Shown here one piece after another: positions 1 to 44,042 of a DNA stretch of 44,042 bases. Positions within the stretch are counted from its first letter, which is position 1; the number at the start of each line of letters is the position of its first letter. The notes below the pieces were generated by a model that was not told where the DNA came from, ran no database searches, and was given only the letters and a program-made list of their open reading frames with translations. The stretch comes from a virus, in IMG/VR virus record IMGVR_UViG_3300030406_001289, positions 563 to 44,604 of that record; one strand, given 5' to 3'. Position numbers and translations under genes: made by a program.

Positions 1-893
1 ATAATATCTCCAGCAGCATCCACTGTCATATCACCAGAAGATAGTGCTATAGTTGTACCGTCTATGTTAAAGTTATCTATATCAATACCAGCGTCAGCAG
101 TAATCTTACCAGTAGAGGTAAGTGTTCCACCTACGGCTGTATTACCACTAACGTCCACCGCACCATTTATATCTACAGTTGTTGCATTTATTTCTATCTC
201 AGTATCTGATACTAAGTCTAATACACCATCAGCAGATTGATGTATGTAAGTACCGCTATCTCCAAATTGTAGCTGATTAGTGCTGTTTAGTAGGACACCT
301 GTATCTGCTACGTGAGTTAGTGTAACATCCTGATCATCGCCTAAATTAATTACTGCACCATCAGCAAGGAACAGATCACTAAACTCTAAGGATGATGTAC
401 CTAATGATGCACCGTCAGAAGCGTCAGGAACAAATGCAGTTGTAGCAGTCACTGTTGTACCTTCTAATGTACTAGATCCCGTAAATGCACCCGTAACAGC
501 TAATGTACCAGCCACGGTAGCATTCTCCATTCTAGTTGTACCTGCTGAATGTATATCTTTAAACTTTAATGACGTAGTGCCTAAATCTATGTCATTATTA
601 GTTATAGGAACTATCGCACCATCTTGAATACGAACTTGTTGAGTAGCAGTAGAACCAACCTCAGTATAAAACTCAATGTGATTATTTGATGTATCTATCA
701 ATACAGCATTCTTTTGGTCTGAGTCGGCTATACGATCTATTGGTGGCCCTTCTGCTGCCGTACCATCGTGTGCATGACCCGTAGAATTGTTGAAGGCTGC
801 TAGTACTTGGTTTAGTTCTGCGTTAAGTGGGGCTGCTGATATAACCTCACCACTAACTATCTGAGCTGCTGATTGTCTAGTATATCCTGCCAT
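1..893 (-). CDS. Tail fibre / tail appendage protein, N-terminal part (cut by left window edge)
   Basis: The frame is open from the ATG to the window edge, giving about 297 residues with no stop, so the C-terminal part lies outside. The protein starts MAGYTRQSAAQIVSGE, followed by a short N-terminal region that could dock to the tail. After residue 80 it becomes a repetitive, Thr/Gly/Asp-rich beta pattern with units such as NDIDLGTTSLKFKDIH and DASDGASLGTSSLEFSDLF, and alternating 'GTLAVTGAF' and 'GTLTSTGKI' stretches. This is the usual look of trimeric phage fibre shafts. Its ATG overlaps the stop codon of the upstream nozzle gene (TAATG), so it is the next gene of the late operon. Role (host recognition) is inferred from position and composition; no receptor-binding tip is visible. 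Confidence 0.75.
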   Translation of the reverse strand, partial: MAGYTRQSAAQIVSGEVISAAPLNAELNQVLAAFNNSTGHAHDGTAAEGPPIDRIADSDQKNAVLIDTSNNHIEFYTEVGSTATQQVRIQDGAIVPITNNDIDLGTTSLKFKDIHSAGTTRMENATVAGTLAVTGAFTGSSTLEGTTVTATTAFVPDASDGASLGTSSLEFSDLFLADGAVINLGDDQDVTLTHVADTGVLLNSTNQLQFGDSGTYIHQSADGVLDLVSDTEIEINATTVDINGAVDVSGNTAVGGTLTSTGKITADAGIDIDNFNIDGTTIALSSGDMTVDAAGDI

Positions 894-3001
894 TATCTGT
901 ATCCTGCATCCTGATATGTTATGGAAAACCCACTAATGCTGTAGGGTGCTTGGGTTCCTGTTGATGTTATAATTAGAGAAATTGCCCTACCCGATCCTTG
1001 AATATTAGTTTCTAGTACGGGGCTAGTTGACCCGTCATATCTAAATGTAGCATCGAATGTGCTACCCGTAGTTGTATACCTAGCCAACGAACCTGCTGTC
1101 GTTATGGAATAGGTGCTTGGGTCAGGTGTATTAGGGTCATCCCAATCATACGCTATACCCAAGTTAATTGTAGACTCCCCCTCTGGTCTAGTGAATAACG
1201 TGATATGTTGAAATACCTTGCGTCTTTCGGTAGAGTCGAAATATAGAAATGGCGATGCGTAAACAGCAGTAACATCAGCAGTATTGAATGTACTACCACT
1301 CTCCTGCTTAAATATTTCACCATTGCCATCTCCGTGTAGTACCGTTTCTACTTTATTTATTAGACCACTAGTTGCTACAAATGCACGTATACCTAATAGT
1401 TCACCAAACTCCCAACCAACTCTTCTGTCTGCAAAACGTAAACCTCCTATTATACCTGCCGTATCTGACGTTGCCGTACTAGTAGAAGGAAAGAAATATC
1501 TAAACTGAGATTTATTTCTTATAACTACGGAGGTCATATTATCTAAGTCATGGGTATTGGGCAGACCTTGCAATAACTGCTGTATAGGTTTAGAAATAGT
1601 CTGTAGTTCTACGTCACCAATTCTTGCTGTACCTTGAATAGGCCGAATACCATCTGACGCTAGGAATAAAATGTCACCACCCAATTCTATTATGCTATCT
1701 GTAGCAATACAACCTACGTTACTAGTTACGTCTTGAATAGCGAATGTGGTGGTTGGATCTGCAACTATTTTTTTAATTTCTCTTTCCCCAAACACGAACA
1801 GTGAGTCTCTAAATGGGGCAATACCTACAACGCTAAATCCCATATCTAATACACTTGCAGATCCAGCAAAATCATCGTCATCACCAGCCGTTGTAAATAG
1901 CACAAAACTGGGGCCACCTGCACCTGCACCTGTTGGAAAACCTGCGTAGAAAACTCTACCAGAAAACAACGCAGATACCTTTGCACCTTCAGGGTCTTTG
2001 GGATCTGTATTTGCAGTGTGTGTACTAAATGTAGTTCCTGTAATTTTACAAGGTAAATTTACGCCATCTGTTAAAACTACACTCACACTACTTTCTAAAT
2101 CATTAAATGAGTGTCGTACTTTAGATACACCTATTGATGATCTAAACGAATGTACCCTTGTAAAACCACCCGTGGTATATTTAAATATTGTATAGTACTG
2201 ACTATATTTTGCCGTTACAGAGCTACCCCCACCTGTTGCACTACTGGTTGCAGCTGAAGTAAAAGTAAGAGTATACGAGTTTGCATCTGGCACTGTTGCA
2301 ACTGTCATCTCTACATCGTTTGGTGCTATACCTCCAACTGATGATATACCAGATAAAGTTACAAAGTTACCTACAGATAAACCGTGTGCAGTGTGAGCAA
2401 CAGTTATTATTGCACTACCGCTTGTGGTGGTTATAGGGTTTGCCCCTAAAGAAAATGTTTTTGCTTCTGATACGTCAAAGTATTTAAATGTTACTGAGCT
2501 ACCACCTCCACTACCTGAACCACTGGCGTTAGATGTAAATGCTACTGTGTAACTATCGGCATCAACAACAGAAGCAACCGTCATCTCTACATCGTTTGGC
2601 GTTATGCCATTAAATGTATCTGAACCTGAAAATATAACTCTGTCGCTTACTGCTAGACCGTGACCAGTGTGAGATACAGTAATTGTGGAACTACCACTAC
2701 TAGTTGTAAATGGGTTAGCCCCTAAAGATCCTGTAAAATCCCCATCGTTTCTTCGTATGGCATAGGGTGTATCTTCTAATATAAACAACCCTATTACAGG
2801 CCCTACTCCTGGAATTGTTCCATAGCTAGAGTCAAAAGATGTATACCCATTAATTCTTCTGTATCCACCAAACTGAGATATCTCCATGTTCAACATACGT
2901 AATGCAGAGCCAGGGAAAGTAGTAGCTAATGTAAGTGCGTCCTCGTTAGTATATAGGCCACCTCTACTACTTACGGTTACATCTCGTAGCGCATCTACCA
3001 T
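893..3001 (-). CDS. Tail nozzle-like structural protein (T7 gp12 / P22 gp10 type)
   Basis: A 702-residue protein encoded directly after the adaptor, the position held by the tail-tube nozzle in T7- and P22-like podoviruses. The C-terminal two thirds look like a beta-propeller typical of that group, with stretches such as SLFVFGEREIKKIV and ILFLASDGIRPIQGTAR. Residues about 92-174 and 184-266 are a tandem duplication of a small beta domain containing 'HTGHGLAVSDRVIFSG' and 'HTAHGLSVGNFVTLSG', a unit common as an insertion in phage tail proteins. The start codon overlaps the adaptor stop (TAATG), as its own stop overlaps the fibre start, so the three genes are coupled. Assignment to the nozzle rests on gene order and propeller-like repeats, not on a catalytic motif. 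Confidence 0.65.
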   Translation of the reverse strand: MVDALRDVTVSSRGGLYTNEDALTLATTFPGSALRMLNMEISQFGGYRRINGYTSFDSSYGTIPGVGPVIGLFILEDTPYAIRRNDGDFTGSLGANPFTTSSGSSTITVSHTGHGLAVSDRVIFSGSDTFNGITPNDVEMTVASVVDADSYTVAFTSNASGSGSGGGSSVTFKYFDVSEAKTFSLGANPITTTSGSAIITVAHTAHGLSVGNFVTLSGISSVGGIAPNDVEMTVATVPDANSYTLTFTSAATSSATGGGSSVTAKYSQYYTIFKYTTGGFTRVHSFRSSIGVSKVRHSFNDLESSVSVVLTDGVNLPCKITGTTFSTHTANTDPKDPEGAKVSALFSGRVFYAGFPTGAGAGGPSFVLFTTAGDDDDFAGSASVLDMGFSVVGIAPFRDSLFVFGEREIKKIVADPTTTFAIQDVTSNVGCIATDSIIELGGDILFLASDGIRPIQGTARIGDVELQTISKPIQQLLQGLPNTHDLDNMTSVVIRNKSQFRYFFPSTSTATSDTAGIIGGLRFADRRVGWEFGELLGIRAFVATSGLINKVETVLHGDGNGEIFKQESGSTFNTADVTAVYASPFLYFDSTERRKVFQHITLFTRPEGESTINLGIAYDWDDPNTPDPSTYSITTAGSLARYTTTGSTFDATFRYDGSTSPVLETNIQGSGRAISLIITSTGTQAPYSISGFSITYQDAGYR
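2204..2728 (-). repeat. Tandem domain duplication inside the nozzle gene
   Basis: Two copies of an about 249-base coding unit (2480-2728 and 2204-2452) encode about 83 residues each. Both begin SLGANP and share the motifs ITVxHTxHGL and PNDVEMTVA, and both end in a Gly/Ser run followed by SSVT. They are separated by about nine codons. The copies have diverged at the DNA level, so the duplication is old or has been under selection. Confidence 0.85.
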
Positions 3002-3717
3002 TACGCATTACCATGTGGAACATTTAGTAGACGGTTGACGCGAGTATCTCTTACATCTACAAATCTGTTTATAAGAAGGGTACGCATTCTTTCTATACCT
3101 TCATCAAACTTTGCCTTTGCTATTGCTGCCTGTTGAGAGTTGTCTCTAAATATAAAACAGTGGTATAGCGCACCGTCTAATACAACGTGTTTAAATGCAT
3201 CTGGTACGGTCATTGTATCTGTAGATGCAGATAAATCTGTTGCATATGCAAAGTAATCGTAACTTACACTATAAGCTGCGTCAGGTATAGGGGTAAATCC
3301 TGCTTTAGTATCTAGTGTTCTGTATACATAGATAGGTTGATCTCTATCACCTGCTTCAGCTTCACTATCTCTTTCAAAGTATCTTCTATTATACGAGTCA
3401 TAGTTAAGTAGCTTCAATACCCTAGCAGAAAAATTATTAGTAGAGTCGTAATTTATTCTAAAGCTATCCCAATCTGCTACTTTTAAATCAGTTGCCAAAG
3501 TATATTGGGATGTACCTGCTACAAGCGTAAGAGTGCCTGTAGTGTGATTAAACGGAAACTCAAATTCTTTTTGTGATATCTCTTGCAAAGACGCATTGAC
3601 TGCATCTTTTACTAATGCCCTAAAACCAGTGGCGGTTGGAAAATCTGTGGACGTAAGCTCCACTTCATTCAACCGCCTCAACGTATCATTAACTAATGTA
3701 ATAAAGGTTGTAGCCAT
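3001..3717 (-). CDS. Head-to-tail adaptor (T7 gp11 / P22 gp4-like)
   Basis: A 238-residue protein between the capsid genes and the nozzle. It starts MATTFITLVNDTLRRLNEV, a helical N-terminus typical of phage adaptor proteins, followed by 'VKDAVNASLQEISQKEFEF' and a central beta region (GTSQYTLATDLKVADWDSF). The C-terminal half has an AFKHVVLDGALYHCFIFRDN helix and a basic, helical tail ending in RVNRLLNVPHGNA. In the family, this protein sits under the portal and connects it to the nozzle. The length matches the T7 and P22 adaptors. It is separated from the preceding gene by a hairpin that may act as a partial terminator, so its level may be lower than that of the capsid proteins. Confidence 0.75.
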   Translation of the reverse strand: MATTFITLVNDTLRRLNEVELTSTDFPTATGFRALVKDAVNASLQEISQKEFEFPFNHTTGTLTLVAGTSQYTLATDLKVADWDSFRINYDSTNNFSARVLKLLNYDSYNRRYFERDSEAEAGDRDQPIYVYRTLDTKAGFTPIPDAAYSVSYDYFAYATDLSASTDTMTVPDAFKHVVLDGALYHCFIFRDNSQQAAIAKAKFDEGIERMRTLLINRFVDVRDTRVNRLLNVPHGNA

Positions 3718-3740
3718 ATTATGTCCAAAATTAAGATAAA

Positions 3741-3768
3741 GGGGTAGCCCAAACTAATGAACTACCCC
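3741..3768 (-). terminator. Hairpin with U-rich tail between capsid and tail genes
   Basis: GGGGTAG (3741-3747) and CTACCCC (3762-3768) form a 7 bp stem with a 14 nt loop. On the minus strand the stem is followed by TTTATCTTAATTTT. This resembles a leaky rho-independent terminator that would let strong capsid transcription drop before the adaptor and nozzle genes. Confidence 0.5.
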
Positions 3769-3776
3769 CAAATCAA

Positions 3777-4301
3777 TTAAGCTAGAGCATCCCTAGCGGC
3801 AGCTGCAGGTTCCGCGCCCTGTTCGTTGCAATCAACGAGAACAGCGTAGACTCTAAGTCTGCCTGTTGTTGGTGCTGCTCCTGCCAACTTAACATCAATC
3901 GTGTCTGTAGAAGCCATAAATTGAGTATAAGTTGAAGCTGAACCAGTGCCAATAACATTGGTTTGACCGTTAGATCCTGCTGCACAGAAACCTGTCGACG
4001 TTACGTCTGCACCATCAACAATGTCATCCCCTGCTGCAAAGTCTATGTCAGCCGTTACAGAAGAATTGAAAGCCTTCATAACTTCTGCACCAGCATTGAT
4101 AACTAGGCATCCTGCTGGAATTTCTAGAAGCTGAAAGATGTCTCCATCTGCTCCAGAGTATCCTTTTAGAACCATATCATCAATGTCTAAGGTAGCCTCG
4201 ATAGTATATGCTACGTGGCTATCAAATTTTGACGGTAAAGCTGCAATGCTGTTAGCACCAACACCAACTGTATCGGAGCTAGTCATATCATATGTTGCCA
4301 T
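3777..4301 (-). CDS. Putative head decoration or minor capsid protein
   Basis: A 174-residue acidic, Ala/Gly/Thr-rich protein directly downstream of the major capsid gene, 12 bases away, with its own good Shine-Dalgarno (AAGGAGG). It is predicted to be mostly beta: repeated short strands such as HVAYTIEATLDIDDMVL, DIFQLLEIPAGCLVI and TGRLRVYAVLVDC, with a low-complexity Ala-rich C-terminus. No family is recognised with certainty. Position, small size and expected high expression (same transcript as the capsid protein, before the hairpin) suggest a decoration or head-stabilising protein. A role in the tail cannot be excluded. Confidence 0.5.
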   Translation of the reverse strand: MATYDMTSSDTVGVGANSIAALPSKFDSHVAYTIEATLDIDDMVLKGYSGADGDIFQLLEIPAGCLVINAGAEVMKAFNSSVTADIDFAAGDDIVDGADVTSTGFCAAGSNGQTNVIGTGSASTYTQFMASTDTIDVKLAGAAPTTGRLRVYAVLVDCNEQGAEPAAAARDALA

Positions 4302-4313
4302 GATTTATCCTCC

Positions 4314-5372
4314 TTAACCTGCGATGTTGTACTTGGCACGAACAAGAGCTTCAGGGCGAAGGATCTTGCGTCCATACAAATGCATACCACGAACAATGTC
4401 AGCGAAGCTGTCGTTGTCACGATATGTTTCTACTTTTTCTACTTGCGAAGCAGTAGCTACAGCAGAGTCGTGTCCTGCAACAATAACACCAAAGTGCGAA
4501 CTTGAACCGTTAGTGTCGATTGTACCAGCACCAGTTCCTACTGAAGGTAGGTTGTTTGACATATAAACTCTGAACCCACGAATCAATCCAGAAATAATTC
4601 TACCGTTACGTAGAATGTCAGTGCTTCCTGTAGAGAAATCGTTGTTTAATAGTTTAGAGTTTTCGTCATTTAGCTGTTCAGCAAAGATGGGGTCAACAAC
4701 AACCCAACGACCATCACGGTCTACATTTTGCTGGTCAAGCAAACGAGCCATACGGTTTAGCACTTCCAGAGGAGTTGCTTCACCAGTAGATCCGTCTGGG
4801 TGAGTAGCGATGGAGTCTCCAGTAGAACCTCCAGAAACAAAACTTGCTCTGGAAATTAACATGGATGACAACAGGCCATCTGATCCTACAGTACCGATTG
4901 GGTCTGTACCAGACTTAGCATCGTTTGCTGTACTTGCAACAGCGTTTAACGCAGATTGTTTGAAGCCAGAGAGATAACCTAGTACCTCTTGGTCAAACTG
5001 ATCTCTTAGGCGATAACCTGCGCGGTCACTTGCCATTGACTCAAAGTTCACATGAGAATGTGCTTCTTCGATGTCATCTATTTTAAAAGCAAAGTAGTTT
5101 GCTTTGTCCACAACGAGCGTGAAATCTTCGTCATCGAGATCCTGTGGAGTTACTTGAGTTCCACGGGCATACTCTTTAACGGTGATTTCAGGCTCTTTGA
5201 TGATACGCACTGTATCACCGAAGTTTGCGATCTCACCAAAGTAATCACTGTTGGTGATATCTTCTACAATGCTAGTTTTACGAAAAGCCGACTGAACTTT
5301 TTTACTGTAAATTACAGGTGAAAAGTTACCATTCGGGAGGTTTCCGTAACCAGCAGCTGTTTTGAAAGCCAT
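4314..5372 (-). CDS. Major capsid protein
   Basis: A 352-residue protein beginning MAFKTAAGYGNLPNGNFSP, a start shared by many marine podovirus coat proteins. 'IANFGDTVRIIKEPEITVKE' in the first quarter, 'DDIEEAHSHVNFESMASDRA' and the later 'RWVVVDPIFAEQLNDE' and 'GFRVYMSNNLPSV' are characteristic of HK97-fold coat proteins of the P22/N4-like branch. A strong Shine-Dalgarno (CGGAGG) lies 7 bases before the ATG. Transcription probably starts about 180 bases upstream at a dedicated promoter next to the scaffold stop codon, giving a long structured leader. Gene order (scaffold upstream, decoration-like protein downstream) supports the call. Confidence 0.9.
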   Translation of the reverse strand: MAFKTAAGYGNLPNGNFSPVIYSKKVQSAFRKTSIVEDITNSDYFGEIANFGDTVRIIKEPEITVKEYARGTQVTPQDLDDEDFTLVVDKANYFAFKIDDIEEAHSHVNFESMASDRAGYRLRDQFDQEVLGYLSGFKQSALNAVASTANDAKSGTDPIGTVGSDGLLSSMLISRASFVSGGSTGDSIATHPDGSTGEATPLEVLNRMARLLDQQNVDRDGRWVVVDPIFAEQLNDENSKLLNNDFSTGSTDILRNGRIISGLIRGFRVYMSNNLPSVGTGAGTIDTNGSSSHFGVIVAGHDSAVATASQVEKVETYRDNDSFADIVRGMHLYGRKILRPEALVRAKYNIAG

Positions 5373-5561
5373 TGATTCCTCCGTTATAGCTTATATCACG
5401 TAAGTACAGGGCATTTTCTATATGTGGGTGACCTCGTAACCGCGAGGGGCCAACTAGTAAAATGGTAGCCAACCTACTTCTTTTATTATAAATATATATG
5501 ATTTTGCATTTTTATATGCGTAGCTGTCCTAGACAGGGGCATATCATGCAAGTGATATATA
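5373..5561 (-). promoter_or_regulatory. Structured leader of the capsid mRNA
   Basis: About 180 bases between the predicted transcription start and the capsid ATG contain no credible frame. Two hairpins stand out: CTGTC/GACAG (5524-5536, 3 nt loop) and CCTCG/CGAGG (5432-5447, 6 nt loop). Between them is a copy of the GGTAGCCAACC motif (5464-5474) that recurs in the neighbouring gaps. The leader could stabilise the message or set translation; this is inference. Confidence 0.4.
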
Positions 5562-5589
5562 GTTATATTTAATTAAATTGTTTTGTCAA
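5562..5589 (-). promoter_or_regulatory. Sigma-70-type promoter for the capsid gene
   Basis: On the minus strand TTGACA (5589-5584) is followed after 16 bases by TATAAC. It starts only 8 bases beyond the scaffold stop. It would add extra transcription of the capsid and decoration genes on top of read-through from the main late promoter. The -35 is perfect and the -10 matches at 5 of 6 positions. Confidence 0.65.
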
Positions 5590-5596
5590 CACTTAA

Positions 5597-6469
5597 TTAC
5601 ATTGCTGCGCCAGAAATGTCGTAAATAAAGGTTCCATTACGTATTGATGCCGTAATTGCTTCTTCATTTGCTTCATACTCTCTGCCTGTCATTTTTTGAA
5701 CATCAGACTCTCTGAACCCACCTTTTTTATTTGCACCAGTGTCTGCTTTGGGCGTACCCTTTACAGCTACGTTATCTGCTGCATTTGTAGGTGTAGCAGT
5801 TTTTTTCGTTGCTTTTCTTTCTGCTTTGTAAAGTGTAATTGCTTTTGCACAACCGTAAGCGTCTGTGTCATTTTCATAAAGAGCTTCTTGCACCCATTTA
5901 GGTTGCACTGATGCCCACTCATGAAATGCAGGGTCTTTACGTATTTGATCGTAGTCAGGGTGAAATGTCTTTAGTTCAGACTCTGCTTTTTCACGAACTA
6001 CATTCTTACGCATTTCCTGTAGCTCTTTCATTTCTTTTTGAAGATCATTTGACATTTCGCCAGACTTCTTAATTGCAATCGACTCCATCATCTTTGCAAC
6101 GTCTGGATACTTCTTAGACCACTCTGCTATCTCTGCTTCTGATTTTGGTAGATTTACAGACTTTTTTGTTAGTGCGTCTATTTGAGACTGCAATTTTTTA
6201 ATCTGCTTCTTGTGTTCGTCTTGCACACGTTGATTGTGTCTACGTAGATCACCGTACCTTTTTTTAAAGGTAAGCTCTTCAGCATCTAAGGTTTCATTTT
6301 CTTCCTCATCTGCTTTTATCTCTTCCTGTTCTTGCGTTAAAGCATCTCGTTGAGCTATCAGTTCTTTTAGCTCTGCCTCTTCGTCTATGTCTCTTTTGTA
6401 TCTCTTTTTGGTATTTACAACGTGTCCTTTAATATTGGACGTATCTTCAATTTGTTCTTCGATTGCCAT
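5597..6469 (-). CDS. Head scaffolding protein
   Basis: A 290-residue, highly charged, mostly helical protein (long coiled-coil stretches such as ELKELIAQRDALTQEQEEIK and KEMKELQEMRKNVVREKAE) immediately upstream of the capsid gene, the usual place of scaffold in podoviruses. The central part has KTFHPDYDQIRKDPAFHEWA, and the C-terminus is low-complexity and basic before a short conserved end (EEAITASIRNGTFIYDISG). Basic C-termini in scaffolds bind the coat protein. A longer frame exists upstream, but I chose the ATG of MAIEEQIED because a Shine-Dalgarno (AGGAG) precedes it and the extension is read through an intergenic hairpin. It assists procapsid assembly and leaves the head before maturation. 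Confidence 0.75.
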   Translation of the reverse strand: MAIEEQIEDTSNIKGHVVNTKKRYKRDIDEEAELKELIAQRDALTQEQEEIKADEEENETLDAEELTFKKRYGDLRRHNQRVQDEHKKQIKKLQSQIDALTKKSVNLPKSEAEIAEWSKKYPDVAKMMESIAIKKSGEMSNDLQKEMKELQEMRKNVVREKAESELKTFHPDYDQIRKDPAFHEWASVQPKWVQEALYENDTDAYGCAKAITLYKAERKATKKTATPTNAADNVAVKGTPKADTGANKKGGFRESDVQKMTGREYEANEEAITASIRNGTFIYDISGAAM

Positions 6470-6502
6470 TAATATTCTCCTAGCATTAGGGGCCTCAAGT
6501 AG

Positions 6503-6539
6503 CCTTTCACCTTGAAAGGGGTATCGGGTAGCCCAACCC
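6503..6539 (-). other. Intergenic hairpin pair upstream of scaffold
   Basis: CCTTTC (6503-6508) and GAAAGG (6514-6519) form a 6 bp hairpin. Next to it, GGGTAGCCCAACCC (6526-6539) is the longest copy of the motif also found at 3741 and 5464. No T-run follows, so it is not a standard terminator; a processing or stability element is possible. Confidence 0.35.
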
Positions 6540-6552
6540 AAATATTTAAAAT

Positions 6553-8145
6553 TTAACCAAAGCTCCCTTCATCGGGATCGTTGTCTGATCCTGATGTTCC
6601 TGTTCCTTGTCCTGTTCCTTGTCCTGAGTCTACACCTCCAGCCTGTTCTGAATCTACGTCTTGCTGTTGTTGTTCTTCAGTTGAAGTGGGATCTGATGTT
6701 GCTCCTATATCTAGCTCTTGACCTACACCAAGGGCCTCTTCCGTAGCTGCTTTTTCTAAATCTGCCTGTTCTCTTTGTGCTGCTTTTTCCATAGCCTCAT
6801 CAAAAGACTTTTCATCCAAACCAAGAAACCCTGTAAACCCTCTTTGTTTACCTAATTGAGATAGTTCTTGCGTTCCTAATCTATCTAAATCAGACACAGT
6901 ACCAAAAGCAGATACGTTACCAAATATATCTTGATAACTACCTGTTTGAGTATAACCACCTGTTGTAGCCATTCCTGTAGCAGGGTCAGTGTCTACGCCT
7001 ATTAAATCTGTTGCAACACTATAATCAGGTCTTCCTGTTACATCATTAGTGCCTACTGTAGTTACGTCTACCCCTAACATACCAGCAACTGCTCTGTCAA
7101 AGTCATCTACACTCATCTGAGTTGGTACTGTTCCTGTTAAACTTTGTGTGGGAACACCTGCTAAGTCTGATACTGATACCCCTACAACTTGACCTCCTAA
7201 AACACCTAAGTCTGTAGGACTTTGTACTCCTTTAGAAATATTAAATCCAACGTCTACTAAATCTGTTAATGCTGCTTTTGCAGCCGCCTGTAGTGCTGCG
7301 CTACCTCCTACGTTAGAGTTTATAGGATTTCCAAGTGCATCTACAGCTATAGAAACAGATGGGCCAGTTACCGCAGACGTTAAACTAGGCACTCCTGGTG
7401 GACTAGCTAATTGTGATGCCACTCCTATCGCAGTGTCTGCTACTTTACCAAACATAGGCTCTTGCGTTGCTACAGCCTCATCTACCATCATATCTACTAC
7501 TTCTCTGGCTAAATCTTTTTGTTTATCAGGGCCTAGTGAAGCAACTGTGTCTGCTACTTGTTGCGAACTAAAACTTCTTCCAATATCTGCTGAACCAGTT
7601 CCAAAAGCACCTATGTTTCCTAGTGCGCTTGTCATTACATCTGGAGATATGCTAAGTGTTGCCTGTCCAAATCCAAAGCCAAGAGCATCTTGTACATCTC
7701 TTTGCATATCTCCACCTACGTCAGCGTGTACTATATCTTCTTTGTCTTTGCCATCAAAATCTACATTTTCAAACATTTCCATTTGTTTGTCCATGTCATC
7801 TTTTTCTTCATCCTCATCTTCGGACATATCATCTTGCATTGCTTGTATATCTATTTCTACAATTTCTATCTGTGGTTTGCTTTGCGCTTCTGTCTCAACA
7901 GGCTTACCCTCTTCATCTACCATATGTAATCTACCGTCCTGTTGCATAGACATAAGACCACACTTCGCCATCATACGCATCTCTTCAAGGTGTTTTAGGC
8001 CCCAGTATCGCACAACGTCAGCAGGTATTACATACTCACCCTCTGATAACATAACAGGTATATCGTCAGCTACTTCTTCTTCTAAAGAGCCAAACGGCAC
8101 TTCGTTCTCTGGTTCTTCGTTCATCATGTTATTTTTTCCCATCAT
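6553..8145 (-). CDS. Virion-associated acidic protein of unknown function
   Basis: A 530-residue acidic protein between portal and scaffold. Residues about 28-52 contain DIPVMLSEGEYVIPADVVRY, a motif of the type 'SEGEfVIPAdVV' seen in several phage structural proteins in this genomic position, including tape-measure C-termini. The middle is Asp/Glu-rich (AMQDDMSEDEDEEKDDMDK), the rest is Gly/Val/Thr-rich with few charges, and the C-terminus is a low-complexity Gln/Ser/Gly tail. Its start overlaps the 68-residue gene upstream by 17 bases. I do not recognise an enzyme domain. The place in the operon suggests a capsid-assembly or internal head component. Confidence 0.6.
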   Translation of the reverse strand: MMGKNNMMNEEPENEVPFGSLEEEVADDIPVMLSEGEYVIPADVVRYWGLKHLEEMRMMAKCGLMSMQQDGRLHMVDEEGKPVETEAQSKPQIEIVEIDIQAMQDDMSEDEDEEKDDMDKQMEMFENVDFDGKDKEDIVHADVGGDMQRDVQDALGFGFGQATLSISPDVMTSALGNIGAFGTGSADIGRSFSSQQVADTVASLGPDKQKDLAREVVDMMVDEAVATQEPMFGKVADTAIGVASQLASPPGVPSLTSAVTGPSVSIAVDALGNPINSNVGGSAALQAAAKAALTDLVDVGFNISKGVQSPTDLGVLGGQVVGVSVSDLAGVPTQSLTGTVPTQMSVDDFDRAVAGMLGVDVTTVGTNDVTGRPDYSVATDLIGVDTDPATGMATTGGYTQTGSYQDIFGNVSAFGTVSDLDRLGTQELSQLGKQRGFTGFLGLDEKSFDEAMEKAAQREQADLEKAATEEALGVGQELDIGATSDPTSTEEQQQQDVDSEQAGGVDSGQGTGQGTGTSGSDNDPDEGSFG

Positions 8146-8335
8146 TTATAACATTGGCCTTTAACTTTAGTAACTGATCTAATATAGATATCTGGCCCTG
8201 ATACCTGTGTATTTCTACAGGGGCATCTGCGTATGTAAGATTAGCGACAGCCCTCTCTCTCATGTAAGTTATGTGCTTTTCTAATTCTTCATATCGGGGA
8301 TGCATAACTACATCCCGTAATTTTTTGTACTCCAT
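8129..8335 (-). CDS. Small conserved late protein downstream of portal
   Basis: A 68-residue helical protein (MEYKKLRDVVMHPRYEELEK...) whose ATG overlaps the portal stop (TAATG) and whose end overlaps the next gene by 17 bases. The helix-turn-helix-like heptads (HITYMRERAVANL, IHRYQGQISILDQLLKL) suggest a small coiled-coil protein. Similar tiny genes sit after the portal in many marine podoviruses; the function is unknown. The coupling suggests it is made in proportion to the portal. Confidence 0.65.
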   Translation of the reverse strand: MEYKKLRDVVMHPRYEELEKHITYMRERAVANLTYADAPVEIHRYQGQISILDQLLKLKANVINDGKK

Positions 8336-10476
8336 TACTGTAATAATCCTGGAGGTAATCCAGCGTCAGGTGGTGGCTCTTGCATTTGCTGTTGTTGCTG
8401 TTGGGGTGCTTGTGGTTGATTACCTGAGAACTGTGGTTCTCCTGGTACTGGTACTCCCCCCACACCTATGTTAGCATTACCTGCCCCTGTCATATCCATT
8501 TCGCCTTGTGGCCCTTGTTGTTGCTGTTGTTGTTGCTGTTGCATCAAGTATGTTTGCCTCAACATTTCTTCTGGCGTATTTGTAACTTTATTTGGATCTA
8601 GCATCATCGACTTGGCTATCTCCCGTATTATGTAAGGGAACTTAGCAAAAGGTGCAAGGACAGGATTACTGGTGATCTGTAAGAAAGACATGAGGCGTTG
8701 TGACCTCACTTCGTTTTGCATCAGACTTTCTAATCCTCTAGCCTTAACTTCTAAATCACCTTTTATGTCTTTGTTGTAGTTGAATTGCATATTGAATGCA
8801 AACATGGCCTGACCTAGTGGGCGTAACATATAGTCATCGAAGTTTTTGACAACTGTTTTTATAGAACCTGCTGCGGCCCCCATCAACATAGATATACCAG
8901 CTGCCGTTCTACCCACACCCGTAACACCTGTTTGCCCATGTGAGAAGGACGGTATGCCTGTTGACTCATCAGCTAACACTCTAGCCTTATCAAACAACTG
9001 CATATTTTCGTTACTTACATTAGGAAACTTAGTGCCAAATATAGCCTGTCCAGGCGCTCCACCCTGTCTTCTAAATACTTTTCCTGGGTATACTGTAAGA
9101 TCCTGTCCTGGGGTTAGATTTGTCTCATCTACTTCTATGAGCAAGTTACCTGACAAGACTGCGTTATCCACTGCCATACGCATAAAGCCATTCATTAGCG
9201 TCTGTGTATCATCCATGTTTTCGCCAACTCCAATGCCAAAGAAAGCATATGGGTTTACTTCATACGGAACAGCGCAATACGGTATGCGCTTTGGTAAGAA
9301 TGGGTTGACCACAAACCGTAGCACTTCGCCGTTACATATCCATACGTTTACCTGTAGTTCGTTTACGTCATCATATTCTTCTGGTATTTCTATGCCAGAT
9401 TCTTCTACTAGTTCTCTGTCCATTACACCCCAGTACTCTAGGGCTTCGTATCTGTACGTGTCGTATCCACGCGAACTCTCTTCGTCTTGAGAGTCAAGTA
9501 AGCTAGACTCCCACCACTTAATGTTGTAGTTTTGGCCTATGTCTATTGCTTCTCTAATCGCCTCTTCTCTAAAGAACGGTCTGGTTCGTAGATTTCTTAA
9601 CTGTGTTTTAGTAAGTTTGTGACGCTCTATTACGTAGTCGCACTCTTCCATGTTAGATGCGTCAGGGTCAGGATAGAAGTTCCAAGCAGAAACGTAAGAT
9701 ACTTTAGGAACTGTCTTAATTGTTGGATCGTATTCACCCTCATCATTCCAGTTTGCATACTCTTTGGTTGTAGCAAATGGCCCTTTAAGTACGCCAGTGC
9801 CAAACAGAGCGCACTCAAACGCAGTGTTTCTTAGATGCATACTAGCGTCAGATTCTTCTAGCTGATCTTTTATCTGCTTCTCCATCATTTTTGCAGCTAC
9901 CATTGCAGGATGAAAATTAACAGCAGATTGCGTTATACCAAAGCCCTCTTTCAATGTATCTACATCTTCTAATACATCTTTTAGTGGGCCTAGTTTTTCT
10001 GACAGGTCTGTTAGCTCTGTAGCACCAGCAGGTAAAACTTTACCATCGCCCTCAAACCCGTATAGGTCTTTTGGCATCTCGCCAACATCTACATCTTTAG
10101 GTTCATTAGGGTCAAAGTTTACAGTTTCTGCCACACCCTCTGGTAAAGTTGTTGGCTCGATAGATAAGGGAAACTCATTGTTTGCAAGTAATACATCTAC
10201 TAATTGACTATATGCTGCTAAAACTTTTGTCTTTGTTACTTTTATAAAAACGCGAGACTTCTCTGCCTCAGTAAATTGTACGTCAGGAGAATATATACCT
10301 CTGTAGTTTTTATACGCACGTATCCAGTTTGACTCTTCTTGATACTTCGCATCCTCTGCTCTAGAGAATAATTTGTATATGTGATCAGTTATACCAGAAG
10401 CATCTTCATTTTCTTGGCTACCATCTTCTAAATAAGAACTGGTGCTATCTTCTAAAAAGTCTGTTTCGTCAGCCAT
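8335..10476 (-). CDS. Portal protein
   Basis: A 713-residue protein next to the large terminase, in the size range of T7/P22-type portals (the 12-subunit DNA entry ring). Recognisable family stretches include ECALFGTGVLKGPF in the wing, AFFGIGVGENMDDTQTLMNG before the stem region, and DESTGIPSFSHGQTGVTG with RTAAGISMLMGAAAGSIKT in the clip/stem half. The last about 70 residues are low complexity with two glutamine tracts (encoded near 8512-8545 and 8381-8406) and Pro/Gly, probably disordered. A good Shine-Dalgarno (GAAGG) precedes the ATG. Terminase directly upstream in the same operon matches the portal role in packaging. Confidence 0.9.
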   Translation of the reverse strand: MADETDFLEDSTSSYLEDGSQENEDASGITDHIYKLFSRAEDAKYQEESNWIRAYKNYRGIYSPDVQFTEAEKSRVFIKVTKTKVLAAYSQLVDVLLANNEFPLSIEPTTLPEGVAETVNFDPNEPKDVDVGEMPKDLYGFEGDGKVLPAGATELTDLSEKLGPLKDVLEDVDTLKEGFGITQSAVNFHPAMVAAKMMEKQIKDQLEESDASMHLRNTAFECALFGTGVLKGPFATTKEYANWNDEGEYDPTIKTVPKVSYVSAWNFYPDPDASNMEECDYVIERHKLTKTQLRNLRTRPFFREEAIREAIDIGQNYNIKWWESSLLDSQDEESSRGYDTYRYEALEYWGVMDRELVEESGIEIPEEYDDVNELQVNVWICNGEVLRFVVNPFLPKRIPYCAVPYEVNPYAFFGIGVGENMDDTQTLMNGFMRMAVDNAVLSGNLLIEVDETNLTPGQDLTVYPGKVFRRQGGAPGQAIFGTKFPNVSNENMQLFDKARVLADESTGIPSFSHGQTGVTGVGRTAAGISMLMGAAAGSIKTVVKNFDDYMLRPLGQAMFAFNMQFNYNKDIKGDLEVKARGLESLMQNEVRSQRLMSFLQITSNPVLAPFAKFPYIIREIAKSMMLDPNKVTNTPEEMLRQTYLMQQQQQQQQQGPQGEMDMTGAGNANIGVGGVPVPGEPQFSGNQPQAPQQQQQQMQEPPPDAGLPPGLLQ

Positions 10477-10489
10477 GCTCTACCTTCTC

Positions 10490-12058
10490 TTAATATCCAA
10501 ATACTGCATCAGCAGGTTTAAACTGTTCTTTAGCTGATGTAGATGGATCTAAATCAAATATATTTCTAGGTACTGGTCTAGATTGTATTCCGTATCTTAG
10601 CGCATCATACAGATGGTCTTCTGCGTGTGTGTCTATGTCTTCTGGATTTCTTTTGTCTAACGGCAAGATAGGTAACTGTGCAATCAGATTTGTACACGTA
10701 TTAAATATCTGTATTCCAGGCATATCAGTATCTTCATCTACACGTAGTAGTCTGTGTACTTCGTTTTTACCACTCACCCTACTACCTCTACTTCTATCTG
10801 ATGGCCTAAACTTACAACCCTCTAGTATCATTTGCTCTGCTAAACTAGGGCCTGTATCACCTCTTTTGTGCCAACAGGAGGAATCTAAAACTCCATAAGC
10901 CATCTTACCATCTTGGCTTTCTAAATTCAATATAATTCTAGCTAACTCTACTGCTAAAACTTTTCTTACGTACAACTCCCTATATACAACTAGGGTATCA
11001 TCTGGGGTAACTGCAAACCATAGTACAGCAGAGTAAGATCCATACCCATAGTCACAGGCCCTAAATTTTCTCCACCCACTAGGTATCTCATATGGCTCTA
11101 TTACGTGGGTCTTTCTGTCAAACTCCGTAAATGCTGCACCCTCTGCAATGTCCCAACTTCCGTATAGTAGTTGCTTTCTTTGTACCTCTGGCAGAGACAG
11201 TAGCATCGTTTCGTAATCACCCTGATTGTAAAGGTATGGATTATCTTTTAAACTAGCAGGTATAAACCTTCTTTGGAACAATGGCTCCCCTGCTCTACTG
11301 TGTCCTTTTGGATACCGTAATATCTCCTTTGTCTCAGGATCCCTAGCCCAAAACGATTTGTTTGGGGTTGCTGGATCTATGAACATCTTCTTAACCCAAG
11401 AATGTCCTGGCCCTCCTGGGTTTGTAGTAGCCCTCATATATACTTTTATCTCAGGGTTTGTTGACCTTAATCGAGATCTGAGATAATCCCAAGGAAACGC
11501 TGTAGGATATTGCGTAAGCTCGTCAAAACCCACGTACGAAAAGCTCTGACCTTGGTAACGAAGTACGTCTTTATCCTGTTCCAAATACGTAAGCCAAATT
11601 CTCGCACCCGAAGGAAAAGTCCATTGACTCTTTCTTTCAGACCATTTGGCCCCAGGATGCAGTTTCGGATACAGTTCCGTAGATTTGTGAATAAGTTCCC
11701 TAAGTTCGTCATTTGTTCTCCTAAGTATCAATGCGCTATGATCAGAATATTTACAATACCTCAACGGGTCTATTAGTAGCGCAAAGCTCTTACCTCCTCC
11801 AGCAGCACCACCATACAATACTTCTCGCTCTGGTGCGTTTATAAAATCCTGTTGTGGCCCCTCGTTTAACGTAACATAACTAGAGTTAGTTTGTTCTTTT
11901 TGTTCTTCGTTAGGCGAGGAGTTTGTCTGCCCATTCTGTTTCGATTCTATCTCCTCTTTGTTCAACTGAAGCGTAGAGGATTTTTTCTTGGATGCTCTTT
12001 TCCTTTTCTGCGTACTCTTTCGCTTTGGAGGCATAATGTCTGTACGATTGGACTGCAT
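10490..12058 (-). CDS. terL: Terminase large subunit (packaging ATPase/nuclease)
   Basis: A 522-residue protein. Walker A is GGAAGGGKS (83-91), and Walker B with the catalytic carboxylate is YVGFDE (175-180). The RNase H-like nuclease has Asp336 (RACDYGYG), Asp392 (GVLDSS) and Asp485 (DHLYDALRYG). It cuts the concatemer and pumps DNA through the portal. The first about 60 residues are a Lys/Gln/Ser-rich, probably disordered extension beyond the usual family start. They are encoded in the 149-base overlap with the preceding HTH-protein gene, read in another frame. No strong ribosome-binding site marks the ATG, so translation may depend on coupling, or a shorter start may be used. Confidence 0.92.
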   Translation of the reverse strand: MQSNRTDIMPPKRKSTQKRKRASKKKSSTLQLNKEEIESKQNGQTNSSPNEEQKEQTNSSYVTLNEGPQQDFINAPEREVLYGGAAGGGKSFALLIDPLRYCKYSDHSALILRRTNDELRELIHKSTELYPKLHPGAKWSERKSQWTFPSGARIWLTYLEQDKDVLRYQGQSFSYVGFDELTQYPTAFPWDYLRSRLRSTNPEIKVYMRATTNPGGPGHSWVKKMFIDPATPNKSFWARDPETKEILRYPKGHSRAGEPLFQRRFIPASLKDNPYLYNQGDYETMLLSLPEVQRKQLLYGSWDIAEGAAFTEFDRKTHVIEPYEIPSGWRKFRACDYGYGSYSAVLWFAVTPDDTLVVYRELYVRKVLAVELARIILNLESQDGKMAYGVLDSSCWHKRGDTGPSLAEQMILEGCKFRPSDRSRGSRVSGKNEVHRLLRVDEDTDMPGIQIFNTCTNLIAQLPILPLDKRNPEDIDTHAEDHLYDALRYGIQSRPVPRNIFDLDPSTSAKEQFKPADAVFGY

Positions 12059-12329
12059 TCTGTCTATCTCTTTCTTTGTTTATTAGTTTGTGTAGTGCCT
12101 GATGCGTTATTGCCCTCCCCGTTTTAGCAGATAACCATCTAGCAACCTCCCTGTAACTACAGGTCTTCAAATATTCTTTAGCCTCAAGTAGCGCATCTAA
12201 CTGCTCCTGTATAGGCAATAGTATGGTATTGTCGTTTTCATCAGCCTCATACCCAAATGGTATCTGTCGGCTCTTTCTTACAACTGGCCTCCAAGTATTT
12301 TTAGTGGGTGTTTCTTCCATCTTCCTCAT
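11910..12329 (-). CDS. HTH-containing DNA-binding protein between terminase subunits
   Basis: A 139-residue protein overlapping the small terminase gene (29 bases) and the large terminase gene (149 bases). Residues about 55-90 (CSYREVARWLSAKTGRAITH followed by QALHKLINKERDR) read as a helix-turn-helix of the resolvase/recombinase C-terminal type. The C-terminus is a charged helix. The N-terminus is basic and Trp/Arg-containing (NTWRPVVRKSRQIPFGYEAD). An alternative ATG lies three codons in. Position suggests a packaging-site binding partner of the terminase or a late-operon regulator; neither is shown by the sequence. Confidence 0.65.
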   Translation of the reverse strand: MRKMEETPTKNTWRPVVRKSRQIPFGYEADENDNTILLPIQEQLDALLEAKEYLKTCSYREVARWLSAKTGRAITHQALHKLINKERDRQNAVQSYRHYASKAKEYAEKEKSIQEKILYASVEQRGDRIETEWADKLLA

Positions 12330-12705
12330 CTTCTTCGTACTTAGGTTCTGCCTTTGGTGGGAACATTATCATACTTTGTGGCTCTGCCTGTACAGATATA
12401 CGCTCCGTTTTAACTATGCCCGTTCTATCTAGGATTTCACGGGCTGCTGATATTCTATCTCGATTACCTAAAGCAGTAGGGTCAGTCAATACTCCCGTCA
12501 TCGCCATCGCTGCCATCGGCCCATTCGACGCTAGATACATTTGCGTCCTATCTATTATTTCGTTCTGTAGTGTTTGTATTACAGTGCTAGTCTTTGTGTT
12601 TTCGCTATATCCTGCAATCTTCATAGCAGTCCGTATGTTGCCATTGGCATCGTCAAACAAGCAGTCTAAGAATGTCTTCTGTCTATCTGTTAGTTCTTTT
12701 GCCAT
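12301..12705 (-). CDS. terS: Terminase small subunit
   Basis: A 134-residue protein with the common small-terminase pattern: LTDRQKTFLDCLFDDANGNI near the N-terminus, AMKIAGYSENTKTSTVIQTL as the HTH region, then LQNEIIDRTQMYLASNGPMA and SAAREILDRTGIVKTERISV. In the family this subunit recognises the packaging site and stimulates the large subunit's ATPase. The acidic C-terminus (AEPKYEEDEEDGRNTH) could contact the basic extension of the large subunit. It overlaps the upstream gene by 23 bases and the HTH gene by 29. Confidence 0.8.
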   Translation of the reverse strand: MAKELTDRQKTFLDCLFDDANGNIRTAMKIAGYSENTKTSTVIQTLQNEIIDRTQMYLASNGPMAAMAMTGVLTDPTALGNRDRISAAREILDRTGIVKTERISVQAEPQSMIMFPPKAEPKYEEDEEDGRNTH

Positions 12706-13636
12706 TAGATTTTCTAGCTTTCTTTTGTTTGTAGTCTTGCATTATTCGGGCAATACGTTGTCTTTGCGCTCTAGTTATATTACCACCACCCTTCATACCA
12801 AGTGGCTTCTTAAATTTAGTGGTTGCACCTGATCTAGCGGTCATGCCCCCCATACGCAAGTCGGGCCTACCTGCTGGATACGCAAAGTGACCCTCTGATT
12901 TGTATCCTACGTCAAAATCAGGATCGTCATCTGGTATGTCTTTAAATTCTATATTACGACCTAATAATTTACTTACGAGTTGCTCCACTATGTTTTTATC
13001 ATCTGGGGCAGATTTTATACTACGATCTAACCTATCTCTATCATCATCTGGCCTAATAGATTTTGCTCTATTTAAATCTAAATTACCTGAGAACTGTGGG
13101 CTTTTATCTCCATACCCAAAACCTTTTAGCCTAGCTCCAGACCCTACTAAATCTGAATCTTCCTTTTGCATAGGAGGAGTTGGTTTTTCTCTAGGCATTG
13201 GAATAGGTGATGGTGCAGATACTAAACTTCTTTCTAGTCTATCTCTTTTTTCATTCAAAAATGGGGTGGGCTTTTTATCTTTTTGCCTAGAAGATGTTAA
13301 AGGTATATTTCTACCTGCATCTAGTTCTGAACCTCTACCCCCTCCGCGCAAATCAAATCTGGATGTTCCTTTATCTTCTGTAGAATACCTTTGCGTTATA
13401 CCCCTATAATCTCTATAATCTATGCCCATTAAATTTTTAAATTCTTTTAATAGTTGAGCTTTACTTTTTTTAAAAGGCACTCTTCGTAGACCAGATACCT
13501 CATAGCGTTCAAGTTGTTCTATTATTTTTGCTATCTCAGCTTCTCTATTTTTTCTCTGTTGTTTGAGTCCCAATTGCCTAATTTTATTGCGACCAGCTTC
13601 TCTAGCCCTATCGCCCTTATTTCCCTGTGTTGTCAT
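12683..13636 (-). CDS. Basic, disordered late protein of unknown function
   Basis: A 317-residue Lys/Arg/Gly/Asp-rich protein at the start of the packaging operon. The N-terminal 70 residues are helical and basic (GNKIRQLGLKQQRKNREAE-like). The middle is low complexity with Pro and charged motifs, including two related elements, RDRLERSLVSAPS and RDRLDRSIKSAPD. The C-terminus (GGNITRAQRQRIARIMQDYK) is strongly basic. A longer frame begins ten codons upstream at a TTG; I chose the ATG of MTTQGNKG. I recognise no family. It may be a nucleic-acid-binding or capsid-internal protein. Confidence 0.55.
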   Translation of the reverse strand: MTTQGNKGDRAREAGRNKIRQLGLKQQRKNREAEIAKIIEQLERYEVSGLRRVPFKKSKAQLLKEFKNLMGIDYRDYRGITQRYSTEDKGTSRFDLRGGGRGSELDAGRNIPLTSSRQKDKKPTPFLNEKRDRLERSLVSAPSPIPMPREKPTPPMQKEDSDLVGSGARLKGFGYGDKSPQFSGNLDLNRAKSIRPDDDRDRLDRSIKSAPDDKNIVEQLVSKLLGRNIEFKDIPDDDPDFDVGYKSEGHFAYPAGRPDLRMGGMTARSGATTKFKKPLGMKGGGNITRAQRQRIARIMQDYKQKKARKSNGKRTNR

Positions 13637-13671
13637 AGCGCACTCATCTTTCTCTGTAATGTACAAAAATA

Positions 13672-13774
13672 AGAGGCAGGGCTGATTTTGTTTCGTATAA
13701 AGAATAGTTAGTTCCCAAAATGAACTACACCCTTTATGCCTACCAAATTAAGGACTACGAACAACCCTGCCTCT
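13672..13774 (-). other. Nested inverted repeat / structured RNA element before the packaging genes
   Basis: AGAGGCAGGG (13672-13681) is perfectly complementary to CCCTGCCTCT (13765-13774). Inside, TTGTTTCGT (13688-13696) pairs with ACGAACAA (13757-13764) with one bulge, ATAAAG (13697-13702) pairs with CTTTAT (13732-13737), and TAGTTC/GAACTA (13709-13727) closes a 7 nt loop. On the minus strand the last stem is followed by TATTTTTG, as in a terminator. It lies within the late transcript, between the first gene and the packaging genes. Confidence 0.5.
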
Positions 13775-13838
13775 AACGCGCGTACCCTACCGTCTGTCCA
13801 AACCTAGACCACAACAAACCTCGCAAGAATAAGCATAG

Positions 13839-14123
13839 CTAGGTTGGCTGGTCTTCTCCCTCTTTAGATTTAAGTATGCCCTTACTATCGGTGTAACCCT
13901 CTTCACGCAACAGCTTACATACCTCGCCCAACTTCAATCGCCTACAAGGGAACTTCTCCCGAAGCGCAACCCAAGTATAGTACTCTGTATGTGATGGTAG
14001 AGTTAGAGGATCAATTACGAACCCCTGTTCCATTACGCGATAGAACCTCTCCAGCAGAAACTTACCTGAGTCTGAATATAGTTGTATGGATTTGGTTTTG
14101 TTTGTCAAGTTATTTTTTCTCAT
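13839..14123 (-). CDS. Small first gene of the late operon, unknown function
   Basis: A 94-residue protein (starting MRKNNLTNKTKSIQ) and the first gene after the consensus late promoter. It reads as a mixed alpha/beta protein with SGKFLLERFYRVMEQGFVID, HTEYYTWVALREKFPC and a Lys-rich C-terminus (GILKSKEGEDQPT). The segment 'RLKLGEVCKLLREEGYTDS' could be a small winged-helix recognition element. A longer frame starts 16 codons upstream, but the ATG chosen has AAAGG at good spacing. No family recognised. First-gene position and size suggest a regulator of late expression. Confidence 0.55.
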   Translation of the reverse strand: MRKNNLTNKTKSIQLYSDSGKFLLERFYRVMEQGFVIDPLTLPSHTEYYTWVALREKFPCRRLKLGEVCKLLREEGYTDSKGILKSKEGEDQPT

Positions 14124-14224
14124 CGGATTACCTTTTTTACTTGACGAACCTCCTTTTGTATGGTATAACATTCGTTATCGAATGGGGAGGGGTAAATATA
14201 TACACTAACTCGCAAGTATTAGTT

Positions 14225-14253
14225 ATTATATTTAATAATCCGCGATATGTCAA
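14225..14253 (-). promoter_or_regulatory. Consensus sigma-70 promoter driving the minus-strand (late) arm
   Basis: On the minus strand TTGACA (14253-14248), a 17-base spacer and TATAAT (14230-14225) form a perfect match to the housekeeping bacterial promoter. The start would fall near 14218, about 95 bases before the first minus-strand gene. A perfect 12/12 promoter implies host polymerase use. Confidence 0.85.
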
Positions 14254-14598
14254 CATTTTGTGTACTAGCCGTGTGTGTGTCTAGTAGTATGCGACAAAGT
14301 GGTTGACACTCCATTTTCCCTATCCGTTGCACACTTCATATATACCATACGTAGGCGGGGTGGTGGCCCCTGCCCGACACATCTTAAATAAAAAATATCA
14401 TTAGCCCCCCCTCCTAATCAGTACCAATCTAGTATAAATTGCCGCTTTTCAATTCTTATTTAACTTTTATCTGTAATTCTTAATCTGTAATTAATGTTAG
14501 CCAGGGCAATTATAGGATAACCCTAGTTTATACGCTCACATATACCCCCTACCATATCGGGTATAGTGGCGCTTTTCTGGCGCGGTAGCTTTTTGGGG
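14254..14598. other. Gene-free divergent region, candidate regulatory/origin segment
   Basis: No credible frame on either strand. It contains a GC-rich hairpin (GGCGGGG 14354-14360 with CCCCTGCC 14367-14374, one bulge), a run of seven C at about 14405, a two-copy 10-base direct repeat, and an inverted repeat TATACCC/GGGTATA (14541-14565, 11 nt loop). Direct repeats, an AT-rich block and divergent transcription are the usual setting for a replication origin or operator cluster; this is inference. Confidence 0.45.
14469..14492 (+). repeat. Two-copy direct repeat ATCTGTAATT
   Basis: ATCTGTAATT occurs at 14469-14478 and again at 14483-14492, a period of 14 bases within an AT-rich stretch of the divergent region. 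Spacing is a little over one helical turn, as in binding sites for a dimeric or cooperative DNA-binding protein. Confidence 0.55.
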
Positions 14599-14627
14599 TT
14601 GTTTAAAAATACAAACTACGTTATTTT
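14599..14627 (+). promoter_or_regulatory. Possible promoter of the plus-strand (early) arm
   Basis: TTGTTT, 17 bases, TATTTT, ending 36 bases before the first plus-strand ATG. The -35 box matches at only half its positions, and the -10 at four of six. A promoter is expected here because the region is divergent, but this is the weakest of those listed. Confidence 0.3.
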
Positions 14628-14662
14628 AGCTTATCTTTAACTAGTATGGAGTAACACAAACA

Positions 14663-14854
14663 ATGTTAAATGAAGTAACTTACAAAGCTATTGAGGGCGT
14701 GTTGTATGACTATGTATGCGGTAATGCTACGTCGTCTGATGTGCATAGCACACTAGGATCATTAGGTTTTAAAGTAGATCTTAGGCGCTGGTATCATAAT
14801 GAGATTGAGATAACTAATTTCGCCAATACTGAATCACATTTAATTGAAGTTTAA
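14663..14854 (+). CDS. First early gene, small protein of unknown function
   Basis: A 63-residue protein (MLNEVTYKAIEGVLYDYVCG...) preceded by GGAG at 10 bases from the ATG. It is mixed alpha/beta: an N-terminal helix, a 'SSDVHSTLGSLGFKVDLRRW' middle and a short acidic end. As the first gene after the divergent region it would be among the first transcribed, and so a candidate host-takeover protein. No family recognised. Confidence 0.6.
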   Translation: MLNEVTYKAIEGVLYDYVCGNATSSDVHSTLGSLGFKVDLRRWYHNEIEITNFANTESHLIEV

Positions 14855-14856
14855 TA

Positions 14857-14973
14857 ATGCTTGAACTAATACATAACTTGATTCTCGATAACCATGTTAT
14901 ACTGGGTATCGCGTTTACTAGTGCCGTTGTAATGATTATTACGGGCGCTATTCTTTCATCAATAATTAAATAG
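14857..14973 (+). CDS. Single-pass membrane micropeptide
   Basis: A 38-codon frame starts two bases after the previous stop. It has a polar N-terminus (MLELIHNLILDNHV) and a hydrophobic stretch of about 20 residues (LGIAFTSAVVMIITGAILSS) ending in IIK. It fills the gap between the first early gene and the DUF932 gene almost exactly. The ribosome-binding site is weak (GAAG), so coupling to the upstream gene is likely. Function unknown; it would sit in the inner membrane. Confidence 0.5.
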   Translation: MLELIHNLILDNHVILGIAFTSAVVMIITGAILSSIIK

Positions 14974-14986
14974 GGAATACAAAACC

Positions 14987-15925
14987 ATGAATAATAACGT
15001 AATCAATTTAAATAATTTCGCAGTTAATAACTCTACAACAACGGGTGTTTATTGGCCGGAACTAACTAGCCGTACTGATTTTGGGGCTAAGTTAACGCCT
15101 ATTTATGACATTGAGCTTGTCTCTCCTCATTCATCTAGATATGAGGCAGTAGAGGATCCGCTGGGCCGTTTCGTTAAACGTACCGATAACGGGCGTAATT
15201 TAGGTATTGTTGGATCCACATACGGAGTTGCCGAAAATGCCCCGTTATATGAGATGATTAAAGAGGGCGCGGAGAAGGCGTTACCTCGTGAAGCATTGCG
15301 CGATGTGCAATTAAAAGAGCAATCCTCACATCACGGGGCGTTTACCCGAATTGATTTATTGTTTTCGGGTATTGGCGCTGACATACGTCAACTTAGCGGA
15401 TCCAAAACCCAACTACTGTTTAAGATTGGTTTAACTAATTCGTTTAATGGTAGCGGGGCCATACGCTTGTTTAGCGGGGCGGAAGATCTGTTTTGCACTA
15501 ATGGCTGTACTAGTGCCGAATACCAAAAGAAAGCGGCCCGTCACACTAGCGGTTTCACGCCCGATATATTCGCGGGATTTATTGAAAAGCAATGTGAAGA
15601 TTTTCTATTGCGCGTTGATACTTGGAGAGCATGGGCGCAAAAGGCGATCACCCCAGATCAAGCCGAAAAGGCGCTTAATGACGCTAAGATGGCAGGGCGT
15701 AAAGTCAAATTAATGATGGAACAATTCGAGAAAGAGAGCATAGCGCGAGGTCGTAGCGTATGGGCGCTGTATTCCGCGCTCACTGCGTATAGTTCACACG
15801 CGGATCTTTTCCCCGTCCGAAATAGTAGCGCGTCCGATAACATAGCAGTGACGCTTGATAATCGGGAAAGGGAAGTATCGCGGATTGTTTCAAGCGACGA
15901 ATGGAGGCAATTAGCAGTAGCATAA
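14987..15925 (+). CDS. DUF932 (phage/plasmid-like) early protein
   Basis: A 312-residue protein matching the DUF932 pattern: a central 'GIVGSTYGVAENAPLYEMI' region, TRIDLLFSGIGADI, 'LLFKIGLTNSFNGSGAIRLF' and 'GAEDLFCTNGCTSAEYQKK', followed by a helical C-terminus. The family is widespread on phages and plasmids and has no settled function. The Shine-Dalgarno AGGG with the spacer AATACAAAACC is shared with other early genes here. It is followed directly by a strong terminator. The codon choice (more CGN arginine, GCG and CCG than neighbours such as the Mom gene) looks different from the rest of the arm, which may reflect separate acquisition. Confidence 0.8.
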   Translation: MNNNVINLNNFAVNNSTTTGVYWPELTSRTDFGAKLTPIYDIELVSPHSSRYEAVEDPLGRFVKRTDNGRNLGIVGSTYGVAENAPLYEMIKEGAEKALPREALRDVQLKEQSSHHGAFTRIDLLFSGIGADIRQLSGSKTQLLFKIGLTNSFNGSGAIRLFSGAEDLFCTNGCTSAEYQKKAARHTSGFTPDIFAGFIEKQCEDFLLRVDTWRAWAQKAITPDQAEKALNDAKMAGRKVKLMMEQFEKESIARGRSVWALYSALTAYSSHADLFPVRNSSASDNIAVTLDNREREVSRIVSSDEWRQLAVA

Positions 15926-15933
15926 ATAACTTA

Positions 15934-15945
15934 GGTTAATTAACC
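15934..15945. repeat. Perfect 12-base palindrome next to the terminator
   Basis: GGTTAATTAACC is a perfect palindrome whose right half is the left arm of the adjoining terminator stem. It may bind a dimeric protein or simply extend the hairpin on the other strand. Confidence 0.5.
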
Positions 15946-15976
15946 CCCCTTGCTGTTATGGCTTGGGGGGTTTTTT
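15942..15976 (+). terminator. Rho-independent terminator after DUF932
   Basis: AACCCCCC (15942-15949), a 15 nt loop, GGGGGGTT (15965-15972) and a run of six T. It ends the first early transcript. Because the next gene is on the opposite strand and converges, the same hairpin may also slow that transcript, though no T-run is present in that direction. Confidence 0.9.
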
Positions 15977-15981
15977 AGTGC

Positions 15982-16662
15982 CTAGTGTTTGGTTTTAATT
16001 GTTCGCCCGTTATTTTTAATCGCTTCAATAACTACGCTAGGCGTTTCAAAATTATAGCAGATCATGCAATCAATACATTTTTGCCCCGTGCAGTTCTGCT
16101 CGTCTGTTTTGTGGTCGTATTCCACATTATTAAATACTTTGTGGAAATGCCTAGGCGGGGAATACATAACCTTATTTATAACGGGATTAGAATAAACCAG
16201 TATTAGGTTACTAGGTAAGTCCATACCGTTAGCAAACGCCTTGTGATTATCTTCATGATACGCGACACGGTTAACAATGTCTTTTCGTTTAGTCCATAGC
16301 GCGAACGTACAGTGTCGATTTTTACGGGCGATTAAAACTATATTCCTAAAATGGGTATCATTTATTAATTCCCCGTGTGCGTTAATTCTTATAAATGCGT
16401 GTGTATAAAATGGGATATCGTCGTATTCTAATATAGCTTGTGACAATAGCTTACTATTTCTTTCCAATGCTGATTGCATATTTTTGCGATATGATTTGAG
16501 CATTGTGTGAGAATAACAGATTGTGCAAATCTGATTATTTTTAGTTGAAGCATTCATTTTCTGGCAAAACTTATTGGTTACAGTGTTTGTGCTAATCGCG
16601 TGTAAACCGTTTAATTTTCCCGTCATTTTAGATAAATGAATTTTATTATTATCGATTGGCAT
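15982..16662 (-). CDS. GP88-like cysteine-rich phage protein
   Basis: A 226-residue protein on the minus strand, isolated inside the plus-strand early arm. It has eight cysteines in two clusters: Cys33, Cys46, Cys49 (CQKMN..ICTICYSH), Cys118, then Cys191, Cys196, Cys199, Cys202 (CTGQKCIDCMICY). This layout and the intervening HAFIRINAHGELIND and HCTFALWTKR segments match the phage 'gene product 88' type family. Its function is not established. The clusters suggest a bound metal or iron-sulfur centre. Start chosen at the ATG with GGAG 11 bases upstream, not the earlier TTG. It has its own promoter and a convergent terminator, so it behaves as an independent cassette. Confidence 0.7.
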   Translation of the reverse strand: MPIDNNKIHLSKMTGKLNGLHAISTNTVTNKFCQKMNASTKNNQICTICYSHTMLKSYRKNMQSALERNSKLLSQAILEYDDIPFYTHAFIRINAHGELINDTHFRNIVLIARKNRHCTFALWTKRKDIVNRVAYHEDNHKAFANGMDLPSNLILVYSNPVINKVMYSPPRHFHKVFNNVEYDHKTDEQNCTGQKCIDCMICYNFETPSVVIEAIKNNGRTIKTKH

Positions 16663-16786
16663 TTTGTATCGCTCCAATAGATTAAAAAAAAATTATTATC
16701 GCATATTATTTTTTATATGTATAGCCCCCGCAAAAAAAAAAAAATTAACTCGCTTTAATAATTAACCTCAACCGATTAGTGAACGG

Positions 16787-16815
16787 AGTGTAACAAAAAA
16801 AAATAAGTCTGTCAA
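16787..16815 (-). promoter_or_regulatory. Promoter of the GP88-like gene
   Basis: On the minus strand TTGACA (16815-16810), 17 bases, TACACT (16792-16787). It faces away from the plus-strand promoter at 16842 and shares with it the A-rich tract between the two -35 boxes. Confidence 0.7.
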
Positions 16816-16841
16816 CTAAAAAAAAATAAAAAAAAAAATAC
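16816..16841. other. A-tract shared by two divergent promoters
   Basis: The 26 bases between the two -35 boxes are almost entirely A on the plus strand, with two runs of nine to eleven. A-runs just upstream of a -35 act as UP elements for the polymerase alpha subunit and bend DNA. Here one tract lies upstream of the plus promoter and its complement (T-rich) upstream of the minus one. The -35 boxes with flanking base form an inverted repeat CTGTCAA/TTGACAG. Confidence 0.5.
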
Positions 16842-16870
16842 TTGACAGTTTAATTCAGTTGTGTTAAGGT
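16842..16870 (+). promoter_or_regulatory. Promoter of the second early operon
   Basis: TTGACA (16842-16847), 17 bases, TAAGGT. The -35 is perfect and preceded by an A-tract. The -10 is poor (three matches of six), so it may need the UP element or an activator. It would drive the operon beginning at 16908, including the ArfA-like gene. Confidence 0.5.
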
Positions 16871-16907
16871 AGTTGATCTTTAACTTATATCTAGGAGACA
16901 CAAACAA

Positions 16908-17219
16908 ATGGATAATAGAGATACAGTGTGGATAGAATTGCCTAGCATTACCCGTCCACCTAAAATGGATGATCGAAAAGAAGCATTAGCTAAAGCACAA
17001 AAGCGATGCGATAAAATAAATAAAGTTCTAAACAAGCTAGGCATTACAGATAAGTTTTATGCCAATGAAATATTCTTTAGTGAAGACCCTTACTCTGGTG
17101 CTAGTTGGGATCGTAACCCATACAGAATAGAACACAGTGGGGGATCTTTTACTTCGCTACAAGATGATGGTTATTCATTTGATCTAGACTATATCTTAAA
17201 ACAACTTGACAAAGAATGA
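16908..17219 (+). CDS. Early protein of unknown function
   Basis: A 103-residue protein with a good Shine-Dalgarno (AGGAG). The N-terminal half is a charged helix (DRKEALAKAQKRCDKINKVL), and the second half has aromatic and acidic residues (DPYSGASWDRNPYRIEHSGG) ending in DLDYILKQLDKE. No family recognised. Its stop overlaps the next start (ATGA), coupling it to the ArfA-like gene. Confidence 0.6.
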   Translation: MDNRDTVWIELPSITRPPKMDDRKEALAKAQKRCDKINKVLNKLGITDKFYANEIFFSEDPYSGASWDRNPYRIEHSGGSFTSLQDDGYSFDLDYILKQLDKE

Positions 17220-17377
17220 ACGATAGGATAAAAGCTCTTAATCCTGTGGCAAGGGCGGTTGCTTATAATCGCCCCCGTCAACAGATAGTCAAACCCAAAA
17301 AGGGTAAAGGTTCATACGACAGAAAACAAACTAACAACAACACAAAAGGGAAAAACAAATATGACTTCTATGTTTAA
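17216..17377 (+). CDS. ArfA-like alternative ribosome-rescue factor
   Basis: A 53-codon frame starts in an ATGA overlap with the gene before it. Its middle reads RQQIVKPKKGKGSYDRK. Escherichia coli ArfA carries RQRVEKNKKGKGSYMRK at the corresponding place, so the signature KKGKGSYxRK and the preceding RQ are kept. In ArfA this basic segment occupies the empty mRNA channel of stalled ribosomes, and the N-terminal part recruits release factor 2. Here the first 20 residues (MNDRIKALNPVARAVAYNRP) give an 'AL-P' start like ArfA. The C-terminus is short and basic. Unlike the host gene, which is shaped to be truncated before its stop, I see a normal stop 17 bases inside the next gene. Homology is strong over about 17 residues; activity is inference. 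Confidence 0.7.
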   Translation: MNDRIKALNPVARAVAYNRPRQQIVKPKKGKGSYDRKQTNNNTKGKNKYDFYV

Positions 17378-17783
17378 CACTGACTACGCTGAGATCAAGG
17401 TAACACAAACCATGCTCGACAAGCATATAATAGACGCTAACAAAAGCGTAATTAAATTGTTTGACGACACATACGATAATTTAGAAAACGGTGAGGGTGT
17501 AAAGTTTGACGGGGAATACTTTCTCCACAATACTATCAGTGTCATACGATGTTACAAGGCTAAGACGAGAGGCGATAAACGGATTAGTATATCTGGCTTG
17601 AATAAGAACACCAAAGCTGGTGACGTTATTGGCATCTTCAAAAGAATAGATGAACCACAGTATCATAACAGAACGCCCTTCTCCATCGTCAAATTATCTG
17701 CATGGTCAACTGAGGATGAGATGGAAGACTTGAAGGTTAGTCTAACTTACGAGGGCCTAGTAAAATCAGATGAGCCTGACTAA
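17361..17783 (+). CDS. Early protein of unknown function
   Basis: A 140-residue protein, mostly beta with short helices (DAGDVIGIFKRID-type strands; 'RGDKRISISGLNKNTKAGDV'; 'TPFSIVKLSAWSTEDEMED'). It begins 17 bases before the ArfA-like stop, with AGGG at a suitable distance. No family recognised, and no Cys cluster or membrane segment. It belongs to the early operon and overlaps the next gene by 14 bases. Confidence 0.6.
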   Translation: MTSMFNTDYAEIKVTQTMLDKHIIDANKSVIKLFDDTYDNLENGEGVKFDGEYFLHNTISVIRCYKAKTRGDKRISISGLNKNTKAGDVIGIFKRIDEPQYHNRTPFSIVKLSAWSTEDEMEDLKVSLTYEGLVKSDEPD

Positions 17784-18003
17784 ACGACAGCTACAACAGC
17801 AGGTAGAACAAAATTCTATCATGGAATTTATTTGGAACTCTGCCAAGGCTAACCCTAAATGGTCAATGCGAACTGCTAAAGTACTGGCAGATATGCATGG
17901 GCTAGATCCAAAGCAGGTGTATAGCCTTGGTCGAGAGGCTAAATATAAATCTAGTTATAAGGCTAGAGATTGGGATATAATTCAAGCAAAAGTTAGGCAG
18001 TGA
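17770..18003 (+). CDS. Small basic early protein
   Basis: A 77-residue protein with a Gln-rich start (MSLTKRQLQQQVEQNSI) and a middle (SMRTAKVLADMHGLDPKQVY) that could fold as a small helix-turn-helix, then a Lys/Arg-rich end (KYKSSYKARDWDIIQAKVRQ). The net positive charge fits nucleic-acid binding. It overlaps both neighbours, which argues that it is translated. Function unknown. Confidence 0.6.
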   Translation: MSLTKRQLQQQVEQNSIMEFIWNSAKANPKWSMRTAKVLADMHGLDPKQVYSLGREAKYKSSYKARDWDIIQAKVRQ

Positions 18004-18005
18004 TT

Positions 18006-18218
18006 ATGGTGATACAAATCAAGCGAAGTGAAAAGAATGCCCACATATTAATTAAGTTAGAGGGCAAGGCAGACAAGCTAAACGACAAGGGCGTAACATA
18101 TCGAGAGCAGTTACTTGATGCACTAGAAAGTAATTTAAATTTAAGGCGCGAGGTCTTGCGTCTGGCTCGTGATCAAGTCTCCCCATTAAAACCTATTGAC
18201 AATCAATGTGGCCTGTGA
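18006..18218 (+). CDS. Small early protein of unknown function
   Basis: A 70-residue charged helical protein (MVIQIKRSEKNAHILIKLEG...). I chose the ATG because AGG lies 8 bases upstream; a GTG two codons earlier overlaps the previous stop and is the alternative. The C-terminal codons are also the -35 region of the next promoter. No family recognised. Confidence 0.55.
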   Translation: MVIQIKRSEKNAHILIKLEGKADKLNDKGVTYREQLLDALESNLNLRREVLRLARDQVSPLKPIDNQCGL

Positions 18219-18224
18219 TATACT
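18196..18224 (+). promoter_or_regulatory. Sigma-70-type promoter before the Mom/MazG block
   Basis: TTGACA, 17 bases, TATACT: 11 of 12 consensus positions. It overlaps the end of the previous gene. It would start transcription near 18231, ahead of the small basic gene, the Mom-type gene and MazG. Confidence 0.8.
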
Positions 18225-18265
18225 TAATCTAATTAAAACACAAACAACATTAAGGATACAAAACC

Positions 18266-18472
18266 ATGATTAGACTATATGCTGATGCACTTAATCGATC
18301 ACTAAATAAACTTCCAAAGTATAAAGTAGTATACAAAAGAAAGTATGGCGGTAGCGTAGAGGTGCTACCATCCTACGAGACAACTCCGCGCAGGGCCTAC
18401 GACAGTATCCTTCGCGCACACCCACAAGGGTATGTGATTGGAGTTATAAAAGACCACCGCTTTGTGGCATAA
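18266..18472 (+). CDS. Small basic early protein
   Basis: A 68-residue basic protein (MIRLYADALNRSLNKLPKYK...) with beta-type segments YKVVYKRKYGGSVEVLPSYE and GYVIGVIKDHRFVA. The ribosome-binding site AAGGA and the ATACAAAACC spacer are like those before DUF932. First gene of the promoter at 18196. No family recognised. Confidence 0.6.
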   Translation: MIRLYADALNRSLNKLPKYKVVYKRKYGGSVEVLPSYETTPRRAYDSILRAHPQGYVIGVIKDHRFVA

Positions 18473-18531
18473 CAACCCAATAAACTTTCACCAAAACGAC
18501 AAAGCAAAAAGAGTTTAAATAGGAGATTGTT

Positions 18532-19137
18532 ATGTTTGTTGGTTGGTCAAACCAAATGCAAAACGAGTACGAGGTACAAGAGATACCTTATGAAGCGACT
18601 AAGCCCTTTATACTAGAGGTGCATTACGCTAGAAGAATGCCATCTATTAGCCACGCCTACGGATTATTCCGCAACAGTATGCTGGTGGGGATGGTATCTT
18701 ACGGAAGCCCTGCATCACCTTGGCTATGCAAAGGCATATGTGGTGAGGAGCATAGGCATAACGTAATTGAATTAAACAGGCTAGTCTTAAAAGATAACCT
18801 ACCAAACGAGGCATCGTTCTTGGTGTCTCGCTCCCTAAAATTATTACCGAAGCCAAAGGTCGTGGTGTCCTATGCCGATACCGCGCAAGAACATATTGGA
18901 ACTATCTATCAAGCCTGTAACTTCCTATTCACTGGCACAACAAAGCCACGTACAGATATGGCAGGGGCAGATGGTAAGCACTCACGTCATCATCTGGGCG
19001 ATAGACAAAACAGAATTAATAGATCAGCGAAGCACCGCTACGTATATTTTATCGGATCAAAGAAAGATAAAAAGACATTGCGTAATGCGCTTCGATATAC
19101 TATTGAAGATACCTACCCAAAATTTTATGAGGAGTAA
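18532..19137 (+). CDS. mom: Mom-family adenine DNA-modification enzyme
   Basis: A 201-residue GNAT-fold protein of the phage Mu Mom type. Family stretches are HYARRMPSISHAYGLF (31-46), LVGMVSYGSPASPW (51-64), ELNRLVLKDNLPNEASFLVS (80-99) and VVSYADTAQEHIGTIYQACN (111-130), followed by FLFTGTTKPRTDMAG. Mom adds a carbamoylmethyl group to adenines in DNA, which protects phage DNA from many restriction enzymes. The C-terminus is basic (NRINRSAKHRYVYF, then a Lys-rich helix). A good AGGAG precedes the ATG. In Mu the gene is controlled by Com and Dam; no Com-like gene is seen here, and the gene sits behind a near-consensus promoter. Its position ahead of the replication genes fits modification of new DNA. 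Confidence 0.85.
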   Translation: MFVGWSNQMQNEYEVQEIPYEATKPFILEVHYARRMPSISHAYGLFRNSMLVGMVSYGSPASPWLCKGICGEEHRHNVIELNRLVLKDNLPNEASFLVSRSLKLLPKPKVVVSYADTAQEHIGTIYQACNFLFTGTTKPRTDMAGADGKHSRHHLGDRQNRINRSAKHRYVYFIGSKKDKKTLRNALRYTIEDTYPKFYEE

Positions 19138-19139
19138 CA

Positions 19140-19463
19140 ATGCTAGACTTTAACAAATACCAAATCGAAACTCGCAAGACTAAAATCTATAGCGACGATA
19201 TCATTTATCCATCTCTTGGTTTATCTGGCGAGGTGGGTGAATTAATGAATCAGATTAAAAAGATCTATCGTGATGATCATGGGCGAATTAGTTTTGTACG
19301 AAAGCAGGATCTCAAAAAAGAAATAGGAGATGTACTGTGGTACATAGCCCGTGTCGCTGATGATCTTAACATAGATCTGACTGAAGCTGTAGAACTTAAT
19401 TTAGAAAAGTTAAACTCTCGTATGGAGCGAGGTAAGATTGGAGGATCGGGCGATGACAGATAA
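19140..19463 (+). CDS. mazG: MazG-like nucleotide pyrophosphohydrolase
   Basis: A 107-residue protein with both metal-binding elements of the all-alpha NTP pyrophosphatase fold: GLSGEVGELMNQIKK (ExxE) and KKEIGDVLWYIARVADDL (ExxD). These bind magnesium and cleave NTPs or (p)ppGpp-like nucleotides to monophosphates. It is the length of phage single-domain MazG proteins. It starts two bases after the Mom stop. In marine phages MazG is thought to modulate the host nucleotide pool or starvation signal; that role is from the family, not from this sequence. Confidence 0.85.
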   Translation: MLDFNKYQIETRKTKIYSDDIIYPSLGLSGEVGELMNQIKKIYRDDHGRISFVRKQDLKKEIGDVLWYIARVADDLNIDLTEAVELNLEKLNSRMERGKIGGSGDDR

Positions 19464-19620
19464 TGATGACAGACCCATACGTTGGGATGCAGATATGTTT
19501 AAACTCTTTGAGTGGTATCATACCTGCCCGAAACCGTGGAACCCTCATTGGTTTGAGTCTGAGGTGGGTGGTGTAACTTTACATATTACTAGGCCAACCC
19601 CTACCAAAAAGGAGGAGTAG
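19453..19620 (+). CDS. Small acidic protein overlapping mazG
   Basis: A 55-residue protein (MTDNDDRPIRWDADMFKLFE...) starting 11 bases before the end of mazG, with GGAGG eight bases upstream. It is rich in Trp and Asp/Glu (WDADMFKLFEWYHTCPKPWN). No family recognised. The strong Shine-Dalgarno and tight packing support expression. Confidence 0.6.
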   Translation: MTDNDDRPIRWDADMFKLFEWYHTCPKPWNPHWFESEVGGVTLHITRPTPTKKEE

Positions 19621-19622
19621 AT

Positions 19623-19916
19623 ATGAAGCGCACACATAAAACAATTAAGGAAGAGCAGATTTATCGCATAATTAAATTCTTAAATAGATCTGCTGAGATG
19701 GTAAACTATATCCGCGATACGCATGATGTGCGTTTGTCAGATGTAAGGCGATTGGAAGACGGCATGGTAGAACTAGCAGATATGTTTGGTCTTGAACCGT
19801 CACCTATTAACGGAGACTATATCCAGAAGTATGAAGAGATAGATACCAAACCCCCCGTGTTAGATGATTCAGCTAAACTCGACTTAGCCAGAGGTAGGCA
19901 AATTAAAAATGCTTGA
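19623..19916 (+). CDS. Early protein of unknown function
   Basis: A 97-residue helical protein (MKRTHKTIKEEQIYRIIKFL...), preceded by GGAGG. The arrangement of charged helices (RLEDGMVELADMFGLEPSPI) suggests a small regulatory or binding protein. It overlaps the following cell-wall hydrolase gene by 8 bases. No family recognised. Confidence 0.6.
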   Translation: MKRTHKTIKEEQIYRIIKFLNRSAEMVNYIRDTHDVRLSDVRRLEDGMVELADMFGLEPSPINGDYIQKYEEIDTKPPVLDDSAKLDLARGRQIKNA

Positions 19917-20343
19917 TGCTACAATCATAGCATTCGGTGCATCCATAACTTGTCTTGCTCAAGCAGTTTACTTTGAGGCTAGAGATCAACCTACGATAGG
20001 TCAGATGGCTGTTGCACAAGTTGTTTTAAATCGTGTTCACGACAGCCGTTGGCCTGACACTGTGTGTGAGGTAGTGAAGGAAGGGCCTACATATTCCTGG
20101 AAAGAAGACTATCCTATCAAACACAGATGCCAATTTAGTTTTTATTGTGATGGTCTTTCAGATGTACCAAAAGATAAACGGGCATGGAATAAAGCAATTC
20201 GTGTAGCTGAAGAGGTTCACTACACATATGGTTTATCCCTGCCTTTACTTGAGGGGGCGGTGTTCTATCATGCCACCAGTGTAGATCCACAATGGAATAG
20301 GCAATATCTTCTTCAGATAGAAGATCACATATTTTACAAATGA
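19909..20343 (+). CDS. SleB-like cell-wall hydrolase in the early arm
   Basis: A 144-residue protein with the Hydrolase_2/SleB pattern: AQAVYFEARDQPTIGQMAVA (catalytic Glu in YFEAR), QVVLNRVHDSRWPDTVCEVV, then CQFSFYCDGL and GAVFYHATSV. Such enzymes cleave peptidoglycan glycan strands. The N-terminus (MLDATIIAFGASITCLAQA) is mildly hydrophobic and could serve as a signal or anchor. It is unusual to find it beside replication genes rather than with the holin and GH24 enzyme. It may act in lysis, or its expression time may differ. It overlaps the primase start by four bases (ATGA). Confidence 0.8.
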   Translation: MLDATIIAFGASITCLAQAVYFEARDQPTIGQMAVAQVVLNRVHDSRWPDTVCEVVKEGPTYSWKEDYPIKHRCQFSFYCDGLSDVPKDKRAWNKAIRVAEEVHYTYGLSLPLLEGAVFYHATSVDPQWNRQYLLQIEDHIFYK

Positions 20344-21143
20344 GTATTGATCTAGATGACATACGCTCTGGCGAAAGCAAAAGAGGTAACTGCCCCAAAT
20401 GCCACCGCCATAACACCTTTACTCTAAGTAGGGAAGGTAATACAATTAAATGGAACTGCTACTCTGCTTCGTGTAACTATCGCGGAGTAAAGCATAATTC
20501 AAGTATGTCATTAGAGGATATTAGATTTAATCATCAACAACAACGAAACAAAACGGAGGGAATACAAAATGGTAGAGTCAACAGTCTCAATCGTCTGGCT
20601 TATTCTAATATTTGTAGCGATTTTCTAGACGCTTATTGTATAAACAATATTGGCATACCTGTACTCTACGATCCACTAGAAAGACGGGTAGCATTTATGA
20701 TTCAGAAAGATGGCGAAAATGTGGACGCTATCGGTAGGGCATTGGACGTTTGGCGAAAGCCCAAATGGAAAAGGTACAGTGATGTAGACAGTGCAATCAT
20801 TGTACCCTTCGATGCCCCACCAAAACCTAATCTAATTATAGTAGAGGATATCGTGTCAGCATGGAAAGCAGTAACTTATTTAAAAGATACGGACGCTATG
20901 CCCTTACTAGGAACATCACTATCTACTAATAACTTAAATAAAATATGGGACACATACACCAGTGTAACCATCGCGCTTGATAAAGATGCAACGGACAAAG
21001 CCCTCAGTATGTCGAGGCGAGTATTCGTTGGCGTTGACAAATGTAAGGTGGTTGCGTTAGAACTAGACATTAAAGATATGGCTATAGAGGAAATACAAAA
21101 TGTTGGAATTGGTCAAGGCACTATGCAACAAGGACATATATGA
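20340..21143 (+). CDS. DNA primase with zinc-binding and TOPRIM domains
   Basis: A 267-residue protein. An N-terminal zinc ribbon (Cys18, Cys21, Cys40, Cys45; CPKC...CYSASC) reads the template. The TOPRIM catalytic domain has Glu169 (LIIVEDIVSAWKA) and the acidic pair Asp214/Asp216 (ALDKDATDKAL). T7 has this fused to the helicase; here the two are separate genes that overlap by 44 bases. A Gln/Asn-rich linker around residues 64-85 joins the two domains, and a small frame is embedded there. It makes RNA primers at the fork with the following helicase. Confidence 0.85.
   Translation: MSIDLDDIRSGESKRGNCPKCHRHNTFTLSREGNTIKWNCYSASCNYRGVKHNSSMSLEDIRFNHQQQRNKTEGIQNGRVNSLNRLAYSNICSDFLDAYCINNIGIPVLYDPLERRVAFMIQKDGENVDAIGRALDVWRKPKWKRYSDVDSAIIVPFDAPPKPNLIIVEDIVSAWKAVTYLKDTDAMPLLGTSLSTNNLNKIWDTYTSVTIALDKDATDKALSMSRRVFVGVDKCKVVALELDIKDMAIEEIQNVGIGQGTMQQGHI
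20569..20628 (+). CDS. Hydrophobic micropeptide embedded in the primase gene
   Basis: A 19-codon frame in the +1 register of the primase gene, with a polar start (MVEST) and then a fully hydrophobic stretch (VSIVWLILIFVAIF). It is preceded by GGAGGGAATACAAAATG, nearly identical to the helicase start context GAGGAAATACAAAATG and related to two other early starts. The host protein segment here is a linker, which tolerates overprinting. It would insert in the membrane. It could also be chance; the start context is the main support. Confidence 0.4.
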   Translation: MVESTVSIVWLILIFVAIF

Positions 21144-22326
21144 GCAGATCGGAAGAAACCTACCCATCACTGCTTTTGAAAGAGAACCTAAACGAATTGT
21201 AGAAACAATCATATCCGCACAGGATACATATGATAATTCAATTAATTTATCTGAATTAGAAAATTTATTTTTCAGTAACAACAACTCACTAACAAAAGCA
21301 CAAGAAGATAGCTACAGGCTTTTGTTTGCTAAGATGAGATATGCAGAGGACATTTCTTTAGACGTAGCCAAGGATGTTATGCATAATCTTTGGCGCATAG
21401 AAATAGGTAGGCGTGTAGCTGAAATAGGATATGCCCTTACAGAGGGTGAGGAGACTAGCCTAGATAGTTTATCTAAATTAATAGATGACTACGCCTCTGG
21501 GTTTGTAACAGATGCATCACCGTTTGAGGGTATAGACTTAGACCCACAAAAATTAATCGACTCCATGAACGTGCAGACACGTTGGGCATTTAACATATCA
21601 TCCCTTGCAGAGAGGGTGTCTGGTGTGTCGGCAGGACACTTCATAGTTATTGGTTCCAGACCTGAAACAGGCAAGACCTCAAGCCATGCGTCATTTGCTA
21701 TGGGGCCTTACGGCTGGATAGAACAAGGTGCAAAGGTACACGTACTATGTAATGAAGAACCTGCTAACAGGGTTGCCTTACGTTACCTGAGTGCGGCTAC
21801 AAATAGATCAGAGGAAGAGTTACTTGGCGGTGGTGGTAGTGCTATCAATGGCGAATGGAAAAAGGATAATCTATTCATCGACAGGATAGAGGAGACATAC
21901 GGCATTGACGGTATCGAGGCCCATCTCAAAGAGAACAGGCCAGACATACTTGTTATAGATATGTTAGACAAAGTAACACTACCTGATAGCAAACATATAA
22001 CTGCTCAACATGAAAAGCTACGTGAGATATATCGTAGGACTAGGGATCTAGCCACAAGGTATGAGTGTGCGATCTTTGGTTACTCTCAACTATCGGCAGA
22101 TGCAGAGGGCAGGGTAAATCTTAATCTGTCTATGATGGAGAACAGTAGGACGGGTAAGGCAGCTGAAGCTGATCTTATGATTCTGATTGGTAAGTATGCT
22201 ATGATTGAAGGATCAGATGAGAGTGATCCCCGTCGAGTGTTTAACATAGCTAAGAATAAAATTAGCGGTTGGCATGGACAAATAAATGTAATGTTAGATG
22301 GAAGAGTTGCGAGGTATGATGACTAG
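21100..22326 (+). CDS. Replicative DnaB-like helicase
   Basis: A 408-residue protein. The N-terminal 140 residues are helical (DnaB-like primase-interaction domain). The RecA-type ATPase core has Walker A GSRPETGKT (185-193), Walker B DILVIDML (282-289) and SQLSADAEG-type motif residues downstream. Walker A has Pro-Glu before TGKT, a variant of the usual GxxxxGKT. It forms the hexameric helicase that unwinds the fork and works with the primase whose gene it overlaps. Good Shine-Dalgarno (GAGG). The end overlaps the polymerase start by 8 bases. Confidence 0.85.
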   Translation: MLELVKALCNKDIYEQIGRNLPITAFEREPKRIVETIISAQDTYDNSINLSELENLFFSNNNSLTKAQEDSYRLLFAKMRYAEDISLDVAKDVMHNLWRIEIGRRVAEIGYALTEGEETSLDSLSKLIDDYASGFVTDASPFEGIDLDPQKLIDSMNVQTRWAFNISSLAERVSGVSAGHFIVIGSRPETGKTSSHASFAMGPYGWIEQGAKVHVLCNEEPANRVALRYLSAATNRSEEELLGGGGSAINGEWKKDNLFIDRIEETYGIDGIEAHLKENRPDILVIDMLDKVTLPDSKHITAQHEKLREIYRRTRDLATRYECAIFGYSQLSADAEGRVNLNLSMMENSRTGKAAEADLMILIGKYAMIEGSDESDPRRVFNIAKNKISGWHGQINVMLDGRVARYDD

Positions 22327-24382
22327 GTTAGTAGTAGATATAGAAAACAGTGTAACAAAAAAAGAAAACATAATAGACAACAAGCCCCATAACAAAAACA
22401 ATGATCTAGTTTCCATAGGTATACTGGATGTAGACACTGGCGAAGAAGATTACGTGGCTGTTTATCATAAAGATGTTTCACATGGAACAGATAGGATAAA
22501 CGAAGTTAAGTATAAAATACAGATGGCTGACTTGTTGATAGGCCACAACATAAAGTATGACTTGCAATGGTTGTGGTCAGTCGGTATCAAATATGATCGT
22601 GACATATACGACACTATGATAGGTGAATACGTATTGGCTAGAGGAGAGAGGATGAGTATGTCTCTTAGTGCCTGTTGTGAGAGAAGAGACTTAGCTAATA
22701 AAAAATCTGATATAACCAAGGGCTATTGGGATAAGGGTATAGGGTACGAAGCTATGCCTTGGGATGTTGTCGAGGAGTATGGTCGGGCAGACATTCGCGC
22801 TACAAGGGATTTGTATTTAGCCCAGATAAAAGATCTGGAGAACACTACGCTGATGCCTACAGTTAATTTAAGTAACAGTATGTGTATGTGTTTATCTGAG
22901 ATGGAGTATGGTGGGTTAGCCATAGATGAGGAAAAGCTAGATCATGTTGAGTTTAACTATCGCATGGAGAAAAAGGAACTGATACGTAGGCTACAGGAAC
23001 TGGTGCATAGTTACATGGGCGATACGCCTATCAATTTAAGTAGTCCAGAGCAAGTATCATCTATGATATTCTCCTACACACCAAAGGATAAAAAGGCCCA
23101 TGCGGTATTGTATCAATTAGATAGTCCGTTTAGACCCAGGATAAGTGTAGATAGATTTAGAAAGCTGGTACGCATGGGGTGCAGAAAGGTGATGAAGACA
23201 ACGGCCTCTGTATGTAAAACGTGCAAGGGAACAGGCAAGGTACGTAAAATAAAAAAAGATGGTACGCCTTTTTCAAGAGCGCACACCTGCCATGAATGCG
23301 GTGGTGCAGGTATGAGATACGTGGAGACAGGTCAGGTTGCTGGTCTGAAGATATTCCCACCAGATAGCACATGGGTAACTGCCAACGGATTCAGTACAGA
23401 CAAAAATAAATTAAGAGTTTTAGCGAAGCAACTTAGGTCGTTGAATCCCGATAAGCATTCAGATGCCATTGAGTTCTTGGAAAAGGTAGAGCGTCTAGGT
23501 GCAGTCGAAACATATCTATCTGCGTTTGTAGAGGGTATAAAAAAAAGATTAATAGGCAACATGCTTTACGCTGACTTTAACCAGTGTCGCACCGCTACGG
23601 GTAGACTATCCTCTTCCTCCCCTAATATGCAGAATATGCCACGGGGCAATACATTCCCTGTTAAGGAGGCATTCGTATCTAGGTATGGAGATAGTGGCAC
23701 ACTACTTGAGTTTGACTTTGCACAACTCGAATTTAGGGTAGCTGCATTCCTATCTGCTGATGAGACAGCCAGACAAGAAATAGAAACAGGATTTGATGTA
23801 CACTCATACACGGCAGACTATCTAACAAACAACGGTCAGCCTACATCTAGACAGGAGGCCAAGGGCAGGACATTTGCTCCATTGTACGGGGCGATGAGTG
23901 GCACACCTGCTGAGAGGGCTTACAACTTACACTTTATTGACAAATACTCTGGCATAAAAAAGTGGCATCAGAATTTACAGACTGAGGCTATCAAAAACAA
24001 ATGTATTACATTGCCAACGGGTAGGCAGTTTGCATTCCCTCATGCCAAGAGAACAAAGACAGGGGGTGCAACGGGAGCTACAAAGATAAAGAACTACCCC
24101 GTACAGGCATTAGCTACGGCAGACATTGTACCATTATGTCTTGTCGCATTGAGAGAGGAGCTGCAAAAAAATAAATTAAGAACTACAATAGTAAACACGG
24201 TGCATGACAGTGTATTGCTCGACTGCCCGAATGAAGAAGTCGATAGGGTTGAACAACTTGTAGAAGATGTATTATCTCCTAGTTCAACTAAAGATCGTAT
24301 CTATTTATACTATAACATAAACATGGATGTACCCCTTCCTATTGACACAAAAACAGGAAGCAACTGGCTTAATATGTCTTGA
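22319..24382 (+). CDS. polA: Family-A DNA polymerase with DnaJ-like zinc finger insertion
   Basis: 687 residues from the chosen ATG (GAGG five bases upstream). The 3'-5' exonuclease domain has Asp7/Glu9 (VVDIEN), GHNIKYDLQWL (75-85) and YGRADIRATRD (154-164). Next is a DnaJ-like zinc finger with CKTCKGTGK (299-307) and CHECGGAG (324-331), the insertion described for phage HMO-2011. The polymerase core has motif A DFAQLEFR (466-473), motif B RQEAKGRTFAPLYG (511-524) and motif C VHDSV (628-632). Position 519, equivalent to E. coli Pol I 762, is Phe. This residue affects ddNTP and fidelity behaviour in marine phage polymerases. It replicates the genome with the primase and helicase. Confidence 0.92.
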   Translation: MTRLVVDIENSVTKKENIIDNKPHNKNNDLVSIGILDVDTGEEDYVAVYHKDVSHGTDRINEVKYKIQMADLLIGHNIKYDLQWLWSVGIKYDRDIYDTMIGEYVLARGERMSMSLSACCERRDLANKKSDITKGYWDKGIGYEAMPWDVVEEYGRADIRATRDLYLAQIKDLENTTLMPTVNLSNSMCMCLSEMEYGGLAIDEEKLDHVEFNYRMEKKELIRRLQELVHSYMGDTPINLSSPEQVSSMIFSYTPKDKKAHAVLYQLDSPFRPRISVDRFRKLVRMGCRKVMKTTASVCKTCKGTGKVRKIKKDGTPFSRAHTCHECGGAGMRYVETGQVAGLKIFPPDSTWVTANGFSTDKNKLRVLAKQLRSLNPDKHSDAIEFLEKVERLGAVETYLSAFVEGIKKRLIGNMLYADFNQCRTATGRLSSSSPNMQNMPRGNTFPVKEAFVSRYGDSGTLLEFDFAQLEFRVAAFLSADETARQEIETGFDVHSYTADYLTNNGQPTSRQEAKGRTFAPLYGAMSGTPAERAYNLHFIDKYSGIKKWHQNLQTEAIKNKCITLPTGRQFAFPHAKRTKTGGATGATKIKNYPVQALATADIVPLCLVALREELQKNKLRTTIVNTVHDSVLLDCPNEEVDRVEQLVEDVLSPSSTKDRIYLYYNINMDVPLPIDTKTGSNWLNMS

Positions 24383-24407
24383 CAAACATGGCTATTTTAT
24401 GTATAAC
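24379..24407 (+). promoter_or_regulatory. Sigma-70-type promoter after polA
   Basis: TTGACA, 17 bases, TATAAC (11 of 12 consensus). It overlaps the polA stop codon and drives the ssDNA-binding protein and nuclease genes. Confidence 0.8.
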
Positions 24408-24443
24408 TGAAGGTCTTGTCTTTACACAAAGAAAGGAAAAATA

Positions 24444-25316
24444 ATGGCTGAAACACAAGAACTAGTAAAGATGGAAGAGTCTGCTGTATTAGCAGAGTTA
24501 GCCAAGAGTTTTGGCGAAACAGGTGGTGAGTCTAGCTCATCTAGTTCCCTAGCTAGATTAAGGATAGAGAGGGAAAACCTAGAGGATAGCAATGGCGATA
24601 TCATCTGTCCATCTGGATACTTCTCAGTGAGTACCGAAGAAGGTAAAGTATATGCGAAAGAAGTATCCTTCCGTTACTATGAACATCGTTATAGATACAA
24701 GCGTTACGATGCATTTGCAGAGCGAGTTACTAAGGACGGTGAAAAGGTACAGGGATCATACATACATTCTGTGCTAGTTAAAGGGCCACGCGATGAAGCC
24801 CCATCAGATGATGGTGACTTCCAGTGTGGTAGGCCCCTTGAGTATATTAAAGATTGGAAGTCTCTCAGCAAAGATAGGCAGGAGTTCTTAAGATCTTGTA
24901 GGCTAATGATTATCTTTTATGGTGAAGCAACTATGAAAGGTGTCAACGAAGAGGGGAAAAAGACAGAGGTTACGTTACCCGTAGAGATAGAGCTATCGGG
25001 CAAGACCTCTGGTAAAACTTTATCTAAGTTTTTCTTGGATATGGTTTCAAAGAAACGTGTTCTTCCTAACTCTAGAATTGTTAAGATGAAGAGCAAGAGA
25101 GTGTCTGGCGGTGTCACGTACTACGACATAGATATATCTGTTACGGATGATACATCTTATCCTATGGACGATGATACGGTAGCACTATTCAGTAAGTTCC
25201 ACGATCACATAGCCCAGATTAATAAGTGGGTTATGGAGAAGCATACGTCAGCTAGTGGTTCGGCAGGGTCTGATGGAGATGATGATTTTATAGATCTCAA
25301 TGAGGATGCTGCTTAA
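24444..25316 (+). CDS. Probable single-stranded DNA-binding protein
   Basis: A 290-residue protein between polymerase and recombination nuclease, with its own strong promoter (ssDNA-binding proteins are needed in large amounts). The centre is beta-rich (SGYFSVSTEEGKVYAKEVSF, ALVKGPRDE-type loops, LMIIFYGEATMKGV, TYYDIDISVTDD). The C-terminus is a flexible acidic tail (GSDGDDDFIDLNEDAA), the hallmark of proteins such as T7 gp2.5 and SSB that hand DNA to partners. A Ser-rich linker lies near residues 30-35. I do not see an unambiguous OB-fold signature, so the call is by context and tail. A TAATG overlap couples it to the nuclease. Confidence 0.5.
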   Translation: MAETQELVKMEESAVLAELAKSFGETGGESSSSSSLARLRIERENLEDSNGDIICPSGYFSVSTEEGKVYAKEVSFRYYEHRYRYKRYDAFAERVTKDGEKVQGSYIHSVLVKGPRDEAPSDDGDFQCGRPLEYIKDWKSLSKDRQEFLRSCRLMIIFYGEATMKGVNEEGKKTEVTLPVEIELSGKTSGKTLSKFFLDMVSKKRVLPNSRIVKMKSKRVSGGVTYYDIDISVTDDTSYPMDDDTVALFSKFHDHIAQINKWVMEKHTSASGSAGSDGDDDFIDLNEDAA

Positions 25317-26191
25317 TGGATTTGAAGTTAGCCAAGGTTCTTAGTTGGCTTCAAAAGAATATGGATGGGGAGGTGTCCATGACGGAGGACACCATCTCCA
25401 CCGTATGCAATGATGTAGCTGATGCACTGCGTAAGCAGTTTGCTTCTTCAACAAATAGGAGAGAGTTTAAAGCAAGACCATCTAATCTTGGTAGGCCCTT
25501 ATGCCAGTTACAGATGGAGAAGAAAGGTGAGAAAGGTGTAGCACCTTCTTATAATTTTATCCTACGAATGATGGTAGGCGATGTAGTAGAGGCTATATTA
25601 AAGGGCGTTATAAAAGAAGCTAATCTAGAGGGATACAAGTCTTCTCAAAATCTTACTACTAAAATAGGTAAGCATACAGTAACGGGAGAGGCTGATTTAT
25701 CTTTCGATGATGGCAGAGTAGATGACATAAAATCTACTTCAGATTTTGCTTTTAGAAATAAGTTTATTAGTTGGAATGCATTAAAAGAGAAAGATTCTTT
25801 TGGGTACGTAACACAGCTACACGTATATGCTTCCGCTACGGGTAAACCTGCTGGTGGTATATGGGCAATGAACATATCTACTGGCGAACTCAACAGGATA
25901 GAAAGCACTGACACTACGGCAGAGGTGTCTAGCATTTTAAAAGAAGCAGAGAAGAAAATAGATGCATTAGTTTCAGACGCACCTTTTAAAAGATGCTTTG
26001 AAGATGAGCCAGAAACATTTAATAGAGTGCTTACTGGTAACAGAAAATTAGGTATGGAATGCTCGTGGTGTAAATATAGATTTAGTTGTTGGCCTAATTT
26101 ACAAGAGAGAGAGTCAGTATTTTCTAAGGCTAAGAGCAAACCTATAGTAGCATACACACAGTTAAACTCTATGGGAGAGGAAGCAGCATGA
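25316..26191 (+). CDS. PD-(D/E)XK exonuclease with an iron-sulfur cluster motif (Cas4/AddB-like)
   Basis: A 291-residue RecB-family nuclease. The catalytic core reads GEADLSF (Asp127), then DDIKS (Asp137, Lys139) and the YVTQLHVYA helix (Gln167). Four cysteines stand where Cas4 and AddB hold a [4Fe-4S] cluster: Cys63 (RPLCQLQM) on the N-terminal side and Cys249, Cys252, Cys258 (CSWCKYRFSC) near the C-terminus. The enzyme probably resects DNA ends or degrades host DNA for nucleotide recycling. Its start overlaps the stop of the ssDNA-binding gene, a pairing typical of phage recombination modules. Confidence 0.8.
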   Translation: MDLKLAKVLSWLQKNMDGEVSMTEDTISTVCNDVADALRKQFASSTNRREFKARPSNLGRPLCQLQMEKKGEKGVAPSYNFILRMMVGDVVEAILKGVIKEANLEGYKSSQNLTTKIGKHTVTGEADLSFDDGRVDDIKSTSDFAFRNKFISWNALKEKDSFGYVTQLHVYASATGKPAGGIWAMNISTGELNRIESTDTTAEVSSILKEAEKKIDALVSDAPFKRCFEDEPETFNRVLTGNRKLGMECSWCKYRFSCWPNLQERESVFSKAKSKPIVAYTQLNSMGEEAA

Positions 26192-26241
26192 GTATGCAAA
26201 GTACATTTGGTTTAACTACTTATGGTTGCATACAACTATAA
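26188..26241 (+). CDS. Possible 17-codon leader frame before endonuclease I
   Basis: ATG overlaps the nuclease stop (ATGA), with GAGG seven bases upstream, and the frame ends 20 bases inside the endonuclease I gene (MSMQSTFGLTTYGCIQL). The endonuclease ATG has no Shine-Dalgarno of its own, so this frame could feed ribosomes to it by termination and reinitiation. Confidence 0.3.
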   Translation: MSMQSTFGLTTYGCIQL

Positions 26242-26716
26242 AATAGCACATGGTTTTAGATCAGGTTTAGAAGAAAGAGTATGCGAACAACTAGCTTTCT
26301 TAAACATACTAGACTGCTATGAGATTAAAAAGATACCCTTTGTTCAACCAGAAAAGAACAGGAATTACACACCAGACTTTTGGCTACCTAACGGAATAAT
26401 AGTAGAAACAAAAGGTGTATTTACTGTACAAGATAGACAGAAACATTTACTAATAAAAGAACAATACCCTGATTTAGATTTAAGGTTTGTATTTTCTAAC
26501 TCTAAAAATAAATTAAGAAAAGGAAGCAAAACCACCTACGCAGATTGGTGCAACAAGTATGGTTTTATCTTTGCCGATCAGCTTATACCTGAACAATGGA
26601 TCAACGAAAAAAAGAGAGGCAACAATGAAAATAAAAAACCGAATGAATCTGCTACCAAACGAATTGTGCGTACTAATAAAAGTAAAGTCAGAAATACCCG
26701 AAGAAAAACAAATTGA
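26222..26716 (+). CDS. T7-type endonuclease I (Holliday junction resolvase)
   Basis: A 164-residue protein close to T7 gp3 along its whole length: FRSGLEERV, YTPDFWLPNGIIVETKG, KHLLIKEQYPDLDLRFVFS and ADQLIPEQWI. The catalytic residues match T7 (Glu20, Asp55, Glu65, Lys67) as Glu17, Asp52, Glu62 and Lys64. It cuts branched DNA and host DNA. Upstream in-frame codons stop seven bases before this ATG, so this is the only start, and it lacks a ribosome-binding site. The basic tail (SATKRIVRTNKSKVRNTRRK) goes beyond T7. Its end overlaps the next gene by 92 bases. Confidence 0.92.
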   Translation: MVAYNYKIAHGFRSGLEERVCEQLAFLNILDCYEIKKIPFVQPEKNRNYTPDFWLPNGIIVETKGVFTVQDRQKHLLIKEQYPDLDLRFVFSNSKNKLRKGSKTTYADWCNKYGFIFADQLIPEQWINEKKRGNNENKKPNESATKRIVRTNKSKVRNTRRKTN

Positions 26717-26954
26717 ATTTGACATACTACCAATACTTCACGAAGATATGTCAGAGCTATCCGACTCTGCGTTAGACACTGTTACAGATATAATGAAAGC
26801 AATGTGCGCTGTCGCAGTTCTTGAGCCACCTGCTCTAGATGTTTTACTTGAAATATATTATGATAAGTTTCAAGACATGGAGAGAATGAAAGCACAAGAA
26901 GAGACTGAAGGTGTCGTTATACCCTTTCCTTTTCCACCCGTAACTAAACACTAG
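26625..26954 (+). CDS. Early protein of unknown function overlapping endonuclease I
   Basis: A 109-residue protein (MKIKNRMNLLPNELCVLIKV...), acidic in the middle (IPEEKQIEFDILPILHEDMS), then helical, ending with a Pro/Phe-rich tail (VVIPFPFPPVTKH). GAGG lies five bases upstream of this ATG; the longer frame upstream lacks one. It overlaps endonuclease I by 92 bases in another frame. No family recognised. Confidence 0.55.
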   Translation: MKIKNRMNLLPNELCVLIKVKSEIPEEKQIEFDILPILHEDMSELSDSALDTVTDIMKAMCAVAVLEPPALDVLLEIYYDKFQDMERMKAQEETEGVVIPFPFPPVTKH

Positions 26955-26971
26955 CACAACAAGGACACATT

Positions 26972-27208
26972 ATGAAAGACATGGTGAACAACCCACCACA
27001 CTATAATCAGAGTGGGATAGAGTGCATAGATGCAATAGAAGCTGCACTATTACCTAACTTTAAATATTACCTGCAAGGTAACATACTGAAGTACCTTTGG
27101 CGATTCGATTACAAAGGTAAACCAACTGAAGATTTAAAAAAAGCACAATGGTATTTAAACAAGCTAATAAAAGTTGTTGAAGAAGAAGAAAACGAAAGGG
27201 GTATATAA
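26972..27208 (+). CDS. DUF3310 protein
   Basis: A 78-residue protein containing NPPHYNQSGIECIDAIEAAL and GNILKYLWRFDYKGKPTEDL, KKAQWYLNKLI, the DUF3310 (SaV-like) pattern. The family is very common in phages. Some members have been annotated as nucleotide-kinase-associated. The function is not firmly established. It is followed one base later by the ribonucleotide reductase. Confidence 0.85.
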   Translation: MKDMVNNPPHYNQSGIECIDAIEAALLPNFKYYLQGNILKYLWRFDYKGKPTEDLKKAQWYLNKLIKVVEEEENERGI

Positions 27209-27209
27209 A

Positions 27210-28916
27210 GTGTCATCATTCAGATCTAACAATAATCCACAATTTAGAAATAAGTTCTCAGAAGATATATTTAAATACAAGTATGCACATGAGGGGTGTG
27301 AAACATGGTCTGATTTAGCATCTACACTCGTAAAGGATGTGTGTGGTACTTTACGAACAGGTGAACAAAACCTGATGACACTTGACGAGCAGGACGCTCT
27401 TACCAGATATATAGATGAATTGAAGTTTATTCCTGGGGGTAGATATCTTTACTATGCAGGACGCAAGAAACGGTTCTACAATAACTGTTTCCTGTTAAAG
27501 GCAGAAGAGGATACGCGAGAGGATTGGGCTAACCTAAGTTGGAAAGCTGAATCCTGCCTGATGACGGGCGGTGGTATTGGGGTAGACTATTCGGTGTATC
27601 GAGAGGCAGGTAAAGTTCTTGGGGGGTCTGGCGGTTTATCTTCTGGCCCTATTCCTAAAATGCAAATGATAAACTCTATAGGACAGAAGGTAATGCAGGG
27701 TGGATCTCGTAGGTCTGCTATCTACGCATCTCTTAACTGGAAACACAAAGATGTATCTACGTTCCTCCACGCGAAGGATTGGGATACGATGCCAGTCGGT
27801 GACACTGGTTTTACTTTGAAGCAAATAAAAGAGCAGGACTTTAATTTTCCTGCACCATTGGATATGACAAACATATCTATTAACTATGATACAGAGTGGT
27901 TGCTAAACTATTGGAATGGCGAAGGGTGCGGGGATACCTTCAAGGAAAACATAGCTCAAGCTATGCGTACAGGAGAACCTGGGTTTAGCTTTAATTTTAT
28001 GGAGAATGAAAATGAAACTCTACGTAATGCATGTACTGAGGTGTGCAGCGGCGATGATTCTGATGTATGCAATCTTGGCAGTGTTAATTTTGGCAGGATT
28101 GAGGACATATCTGAGTTAGCAGATATAGTTAATCTGGCTACTAAATTTCTTATATGCGGAACACTCAGGGCAGAGTTACCTTACCAAAAGGTCTATGATG
28201 TTAGGGAAAAGAATAGGCGATTGGGTTTAGGTATTATGGGTTTACATGAATGGTTAATTAAAAAAGGAGAAAAATATGAAGTTACTGGAGAGCTTCATCG
28301 CTGGTTGGCAGTTTACAAAGGAGTCAGTGATGATGTGTCTAGACGATTTGCGGATGCACTATCAATATCTAGGCCCGTGGCAAATCGTGCTATCGCTCCA
28401 ACAGGTAGCATTAGTATTCTTGCTGGGTCTTCTTCTGGTATAGAACCTATTTTTGCGGTAGCATATAAAAGAAGGTATCTTACGGGAGGACACAGATGGA
28501 AGTATCAGTACGTAGTTGATTCATCTGCACAAGAATTAATAGACACCTACGGTGTAGATCCTGATAGTATTGAGTCTGCATTAGACTTAGCAGAGGACTA
28601 CAAAAGACGTATCCGCTTTCAAGCAGACGTACAAGATTATGTTGATATGTCTATTAGTTCGACAATCAATTTACCTGCTTGGGGTAGTAAACTTAACAAC
28701 CCTGATCTCGTAGATGATTTTGCAGACACCCTAGCTAGTTATTCTCATAGATTACGAGGCTTCACAGTTTACCCTGATGGATCTAGGGGCGGTCAACCTC
28801 TTACATCTGTGCCTTATTCTGAGGCAGTAGACAAACTTGGCGAAGAATTTGACGAACACGTAGAGACACATGATATATGTGAGATCAGTGGTACAGGGGG
28901 AGTATGTAGTGTTTAA
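27210..28916 (+). CDS. nrdJ: Class II (B12-dependent) ribonucleotide reductase
   Basis: 568 residues from a GTG with AGGGG eight bases upstream (an in-frame TTG farther upstream lacks one). It matches the adenosylcobalamin-dependent type: the first active-site Cys93 (NNCFLLK), ESCLMTGGGIGVDYS, QGGSRRSA, the finger loop NACTE (273-277), Cys287 (CNLGSVNF), APTGSISILAGSSSGIEP (cf. the class II glycyl/loop region) and a C-terminal redox pair Cys557/Cys566 (CEISGTGGVC). There is no small subunit gene nearby, as expected for class II. It makes deoxynucleotides, so the host must supply B12. Confidence 0.9.
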   Translation: MSSFRSNNNPQFRNKFSEDIFKYKYAHEGCETWSDLASTLVKDVCGTLRTGEQNLMTLDEQDALTRYIDELKFIPGGRYLYYAGRKKRFYNNCFLLKAEEDTREDWANLSWKAESCLMTGGGIGVDYSVYREAGKVLGGSGGLSSGPIPKMQMINSIGQKVMQGGSRRSAIYASLNWKHKDVSTFLHAKDWDTMPVGDTGFTLKQIKEQDFNFPAPLDMTNISINYDTEWLLNYWNGEGCGDTFKENIAQAMRTGEPGFSFNFMENENETLRNACTEVCSGDDSDVCNLGSVNFGRIEDISELADIVNLATKFLICGTLRAELPYQKVYDVREKNRRLGLGIMGLHEWLIKKGEKYEVTGELHRWLAVYKGVSDDVSRRFADALSISRPVANRAIAPTGSISILAGSSSGIEPIFAVAYKRRYLTGGHRWKYQYVVDSSAQELIDTYGVDPDSIESALDLAEDYKRRIRFQADVQDYVDMSISSTINLPAWGSKLNNPDLVDDFADTLASYSHRLRGFTVYPDGSRGGQPLTSVPYSEAVDKLGEEFDEHVETHDICEISGTGGVCSV

Positions 28917-29106
28917 TAGATACAAGCCTACGCACAAGAAGAAGCGTAAGCACCTCAATGAGAAAGCATTCTTTGAAGGACGAGAGGGCTTTAGGGTTAA
29001 TAGCTATAACCCGTATAGACAAAGATCTCTAGAGTACAAAGAGTGGGAGCGAGGTTATAACAGGCAATACTTTATTAATTTAAACAAATTAAATAGGGCT
29101 GCGTGA
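28909..29106 (+). CDS. Ribosome-modulation-factor-like protein
   Basis: A 65-residue basic protein starting at a GTG that overlaps the reductase stop, with GGAG six bases upstream. The second half, AFFEGREGFRVNSYNPYRQR then SLEYKEWERGYNRQ, follows the RMF pattern: a helix with an 'A..xG...G' face, then NPY, then a W..GY/W helix. Bacterial RMF, about 55 residues, has CPY and WLGGWR at these places and binds 70S ribosomes to make inactive dimers. The match is to a pattern, not a long identity. A basic N-terminus (NRYKPTHKKKRKHL) is extra. Confidence 0.45.
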   Translation: MFNRYKPTHKKKRKHLNEKAFFEGREGFRVNSYNPYRQRSLEYKEWERGYNRQYFINLNKLNRAA

Positions 29107-29107
29107 T

Positions 29108-29545
29108 ATGCAGTTGCCACTATTTCCTACATTAGAACATGAGGATCTTGGTGGAGGGGAGGGTAAGGTATGTAGTAAATGTAATACATATCTTCCCCTG
29201 TCTGCTTTTTCTCCGCATTCAGGTGGTAACTTTCTAAGACCAGAATGTAAAACGTGTAACAATGAATTATATAAAGTAAGAGAAAGATTACGACAAGAAA
29301 ATGGTATGCCAGAAGAGGGATACACTTGCCCTATTTGTGGTGGGGATTCAGAAAGAGTAAAGGGCAAAGGTAATACAAAAAACGGGCCTTGGGTGCTAGA
29401 TCATTGCCATGACACAGAAACATTTAGGGGATGGTTGTGCCACAAATGTAATCGTGCCTTGGGTGGTTTTGATGATGATCCAGACATACTAAAAAGAGCA
29501 TTAAATTATTTAGAAAATCATCTTAGAAAAATTTTTACTGTATAG
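29108..29545 (+). CDS. Recombination endonuclease VII-like nuclease
   Basis: A 145-residue treble-clef (His-Me finger) nuclease. Zinc ligands come from CPICGGDSE and CHKCNRALGG. The catalytic motif WVLDHCHDTETFRGWLC carries the HCH and Asp-His residues. An extra N-terminal zinc-ribbon-like element (CSKCNTYLPLSAFSPH, then CKTCNNE) comes before it. Endonuclease VII resolves branched DNA, a second such enzyme beside endonuclease I. Its ATG follows the previous stop by one base, with no strong Shine-Dalgarno. Confidence 0.85.
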   Translation: MQLPLFPTLEHEDLGGGEGKVCSKCNTYLPLSAFSPHSGGNFLRPECKTCNNELYKVRERLRQENGMPEEGYTCPICGGDSERVKGKGNTKNGPWVLDHCHDTETFRGWLCHKCNRALGGFDDDPDILKRALNYLENHLRKIFTV

Positions 29546-29554
29546 GATATTAAC

Positions 29555-29875
29555 ATGAAAAATAAATTAGCATTAGGGGGAATAACAATTGCTTTACTGT
29601 TATCTTTTGTTGGACTATCCAACGCTCAACCAACATCGAGTATGGAATGTAAACCGCTTCCAATGTCTGCTGGAGTTATTGAAGGTCTTCACAAAGAAAG
29701 AATAGTGTTTAGAGGGGTATCTAATCGAGGTCATGTAACCATAATACACTTAAATAAAGATACGGGTACATGGTCTGCTAATGTTATATTGCCAACAAGG
29801 ATAACTGAATTGTGCATGGTTGATGCTGGTACAACAGGTGAGATAACAGATACTACTTTTATGGAAGAAAAATAG
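29555..29875 (+). CDS. Secreted or periplasmic protein with signal peptide
   Basis: A 106-residue protein starting MKNKLALGG, then a hydrophobic core (ITIALLLSFVGLS) and a signal peptidase I site (NA before QPTSS). The mature part is beta-rich with two cysteines (MECKPL and TELCMVD) that may form a disulfide in the periplasm. It is the last plus-strand gene before the convergence. Possible roles are envelope changes or superinfection exclusion; no family is recognised. Confidence 0.65.
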   Translation: MKNKLALGGITIALLLSFVGLSNAQPTSSMECKPLPMSAGVIEGLHKERIVFRGVSNRGHVTIIHLNKDTGTWSANVILPTRITELCMVDAGTTGEITDTTFMEEK

Positions 29876-29904
29876 GCTAAATTGCGTATACGGCACTTTA
29901 AGGG

Positions 29905-29995
29905 GGGCTACAGAGCAAGTAGGCAAAATCTGGACTATACCTACCAGAGGGTATCTTTGCAGCCCATTCTGCCTCATCCTACGAGGTCGTTTTTT
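29905..29995 (+). terminator. Structured convergence region with weak terminator
   Basis: GGGCT (29905-29909) pairs with AGCCC (29961-29965), with alternative inner stems GTAGG/CCTAC, TCTGG/CCAGA and ATACC/GGTAT. Then CCTC/GAGG (29972-29986) is followed by six T (29990-29995). The last hairpin is only 4 bp. It ends the plus arm and lies at the end of the minus gene there. Confidence 0.4.
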
Positions 29996-30320
29996 CTATA
30001 TCCTTAATAATTTTCTCTAATTTGTAGAATTTTATACGATCATTGGGTAGGTATCGCCAAACTGTTCCTCTTCCATTATGTATCTGTATTATTGTCTCAT
30101 AAAATCCTATCTTTACTATGATACCTCGCTCTCCATCTAACAAACAAGTATCGCCTTCGTTAAAACTAGAGTGCATTCTAAACTTAATTCCATTCATAAA
30201 GTTGGTAGCAAAGTCACGTACCATCAACGTGAGTATCAACGCCAACATTATAACTAGCATAGGAGTAATCAACTCTACTAGTTCAATAGACATACTGTTT
30301 ATATCTGTAAGCTCTTTCAT
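29979..30320 (-). CDS. Small MscS-like membrane protein
   Basis: A 113-residue protein: one hydrophobic segment near residues 15-35 (ELITPMLVIMLALILTLMVR), then a short beta domain with FNEGDTCLLDGERGIIVKIG and ETIIQIHNGRGTVWRYLPND. The pair resembles the pore helix and beta domain of MscS mechanosensitive channels, cut down to a single membrane pass. It is the last gene of the minus arm. It could form an oligomeric pore, or only mimic one. A TAG stop is followed by 26 more open codons; I see no evidence for read-through. Confidence 0.55.
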   Translation of the reverse strand: MKELTDINSMSIELVELITPMLVIMLALILTLMVRDFATNFMNGIKFRMHSSFNEGDTCLLDGERGIIVKIGFYETIIQIHNGRGTVWRYLPNDRIKFYKLEKIIKDIEKTTS

Positions 30321-30472
30321 TTTTCTCGACTATTCCACAAATCAAATAGAACTTTTACTTTTTCTTTGAGGGTGTCTATCTCCCCATGCATCTTTGCTAA
30401 CACGATTACTAGTGTTACAAACCCGAATGCGATAGGCCACCCTGATACTATGATGCTCCAAGCGTCTTCCAT
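30317..30472 (-). CDS. Single-pass membrane protein, possibly holin-like
   Basis: A 51-codon frame, overlapping the MscS-like start by four bases (ATGA). Residues 6-26 are hydrophobic (SIIVSGWPIAFGFVTLVIVL), and the rest is a charged helix (KMHGEIDTLKEKVKVLFDLW). This topology (short N-terminus, one membrane helix, cytoplasmic coiled-coil) is shared by small holin-like and spanin-like proteins. Its coupling to the MscS-like gene suggests the two work together. Too short for a family call. Confidence 0.5.
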   Translation of the reverse strand: MEDAWSIIVSGWPIAFGFVTLVIVLAKMHGEIDTLKEKVKVLFDLWNSREK

Positions 30473-30490
30473 TTTCTAACGAAATCCTCA

Positions 30491-30745
30491 TTACTTACGA
30501 TAGCTTCTAGTTTTCTTAGCTATCTTCTTCGGCTGTTTTACGTGTTGCTTTCCAGCCTTTGTTCCTTTACGTTTGGCCCTAGACGTAGCTGCATACTCAG
30601 CAGAGCTAAGAGACTTGATGGCAGCTGACGGTAGATATCTTTCGCCAGTAGCCTTTGGGCCTTGCGTAGATGGCTTACCTGATTTAGTACGCCACTTTTG
30701 TTTAGTCCAGTTTTTAAGACTTCTTTGTGATTTTTTTAGAGCCAT
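30491..30745 (-). CDS. Small Lys-rich basic protein (DUF5872-like)
   Basis: An 84-residue, very basic protein starting MALKKSQRSLKNWTKQKWR and containing TKSGKPSTQGPKATGERYLP, AIKSLSSAEYAATSRAKRKG and KQPKKIAKKTRSYRK. This arrangement is shared by small basic proteins in phages and large algal viruses. Likely DNA-binding or packaged with the genome. The longer frame starts at a GTG four codons upstream. Confidence 0.6.
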   Translation of the reverse strand: MALKKSQRSLKNWTKQKWRTKSGKPSTQGPKATGERYLPSAAIKSLSSAEYAATSRAKRKGTKAGKQHVKQPKKIAKKTRSYRK

Positions 30746-30854
30746 TCTTTTTTCCACCTCTTAACTTTTTAAGATCTGCACCAGTTATCTTATTTCTAGG
30801 TGGTGCAACTCTAGCCAACTTCTTTTGCTTTGGGCTGTATTTTTTCATAGGCAT
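30714..30854 (-). CDS. Tiny Lys-rich protein
   Basis: A 46-codon frame (MPMKKYSPKQKKLARVAPPR...), overlapping the following basic gene by 32 bases. It has about 14 lysines and a GADLKKLRGGKKNG motif. Part of the run of basic mini-genes. Probably nucleic-acid-binding. Confidence 0.5.
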   Translation of the reverse strand: MPMKKYSPKQKKLARVAPPRNKITGADLKKLRGGKKNGSKKITKKS

Positions 30855-30856
30855 AT

Positions 30857-31147
30857 TTATCTCCCGTGTTTCTTTCTTAAACTTTCTTTAGCTTTCTTAG
30901 CTATCCTAGCCTGTTCAGGCTTACCCCCATATTTACTACGCTGTTCTAGCACTGTGAGTATTTGTATCTTTCTAGCGTATGGTTTATTTATGCGTTTAAC
31001 TTTAGCAACAGTTGCTCTGGCATCAGCAGGGGTAGCGTATTTTATACTGACAGTATCTTTTGGATTCTCATCAGTATATAAACGTCTATCACTACCCTTT
31101 GGCTTTTTACCAGTTCCTACTTTAGGATCTCTTTTTTTTCTTGGCAC
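30857..31147 (-). CDS. Small basic protein of unknown function
   Basis: A 96-residue protein from a GTG start (VPRKKRDPKVGTGKKPKGSD...). The middle, TVSIKYATPADARATVAKVK, looks folded (beta then helix). The C-terminal half (LEQRSKYGGKPEQARIAKKA) is helical and basic. No family recognised. The start overlaps the next mini-gene by 26 bases. Confidence 0.55.
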   Translation of the reverse strand: MPRKKRDPKVGTGKKPKGSDRRLYTDENPKDTVSIKYATPADARATVAKVKRINKPYARKIQILTVLEQRSKYGGKPEQARIAKKAKESLRKKHGR

Positions 31148-31274
31148 TTTTTTTGTACCCTTTCTTTTGATCTTTTAATATTTTATTTAAAGATTTAGCT
31201 TGACTTGCATGAGTCTTAGATGCTTTTCTCAAGCCTTTGACTATTTTTGTTAAGGGTTTAGTATAGTGTGGCAT
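31122..31274 (-). CDS. Tiny Lys-rich protein
   Basis: A 50-codon frame (MPHYTKPLTKIVKGLRKASK...) that begins in a TAATG overlap with the gene before it. The N-terminal part could form an amphipathic helix. The C-terminus ends in KKSAKKKKRS. Confidence 0.5.
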   Translation of the reverse strand: MPHYTKPLTKIVKGLRKASKTHASQAKSLNKILKDQKKGYKKSAKKKKRS

Positions 31275-31465
31275 TATCCTCTATAACCTCCACCTTTTGC
31301 TTTGTACTGCTTCGCTAACATCTGAGCCTTTCTCGCTGACCACTGCCCAGGTTTTCCTCCCTTTCCACCAGCCTTTATTTTATTAAATAAATTTTTACGC
31401 ATCGTGGGTTTAGTATAGTTACCAGCTTGGTTTACTTTACTTTTACTTTTCTTTTTAGTAGCCAT
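31274..31465 (-). CDS. Small Lys/Gly-rich protein
   Basis: A 63-residue protein with TKPTMRKNLFNKIKAGGKGG and KPGQWSARKAQMLAKQYKAK, ending GGGYRG. This motif (KAGxKGGKPGQWSARKAQxLAxxYKxKGGGY) recurs in small proteins of many marine phages. Function unknown. Preceded by a good AGGAG. Confidence 0.65.
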   Translation of the reverse strand: MATKKKSKSKVNQAGNYTKPTMRKNLFNKIKAGGKGGKPGQWSARKAQMLAKQYKAKGGGYRG

Positions 31466-31533
31466 GTCTTCTCCTTAATTGTACTATCTCCCCTACTAGG
31501 GAGGATACCAGTGCTTATATGCTATTGCGTAAA

Positions 31534-31980
31534 TCATCCAATAAACATTAAGCGTTCATGTTCTCTCCTTCTCACAAGTCCTTTTAATTTTCTACCTCCA
31601 GCGTATACCCATCGCGGAAATTCGTTAGCTGCACCAATGTAGTCTCCCCTGTTTATTTTACGCCTTAGTGTGCTGCTTTGTAGCGCACCACTGCCTAGAT
31701 TAAATACGAATGAACATAAGGCATTGAACTGTCCATCCTCTAGTGGAACTCTTATGTGTCTGAGAACTGCCATCTCAGACTTCTTAACATCTCTTCTTAA
31801 TAAATAGTCTGCCTGATCTTCGTTTATATCAGGGTGATCTTCAGTAACTCGCTTATCATCCATGCCCCAGATAGCCCCGTACCCTATAGTCCAATGTTGT
31901 GCAGGACAAAGGTACGGGGAGGAACTATAACCCTCGTATAACTTAATTAAATCTAAACCTTCATCAGTCATACGCCTCAT
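31534..31980 (-). CDS. GH24 endolysin (T4-lysozyme type)
   Basis: A 148-residue muramidase. The catalytic triad is spaced E-8-C-5-T: Glu16, Cys25, Thr31 (YEGYSSSPYLCPAQHWTIGYG), a variant where Cys replaces Asp, as in many phage lysozymes. Later motifs include QFNALCSFVFNLGSGALQSS and GLVRRREHERLM. There is no signal sequence, so it needs the holin to reach the wall. Start chosen with AAGG at seven bases. It cleaves peptidoglycan at lysis. Confidence 0.92.
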   Translation of the reverse strand: MRRMTDEGLDLIKLYEGYSSSPYLCPAQHWTIGYGAIWGMDDKRVTEDHPDINEDQADYLLRRDVKKSEMAVLRHIRVPLEDGQFNALCSFVFNLGSGALQSSTLRRKINRGDYIGAANEFPRWVYAGGRKLKGLVRRREHERLMFIG

Positions 31981-31989
31981 AGTCTATCC

Positions 31990-32670
31990 TTAGTTATTAT
32001 CTGAGTACAGGTTATTAAAAGTTACAGATGGATCTAGATAGGACTCATGGGATTCTGCTGAGTGTGTCCATTGCGAAGGTGCAAAGTCAGGTACACCCTC
32101 TCCTGTTCGCCACAAAGCAGGACTAGTTGCTCTTACCCTATTGTTTGGCAATGCCACTATATTCCCTGTCCATTTCCCTGCATCCAATAGTTGGATTACA
32201 TGAGACTGTTTGTGTTGCGCTGGATCATCTGCTATTTCGTGATCAGTGTAATCCACAGTAAACATATACTTACCCGTGTAAAACTCACCATCTATCTTAC
32301 ACAACCAAGGGGAGGAGCTTACTCTATCCATCACTACTACACTGTGATGTCTAGACTCACAATCCCAAGGCTGACATAGATGATCATCCATTGGTTCGGG
32401 CCATTCCTCTACGGGAACATCGGCTACTAGGGCCTGTATCGGCATCCTAGCCCACATTGCACCGCCATGAATGTTTTCGTCAGGGCCATCTTCCCTGTCT
32501 ATTTCACACCCTGTAAATACTACCTGAAAACTCAATGACCTATCAGGTATAGTGTTTACTGCGAAGGCTAAAGCGTGAAGGAACTCACCGTGATAATCTT
32601 GATGGTTACTGGTAAATTCCTTACGCACCCAACATTTAAAGTATGGGATATTACTTATGAGATAGGGCAT
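31990..32670 (-). CDS. Conserved marine-phage protein of unknown function
   Basis: A 226-residue protein starting MPYLISNIPYFKCWVRKEFT, with HGEFLHALAFAVNTIPDRSL and GAMWARMPIQALVADVPVEE. Homologues with the ISNIPYFKCWVRKEF start are common in marine phages, where the function is unknown. It is rich in Trp, His and Cys. It is coupled to a 38-codon basic gene upstream (TAATG) and lies next to the endolysin, so a virion or lysis role is possible. Confidence 0.65.
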   Translation of the reverse strand: MPYLISNIPYFKCWVRKEFTSNHQDYHGEFLHALAFAVNTIPDRSLSFQVVFTGCEIDREDGPDENIHGGAMWARMPIQALVADVPVEEWPEPMDDHLCQPWDCESRHHSVVVMDRVSSSPWLCKIDGEFYTGKYMFTVDYTDHEIADDPAQHKQSHVIQLLDAGKWTGNIVALPNNRVRATSPALWRTGEGVPDFAPSQWTHSAESHESYLDPSVTFNNLYSDNN

Positions 32671-32786
32671 TATCTACGTCGAGCTGCTCCACCCCTTGCG
32701 TACCCCTTGGCCTTTTTCATGCCACCTTTAGCCATTCCTTTAGCCATCTTTTTCTTTTTCATTGTTTTGCTTTTGTGCATAGGCAT
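32670..32786 (-). CDS. Tiny Lys/Gly/Met-rich protein
   Basis: A 38-codon frame (MPMHKSKTMKKKKMAKGMAK...), ending GYARGGAARRR, with TAATG overlap to the next gene. Very basic, with repeated 'MAKG' units. Its place in the run of basic mini-genes supports it. Confidence 0.5.
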   Translation of the reverse strand: MPMHKSKTMKKKKMAKGMAKGGMKKAKGYARGGAARRR

Positions 32787-32842
32787 AGTTTAGTTCTCCA
32801 ATTTAAAATATCCTGATAGTATACGTTAGCGTGACAACCACA

Positions 32843-33067
32843 CTAACTTACTTCAGGTTCACACTCACACTTTATATTACATCCACACTCACAAGTTATG
32901 GTTAAAGTGTCAGTATTATCTTCTACAATAGTATCATTTTTTTCTACGATTGTATTCTCTTTATTTACAGTTACGTATGTTCCATCTACCATTATTTTTT
33001 CCCCATGATCTGTAAAGAAGATACTTTCTTGACCGCATCCCCCTAAATTATCTATTATGGCGTTCAT
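32843..33067 (-). CDS. Small cysteine-rich protein
   Basis: A 74-residue protein from the ATG of MNAIIDNLGG (AGGGG upstream). Residues about 20-55 are beta-like (GTYVTVNKENTIVEKND). The C-terminal 15 residues hold five closely spaced cysteines (CECGCNIKCECEPEV), a pattern fit for metal binding. Possibly a virion or fibre tip component. No family recognised. The hairpin GTTAGCGTG/CACACTAAC (32826-32848) overlaps its stop codon. Confidence 0.55.
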   Translation of the reverse strand: MNAIIDNLGGCGQESIFFTDHGEKIMVDGTYVTVNKENTIVEKNDTIVEDNTDTLTITCECGCNIKCECEPEVS

Positions 33068-33115
33068 CTGTTTTCCCCTTTGTGTGTAATAGTTTCTATA
33101 GTAACCCATCACAAC

Positions 33116-33394
33116 TTACCATTTTACTTTGTTCGCCCAATATGCAGCCGACATTTTGCCCTTTGCTATATTTTTAGCATGTCTTGCTTTAAACGATTTT
33201 CTTCGCGCTTTTTGTCTTGCTGATTCTCCTTTCTTTGGTTTACCTGCTGTCTTAACGCCCTGTTGTCCAAAACGTATCAACTTCTCTTTACCGCCCTCTC
33301 TAGCTAGTACGGCATGAGATTTAGTAGGGTGGTCAGGTGTTCTTTTGGGTTTGTTATAACCAGAGAATGTTTCACTACCCTTCTTTACAGTCAT
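33116..33394 (-). CDS. Conserved basic protein (DUF6321-like)
   Basis: A 92-residue basic protein with SGYNKPKRTPDHPTKSHAVL, EKLIRFGQQGVKTAGKPKKG and RRKSFKARHAKNIAKGKMSA, ending AYWANKVKW. This pattern is highly conserved in marine phages (the family I know as DUF6321). Function unknown. It starts just after the holin gene, with TAATG overlap at its start. Confidence 0.7.
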   Translation of the reverse strand: MTVKKGSETFSGYNKPKRTPDHPTKSHAVLAREGGKEKLIRFGQQGVKTAGKPKKGESARQKARRKSFKARHAKNIAKGKMSAAYWANKVKW

Positions 33395-33855
33395 TACGAA
33401 CTACTCCTTGATCTTTGGAGGGCGCGACTTCCAAACCAGAATGATATAATAGCAGCGAATATTCCCTGCGTTTCTTCATCCCACAGTGTCTGTATCGCTA
33501 TCTCCCATACGATACCGTCAGTATATATTAGGCCATATAGCGCAGTGCCTTTGATGACTGCGAATAGTGTAAAAAATAAGTATGTTATAACTGGCCTTAC
33601 ACTTGCCCTCAGTCCTGCCATGAAGCCCGTTGACTTCATTGACTGATCGTGTTTGTACAGAGCCTTGCTCTCGCTTATATCGGCCTCTATATTCAGTGCC
33701 TCTAGCTTTTGTGTGTGCGCTAGTTTAGATGCCTCTATCTGGCGATCCATCATGGCAAGTTCGTGCTTCCTGTCTTGCCAATCGGAGAACATATCAAAGG
33801 CTTTAGGTAGCGCGGAACCTGCAAATCCAATTAATGATCCTAGTATTGTAATCAT
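33394..33855 (-). CDS. Holin (three-TM, GTA-holin-like)
   Basis: A 153-residue protein with three hydrophobic segments: residues 3-18 (TILGSLIGFAGSALPK), 90-112 (PVITYLFFTLFAVIKGTALY) and 130-148 (GIFAAIISFWFGSRA). A charged helix (DWQDRKHELAMMDRQIEASK) lies between the first and second. This layout matches the three-TM holins of gene-transfer agents and marine phages. It would make holes that release the GH24 endolysin two kilobases downstream. It overlaps the giant protein by four bases (ATGA). Confidence 0.7.
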   Translation of the reverse strand: MITILGSLIGFAGSALPKAFDMFSDWQDRKHELAMMDRQIEASKLAHTQKLEALNIEADISESKALYKHDQSMKSTGFMAGLRASVRPVITYLFFTLFAVIKGTALYGLIYTDGIVWEIAIQTLWDEETQGIFAAIISFWFGSRALQRSRSSS

Positions 33856-36800
33856 TGTTTAAATGCCTCTTCCATAAGTTTTTGTTTTTCATTTACTAAC
33901 ACTTCATACTCAGAGGTTAATAAAGAACTTTCTTTTACTAAAGCAGATTGAACTACTCTATCGTTCAACCCTGCCAACATATACACTTCACGGTTATTCA
34001 TTGCATCTTCAGTAACTGTTATAGCCATCCTCTTTGCATTTTCTATTAATTTTGCTCTAAGTTTATCTACAACGGGTTTCCTGCTATCGTTTAAACTAGA
34101 TATATAATATAGATTTTTATATTGATCGGAGTTTATCGTTTCCATTAAGTATTCAAGATACCTTTCCCCTTCGTATATAGATTTTTTGTAGTACAAAAAG
34201 GAGTTTAATTTTTTCTTTTGACTAGTTCCTGGTATTTTTATATTAGGATCTGTAAATTTTGGTTTTATTTTTAGTTCCGCTAAAGTAGCCGACAAACCTG
34301 CCGTGGGTATTCTAGTACCTGGTCTAGTAAGCACGACAGTATTTCCAACTTTCTTCAGTGTACTTTCTAAATATGTTGCATTAGTGTCTGTGTCATTAAA
34401 TATTTTAGCAGCCTTAGCTCTGTTTACGATGCTACCAAACTCATCTATTCTTGGATACAATCCTGCATTTTCTTCTCCAAGTATGTCTTTTAGAGTCTCT
34501 CTTGCTCCAGGAATTTTAGAAGTCATTTTTGCTACGAATAATTTAAGGGCATTCATATTTACATAGGAGTCTTTTATAACAGGATCGTAAAAAAAGTTTG
34601 CTTGTTTATTACCATCTTCATCTACACTAGCAAATGACTCTGCTGTTCTGGACACTATGTTAGGAACTAGACCACCTACAATTGTGCCACCTGCCTTTGC
34701 AGATGCAGCTATTGCTTTCTCAAGCATATTGTCTGATCGAGGAGAGTATACAGTGTCCATAATTTCTCCCATACTTTTTAAGTAAGTTTTATCTGAAATC
34801 ATAGTTACTAAGTTTTTAAACATACTCTTTGCCACAAAAAATGACAGGGTGTTAAAATCTTCTCTTTCAGCAGGAGATAGTTTTGCCTGAGATAACTCAT
34901 TAGTTATGTATTGAAAGTCAGAAGCTAATGCTGCTATCTGTGAAAAAGGATCTAATCTAGATATGGGATAATATTTATCGTTTATTTTTATTGAGTACGG
35001 CTCCCATCCTGTCTTTGTCATTCTATCTCGTTCTGCATAATCTGTAGGGCCACCGCCAGTTATTATACCTGCTTGTGCTAAACTATACGCACCCGTAAGG
35101 TATGTCATACCTGCTAGTTGTCTATTTATTCTTTGTTCTTTTATTAGCTCTTCTGTTCTACTTAGCTCTCTAAACTTTTTAGCCTGTTCTTCTGTGAGAT
35201 CATCTACGTCTACATCCCTAAGTTGTTTTAGCATTTTTCTGTTTTTAAATGCATCAGGGCTTAATAAACCAAGAGGGGTTCTTTCTAATGAATATATCAG
35301 TAGATTTAGTGGGGTACGCACAAATGGCATTAAGGCTGTTCCTAAACCAATACCTGACTTATCTAGTATTCTACGAAACGCCTCACCTCCTTTTGTAAGA
35401 GCATTCTGTTGTTGGAATGTAGCTTCTAAAAATTCTTTCTCTGCGTCCTGTAGCATCTTTGGTGTAGGGTTAGCTACTAGATACTCTATCATTTCAGAGG
35501 CATTTAAGTTTTTAGGATCTAGTGCTTCACCTGCACCATCATCACCTACTAATTTAAAATGTTTTTCGTCTACTGTAACTTTTGTACCATCAGCTAATTC
35601 TACCACTTCAGAACCACCTTTTCTTTGTAGTTCATATCTAATAGCTCTAACCTGCCTAGAAGCCATTTCGTATAGAGCTGCATTATCTGCTATTGCTTTA
35701 AACATAGTATCAAATGCTGCCATACCAGTAGTAGGAGCGCGAATAACCCTACCTACGATACTAGGTATAGATTGCACAGTTCCAGCCTTTTCTGATATTT
35801 CATAACGCCCATATCTAGGATCTACAGGCATTTCTTTTCTTAAAACTTCTAAAAACAAACGTCCTGTTTTTGCAGCGTTAGATACGGACGCACCATGAGA
35901 AGCTACCATAGCGTCTAATTCTTTCTTGTATAAATTAGACATACCTTCTTTTGATACTATTTGTGTAACAAATTGATCAGGTGGTAAATTATCTGTGTTT
36001 TTACCGTATCTTCCTGCACGTATATTATAAAATAAATTATCTATGACCAGAGGATTTTCTTTACCTTGCCTTAAAAGATTGTCTATTTCTTTTATTTGAA
36101 GAGGTACAACATTTGCTTTTCCGCTACCACTTGCTTTACCTACGGACATACCTCGTAGCCTTTGATACAGATCTCCAAACAACATGACGCTAGAGGGGTC
36201 AACCTCTTGGCCTGTAAATTTAGCACCTAATAATCTTAGTGACCCTCTTGTTGCACCAAATGTTCCCTCTATTGCAGTACGTGCAAACTGTACTCCTAAG
36301 TTACCTGCTATATTTACTAGCTGAGTATCAACGGCAGACAATATAGAGTTGTACCAATATTGCCCAATACCTGCTTTTACATTCTGTAACCAGTTCTTTT
36401 GTACGCCCTTCTTTAACAGATCAATGCGTTTTTGCATTGCTGCGGAACCTACAAATTCTTCTTTAGACATTGATTGTATAAGAGAGTCTATGTCTTTACC
36501 ACCCGACTCAACTAGATCATCCATCCATCTTGCTTTGGGGCCATTAGGTATGTTAATATTAAATGACTGAAGTAATCTACCCGACTCGTTAGCTATCCCA
36601 TTTACAGTATTTTGGACGGATTCATATGCTAATAGCTGTTGAGTGTATGCTGCTTTTACTTGTTTATATTCAGATAGTGATTCTCTACCTTGTTTTTTTA
36701 ACGTGTTTGCTTCTCTAGCCAGATCAAACAATACGTCTGCTGTATCAACTAATAATTGTCTAGCAGCTAATGCATATTCTGTAGCTCCTTTTAGACCAGA

Positions 36801-38108
36801 GCCTAATACAACATTGCCCTCTGGGTCTGTACGTAAACGCAATGTGCCTTGATTTTTAGACACAACATCTAGCATACCATTTACATCTTTGTGTCCTAAT
36901 AAATCAGCAGCTTGTTCTAAAGACTTATTATTAGTTTGAGTAGGAGGCCATGTTCCGTTAGGATTATCCTTTAAATAATTATCTCTAAGGGCCTCGCCTG
37001 TTTCATTTATAAGATTATATACTTCGTACTGACTAGAATTTATTCTATTTAAATTTATAGATCCTACATATTTATCTATAAACTCTGTAGATTTACCTTG
37101 TTTTTCTAGTGTGTTTTTAATTACCATTTGCGATCTAGCAGAAAGATCTCCAGAAGGATTGCCATCTAGTTTAGCTTCGTCAGCTAATTCTTCTAATTGC
37201 TCTACTGTTAAAGGTTTTCCTTTTTTACCTAGAGGACTTTCATCTACAGTTCTTGGTTTTATGGTTCTACCGAATAGGCTAACCAACTGAACTGCACCAT
37301 CCATAACTGTTCCTATGCCTAGACCCTCTGCTGCCATTTTAATACGGGCAGTCATTTCTGAGTCACCCTCATGGTATTTAAGAAGCTCACCTACATCTTT
37401 TAATATTGGAACATCTGTAGATGCTGCTAGGTCAGCTAGTCTAGCATCTGTTGGATCAAATACTAATTGTTCTGCTACACCTGCTGTTGCACCTCCTTTT
37501 GCCATAGACTTTACGACATTGTTATTTGCTATAGAGACTGCTTTTTTACCCAAACCTGTGGCTAGTAAATTAGTATTGCCACCAGACAAACCTATTCTTG
37601 ATAGGCCATACGCACCCATCTTTGTAATCCCACCAGCAACTTTTAATATTCCTAATCCTGGAACAAGACCTACTCCTAGTTGCCCTACGCCAGATGCTAA
37701 TTGACCTGCCATTGTTTGAGGCTCTGCTATTTCTACCTCATAGTCTTCGTTAGGAACAACGTCTATAGAACCATTAAGTAAATCTTCTTCTATATAATTA
37801 CCTGCGTCCAAGGCTAGGTTATACATCTGCCCTATACCTTTAGACGCACCATAGGCAATGCCTCTTCCTACATCACTTACATAGTCACCAAAACCAAAGT
37901 CATCTTCAGATTTATCTGGAGCAGGTATTTCATCTCCTATAAATTGTTTTCTTGATTCGCCTATAGTTTCAGGAGATTCTAATCTAGGAGCAGATGACAT
38001 ATCTTCTTGTTCCTTACGTACCTGTTGTTCAAATTCTTCTTGAGTCATGTCAGGTTCGTTATCAATACGAGTTATTATTTCTTGTAGTCTTTGCTCTATA
38101 TTTTGCAT
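33852..38108 (-). CDS. Large internal virion / DNA-ejection protein
   Basis: A 1418-residue protein, the largest here. The N-terminus is acidic and disordered; residues about 70-200 are Gly/Ala-rich with hydrophobic helices (MAGQLASGVGQLGVGLVPGL and similar) that could insert in membranes. The rest is long helical segments, then a central part with ALMPFVRTPLNLLIYSLERT. The C-terminus is a basic coiled helix. This matches the size and nature of T7 gp16-type internal core proteins that form the ejection channel. I see no lysozyme or transglycosylase motif. It lies with other internal proteins in the late arm. Confidence 0.7.
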   Translation of the reverse strand: MQNIEQRLQEIITRIDNEPDMTQEEFEQQVRKEQEDMSSAPRLESPETIGESRKQFIGDEIPAPDKSEDDFGFGDYVSDVGRGIAYGASKGIGQMYNLALDAGNYIEEDLLNGSIDVVPNEDYEVEIAEPQTMAGQLASGVGQLGVGLVPGLGILKVAGGITKMGAYGLSRIGLSGGNTNLLATGLGKKAVSIANNNVVKSMAKGGATAGVAEQLVFDPTDARLADLAASTDVPILKDVGELLKYHEGDSEMTARIKMAAEGLGIGTVMDGAVQLVSLFGRTIKPRTVDESPLGKKGKPLTVEQLEELADEAKLDGNPSGDLSARSQMVIKNTLEKQGKSTEFIDKYVGSINLNRINSSQYEVYNLINETGEALRDNYLKDNPNGTWPPTQTNNKSLEQAADLLGHKDVNGMLDVVSKNQGTLRLRTDPEGNVVLGSGLKGATEYALAARQLLVDTADVLFDLAREANTLKKQGRESLSEYKQVKAAYTQQLLAYESVQNTVNGIANESGRLLQSFNINIPNGPKARWMDDLVESGGKDIDSLIQSMSKEEFVGSAAMQKRIDLLKKGVQKNWLQNVKAGIGQYWYNSILSAVDTQLVNIAGNLGVQFARTAIEGTFGATRGSLRLLGAKFTGQEVDPSSVMLFGDLYQRLRGMSVGKASGSGKANVVPLQIKEIDNLLRQGKENPLVIDNLFYNIRAGRYGKNTDNLPPDQFVTQIVSKEGMSNLYKKELDAMVASHGASVSNAAKTGRLFLEVLRKEMPVDPRYGRYEISEKAGTVQSIPSIVGRVIRAPTTGMAAFDTMFKAIADNAALYEMASRQVRAIRYELQRKGGSEVVELADGTKVTVDEKHFKLVGDDGAGEALDPKNLNASEMIEYLVANPTPKMLQDAEKEFLEATFQQQNALTKGGEAFRRILDKSGIGLGTALMPFVRTPLNLLIYSLERTPLGLLSPDAFKNRKMLKQLRDVDVDDLTEEQAKKFRELSRTEELIKEQRINRQLAGMTYLTGAYSLAQAGIITGGGPTDYAERDRMTKTGWEPYSIKINDKYYPISRLDPFSQIAALASDFQYITNELSQAKLSPAEREDFNTLSFFVAKSMFKNLVTMISDKTYLKSMGEIMDTVYSPRSDNMLEKAIAASAKAGGTIVGGLVPNIVSRTAESFASVDEDGNKQANFFYDPVIKDSYVNMNALKLFVAKMTSKIPGARETLKDILGEENAGLYPRIDEFGSIVNRAKAAKIFNDTDTNATYLESTLKKVGNTVVLTRPGTRIPTAGLSATLAELKIKPKFTDPNIKIPGTSQKKKLNSFLYYKKSIYEGERYLEYLMETINSDQYKNLYYISSLNDSRKPVVDKLRAKLIENAKRMAITVTEDAMNNREVYMLAGLNDRVVQSALVKESSLLTSEYEVLVNEKQKLMEEAFKQ

Positions 38109-38123
38109 GAGTACACTTTCTTA

Positions 38124-39257
38124 TTATTCGTTACCTAATATGCTACGGCGTGGATCTTTGGCTTTTTCTTGCATAGTCCTTCTATCCGCACCTGATGATC
38201 TAGCAAAAGTAATAAGATTGTTTCTATATTTATCAATAAGTTTTAAAGCATCTGCCTCAGTAGCATCTTTCCCTAAAATTTTTAAAATTTCTTTAGGATC
38301 ACGATTATTTTTTGCTATTTCTTCAAGTGCTTTATTTAAACGAGTAGTTGTGTCAACGTACATTTCGTTTTCTATCTCAACTATTTTTTTGTTTAATTTT
38401 TCCATTTTATCAGTAAATTTTTTTCCTGCTTCTTCTGCTCGACTTTTATATGTTTTTACAAATTCTGATTGTAATTTAGCTTGTTCTTTGTACAAAGGTG
38501 CTAGTATATTTCTTACAGCAATAGGTTGTGCAAGTGCTTGTGCGTCTTTGTCTTGCATAGTTAATGCAGTTGCTACATCTTGAGAAACAGACATTGCTGT
38601 TCTTTTACCACGTAGAGAGAACGGCAATCCACTAGGTTGGATACCCCTTGTAGGAGTACCATACGCATACTGTGTATCTGGCTCTAACAGTGTGCCTCTA
38701 CCAGACGCAACAATTCTTCTTTCAGCCCTACGCATTGACTCTACAGGATCAGGCACACCAAAACCTAATTTAAATATATCCTTTAGGCTCATGTCTTTTT
38801 CTTCTTCTTCAACGGCAGGAGCGTATGTGCCTTTAGATGTTCTTATGTCTGATAGTTTAACTTTCTTTCTATCTGATGCCTTATATATATCTTCTGGATT
38901 TGCAATGTTGTATTGCTTCGCCATATCTTTAAACCAGTACCCTGTTTTATTTGTGTCTGCTTGTATGGCTTTTTTAACAGCAGCAAAGTTTTCATCACTA
39001 GACATGGCATCTTTGTAAAAACCTACAGGTGCATCAGGAAGATTAGATGTTAAAAAATTTAATTGCCCTTGCAGACCTGCTTTTAGTTTATTATCTAAGG
39101 CTTTATTTTTAGCAATATTAGAGCGTAGCAGTTTTACGTGTTCTGTAACTGCCTTTCTGTCTTCTTCGCCTTTTCTCTTAATGTTCTCAGCAATCTGTGT
39201 ACCTGCCGAAAGTACGAAGTTTTGACCAAACTCTTTTAAATCAGACATTAATCCCAT
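38124..39257 (-). CDS. Internal virion protein, coiled-coil
   Basis: A 377-residue helical, basic protein (MGLMSDLKEFGQNFVLSAGT...) with coiled segments (LQSEFVKTYKSRAEEAGKKF, KLNKKIVEIENEMYVDTTTR). The middle carries GVPDPVESMRRAERRIVASG, a pattern shared by core proteins next to the gp16-like gene in this phage group. Probably an internal core or ejection partner. It starts four bases after the previous stop. Confidence 0.6.
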   Translation of the reverse strand: MGLMSDLKEFGQNFVLSAGTQIAENIKRKGEEDRKAVTEHVKLLRSNIAKNKALDNKLKAGLQGQLNFLTSNLPDAPVGFYKDAMSSDENFAAVKKAIQADTNKTGYWFKDMAKQYNIANPEDIYKASDRKKVKLSDIRTSKGTYAPAVEEEEKDMSLKDIFKLGFGVPDPVESMRRAERRIVASGRGTLLEPDTQYAYGTPTRGIQPSGLPFSLRGKRTAMSVSQDVATALTMQDKDAQALAQPIAVRNILAPLYKEQAKLQSEFVKTYKSRAEEAGKKFTDKMEKLNKKIVEIENEMYVDTTTRLNKALEEIAKNNRDPKEILKILGKDATEADALKLIDKYRNNLITFARSSGADRRTMQEKAKDPRRSILGNE

Positions 39258-39261
39258 TGTA

Positions 39262-39867
39262 TTATCCCATCATTAGTGTTGTAGGCTCTTCTTCTTCTTG
39301 AGGGTCATCTTCCATGTCCATAGCCATCATGTCATCGTCCATAGGCATCATGGAATCCATACCGTCTGGTGGAGCCATCATGCCAGATGGTTCTTCCATC
39401 ATGTCATCATCCATGTCACCTTCCATTGCCATACCTTCTTCGCCCTCTTCTCCTTCAGCTAAAGTTGCAAGAACCTGATCTACTTGAGCCTGTCGTTGCA
39501 TGGCCCCTGATTCATCTCTTCTTGCGACCTCTATGTCTGCTTCCTGACCTATGAGAAGTATTAAATCTGTAAAAGGCTCTTTTAGTATAACGCCCATGTC
39601 AGCAGATATTTGACCCATCATAAATGCATTCATAAGTACGCCATCCACGATGGTGTCTGCTGTAATACCCATTTCAAGTAGTCGCACAGTATTGATTGCG
39701 TTTTCTTCTTCATTAACAAACTTTTCGTACAAAAACATATAGTACTCATCAGGATCAGAATAATCAGGGGGTGTCTCAAAAGGAACAGACCCTAATTCTC
39801 CAGATACTAATGATTGTCCTGGTATTGCACTTTCAAATTCACTGAACGCATTATCTTCCATAGCCAT
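39262..39867 (-). CDS. Acidic structural protein with Met/Asp-rich tail
   Basis: A 201-residue protein. The first 140 residues are helical (ENAINTVRLLEMGITADTIV, FTDLILLIGQEADIEVARRD). The last 60 are a Met/Asp/Glu/Pro low-complexity tail (DMDDDMMEEPSGMMAPPDGM). Such tails in virion proteins may be cleaved or stay flexible inside the capsid. Good AGGAG upstream. Function unknown. Confidence 0.6.
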   Translation of the reverse strand: MAMEDNAFSEFESAIPGQSLVSGELGSVPFETPPDYSDPDEYYMFLYEKFVNEEENAINTVRLLEMGITADTIVDGVLMNAFMMGQISADMGVILKEPFTDLILLIGQEADIEVARRDESGAMQRQAQVDQVLATLAEGEEGEEGMAMEGDMDDDMMEEPSGMMAPPDGMDSMMPMDDDMMAMDMEDDPQEEEEPTTLMMG

Positions 39868-39883
39868 AGCTTATTACTCCTTT

Positions 39884-40078
39884 TTAATCTGTTGTGTTTG
39901 TTTGTAACATACTACGTATAGCATCTTGATACGTTCTAGCTGTAGTAAATGTATCAGTAGGTGCTATTGGCTTAGACGTAGGTTTCTTTTGCTCTCTAAG
40001 TAATCTAGTTCTTTCAATGTCTGTTCTTGACAATGCAGTAGGAACTCTTACTCTACTAAACGGATTAGTTATTCCCAT
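39884..40078 (-). CDS. Small late protein of unknown function
   Basis: A 64-residue basic protein (MGITNPFSRVRVPTALSRTD...) with GAGGAGT upstream of its ATG. Its C-terminal half is Thr-rich (KPIAPTDTFTTARTYQDAIR). No family recognised. It sits between two virion genes. Confidence 0.55.
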   Translation of the reverse strand: MGITNPFSRVRVPTALSRTDIERTRLLREQKKPTSKPIAPTDTFTTARTYQDAIRSMLQTNTTD

Positions 40079-40091
40079 TTATAGTACTCCT

Positions 40092-41831
40092 CTATGATAA
40101 GAATGGTATTTTTAAATTGCTTGCAAATCCAACTATAGCTTCAGCACCCTTCTCTGTACCAGCTAGATTACCAAATATATTACCCAATATACTACCTGCT
40201 GCACCCAAGAAACTGCCACCACCTTCTTTTCCTCTAGCGGCTGCTTCTGCTTGTAGTGTAGCTATAGCTAAGTTGTTTTGTCTCTGTAGATCATTTTGAC
40301 CAGACTGATAGAAATAGTCGGCCTCATCTCTAGCTAACTGTACAAGATTATTTAGCGCAGTATTAGATCTATTAAGAATAGCGGTAGCATTAAATTGGTT
40401 AGCTGCATTCTTAGCTGCAGTATTTGCGGTGTTTGTTTGTCTTCTAAAGACAGCATTTGCTTGTGCTATGGCTAGTTGGTTTCTAGAATAAAACTCATCT
40501 TTTGCCCTAGCCGTGTTCACATTAAACTGTGCGATAGCATTTGCCTGACCTGCATTATATTGAGATATTGCAGTTCGTTGACTAGCGTTGTTTAAATTTA
40601 CTGCCTGTTGCAAATTACTAAAGAATTGATCTGTCTGGTTTTTACTGGTTGCGTTAAATTTACGTGTAGCGTTTATCTCAGCTGCATCAGTAAACAGGCT
40701 CTGCACCCTGTTCTGTGTATTTAATACGGCTGTTTGTTGTCTAATGTCCAACTCTTTTATGTCGGCAGTTAGTAGGTTTGCTGCGTTTGTTATTTCTGCC
40801 TGTTGCCTGTTACTTAGGTTCTGCTGTTGGAACTGTGCATATATCTGTGCATCTGCTTGTGCTATAGGTAGTCCTGATTTTAGTGCAGTCTCTAATAACA
40901 TCTCTTGATATACGCCACTAGATGCAGTTATTCCCCTACGTGCCAGTATATTCTCTGCCCCTTGTATGGCGTTTGCTGCCCAAGGTGGTACGGAGTCACC
41001 TGCAAAGTCCTCCATTATAATACCTAGTTGACCCTTTACAGTTGATCTTGCATCTACCTCCTCCTGTTGCGCTCTTACTAATCGTATATCATTTACAAAT
41101 TGCTCTGCTTCCATGTCTTGTTGAGCTATTGCATTTGCTACTGTCTGGGCTGAAGACACATTTGCGTCAGTTCTAGTAACCTGTTGTGCGTCTGTTACAC
41201 CTGCTAGTGTCTGTCCTGCTGCTAAATCTCTAGTTTGGAATGCGGGGTCTGTCCGATCTATGATTGTTCCTGGTGCGTTAGGGTCTATTTGTTCTGCTGT
41301 TAGTCTTGCACCAGAGGGCAGTTTTGCATTAGGATCTTGCGATATATCTGTTTGTACACCTTTAGCACTTTGATACCCAAACGGATCTACTAATCCTCTT
41401 TGACCAGCTGCATCTTGTATAAATGCTTGAGCAGTTGTATCTGTAGGGGTTCCTTGAAAACCTTGACTTATAGCAACTGCCCTAGTATCTAGCTGTTGAG
41501 TTGTTACGTTGGGGTTTACGGATGGATCGCCCAATCGCTGATCTACTATCTCACCGCCCAATAAGTCGCCACGTATCTGAAATGCCTGTTGTCCTGTAGT
41601 TGGATCAGTAGTAACTACTGGGTTACCTTGCTCATCAAAGTTAAATAAATTAGGATTTGTAGTAGGCGTAGGCCCACCTTCAGGTATTACAGGGGCCATA
41701 GGAGCAGGGCTTTCGCCCTCTTCTTCCTTATTCTGCCTTTCTACTGCTTCTTTTATTTCAGCATCAGTAAGCTCACGAAACTCTCCATCTTGTCCTATAT
41801 TTGGATCAAATATTTGTAGTCCTGTTGCCAT
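40092..41831 (-). CDS. Internal virion protein with Gln/Asn/Ala-rich coiled-coil
   Basis: A 579-residue protein. The first half is a low-complexity Thr/Asp/Gln-rich segment. The second half is a long Ala/Asn/Gln helix with repeated AxxxFNxxxA spacing (QANAIAQFNVNTARAKDEFY, AKNAANQFNATAILNRSNTA). The C-terminus is a Gly-rich amphipathic segment (GGGSFLGAAGSILGNIFGNL) that may be membrane active. This fits an ejected core protein. The ribosome-binding site is weak. Confidence 0.6.
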   Translation of the reverse strand: MATGLQIFDPNIGQDGEFRELTDAEIKEAVERQNKEEEGESPAPMAPVIPEGGPTPTTNPNLFNFDEQGNPVVTTDPTTGQQAFQIRGDLLGGEIVDQRLGDPSVNPNVTTQQLDTRAVAISQGFQGTPTDTTAQAFIQDAAGQRGLVDPFGYQSAKGVQTDISQDPNAKLPSGARLTAEQIDPNAPGTIIDRTDPAFQTRDLAAGQTLAGVTDAQQVTRTDANVSSAQTVANAIAQQDMEAEQFVNDIRLVRAQQEEVDARSTVKGQLGIIMEDFAGDSVPPWAANAIQGAENILARRGITASSGVYQEMLLETALKSGLPIAQADAQIYAQFQQQNLSNRQQAEITNAANLLTADIKELDIRQQTAVLNTQNRVQSLFTDAAEINATRKFNATSKNQTDQFFSNLQQAVNLNNASQRTAISQYNAGQANAIAQFNVNTARAKDEFYSRNQLAIAQANAVFRRQTNTANTAAKNAANQFNATAILNRSNTALNNLVQLARDEADYFYQSGQNDLQRQNNLAIATLQAEAAARGKEGGGSFLGAAGSILGNIFGNLAGTEKGAEAIVGFASNLKIPFLS

Positions 41832-41854
41832 ATCACTATCTCTTTCTTTTTATC

Positions 41855-43957
41855 TTAGCCCACTCTTGGGTCTGGAGTAACTGGCCCTAGCGCACCTACT
41901 TGCCCTTGCTCTGCAACTTCCATAAGCCCTTTGTTTATGTTTTGAGTAGTTCGTTCTGCTACTCGCTCTGCTGCTAATACGGCAGGTAAAGATCCTGCTA
42001 CTGGTGCAGCTTGTGCCATCATACCCGTTGGTGCAGGTACTCCTGTAAGTTGCTCTGCTATTCTATTTGTTTGTAGGCCATATGTATTTGCTAGGTCTTT
42101 TAACTCAGTGGCGCGAGTATTTAATGTAGATAGAATATTTGCCCTATCTGCATTTGACAGGTTCTCAAAGTTTCTTAGTTGATTTGTTAATGCAGTTAAA
42201 TCGCTACCTATAGCTGAAGCCTGACTTCCTACGCCACTTATAGCAGTTGATAGCCCTGTTTGTCCAGTCATTAGACCTGCCTGACCTTGAAACAAAGTTG
42301 TAGGATCGCCTGTTGTAGGGTCAACTGGTGCCTCACCAATACCTTCCTGTATACCTGTTATACCTTGTTGTGCGGTAGTAAGGTCTTGGGCTAATCCTGC
42401 CTGACCACCAAACAATGTGGCATCTGGTGTAGGGGCTGTACCAATACGCCCTGTTATGTCTTCTTGTCCTGAAATAAGACCTGTAGTATCTTCTCTTATA
42501 CCAGCAGTTTGCCCCATTAAAGTTTGAGGTTGCCCAGTTGCTCTAGTTCCAATAAGATCAGAAACATCACTAATATCATCTCTTACGGGTTGTAGATTAG
42601 ATTCAGTTTGTAATGCATTTGCTGTAGCAGTGTTTACTGCTGTTGGTGACATTATACCTGCTGATGAAGAGCTTGGTTGTTCTGGAAGTGCATTTGCAAC
42701 AGCAGTTGCCACTTCACTGGCTATTGTAGAAGGTAGACCTGCTATCACAGATGCTAAATCAGGCCCTTCTTCCTCCCCATCTTCTGTATCTGTACCACCA
42801 GTACCACCAGTGCCTCCTGTACCACCAGTACCACCAGTGCCTCCTGTACCACCAGTACCACCAGTTGCACCATCAGTTGCACCACTAGCACCAGGAAGTA
42901 AAGCAGCATCTCCAATGTTAGGTCTAGGCAATACTCCTACCTCATATCCTGCTACAGGAAGTTGGTTGTTAGGATTCTGTACGTTTAACGCTGCCCTTTG
43001 CTCTGGGGTGCTTGAGTAGAAATCACGAATGTATCTCTGTGAGTCGGTCAAGCTCTGATCTGGCGTATTAACTAAATCTTGGAATGTGTCAAATACGCGA
43101 GTAGGATCGGGTTCTGCTGGAGACATTATTCCTGCCGATTGATCTACTGGAGGTTCATCTACTATAGGAGTGTCAGTAGTACGTATTCCTGGAGTATAAT
43201 TATCTACAGGTAGTTGAGCATTAGGTTGTTGTGCGTTTAATTGTCTCCTCACTTCTACGGGGCTAGAGTAAAAATTACGTATATATATTTGCTCTGGCGT
43301 AAGACTTTGATCTGGAGTGCTAATTAATTCCGCAAAAGAAAATTGTCTATTTGGATCTGGGGGAGTAACAGTAACTGTATTTTGTTCTGGCTGTGGCTCT
43401 GGCTGTGGCTCTGGCTGTGGCTCTGGTTCTGGTTCTGGTTCTGGCTGTGGCTCTGGTAACACAACATTTTGACCTTCTACAACAGGCGCACCAGGATTAA
43501 AGGGTCTATCTTCTTTAAACCCTTGTGATGTATAATGTTGTATTGCATATTTTGCTAATTCTAAAGAGTCTGCGCTACCGTCTTCCCTATATACACCTTT
43601 TTCAGTAGCATCTTGTTTAAGATCAGGGTTAGCCTCCACGTAATTACTTACTGCAGCAGGATCAAAACCTATAGTAGTTGGTAGTGATGGTATTTCAGAT
43701 GGCCCTGCTAATTGTCTTCCTGAAACAGGATCGGTTACAGTGGTGGTAAAAGTAGTAAGACCTCCTTGATCTAGAGGTTTAAGAAATACATTAGGAACAC
43801 CTATTGATCCCTCTCTATTTTCTCCCCCTCCAAATTGTTTAAAGTGATCTTCTACACTAGTAAATTCACCCCTAGATACTGCTTGTACGACATCTGGATT
43901 AGCCCTTGCGTACTGTTGAGGATTAAAACCCTCTGGTAATCTATATCTTTCAACCAT
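41855..43957 (-). CDS. Repeat-rich virion protein (Pro/Glu and Gly/Thr repeats)
   Basis: A 700-residue protein. The N-terminus holds two units of the 'Y...NPD...HY...G..E.R' type (FNPQQYARANPDVVQAVSRG and YVEANPDLKQDATEKGVYRE), a surface-protein spacer motif. Next is a Pro/Glu repeat (PEPQPEP) and two about 55-residue duplicated blocks (FAELISTPDQSLTPEQIYIR and FQDLVNTPDQSLTDSQRYIR). These are followed by a GGTGGTGGT run and a beta/coiled C-terminal half. Probably an elongated tail or fibre-associated component. Tandem repeats at the DNA level make its length prone to change. Confidence 0.6.
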   Translation of the reverse strand: MVERYRLPEGFNPQQYARANPDVVQAVSRGEFTSVEDHFKQFGGGENREGSIGVPNVFLKPLDQGGLTTFTTTVTDPVSGRQLAGPSEIPSLPTTIGFDPAAVSNYVEANPDLKQDATEKGVYREDGSADSLELAKYAIQHYTSQGFKEDRPFNPGAPVVEGQNVVLPEPQPEPEPEPEPQPEPQPEPQPEQNTVTVTPPDPNRQFSFAELISTPDQSLTPEQIYIRNFYSSPVEVRRQLNAQQPNAQLPVDNYTPGIRTTDTPIVDEPPVDQSAGIMSPAEPDPTRVFDTFQDLVNTPDQSLTDSQRYIRDFYSSTPEQRAALNVQNPNNQLPVAGYEVGVLPRPNIGDAALLPGASGATDGATGGTGGTGGTGGTGGTGGTGGTGGTDTEDGEEEGPDLASVIAGLPSTIASEVATAVANALPEQPSSSSAGIMSPTAVNTATANALQTESNLQPVRDDISDVSDLIGTRATGQPQTLMGQTAGIREDTTGLISGQEDITGRIGTAPTPDATLFGGQAGLAQDLTTAQQGITGIQEGIGEAPVDPTTGDPTTLFQGQAGLMTGQTGLSTAISGVGSQASAIGSDLTALTNQLRNFENLSNADRANILSTLNTRATELKDLANTYGLQTNRIAEQLTGVPAPTGMMAQAAPVAGSLPAVLAAERVAERTTQNINKGLMEVAEQGQVGALGPVTPDPRVG
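42794..42866 (-). repeat. 27-base tandem repeat coding GGT units
   Basis: The 27-base unit beginning at 42794 (accaccagtaccaccagtgc..., ending ctcctgt) occurs at 42794 and 42821 and, in part, at 42848. It is built of 9-base GGT-coding subunits. It encodes (GlyGlyThr)n in the virion protein. Slippage can change the copy number in multiples of three bases, keeping the frame. Confidence 0.8.
42930..43352 (-). repeat. Duplicated about 55-codon block in the repeat-rich virion gene
   Basis: Two copies (about 43190-43352 and 42930-43108) encode blocks with TPDQSLT, YIR(N/D)FYSS, LN.Q.PN.QLPV. Boundaries are approximate. The copies have diverged. Confidence 0.65.
43385..43456 (-). repeat. 6- and 12-base tandem repeat coding Pro-Glu/Pro-Gln
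   Basis: A run of TGTGGCTCTGGC 12-base units and GGTTCT 6-base units encodes alternating Pro-Glu/Pro-Gln. All units are multiples of three. Confidence 0.8.
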
Positions 43958-43958
43958 C

Positions 43959-44042
43959 TTACTTTCCCCTCTCTAATACTTTATCTAATTTATCCTCTAA
44001 CCTATGTAGAGCATCCGTAACCATTCTCATGTCCTCTCGTAG
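43959..44042 (-). CDS. C-terminal end of a late gene cut by the right edge
   Basis: The last 27 codons (LREDMRMVTDALHRLEDKLD...) and the stop of a minus-strand frame. It reads as a charged coiled-coil. Its stop lies one base before the ATG of the repeat-rich gene. Only the end is visible, so no function is proposed. Confidence 0.6.
   Translation of the reverse strand, partial: LREDMRMVTDALHRLEDKLDKVLERGK

Follow-up and report, generated by a model that had tools for sequence, protein, structure and literature searches.

The closest described layout to the one reported here is the pR'-tR'-Q system of phage lambda, in which a strong host-type promoter with a conserved spacer gives a short transcript ended by an intrinsic terminator, and the late genes downstream have no promoter of their own directly after that terminator (PMC7171158, PMC4825925). 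In phage HK022, the put RNA is a conserved structured RNA of about 70 nt with two stem-loops, placed some hundred nucleotides after the promoter and before the terminator (PMC9378689). The Gifsy-1 sRNA gene isrK produces one transcript with two fates, a short RNA when transcription stops at a terminator and an mRNA when it continues into a phage operon, and IsrK acts in trans on its own read-through message (PMC4825925). Finally, the P7 protein of phage Xp10 is a small phage protein that passes RNA polymerase through intrinsic terminators (PMC6624301).

We analyzed a late-gene locus in a 44,042-nt stretch of DNA from an uncultured marine phage (IMG/VR record IMGVR_UViG_3300030406_001289, positions 563 to 44,604; hereafter, the window). 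Just after the first late gene, this locus carries a 103-base hairpin that is probably a transcription stop signal. Phages of the HMO-2011 type are abundant in the sea, and we know of no description of the timing of their late genes; a search of the open literature on HMO-2011-type phages with terminators or promoters also found no study of late-gene timing.

The hairpin at 13672-13774 and its counterparts in relatives

A sequence-only reading of this DNA had pointed to nested inverted repeats at 13672-13774, and the fold bears them out. On the late (minus) strand, the span folds with -37.8 kcal/mol, compared with a mean of -21.85 for shuffled sequences (z -4.9; 0 of 200 shuffles as good). The outer stem is exact over 10 bp (13672-13681 pairs with 13765-13774) and extends on the late strand to a helix of 13 bp, one G-U pair among these. 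The inner helices of the four successive ones originally proposed are present as well, not as stems in a row but as a three-way junction composed of the outer helix, a second helix of 6-7 bp, a small hairpin to the side and a long arm with a 6-bp closing helix. The tract noticed after the last stem was confirmed as TATTTTTG, which follows the stem directly on the late strand (13671-13664) and forms the U-rich tail UAUUUUUG. The plus strand has a weaker fold (-30.6, z -4.4) and no U tail. The window contains what defines an intrinsic terminator, a GC-rich hairpin that on the transcribed strand runs directly into a U-rich tail.

Exact 10-bp inverted repeats as such are not rare in the window (11 exact matches within 130 nt, at about nine places), and by free energy alone 13672-13774 is not its best stretch. 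One site in the window combines a GC-rich stem of 10 bp with a U-rich octamer, and such a combination turned up in 3 of 200 dinucleotide shuffles. Scanning of the whole window against Rfam gave no family at the gathering score, and relaxed thresholds yielded nothing either, with BsrC as the best match at 18 bits against a gathering score of 38; no DNA similarity to cultured phages was found for 12600-14500.

Relatives of the window's clade were collected from IMG/VR using terminase proteins and DNA patterns, and aligned. Most relatives possess, in place of the 103-nt form, a shorter hairpin of about 37-45 nt (GGCAGGG-loop-CCCUGCC-UUUUA...) with a U-rich tail after it; only the window and two relatives (L003 and L002/L099) have the enlarged loop and thereby the 103-nt size. 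In a divergent clade (L110, L111, L114-L122), different sequence makes up the hairpin (GGGCAGUAGG...CCUACUGCUCC); L117 has yet another hairpin with a run of U after it, and it has upstream sequence in common with L114, the terminator hairpins of the two being different. Crossing stems in the divergent clade were considered as a terminator/antiterminator pair and dropped, since L117 identifies the outer stem in that clade as the terminator.

A GC-rich hairpin and then a U-rich tail are found in every distinct relative, with arm sequences that are wholly different between the two clades; the linker and terminator together are only about 34% identical between them. The tails range from UUUUAUUU to the weaker UCUCUUAU, are broken by an A in all main-clade forms and are weak in several divergent forms. 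Pairing holds for 419 of the 420 consensus-structure cells in 12 compact sequences, and the variation in the terminator stem is one-sided with pairing kept (GC/GU, UA/UG). Since the stem and the U-rich tail are retained in two clades while their sequence changes, an intrinsic terminator is the best reading of the hairpin. Preservation of the stems in relatives, on which the original proposal depended, holds for the outer stem but fails for the inner helices, which most relatives lack; because their loop is usually much shorter, most of the helices first described are dispensable.

The conserved block and the first late gene

The span proposed at the outset proved to be only half of the element, as it misses a hyper-conserved block at 13801-13845 (minus strand) that lies over the stop codon of the first late gene. 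The two halves are joined by a linker (13775-13800, minus strand) with a GUAGGG that has two alternative pairing partners, UCUA in the block and, in compact relatives, the U-rich tail. The block is under strong constraint: 33 of its 45 columns are invariant among eight haplotypes, and in its 41-nt core 37 of 41 positions are identical between the window and L111, compared with 5 of 17 fourfold-degenerate sites, that is saturation, in the adjoining 94-aa gene (Fisher p 8e-6). The TAG stop of this gene sits within the block at the same place in every relative. The DNA pattern used for collecting contigs selects for part of the block, so presence was counted among relatives retrieved by the small terminase, and the block is found in all 30 of these whose contigs reach far enough. 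Ten relatives without a full match have stretches that stop short of the block or begin inside the element (the latter in L089 and L121), and the contig of L105 carries the block in another fetched stretch, L189. A 41-nt non-coding sequence that is frozen beside saturated synonymous sites must do something specific.

The block likely acts as RNA. A hairpin CCUAG...CUAGG is possible within it, with three one-sided changes that preserve pairing and two-sided changes at two pairs. The competing folds CCUAG-CUAGG and UCUA-UAGG differ little in energy in the main clade, which does not hold for the divergent clade. Because the single-sequence folding z of the hairpin is weak (-1.1 to -2.4) and its covariation score was reached by 44 of 500 shuffled controls, the block may instead act as sequence or as DNA. 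Searched with a covariance model of the block, 58 other loci, 13 of them from cultured relatives, gave only chance-level matches, and no copy was found in GTDB genomes. A likeness of GACGGTAGGGTAC to the ops element was set aside, as it is not kept in the divergent clade.

The first late gene itself (13839-14123, minus strand, start codon at 14123) encodes 94 aa and corresponds to the first late gene of cultured HMO-2011-type phages (CRP-345 gp81, CRP-1 gp67, CRP-603 gp77 and CRP-2 gp73). The protein belongs to no known family, with weak HTH_33 matches in 3 of 50 members. Its AlphaFold models have pLDDT of 61 and 67, with a core of three helices predicted at middling confidence (mean pLDDT 67), and their structural neighbours include no convincing fold match. 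All 77 distant homologues of the gene have a TTGACN-N15-17-TANAAY site at the gene start, and none of the 77 has a terminator within 250 nt after the gene. Terminator and block are thus specific to the window's clade. The first-late-gene family (loci L205-L284) is a large uncharacterised phage family with at least 589 loci, a motif HIPHSDVFYVREA and weak DUF7076 matches; its gene start overlaps a TTGACA-N16-TATAAC-like promoter.

Promoters and genes around the hairpin

The late promoter (14225-14253, minus strand) is TTGACA-17-TATAAT, which matches the consensus at 12 of 12 positions. Promoter and spacer are kept in every relative that reaches them, in some with a single change (T-to-G or similar). 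A second promoter-like site, TTGACA-16-TACAAC, lies inside the start of the 94-aa gene (14081-14108, minus strand). Other features were also observed here. A conserved plus-strand promoter-like site, TTGACG-17-TATAAC (14141-14169), faces the late promoter, and at its start there is a palindrome CATTCG-TTAT-CGAATG (about 14174-14189) that changes to ATACG/CGTA in the divergent clade. A GC-rich hairpin GGGGCCACCACCCC lies on the minus strand (about 14350-14380), upstream of the late promoter; a GGGCAGGGGCCACC motif is also found in L098, L101, L104, L107 and L108.

The hairpin lies 3' of the first late gene, as the sequence-only reading had it, but not directly before the small terminase gene (12301-12705), since a gene of 317 aa (12683-13636, minus strand) intervenes. 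The latter is modular and different in each, or almost each, relative, though at least one distant member has a C-terminal end that seems recognisable. The U-rich tail ends 27 nt before the start codon of this gene at 13636, so no promoter fits between them, and no minus-strand promoter with at least 10 of 12 matches was found between the terminator and position 7269. Expression of the variable gene, of the small and large terminase genes and of the portal gene thus seems to rely on transcription through the terminator. For the capsid gene, a separate promoter-like site is present, TTGACA-16-TATAACTATA (5589-5562, 11 of 12 matches), which is common to many relatives. Within 5373-5596 (minus strand), which includes this site, the leader of the capsid gene has a recurring GGCCCC...ACCCAC pattern that may be another RNA element.

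A Pfam scan of 36 window proteins, with the large late structural proteins of 33852-43957 and small ORFs lying outside it, identified no Q (PF06530, PF03589, PF06323), sigma factor or phage polymerase. A Mom-like DNA modification protein is encoded at 18532-19137 on the plus strand (PF25680, E 5e-36).

A putative attenuator and its comparison with known systems

The hairpin had originally been offered as a packaging recognition site, an attenuator in the late transcript or a stable small RNA. The attenuator fits best, since a hairpin with a U-rich tail is present in both clades with differing arms, its direction is that of the late strand, a perfect promoter lies upstream and there is no promoter room downstream; a packaging site and a small RNA are less likely. 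Judging from sequence, we favour, with moderate confidence, an intrinsic (Rho-independent) terminator on the late transcript that is used as an attenuator of the packaging genes. Host RNA polymerase would start at the late promoter and transcribe a short leader and the 94-aa gene; most transcripts would end at about 13664-13671, giving mainly a short message of this gene, and the read-through fraction would supply the genes further downstream as far as the promoter-like site of the capsid, among them the variable gene, the small and large terminase genes and that of the portal. We infer that termination occurs at this point and, from the layout of the locus, that read-through is regulated.

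The block, transcribed just before the terminator, may set the read-through fraction via its folding or via a bound factor, for which the 94-aa protein is one candidate; alternatively, it may bind polymerase as put does, or switch between its competing folds. By itself the hairpin is of an ordinary kind, a terminator; what draws interest is the frozen block next to it. We put forward tentatively, as one possibility that is far from certain, that the block is a new RNA element of phages, one that causes polymerase either to pass the adjoining terminator or to stop there, alone or with the 94-aa protein. If true, it would be a late-gene switch of HMO-2011-type phages that needs neither Q, nor a sigma factor, nor a phage polymerase, and for the timing of late genes in these phages the locus would be a compact switch accessible to testing.

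The same arrangement could reflect gene dosage, with a plain partial terminator yielding much message of the 94-aa gene and little of the terminase and portal genes without regulation, and with the block as an RNA-processing or 3'-end stability signal. The only other strong terminator-like hairpins in the genome, near 3741 (minus strand) after the capsid group and near 15971 (plus strand) after the DUF932 gene, are consistent with dosage tuning, as is the capsid gene's own promoter-like site. We regard this explanation as conceivable but doubtful, for it leaves unexplained a 41-nt non-coding block that stays frozen while the terminator arms turn over. It is unlikely that the terminated or processed 3' end (block and terminator, about 130-190 nt) serves as a stable sRNA of the phage with host or phage messages as its targets: no promoter is seen directly before the block, the Rfam and GTDB searches gave neither a family nor a copy, and the large loop change in the window would greatly alter the RNA. 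On the other hand, 3'-derived sRNAs usually consist of a conserved block with a terminator, and the Gifsy-1 IsrK transcript is both an sRNA and a read-through mRNA (PMC4825925). Any stable small RNA would arise as a side product of this same terminator.

The weak folding support for the block, with conservation of sequence rather than structure, would also suit a DNA site near the terminase genes, either for packaging (pac/cos) or for binding of a regulator, with or without the hairpin. In all 30 relatives the block precedes the small terminase gene by 0.8-1.8 kb, a position that is the one point in favour of packaging, but this distance varies, the hairpin and U-rich tail are strand-specific and kept, and several changes in the block preserve RNA pairing, G-U pairs included, which makes a DNA site quite improbable. 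Sensing of translation by a leader peptide was rejected as highly implausible. A 10-codon ORF (MLILARFVVV, 13833-13803) restarts 2 nt after the stop of the 94-aa gene and overlaps the block, and its frame is open in all relatives with some changes synonymous or Met to Ile; yet its start is ATG, ATT or ATA, and Leu/Arg and Val/Asp changes occur, so that relatives do not share a short ORF with a conserved start codon before the terminator. Programmed frameshifting was likewise rejected, as no slippery site is common to the relatives.

The proposed attenuator can be compared with each of the known systems. The activity of Xp10 P7 would fit the 94-aa protein by analogy of function, not through an established link in sequence or fold; P7 acts on polymerase and is not known to use a dedicated RNA site. 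With IsrK, the likeness is one of layout, in that a single transcript might either stop as a short RNA or continue into the phage operon. Like put, the block lies between promoter and terminator, but it comprises one poorly supported hairpin of 45 nt at most and not two stem-loops in about 70 nt. The locus is closest to lambda, with which it shares the strong host-type promoter with a conserved spacer, the short transcript with an intrinsic terminator at its end and the late genes behind it that have no promoter directly after the terminator. It differs from lambda in that no Q was matched by Pfam, the capsid gene has a promoter-like site of its own, a protein gene lies between promoter and terminator, and the terminator is accompanied by a conserved block that has no lambda counterpart.

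Follow-up and report, generated by a model that had tools for sequence, protein, structure and literature searches.

Described ArfA Systems

The closest described counterpart of the phage gene reported here is the ArfA of E. coli and other gammaproteobacteria (YhdL, PF03889), with which the phage protein shares the KKGKGSYxRK tail, a similar length and an Asn where the helix begins. A further likeness is the strand segment that precedes the tail, which reads QQIV in the phage protein, QRVE in E. coli ArfA and VV in the gammaproteobacterial sequences. E. coli ArfA is made from a non-stop message under the control of an RNase III hairpin. The factor has been described as confined to a subset of beta- and gammaproteobacteria (PMC8012679). 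Similarly, two further papers report arfA in 0 of 2,376 Alphaproteobacteria (PMC11633108) and Alphaproteobacteria without arfA (PMC10070815). BrfA of Bacillus and ArfT of Francisella are analogues, being small release-factor-recruiting proteins that evolved independently according to PMC8012679.

ArfA encoded by phages is already known. Gene g10 of Citromicrobium phage RXM has been reported as ArfA (PMC8953757), and gp30 of pelagiphage HTVC027P, annotated as a hypothetical protein in the phage record, was named ArfA from PF03889 and described as highly expressed both early (3 hpi) and late (12-15 hpi) (PMC12753301). Additionally, a gene of Pseudoalteromonas phage J2-1 (GenBank MF988720), retrieved with a gamma-type query, is annotated as ArfA in GenBank. 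These ArfA-named genes are small, like the one described here, and come from other phage groups, as judged from the records. The RXM and HTVC027P copies were found by tblastn to resemble the alphaproteobacterial branch, and the HTVC027P copy keeps a Tyr at position 25 that the present protein does not have. The main text of PMC9038755, which treats HMO-2011-type phages, does not contain the words ArfA, ribosome, rescue or stalled. Literature searches combining ArfA with Pelagibacter, SAR11 or Alphaproteobacteria yielded no report of a SAR11 chromosomal ArfA.

The Phage and Its arfA-like Gene

The window, that is, the whole stretch of 44,042 nucleotides that was analysed, comes from a virus record of 44,876 bases. 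The DNA polymerase that it encodes shares 43.9% identity, over 99% of the length, with the polymerases of Puniceispirillum phage HMO-2011 and Roseobacter phage CRP-1, and the gene order, helicase then polymerase, is the same as in HMO-2011; by its sequence, the window thus belongs to an HMO-2011-type phage. Cultured phages whose polymerases are nearest to the window's infect SAR116, Roseobacter-group and SAR11 bacteria. Downstream of the arfA-like gene, PHROG matches identified genes for Mom-like, MazG-like and endolysin-like proteins, a primase, a DnaB-like helicase, the DNA polymerase, a Cas4-domain exonuclease, an endonuclease and ribonucleotide reductase. The Mom-like DNA modification protein (window 18532-19137; phrog_1384, E = 1.8e-54) may shield the phage DNA from host restriction. 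No PHROG match was obtained for the upstream 103-aa gene. The features of the locus are collected in Table 1.

Table 1. Coordinates of the arfA-like gene and neighbouring features in the window.
Feature	Position	Strand	Basis
Upstream 103-aa gene	16908..17219	+	Its stop overlaps the arfA start (ATGA)
arfA-like gene, 53 codons + TAA	17216..17377	+	Frame; PF03889 29.5 bits against 25.5; pN/pS 0.15
Conserved core, residues 9-36 (NPVARAVAYNRPRQQIVKPKKGKGSYDR)	17240..17323	+	Invariant or nearly invariant columns of alignments A1 and A2
KKGKGSYDRK tail, residues 28-37	17297..17326	+	Inside the PF03889 24-43 alignment; aligns to PDB ArfA chains
AAGGGA inside arfA, likely ribosome-binding site of the downstream gene	17346..17351	+	Putative; read in the sequence
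Downstream 140-aa gene	17361..17783	+	Start inside the arfA 3' end
Primase, DnaB-like helicase and DNA polymerase, same early region, downstream of arfA; mark the phage type	20340..24382	+	PHROG matches; polymerase identity

The frame runs from ATG to TAA, and its 53-residue translation contains RQQIVKPKKGKGSYDRK; the position, length, sequence and overlap with both neighbours were exactly as the initial annotation had given them. Its start shares four nucleotides (ATGA, 17216-17219) with the stop of the upstream 103-aa frame, an overlap which suggests that translation of the gene may be coupled to that of its neighbour. The 3' end overlaps the downstream 140-aa frame by 17 nt and, since this end houses the likely ribosome-binding site and the start of the next gene, conservation of the last codons is no evidence on the protein. 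A six-frame scan of the window found a single KGKGSY-like motif, the one in this frame. Conservation in related phages had been set beforehand as a test of the ArfA reading; relatives were found, and the 28-codon core was under purifying selection, with a pN/pS of 0.15 over all pairs of 14 sequences. For viral arfA-like genes the value was 0.109, taken over 234 pairs whose nucleotide identity was 75% or more. The frame of 53 aa is thus a genuine gene and a conserved one. A promoter scan around it gave consensus matches only, which were given no weight. The fold at its 3' end was unremarkable (z = -0.74, with 45 of 200 shuffles equally stable); unlike E. coli arfA, the gene has its own TAA and no notable 3' structure and so bears no sign of the non-stop control known from E. 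coli. An E. coli-like hairpin control was not found.

Relationship to ArfA

The Pfam ArfA profile (PF03889) matched the window protein with 29.5 bits and an E value of 5e-7, above the curated gathering cut-off of 25.5, in an alignment spanning profile positions 24-43 of 44 only. A search of the PDB (E ≤ 10) returned six distinct sequences, all of them ArfA and all weak (E = 0.062-0.18). An HMM built from 15 gammaproteobacterial ArfAs scored the protein at 30.4 bits, a value reached by 0 of 500 shuffles of its residues (best 7.4), so that a composition artefact was ruled out as the source of the match. Since PF03889 is rare in an evenly drawn sample (2 of 143 Gammaproteobacteria), the gammaproteobacterial rows had to come from one family and do not form a broad sample: 14 of the 15 are from genomes of a family in which 17 of 59 matched, the fifteenth is from a genome of the same family (G002), and three further matches (L310, L311 and L318) were left out. 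The protein had no match in NCBIfam, only families of unknown function in PHROG and, by tblastn against 50,697 phage records (E ≤ 10), five weak records with E values of 0.09 to 7.

The reading of KKGKGSYxRK as the mRNA-channel tail, the part that in E. coli ArfA enters the channel, was put forward in the initial annotation and is well supported by the Pfam profile and the gammaproteobacterial HMM, and the KGKGSY match is no low-complexity artefact, as the shuffles showed. The Pfam search that had been proposed as a check gave a hit above the cut-off over this tail but no N-terminal match of the window protein alone. By its alignments, the direct ArfA match of the window protein is carried by the tail.

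The N-terminal half was compared by profiles, whose rows were chosen by a pattern (an ungapped core with the seven preceding residues) that fitted 68 of 78 SAR11 and 126 of 159 viral loci; two gammaproteobacterial rows (L148 and L157) were excluded from the SAR11 set. Alone, the N-terminal half of the window protein gave no score against gammaproteobacterial ArfA, and the HMO-like viral subset, 27 rows picked by a pattern requiring R and then R or P near position 25, reached a probability of only 1.0 with 4 of 100 controls equally good. Taken by itself, the window protein therefore gives no support for direct homology to the N-terminal half of ArfA. All viral rows together matched gammaproteobacterial ArfA with a probability of 55.5 (0 of 100 controls). 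With SAR11 as the bridge, the probabilities were 58.4 for gammaproteobacterial ArfA against SAR11, 97.1 for SAR11 against all viral rows and 81.6 for SAR11 against the HMO-like subset, each with 0 of 150 column-permuted controls equally good. Homology of the helix would therefore rest on the chain from gammaproteobacteria through SAR11 to phage.

Residues of the Release Factor Switch

Residues were numbered with the core Asn as 14, so that Phe25 and Gln27 to Glu30, as numbered in PMC8012679, fall on the letters seen in the PDB alignment. Asn14 and Ala17 were present in all 52 distinct viral rows. At position 18, the window protein has Arg (its residue 13) and not the Ala18 of E. coli ArfA; all 52 distinct viral rows have Arg or Lys here, as do 56 of 63 distinct SAR11 rows, against Ala in 14 of the 15 gammaproteobacterial rows. 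At position 25, the window protein has Pro and not Phe25. Tyr or Phe was found there in 7 of the 52 viral rows, in 15 of 15 gammaproteobacterial rows and in 63 of 63 distinct SAR11 rows; the viral figure was taken from all 52 rows because the HMO-like pattern fixes position 25 by construction. In E. coli ArfA, the A18T substitution is reported to block RF2 activation by steric hindrance, and F25 to make an RF2-specific contact (PMC8012679).

The window protein thus keeps the sensing tail and the RF2-pairing segment and lacks two of the residues that make up the RF2 switch. For it to act in rescue, a host-matched release factor or another contact would be needed. Given that Ala18 and Phe25 are not kept, the protein is referred to here as a member of an ArfA-related branch and not as an E. 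coli-type ArfA. The initial annotation had named it an ArfA-like rescue protein: the ArfA-related gene and tail stood, but the two E. coli-type residues are replaced by Arg and Pro, and that partly supported reading was right in kind and too direct.

Viral Relatives and Cultured Phages

Among viral contigs, a peptide-pattern search matched 391 stretches, 194 of which encode relatives (best 80 of 194 kept), and a search with alignment A1 matched 429, with 259 encoding relatives (best 80 of 259 kept); the 159 loci fetched include contigs taken twice, once from each search. PF03889 matched 21 of 22 A1 members at E ≤ 0.01. A primase, helicase or polymerase gene like the window's was present in 67 of the 159 loci, and in every one of these 67 such genes lay downstream of arfA and on its strand. 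In the 13 closest loci (L001-L013), the downstream 140-aa gene adjoins arfA in 12, and the thirteenth contig ends at arfA. The upstream 103-aa gene was absent from the fetched loci in a search at E ≤ 1e-4. When loci were sought with the window polymerase, 21 were found, six of whose contigs, judging by length, reach the arfA position about 4.9 kb upstream, and the gene was present in all six. In L042 and similar loci (e.g., L051:4917-5714), an ArfA-like core sits close to the N-terminus of a longer, 265-aa basic protein that is encoded among genes for virion structure; L042 scored 24.5 bits against PF03889, just below the cut-off.

The 11 isolates with the nearest polymerases are HMO-2011, HTVC033P and CRP-1, -2, -3, -207, -212, -235, -345, -603 and -738. 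The KGKGSY form was found in CRP-212 only. HMO-2011, CRP-1, CRP-2, CRP-207, CRP-345 and CRP-603 encode a small protein with the NPxA segment and another tail, and HTVC033P, CRP-3, CRP-235 and CRP-738, as well as the more distant MEP402, gave no match at E ≤ 0.05. The tail-variant gene lies at 1.3-2.1 kb, upstream of the polymerase and on the same strand, in HMO-2011, CRP-1 and CRP-345, and at 41-44 kb on the opposite strand in CRP-2, CRP-207 and CRP-603. This mixed presence indicates that an arfA-like gene is common in the uncultured relatives, not universal, and variable in its tail. The CRP-212 frame (L082:2989-3114) has 41 aa, is nested in another reading frame at the 3' end of gp38, next to the coat gene, and has no gene annotation of its own. 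Similarly, an ArfA-like frame of Caulobacter phage Cr30 (L084, about 1932-2096) has no annotated feature of its own.

Tail Variants and DUF7230

Proteins with the NPxA segment and another tail (DKTKY and similar) were observed in HMO-2011 (L307), CRP-1 and CRP-345 (L302-L303), at L304-L306, in the SAR11 order (L361-L366) and at L335-L336, and some of them match DUF7230 (PF23876) with up to 43 bits. DUF7230 and the tail variants of HMO-2011, the CRP phages and SAR11 share the NPxA...RxxVV segment with the window family but have no KGKGSY, their tails (e.g., DKTKYxRK) being unlike that of the window protein. Against the gammaproteobacterial ArfA HMM, the HMO-2011, CRP-1, SAR11-variant and DUF7230 sequences scored 4.6 to 6.0 bits, and shuffled copies equalled or beat the score for three of the four. 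Eleven genomes of the SAR11 order matched the A2 profile weakly; ten were read, and all ten carry tail variants without KGKGSY. None of the four neighbour genes of the KGKGSY gene lay beside the variants in the six genomes checked, which argues against their being its orthologues. By profile, nine SAR11 tail-variant rows, chosen by eye, matched the SAR11 ArfA-like rows with a probability of 97.8 (0 of 150 controls). As a lead, DUF7230 may be a relative of ArfA. It was found in 5 of 385 alphaproteobacterial genomes and is therefore not widespread at that cut-off, so that it was set aside as a widespread alphaproteobacterial ArfA. No paper found in the literature search named DUF7230.

A Conserved Chromosomal Gene in SAR11

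In GTDB species genomes, 479 stretches matched and 139 encode relatives; the best 80 of these 139 comprise 78 chromosomes assigned to SAR11 by title (L086-L165 except L148 and L157) and two Gammaproteobacteria. The SAR11 copy is a frame of roughly 35-50 aa ending in ...IVKPKKGKGSFKRKK or similar (e.g., L100:5980-6120). Its core and tail are the same as in the window protein and the N-terminal profiles match; it differs in having Tyr or Phe in place of Pro at position 25 and in being chromosomal. In 78 of 78 loci, the gene follows one for a response regulator whose C-terminal domain is OmpR-like, with the tail codons 62 to 772 nt (median 63) after the regulator match. Further on, 76 of the 78 loci have a pfkB-like gene and 73 an nth-like gene, the remaining loci ending shortly downstream. 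The pN/pS of 0.193 (1,484 pairs) indicates purifying selection.

The A2 profile matched 64 of 117 SAR11-order genomes: 53 of them at E ≤ 3.5e-13, including one whose copy is interrupted by a stop codon, and the 11 weak ones mentioned above; A2 contains SAR11 rows, so these matches are not independent of them. The remaining 53 genomes had no A2 match, absences that are soft because genome completeness is not given. ArfB (NF006718) was above the cut-off in 0 of the 117 genomes, with weaker matches in 114. Those listed cover about profile positions 7-43 of 140, lie nearly all in open frames of 220-390 aa and would fit class I release factors. Of 14 control genomes given the same search, 2 were above the cut-off. 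SmpB was found in 100 of the 117. Among 385 Alphaproteobacteria at large, PF03889 matched 10 (9 above the cut-off) and A2 matched 17. At least one SAR11 copy scores 27.5 bits with PF03889, above the cut-off, and protein databases may therefore list some SAR11 copies. The surprising part of these results is that SAR11, in which ArfB was not detected, has an ArfA-like gene conserved in its chromosome, and no prior report of this was found.

Proposed Function and Alternative Explanations

The window protein is probably an ArfA-related phage member of an alphaproteobacterial and phage branch, predicted to rescue ribosomes by binding the mRNA channel and recruiting a release factor. Its basic KKGKGSYxRK tail would slip into the vacant mRNA entry channel of a ribosome that has stalled on a message lacking a stop codon, and the QQIV segment would pair with the host release factor, either RF2 or a factor whose contact is unlike that of the E. 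coli pair. The recruited factor would hydrolyse the peptidyl-tRNA and free the ribosome, and expression from the early region could keep ribosomes available while transcripts from degraded host DNA, or mRNAs that have been cut, end without a stop codon. This reading is favoured by the PF03889 score, the gammaproteobacterial HMM against its shuffles, the N-terminal profile chain, the purifying selection on the core, the presence of the gene in the six relatives that reach its position, its early-region place in the 67 loci with replication genes and the reported expression of HTVC027P gp30 (PMC12753301). Against it stand the scoreless N-terminal half, the low probability of 1.0 for the HMO-like subset, Arg18, Pro25 and, among the isolates, the other tails or lack of a match.

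The two switch positions would also suit a protein whose tail docks in the channel and leaves the release factor inactive, thereby competing with tmRNA-SmpB or slowing host translation: every viral row has Arg or Lys at 18 and few keep Tyr or Phe at 25, and these are the residues whose substitution abolishes RF2 activation (A18T) or which make the RF2-specific contact (F25) in E. coli (PMC8012679). However, most SAR11 copies also have Lys or Arg at 18 and are yet under purifying selection, which better suits a useful cellular function, and such a blocker is considered a minor, if credible, alternative. Convergence, in which a small basic rRNA- or nucleic-acid-binding phage protein with another function has come to carry an ArfA-like tail, would account for a direct match limited to that tail and for relatives that exchange KGKGSY for other tails. 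It is judged improbable, since the Asn and the tail stay in register in the bridging sequences and the N-terminal profiles along the chain beat all column-permuted controls. A chance frame between two overlapping genes, to which the short length of 53 codons and the overlap at both ends might point, has a negligible probability, and was rejected on its pN/pS and its conservation, together with the many relatives in viral contigs and the Pfam match.

Taken with the SAR11 gene, the rescue reading leads to a broader and tentative proposal, which we hold at somewhat below an even chance: Alphaproteobacteria may have an unrecognised ArfA branch, chromosomal and at a single site in roughly half of the SAR11-order genomes, in which no ArfB was shown, and repeatedly carried by phages of Alphaproteobacteria. 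With Arg or Lys for Ala18, this branch would switch release factors differently, and the tail-swapped forms (HMO-2011, other SAR11 loci and DUF7230) would belong to the same superfamily.

Biological Significance

Genes of the arfA-like kind, with 35-55 codons, are unannotated or unnamed in the records of Cr30, HTVC027P and CRP-212. The window protein would offer a direct test of release-factor switching without Ala18 and Phe25, and the family would provide a handle on DUF7230, a Pfam family of unknown function. If the proposed reading is true, marine phages would supply their own ribosome-rescue factor to hosts among the Alphaproteobacteria, and SAR11, a group that ranks with the most abundant bacteria of the sea, would have a factor that surveys place outside its class.
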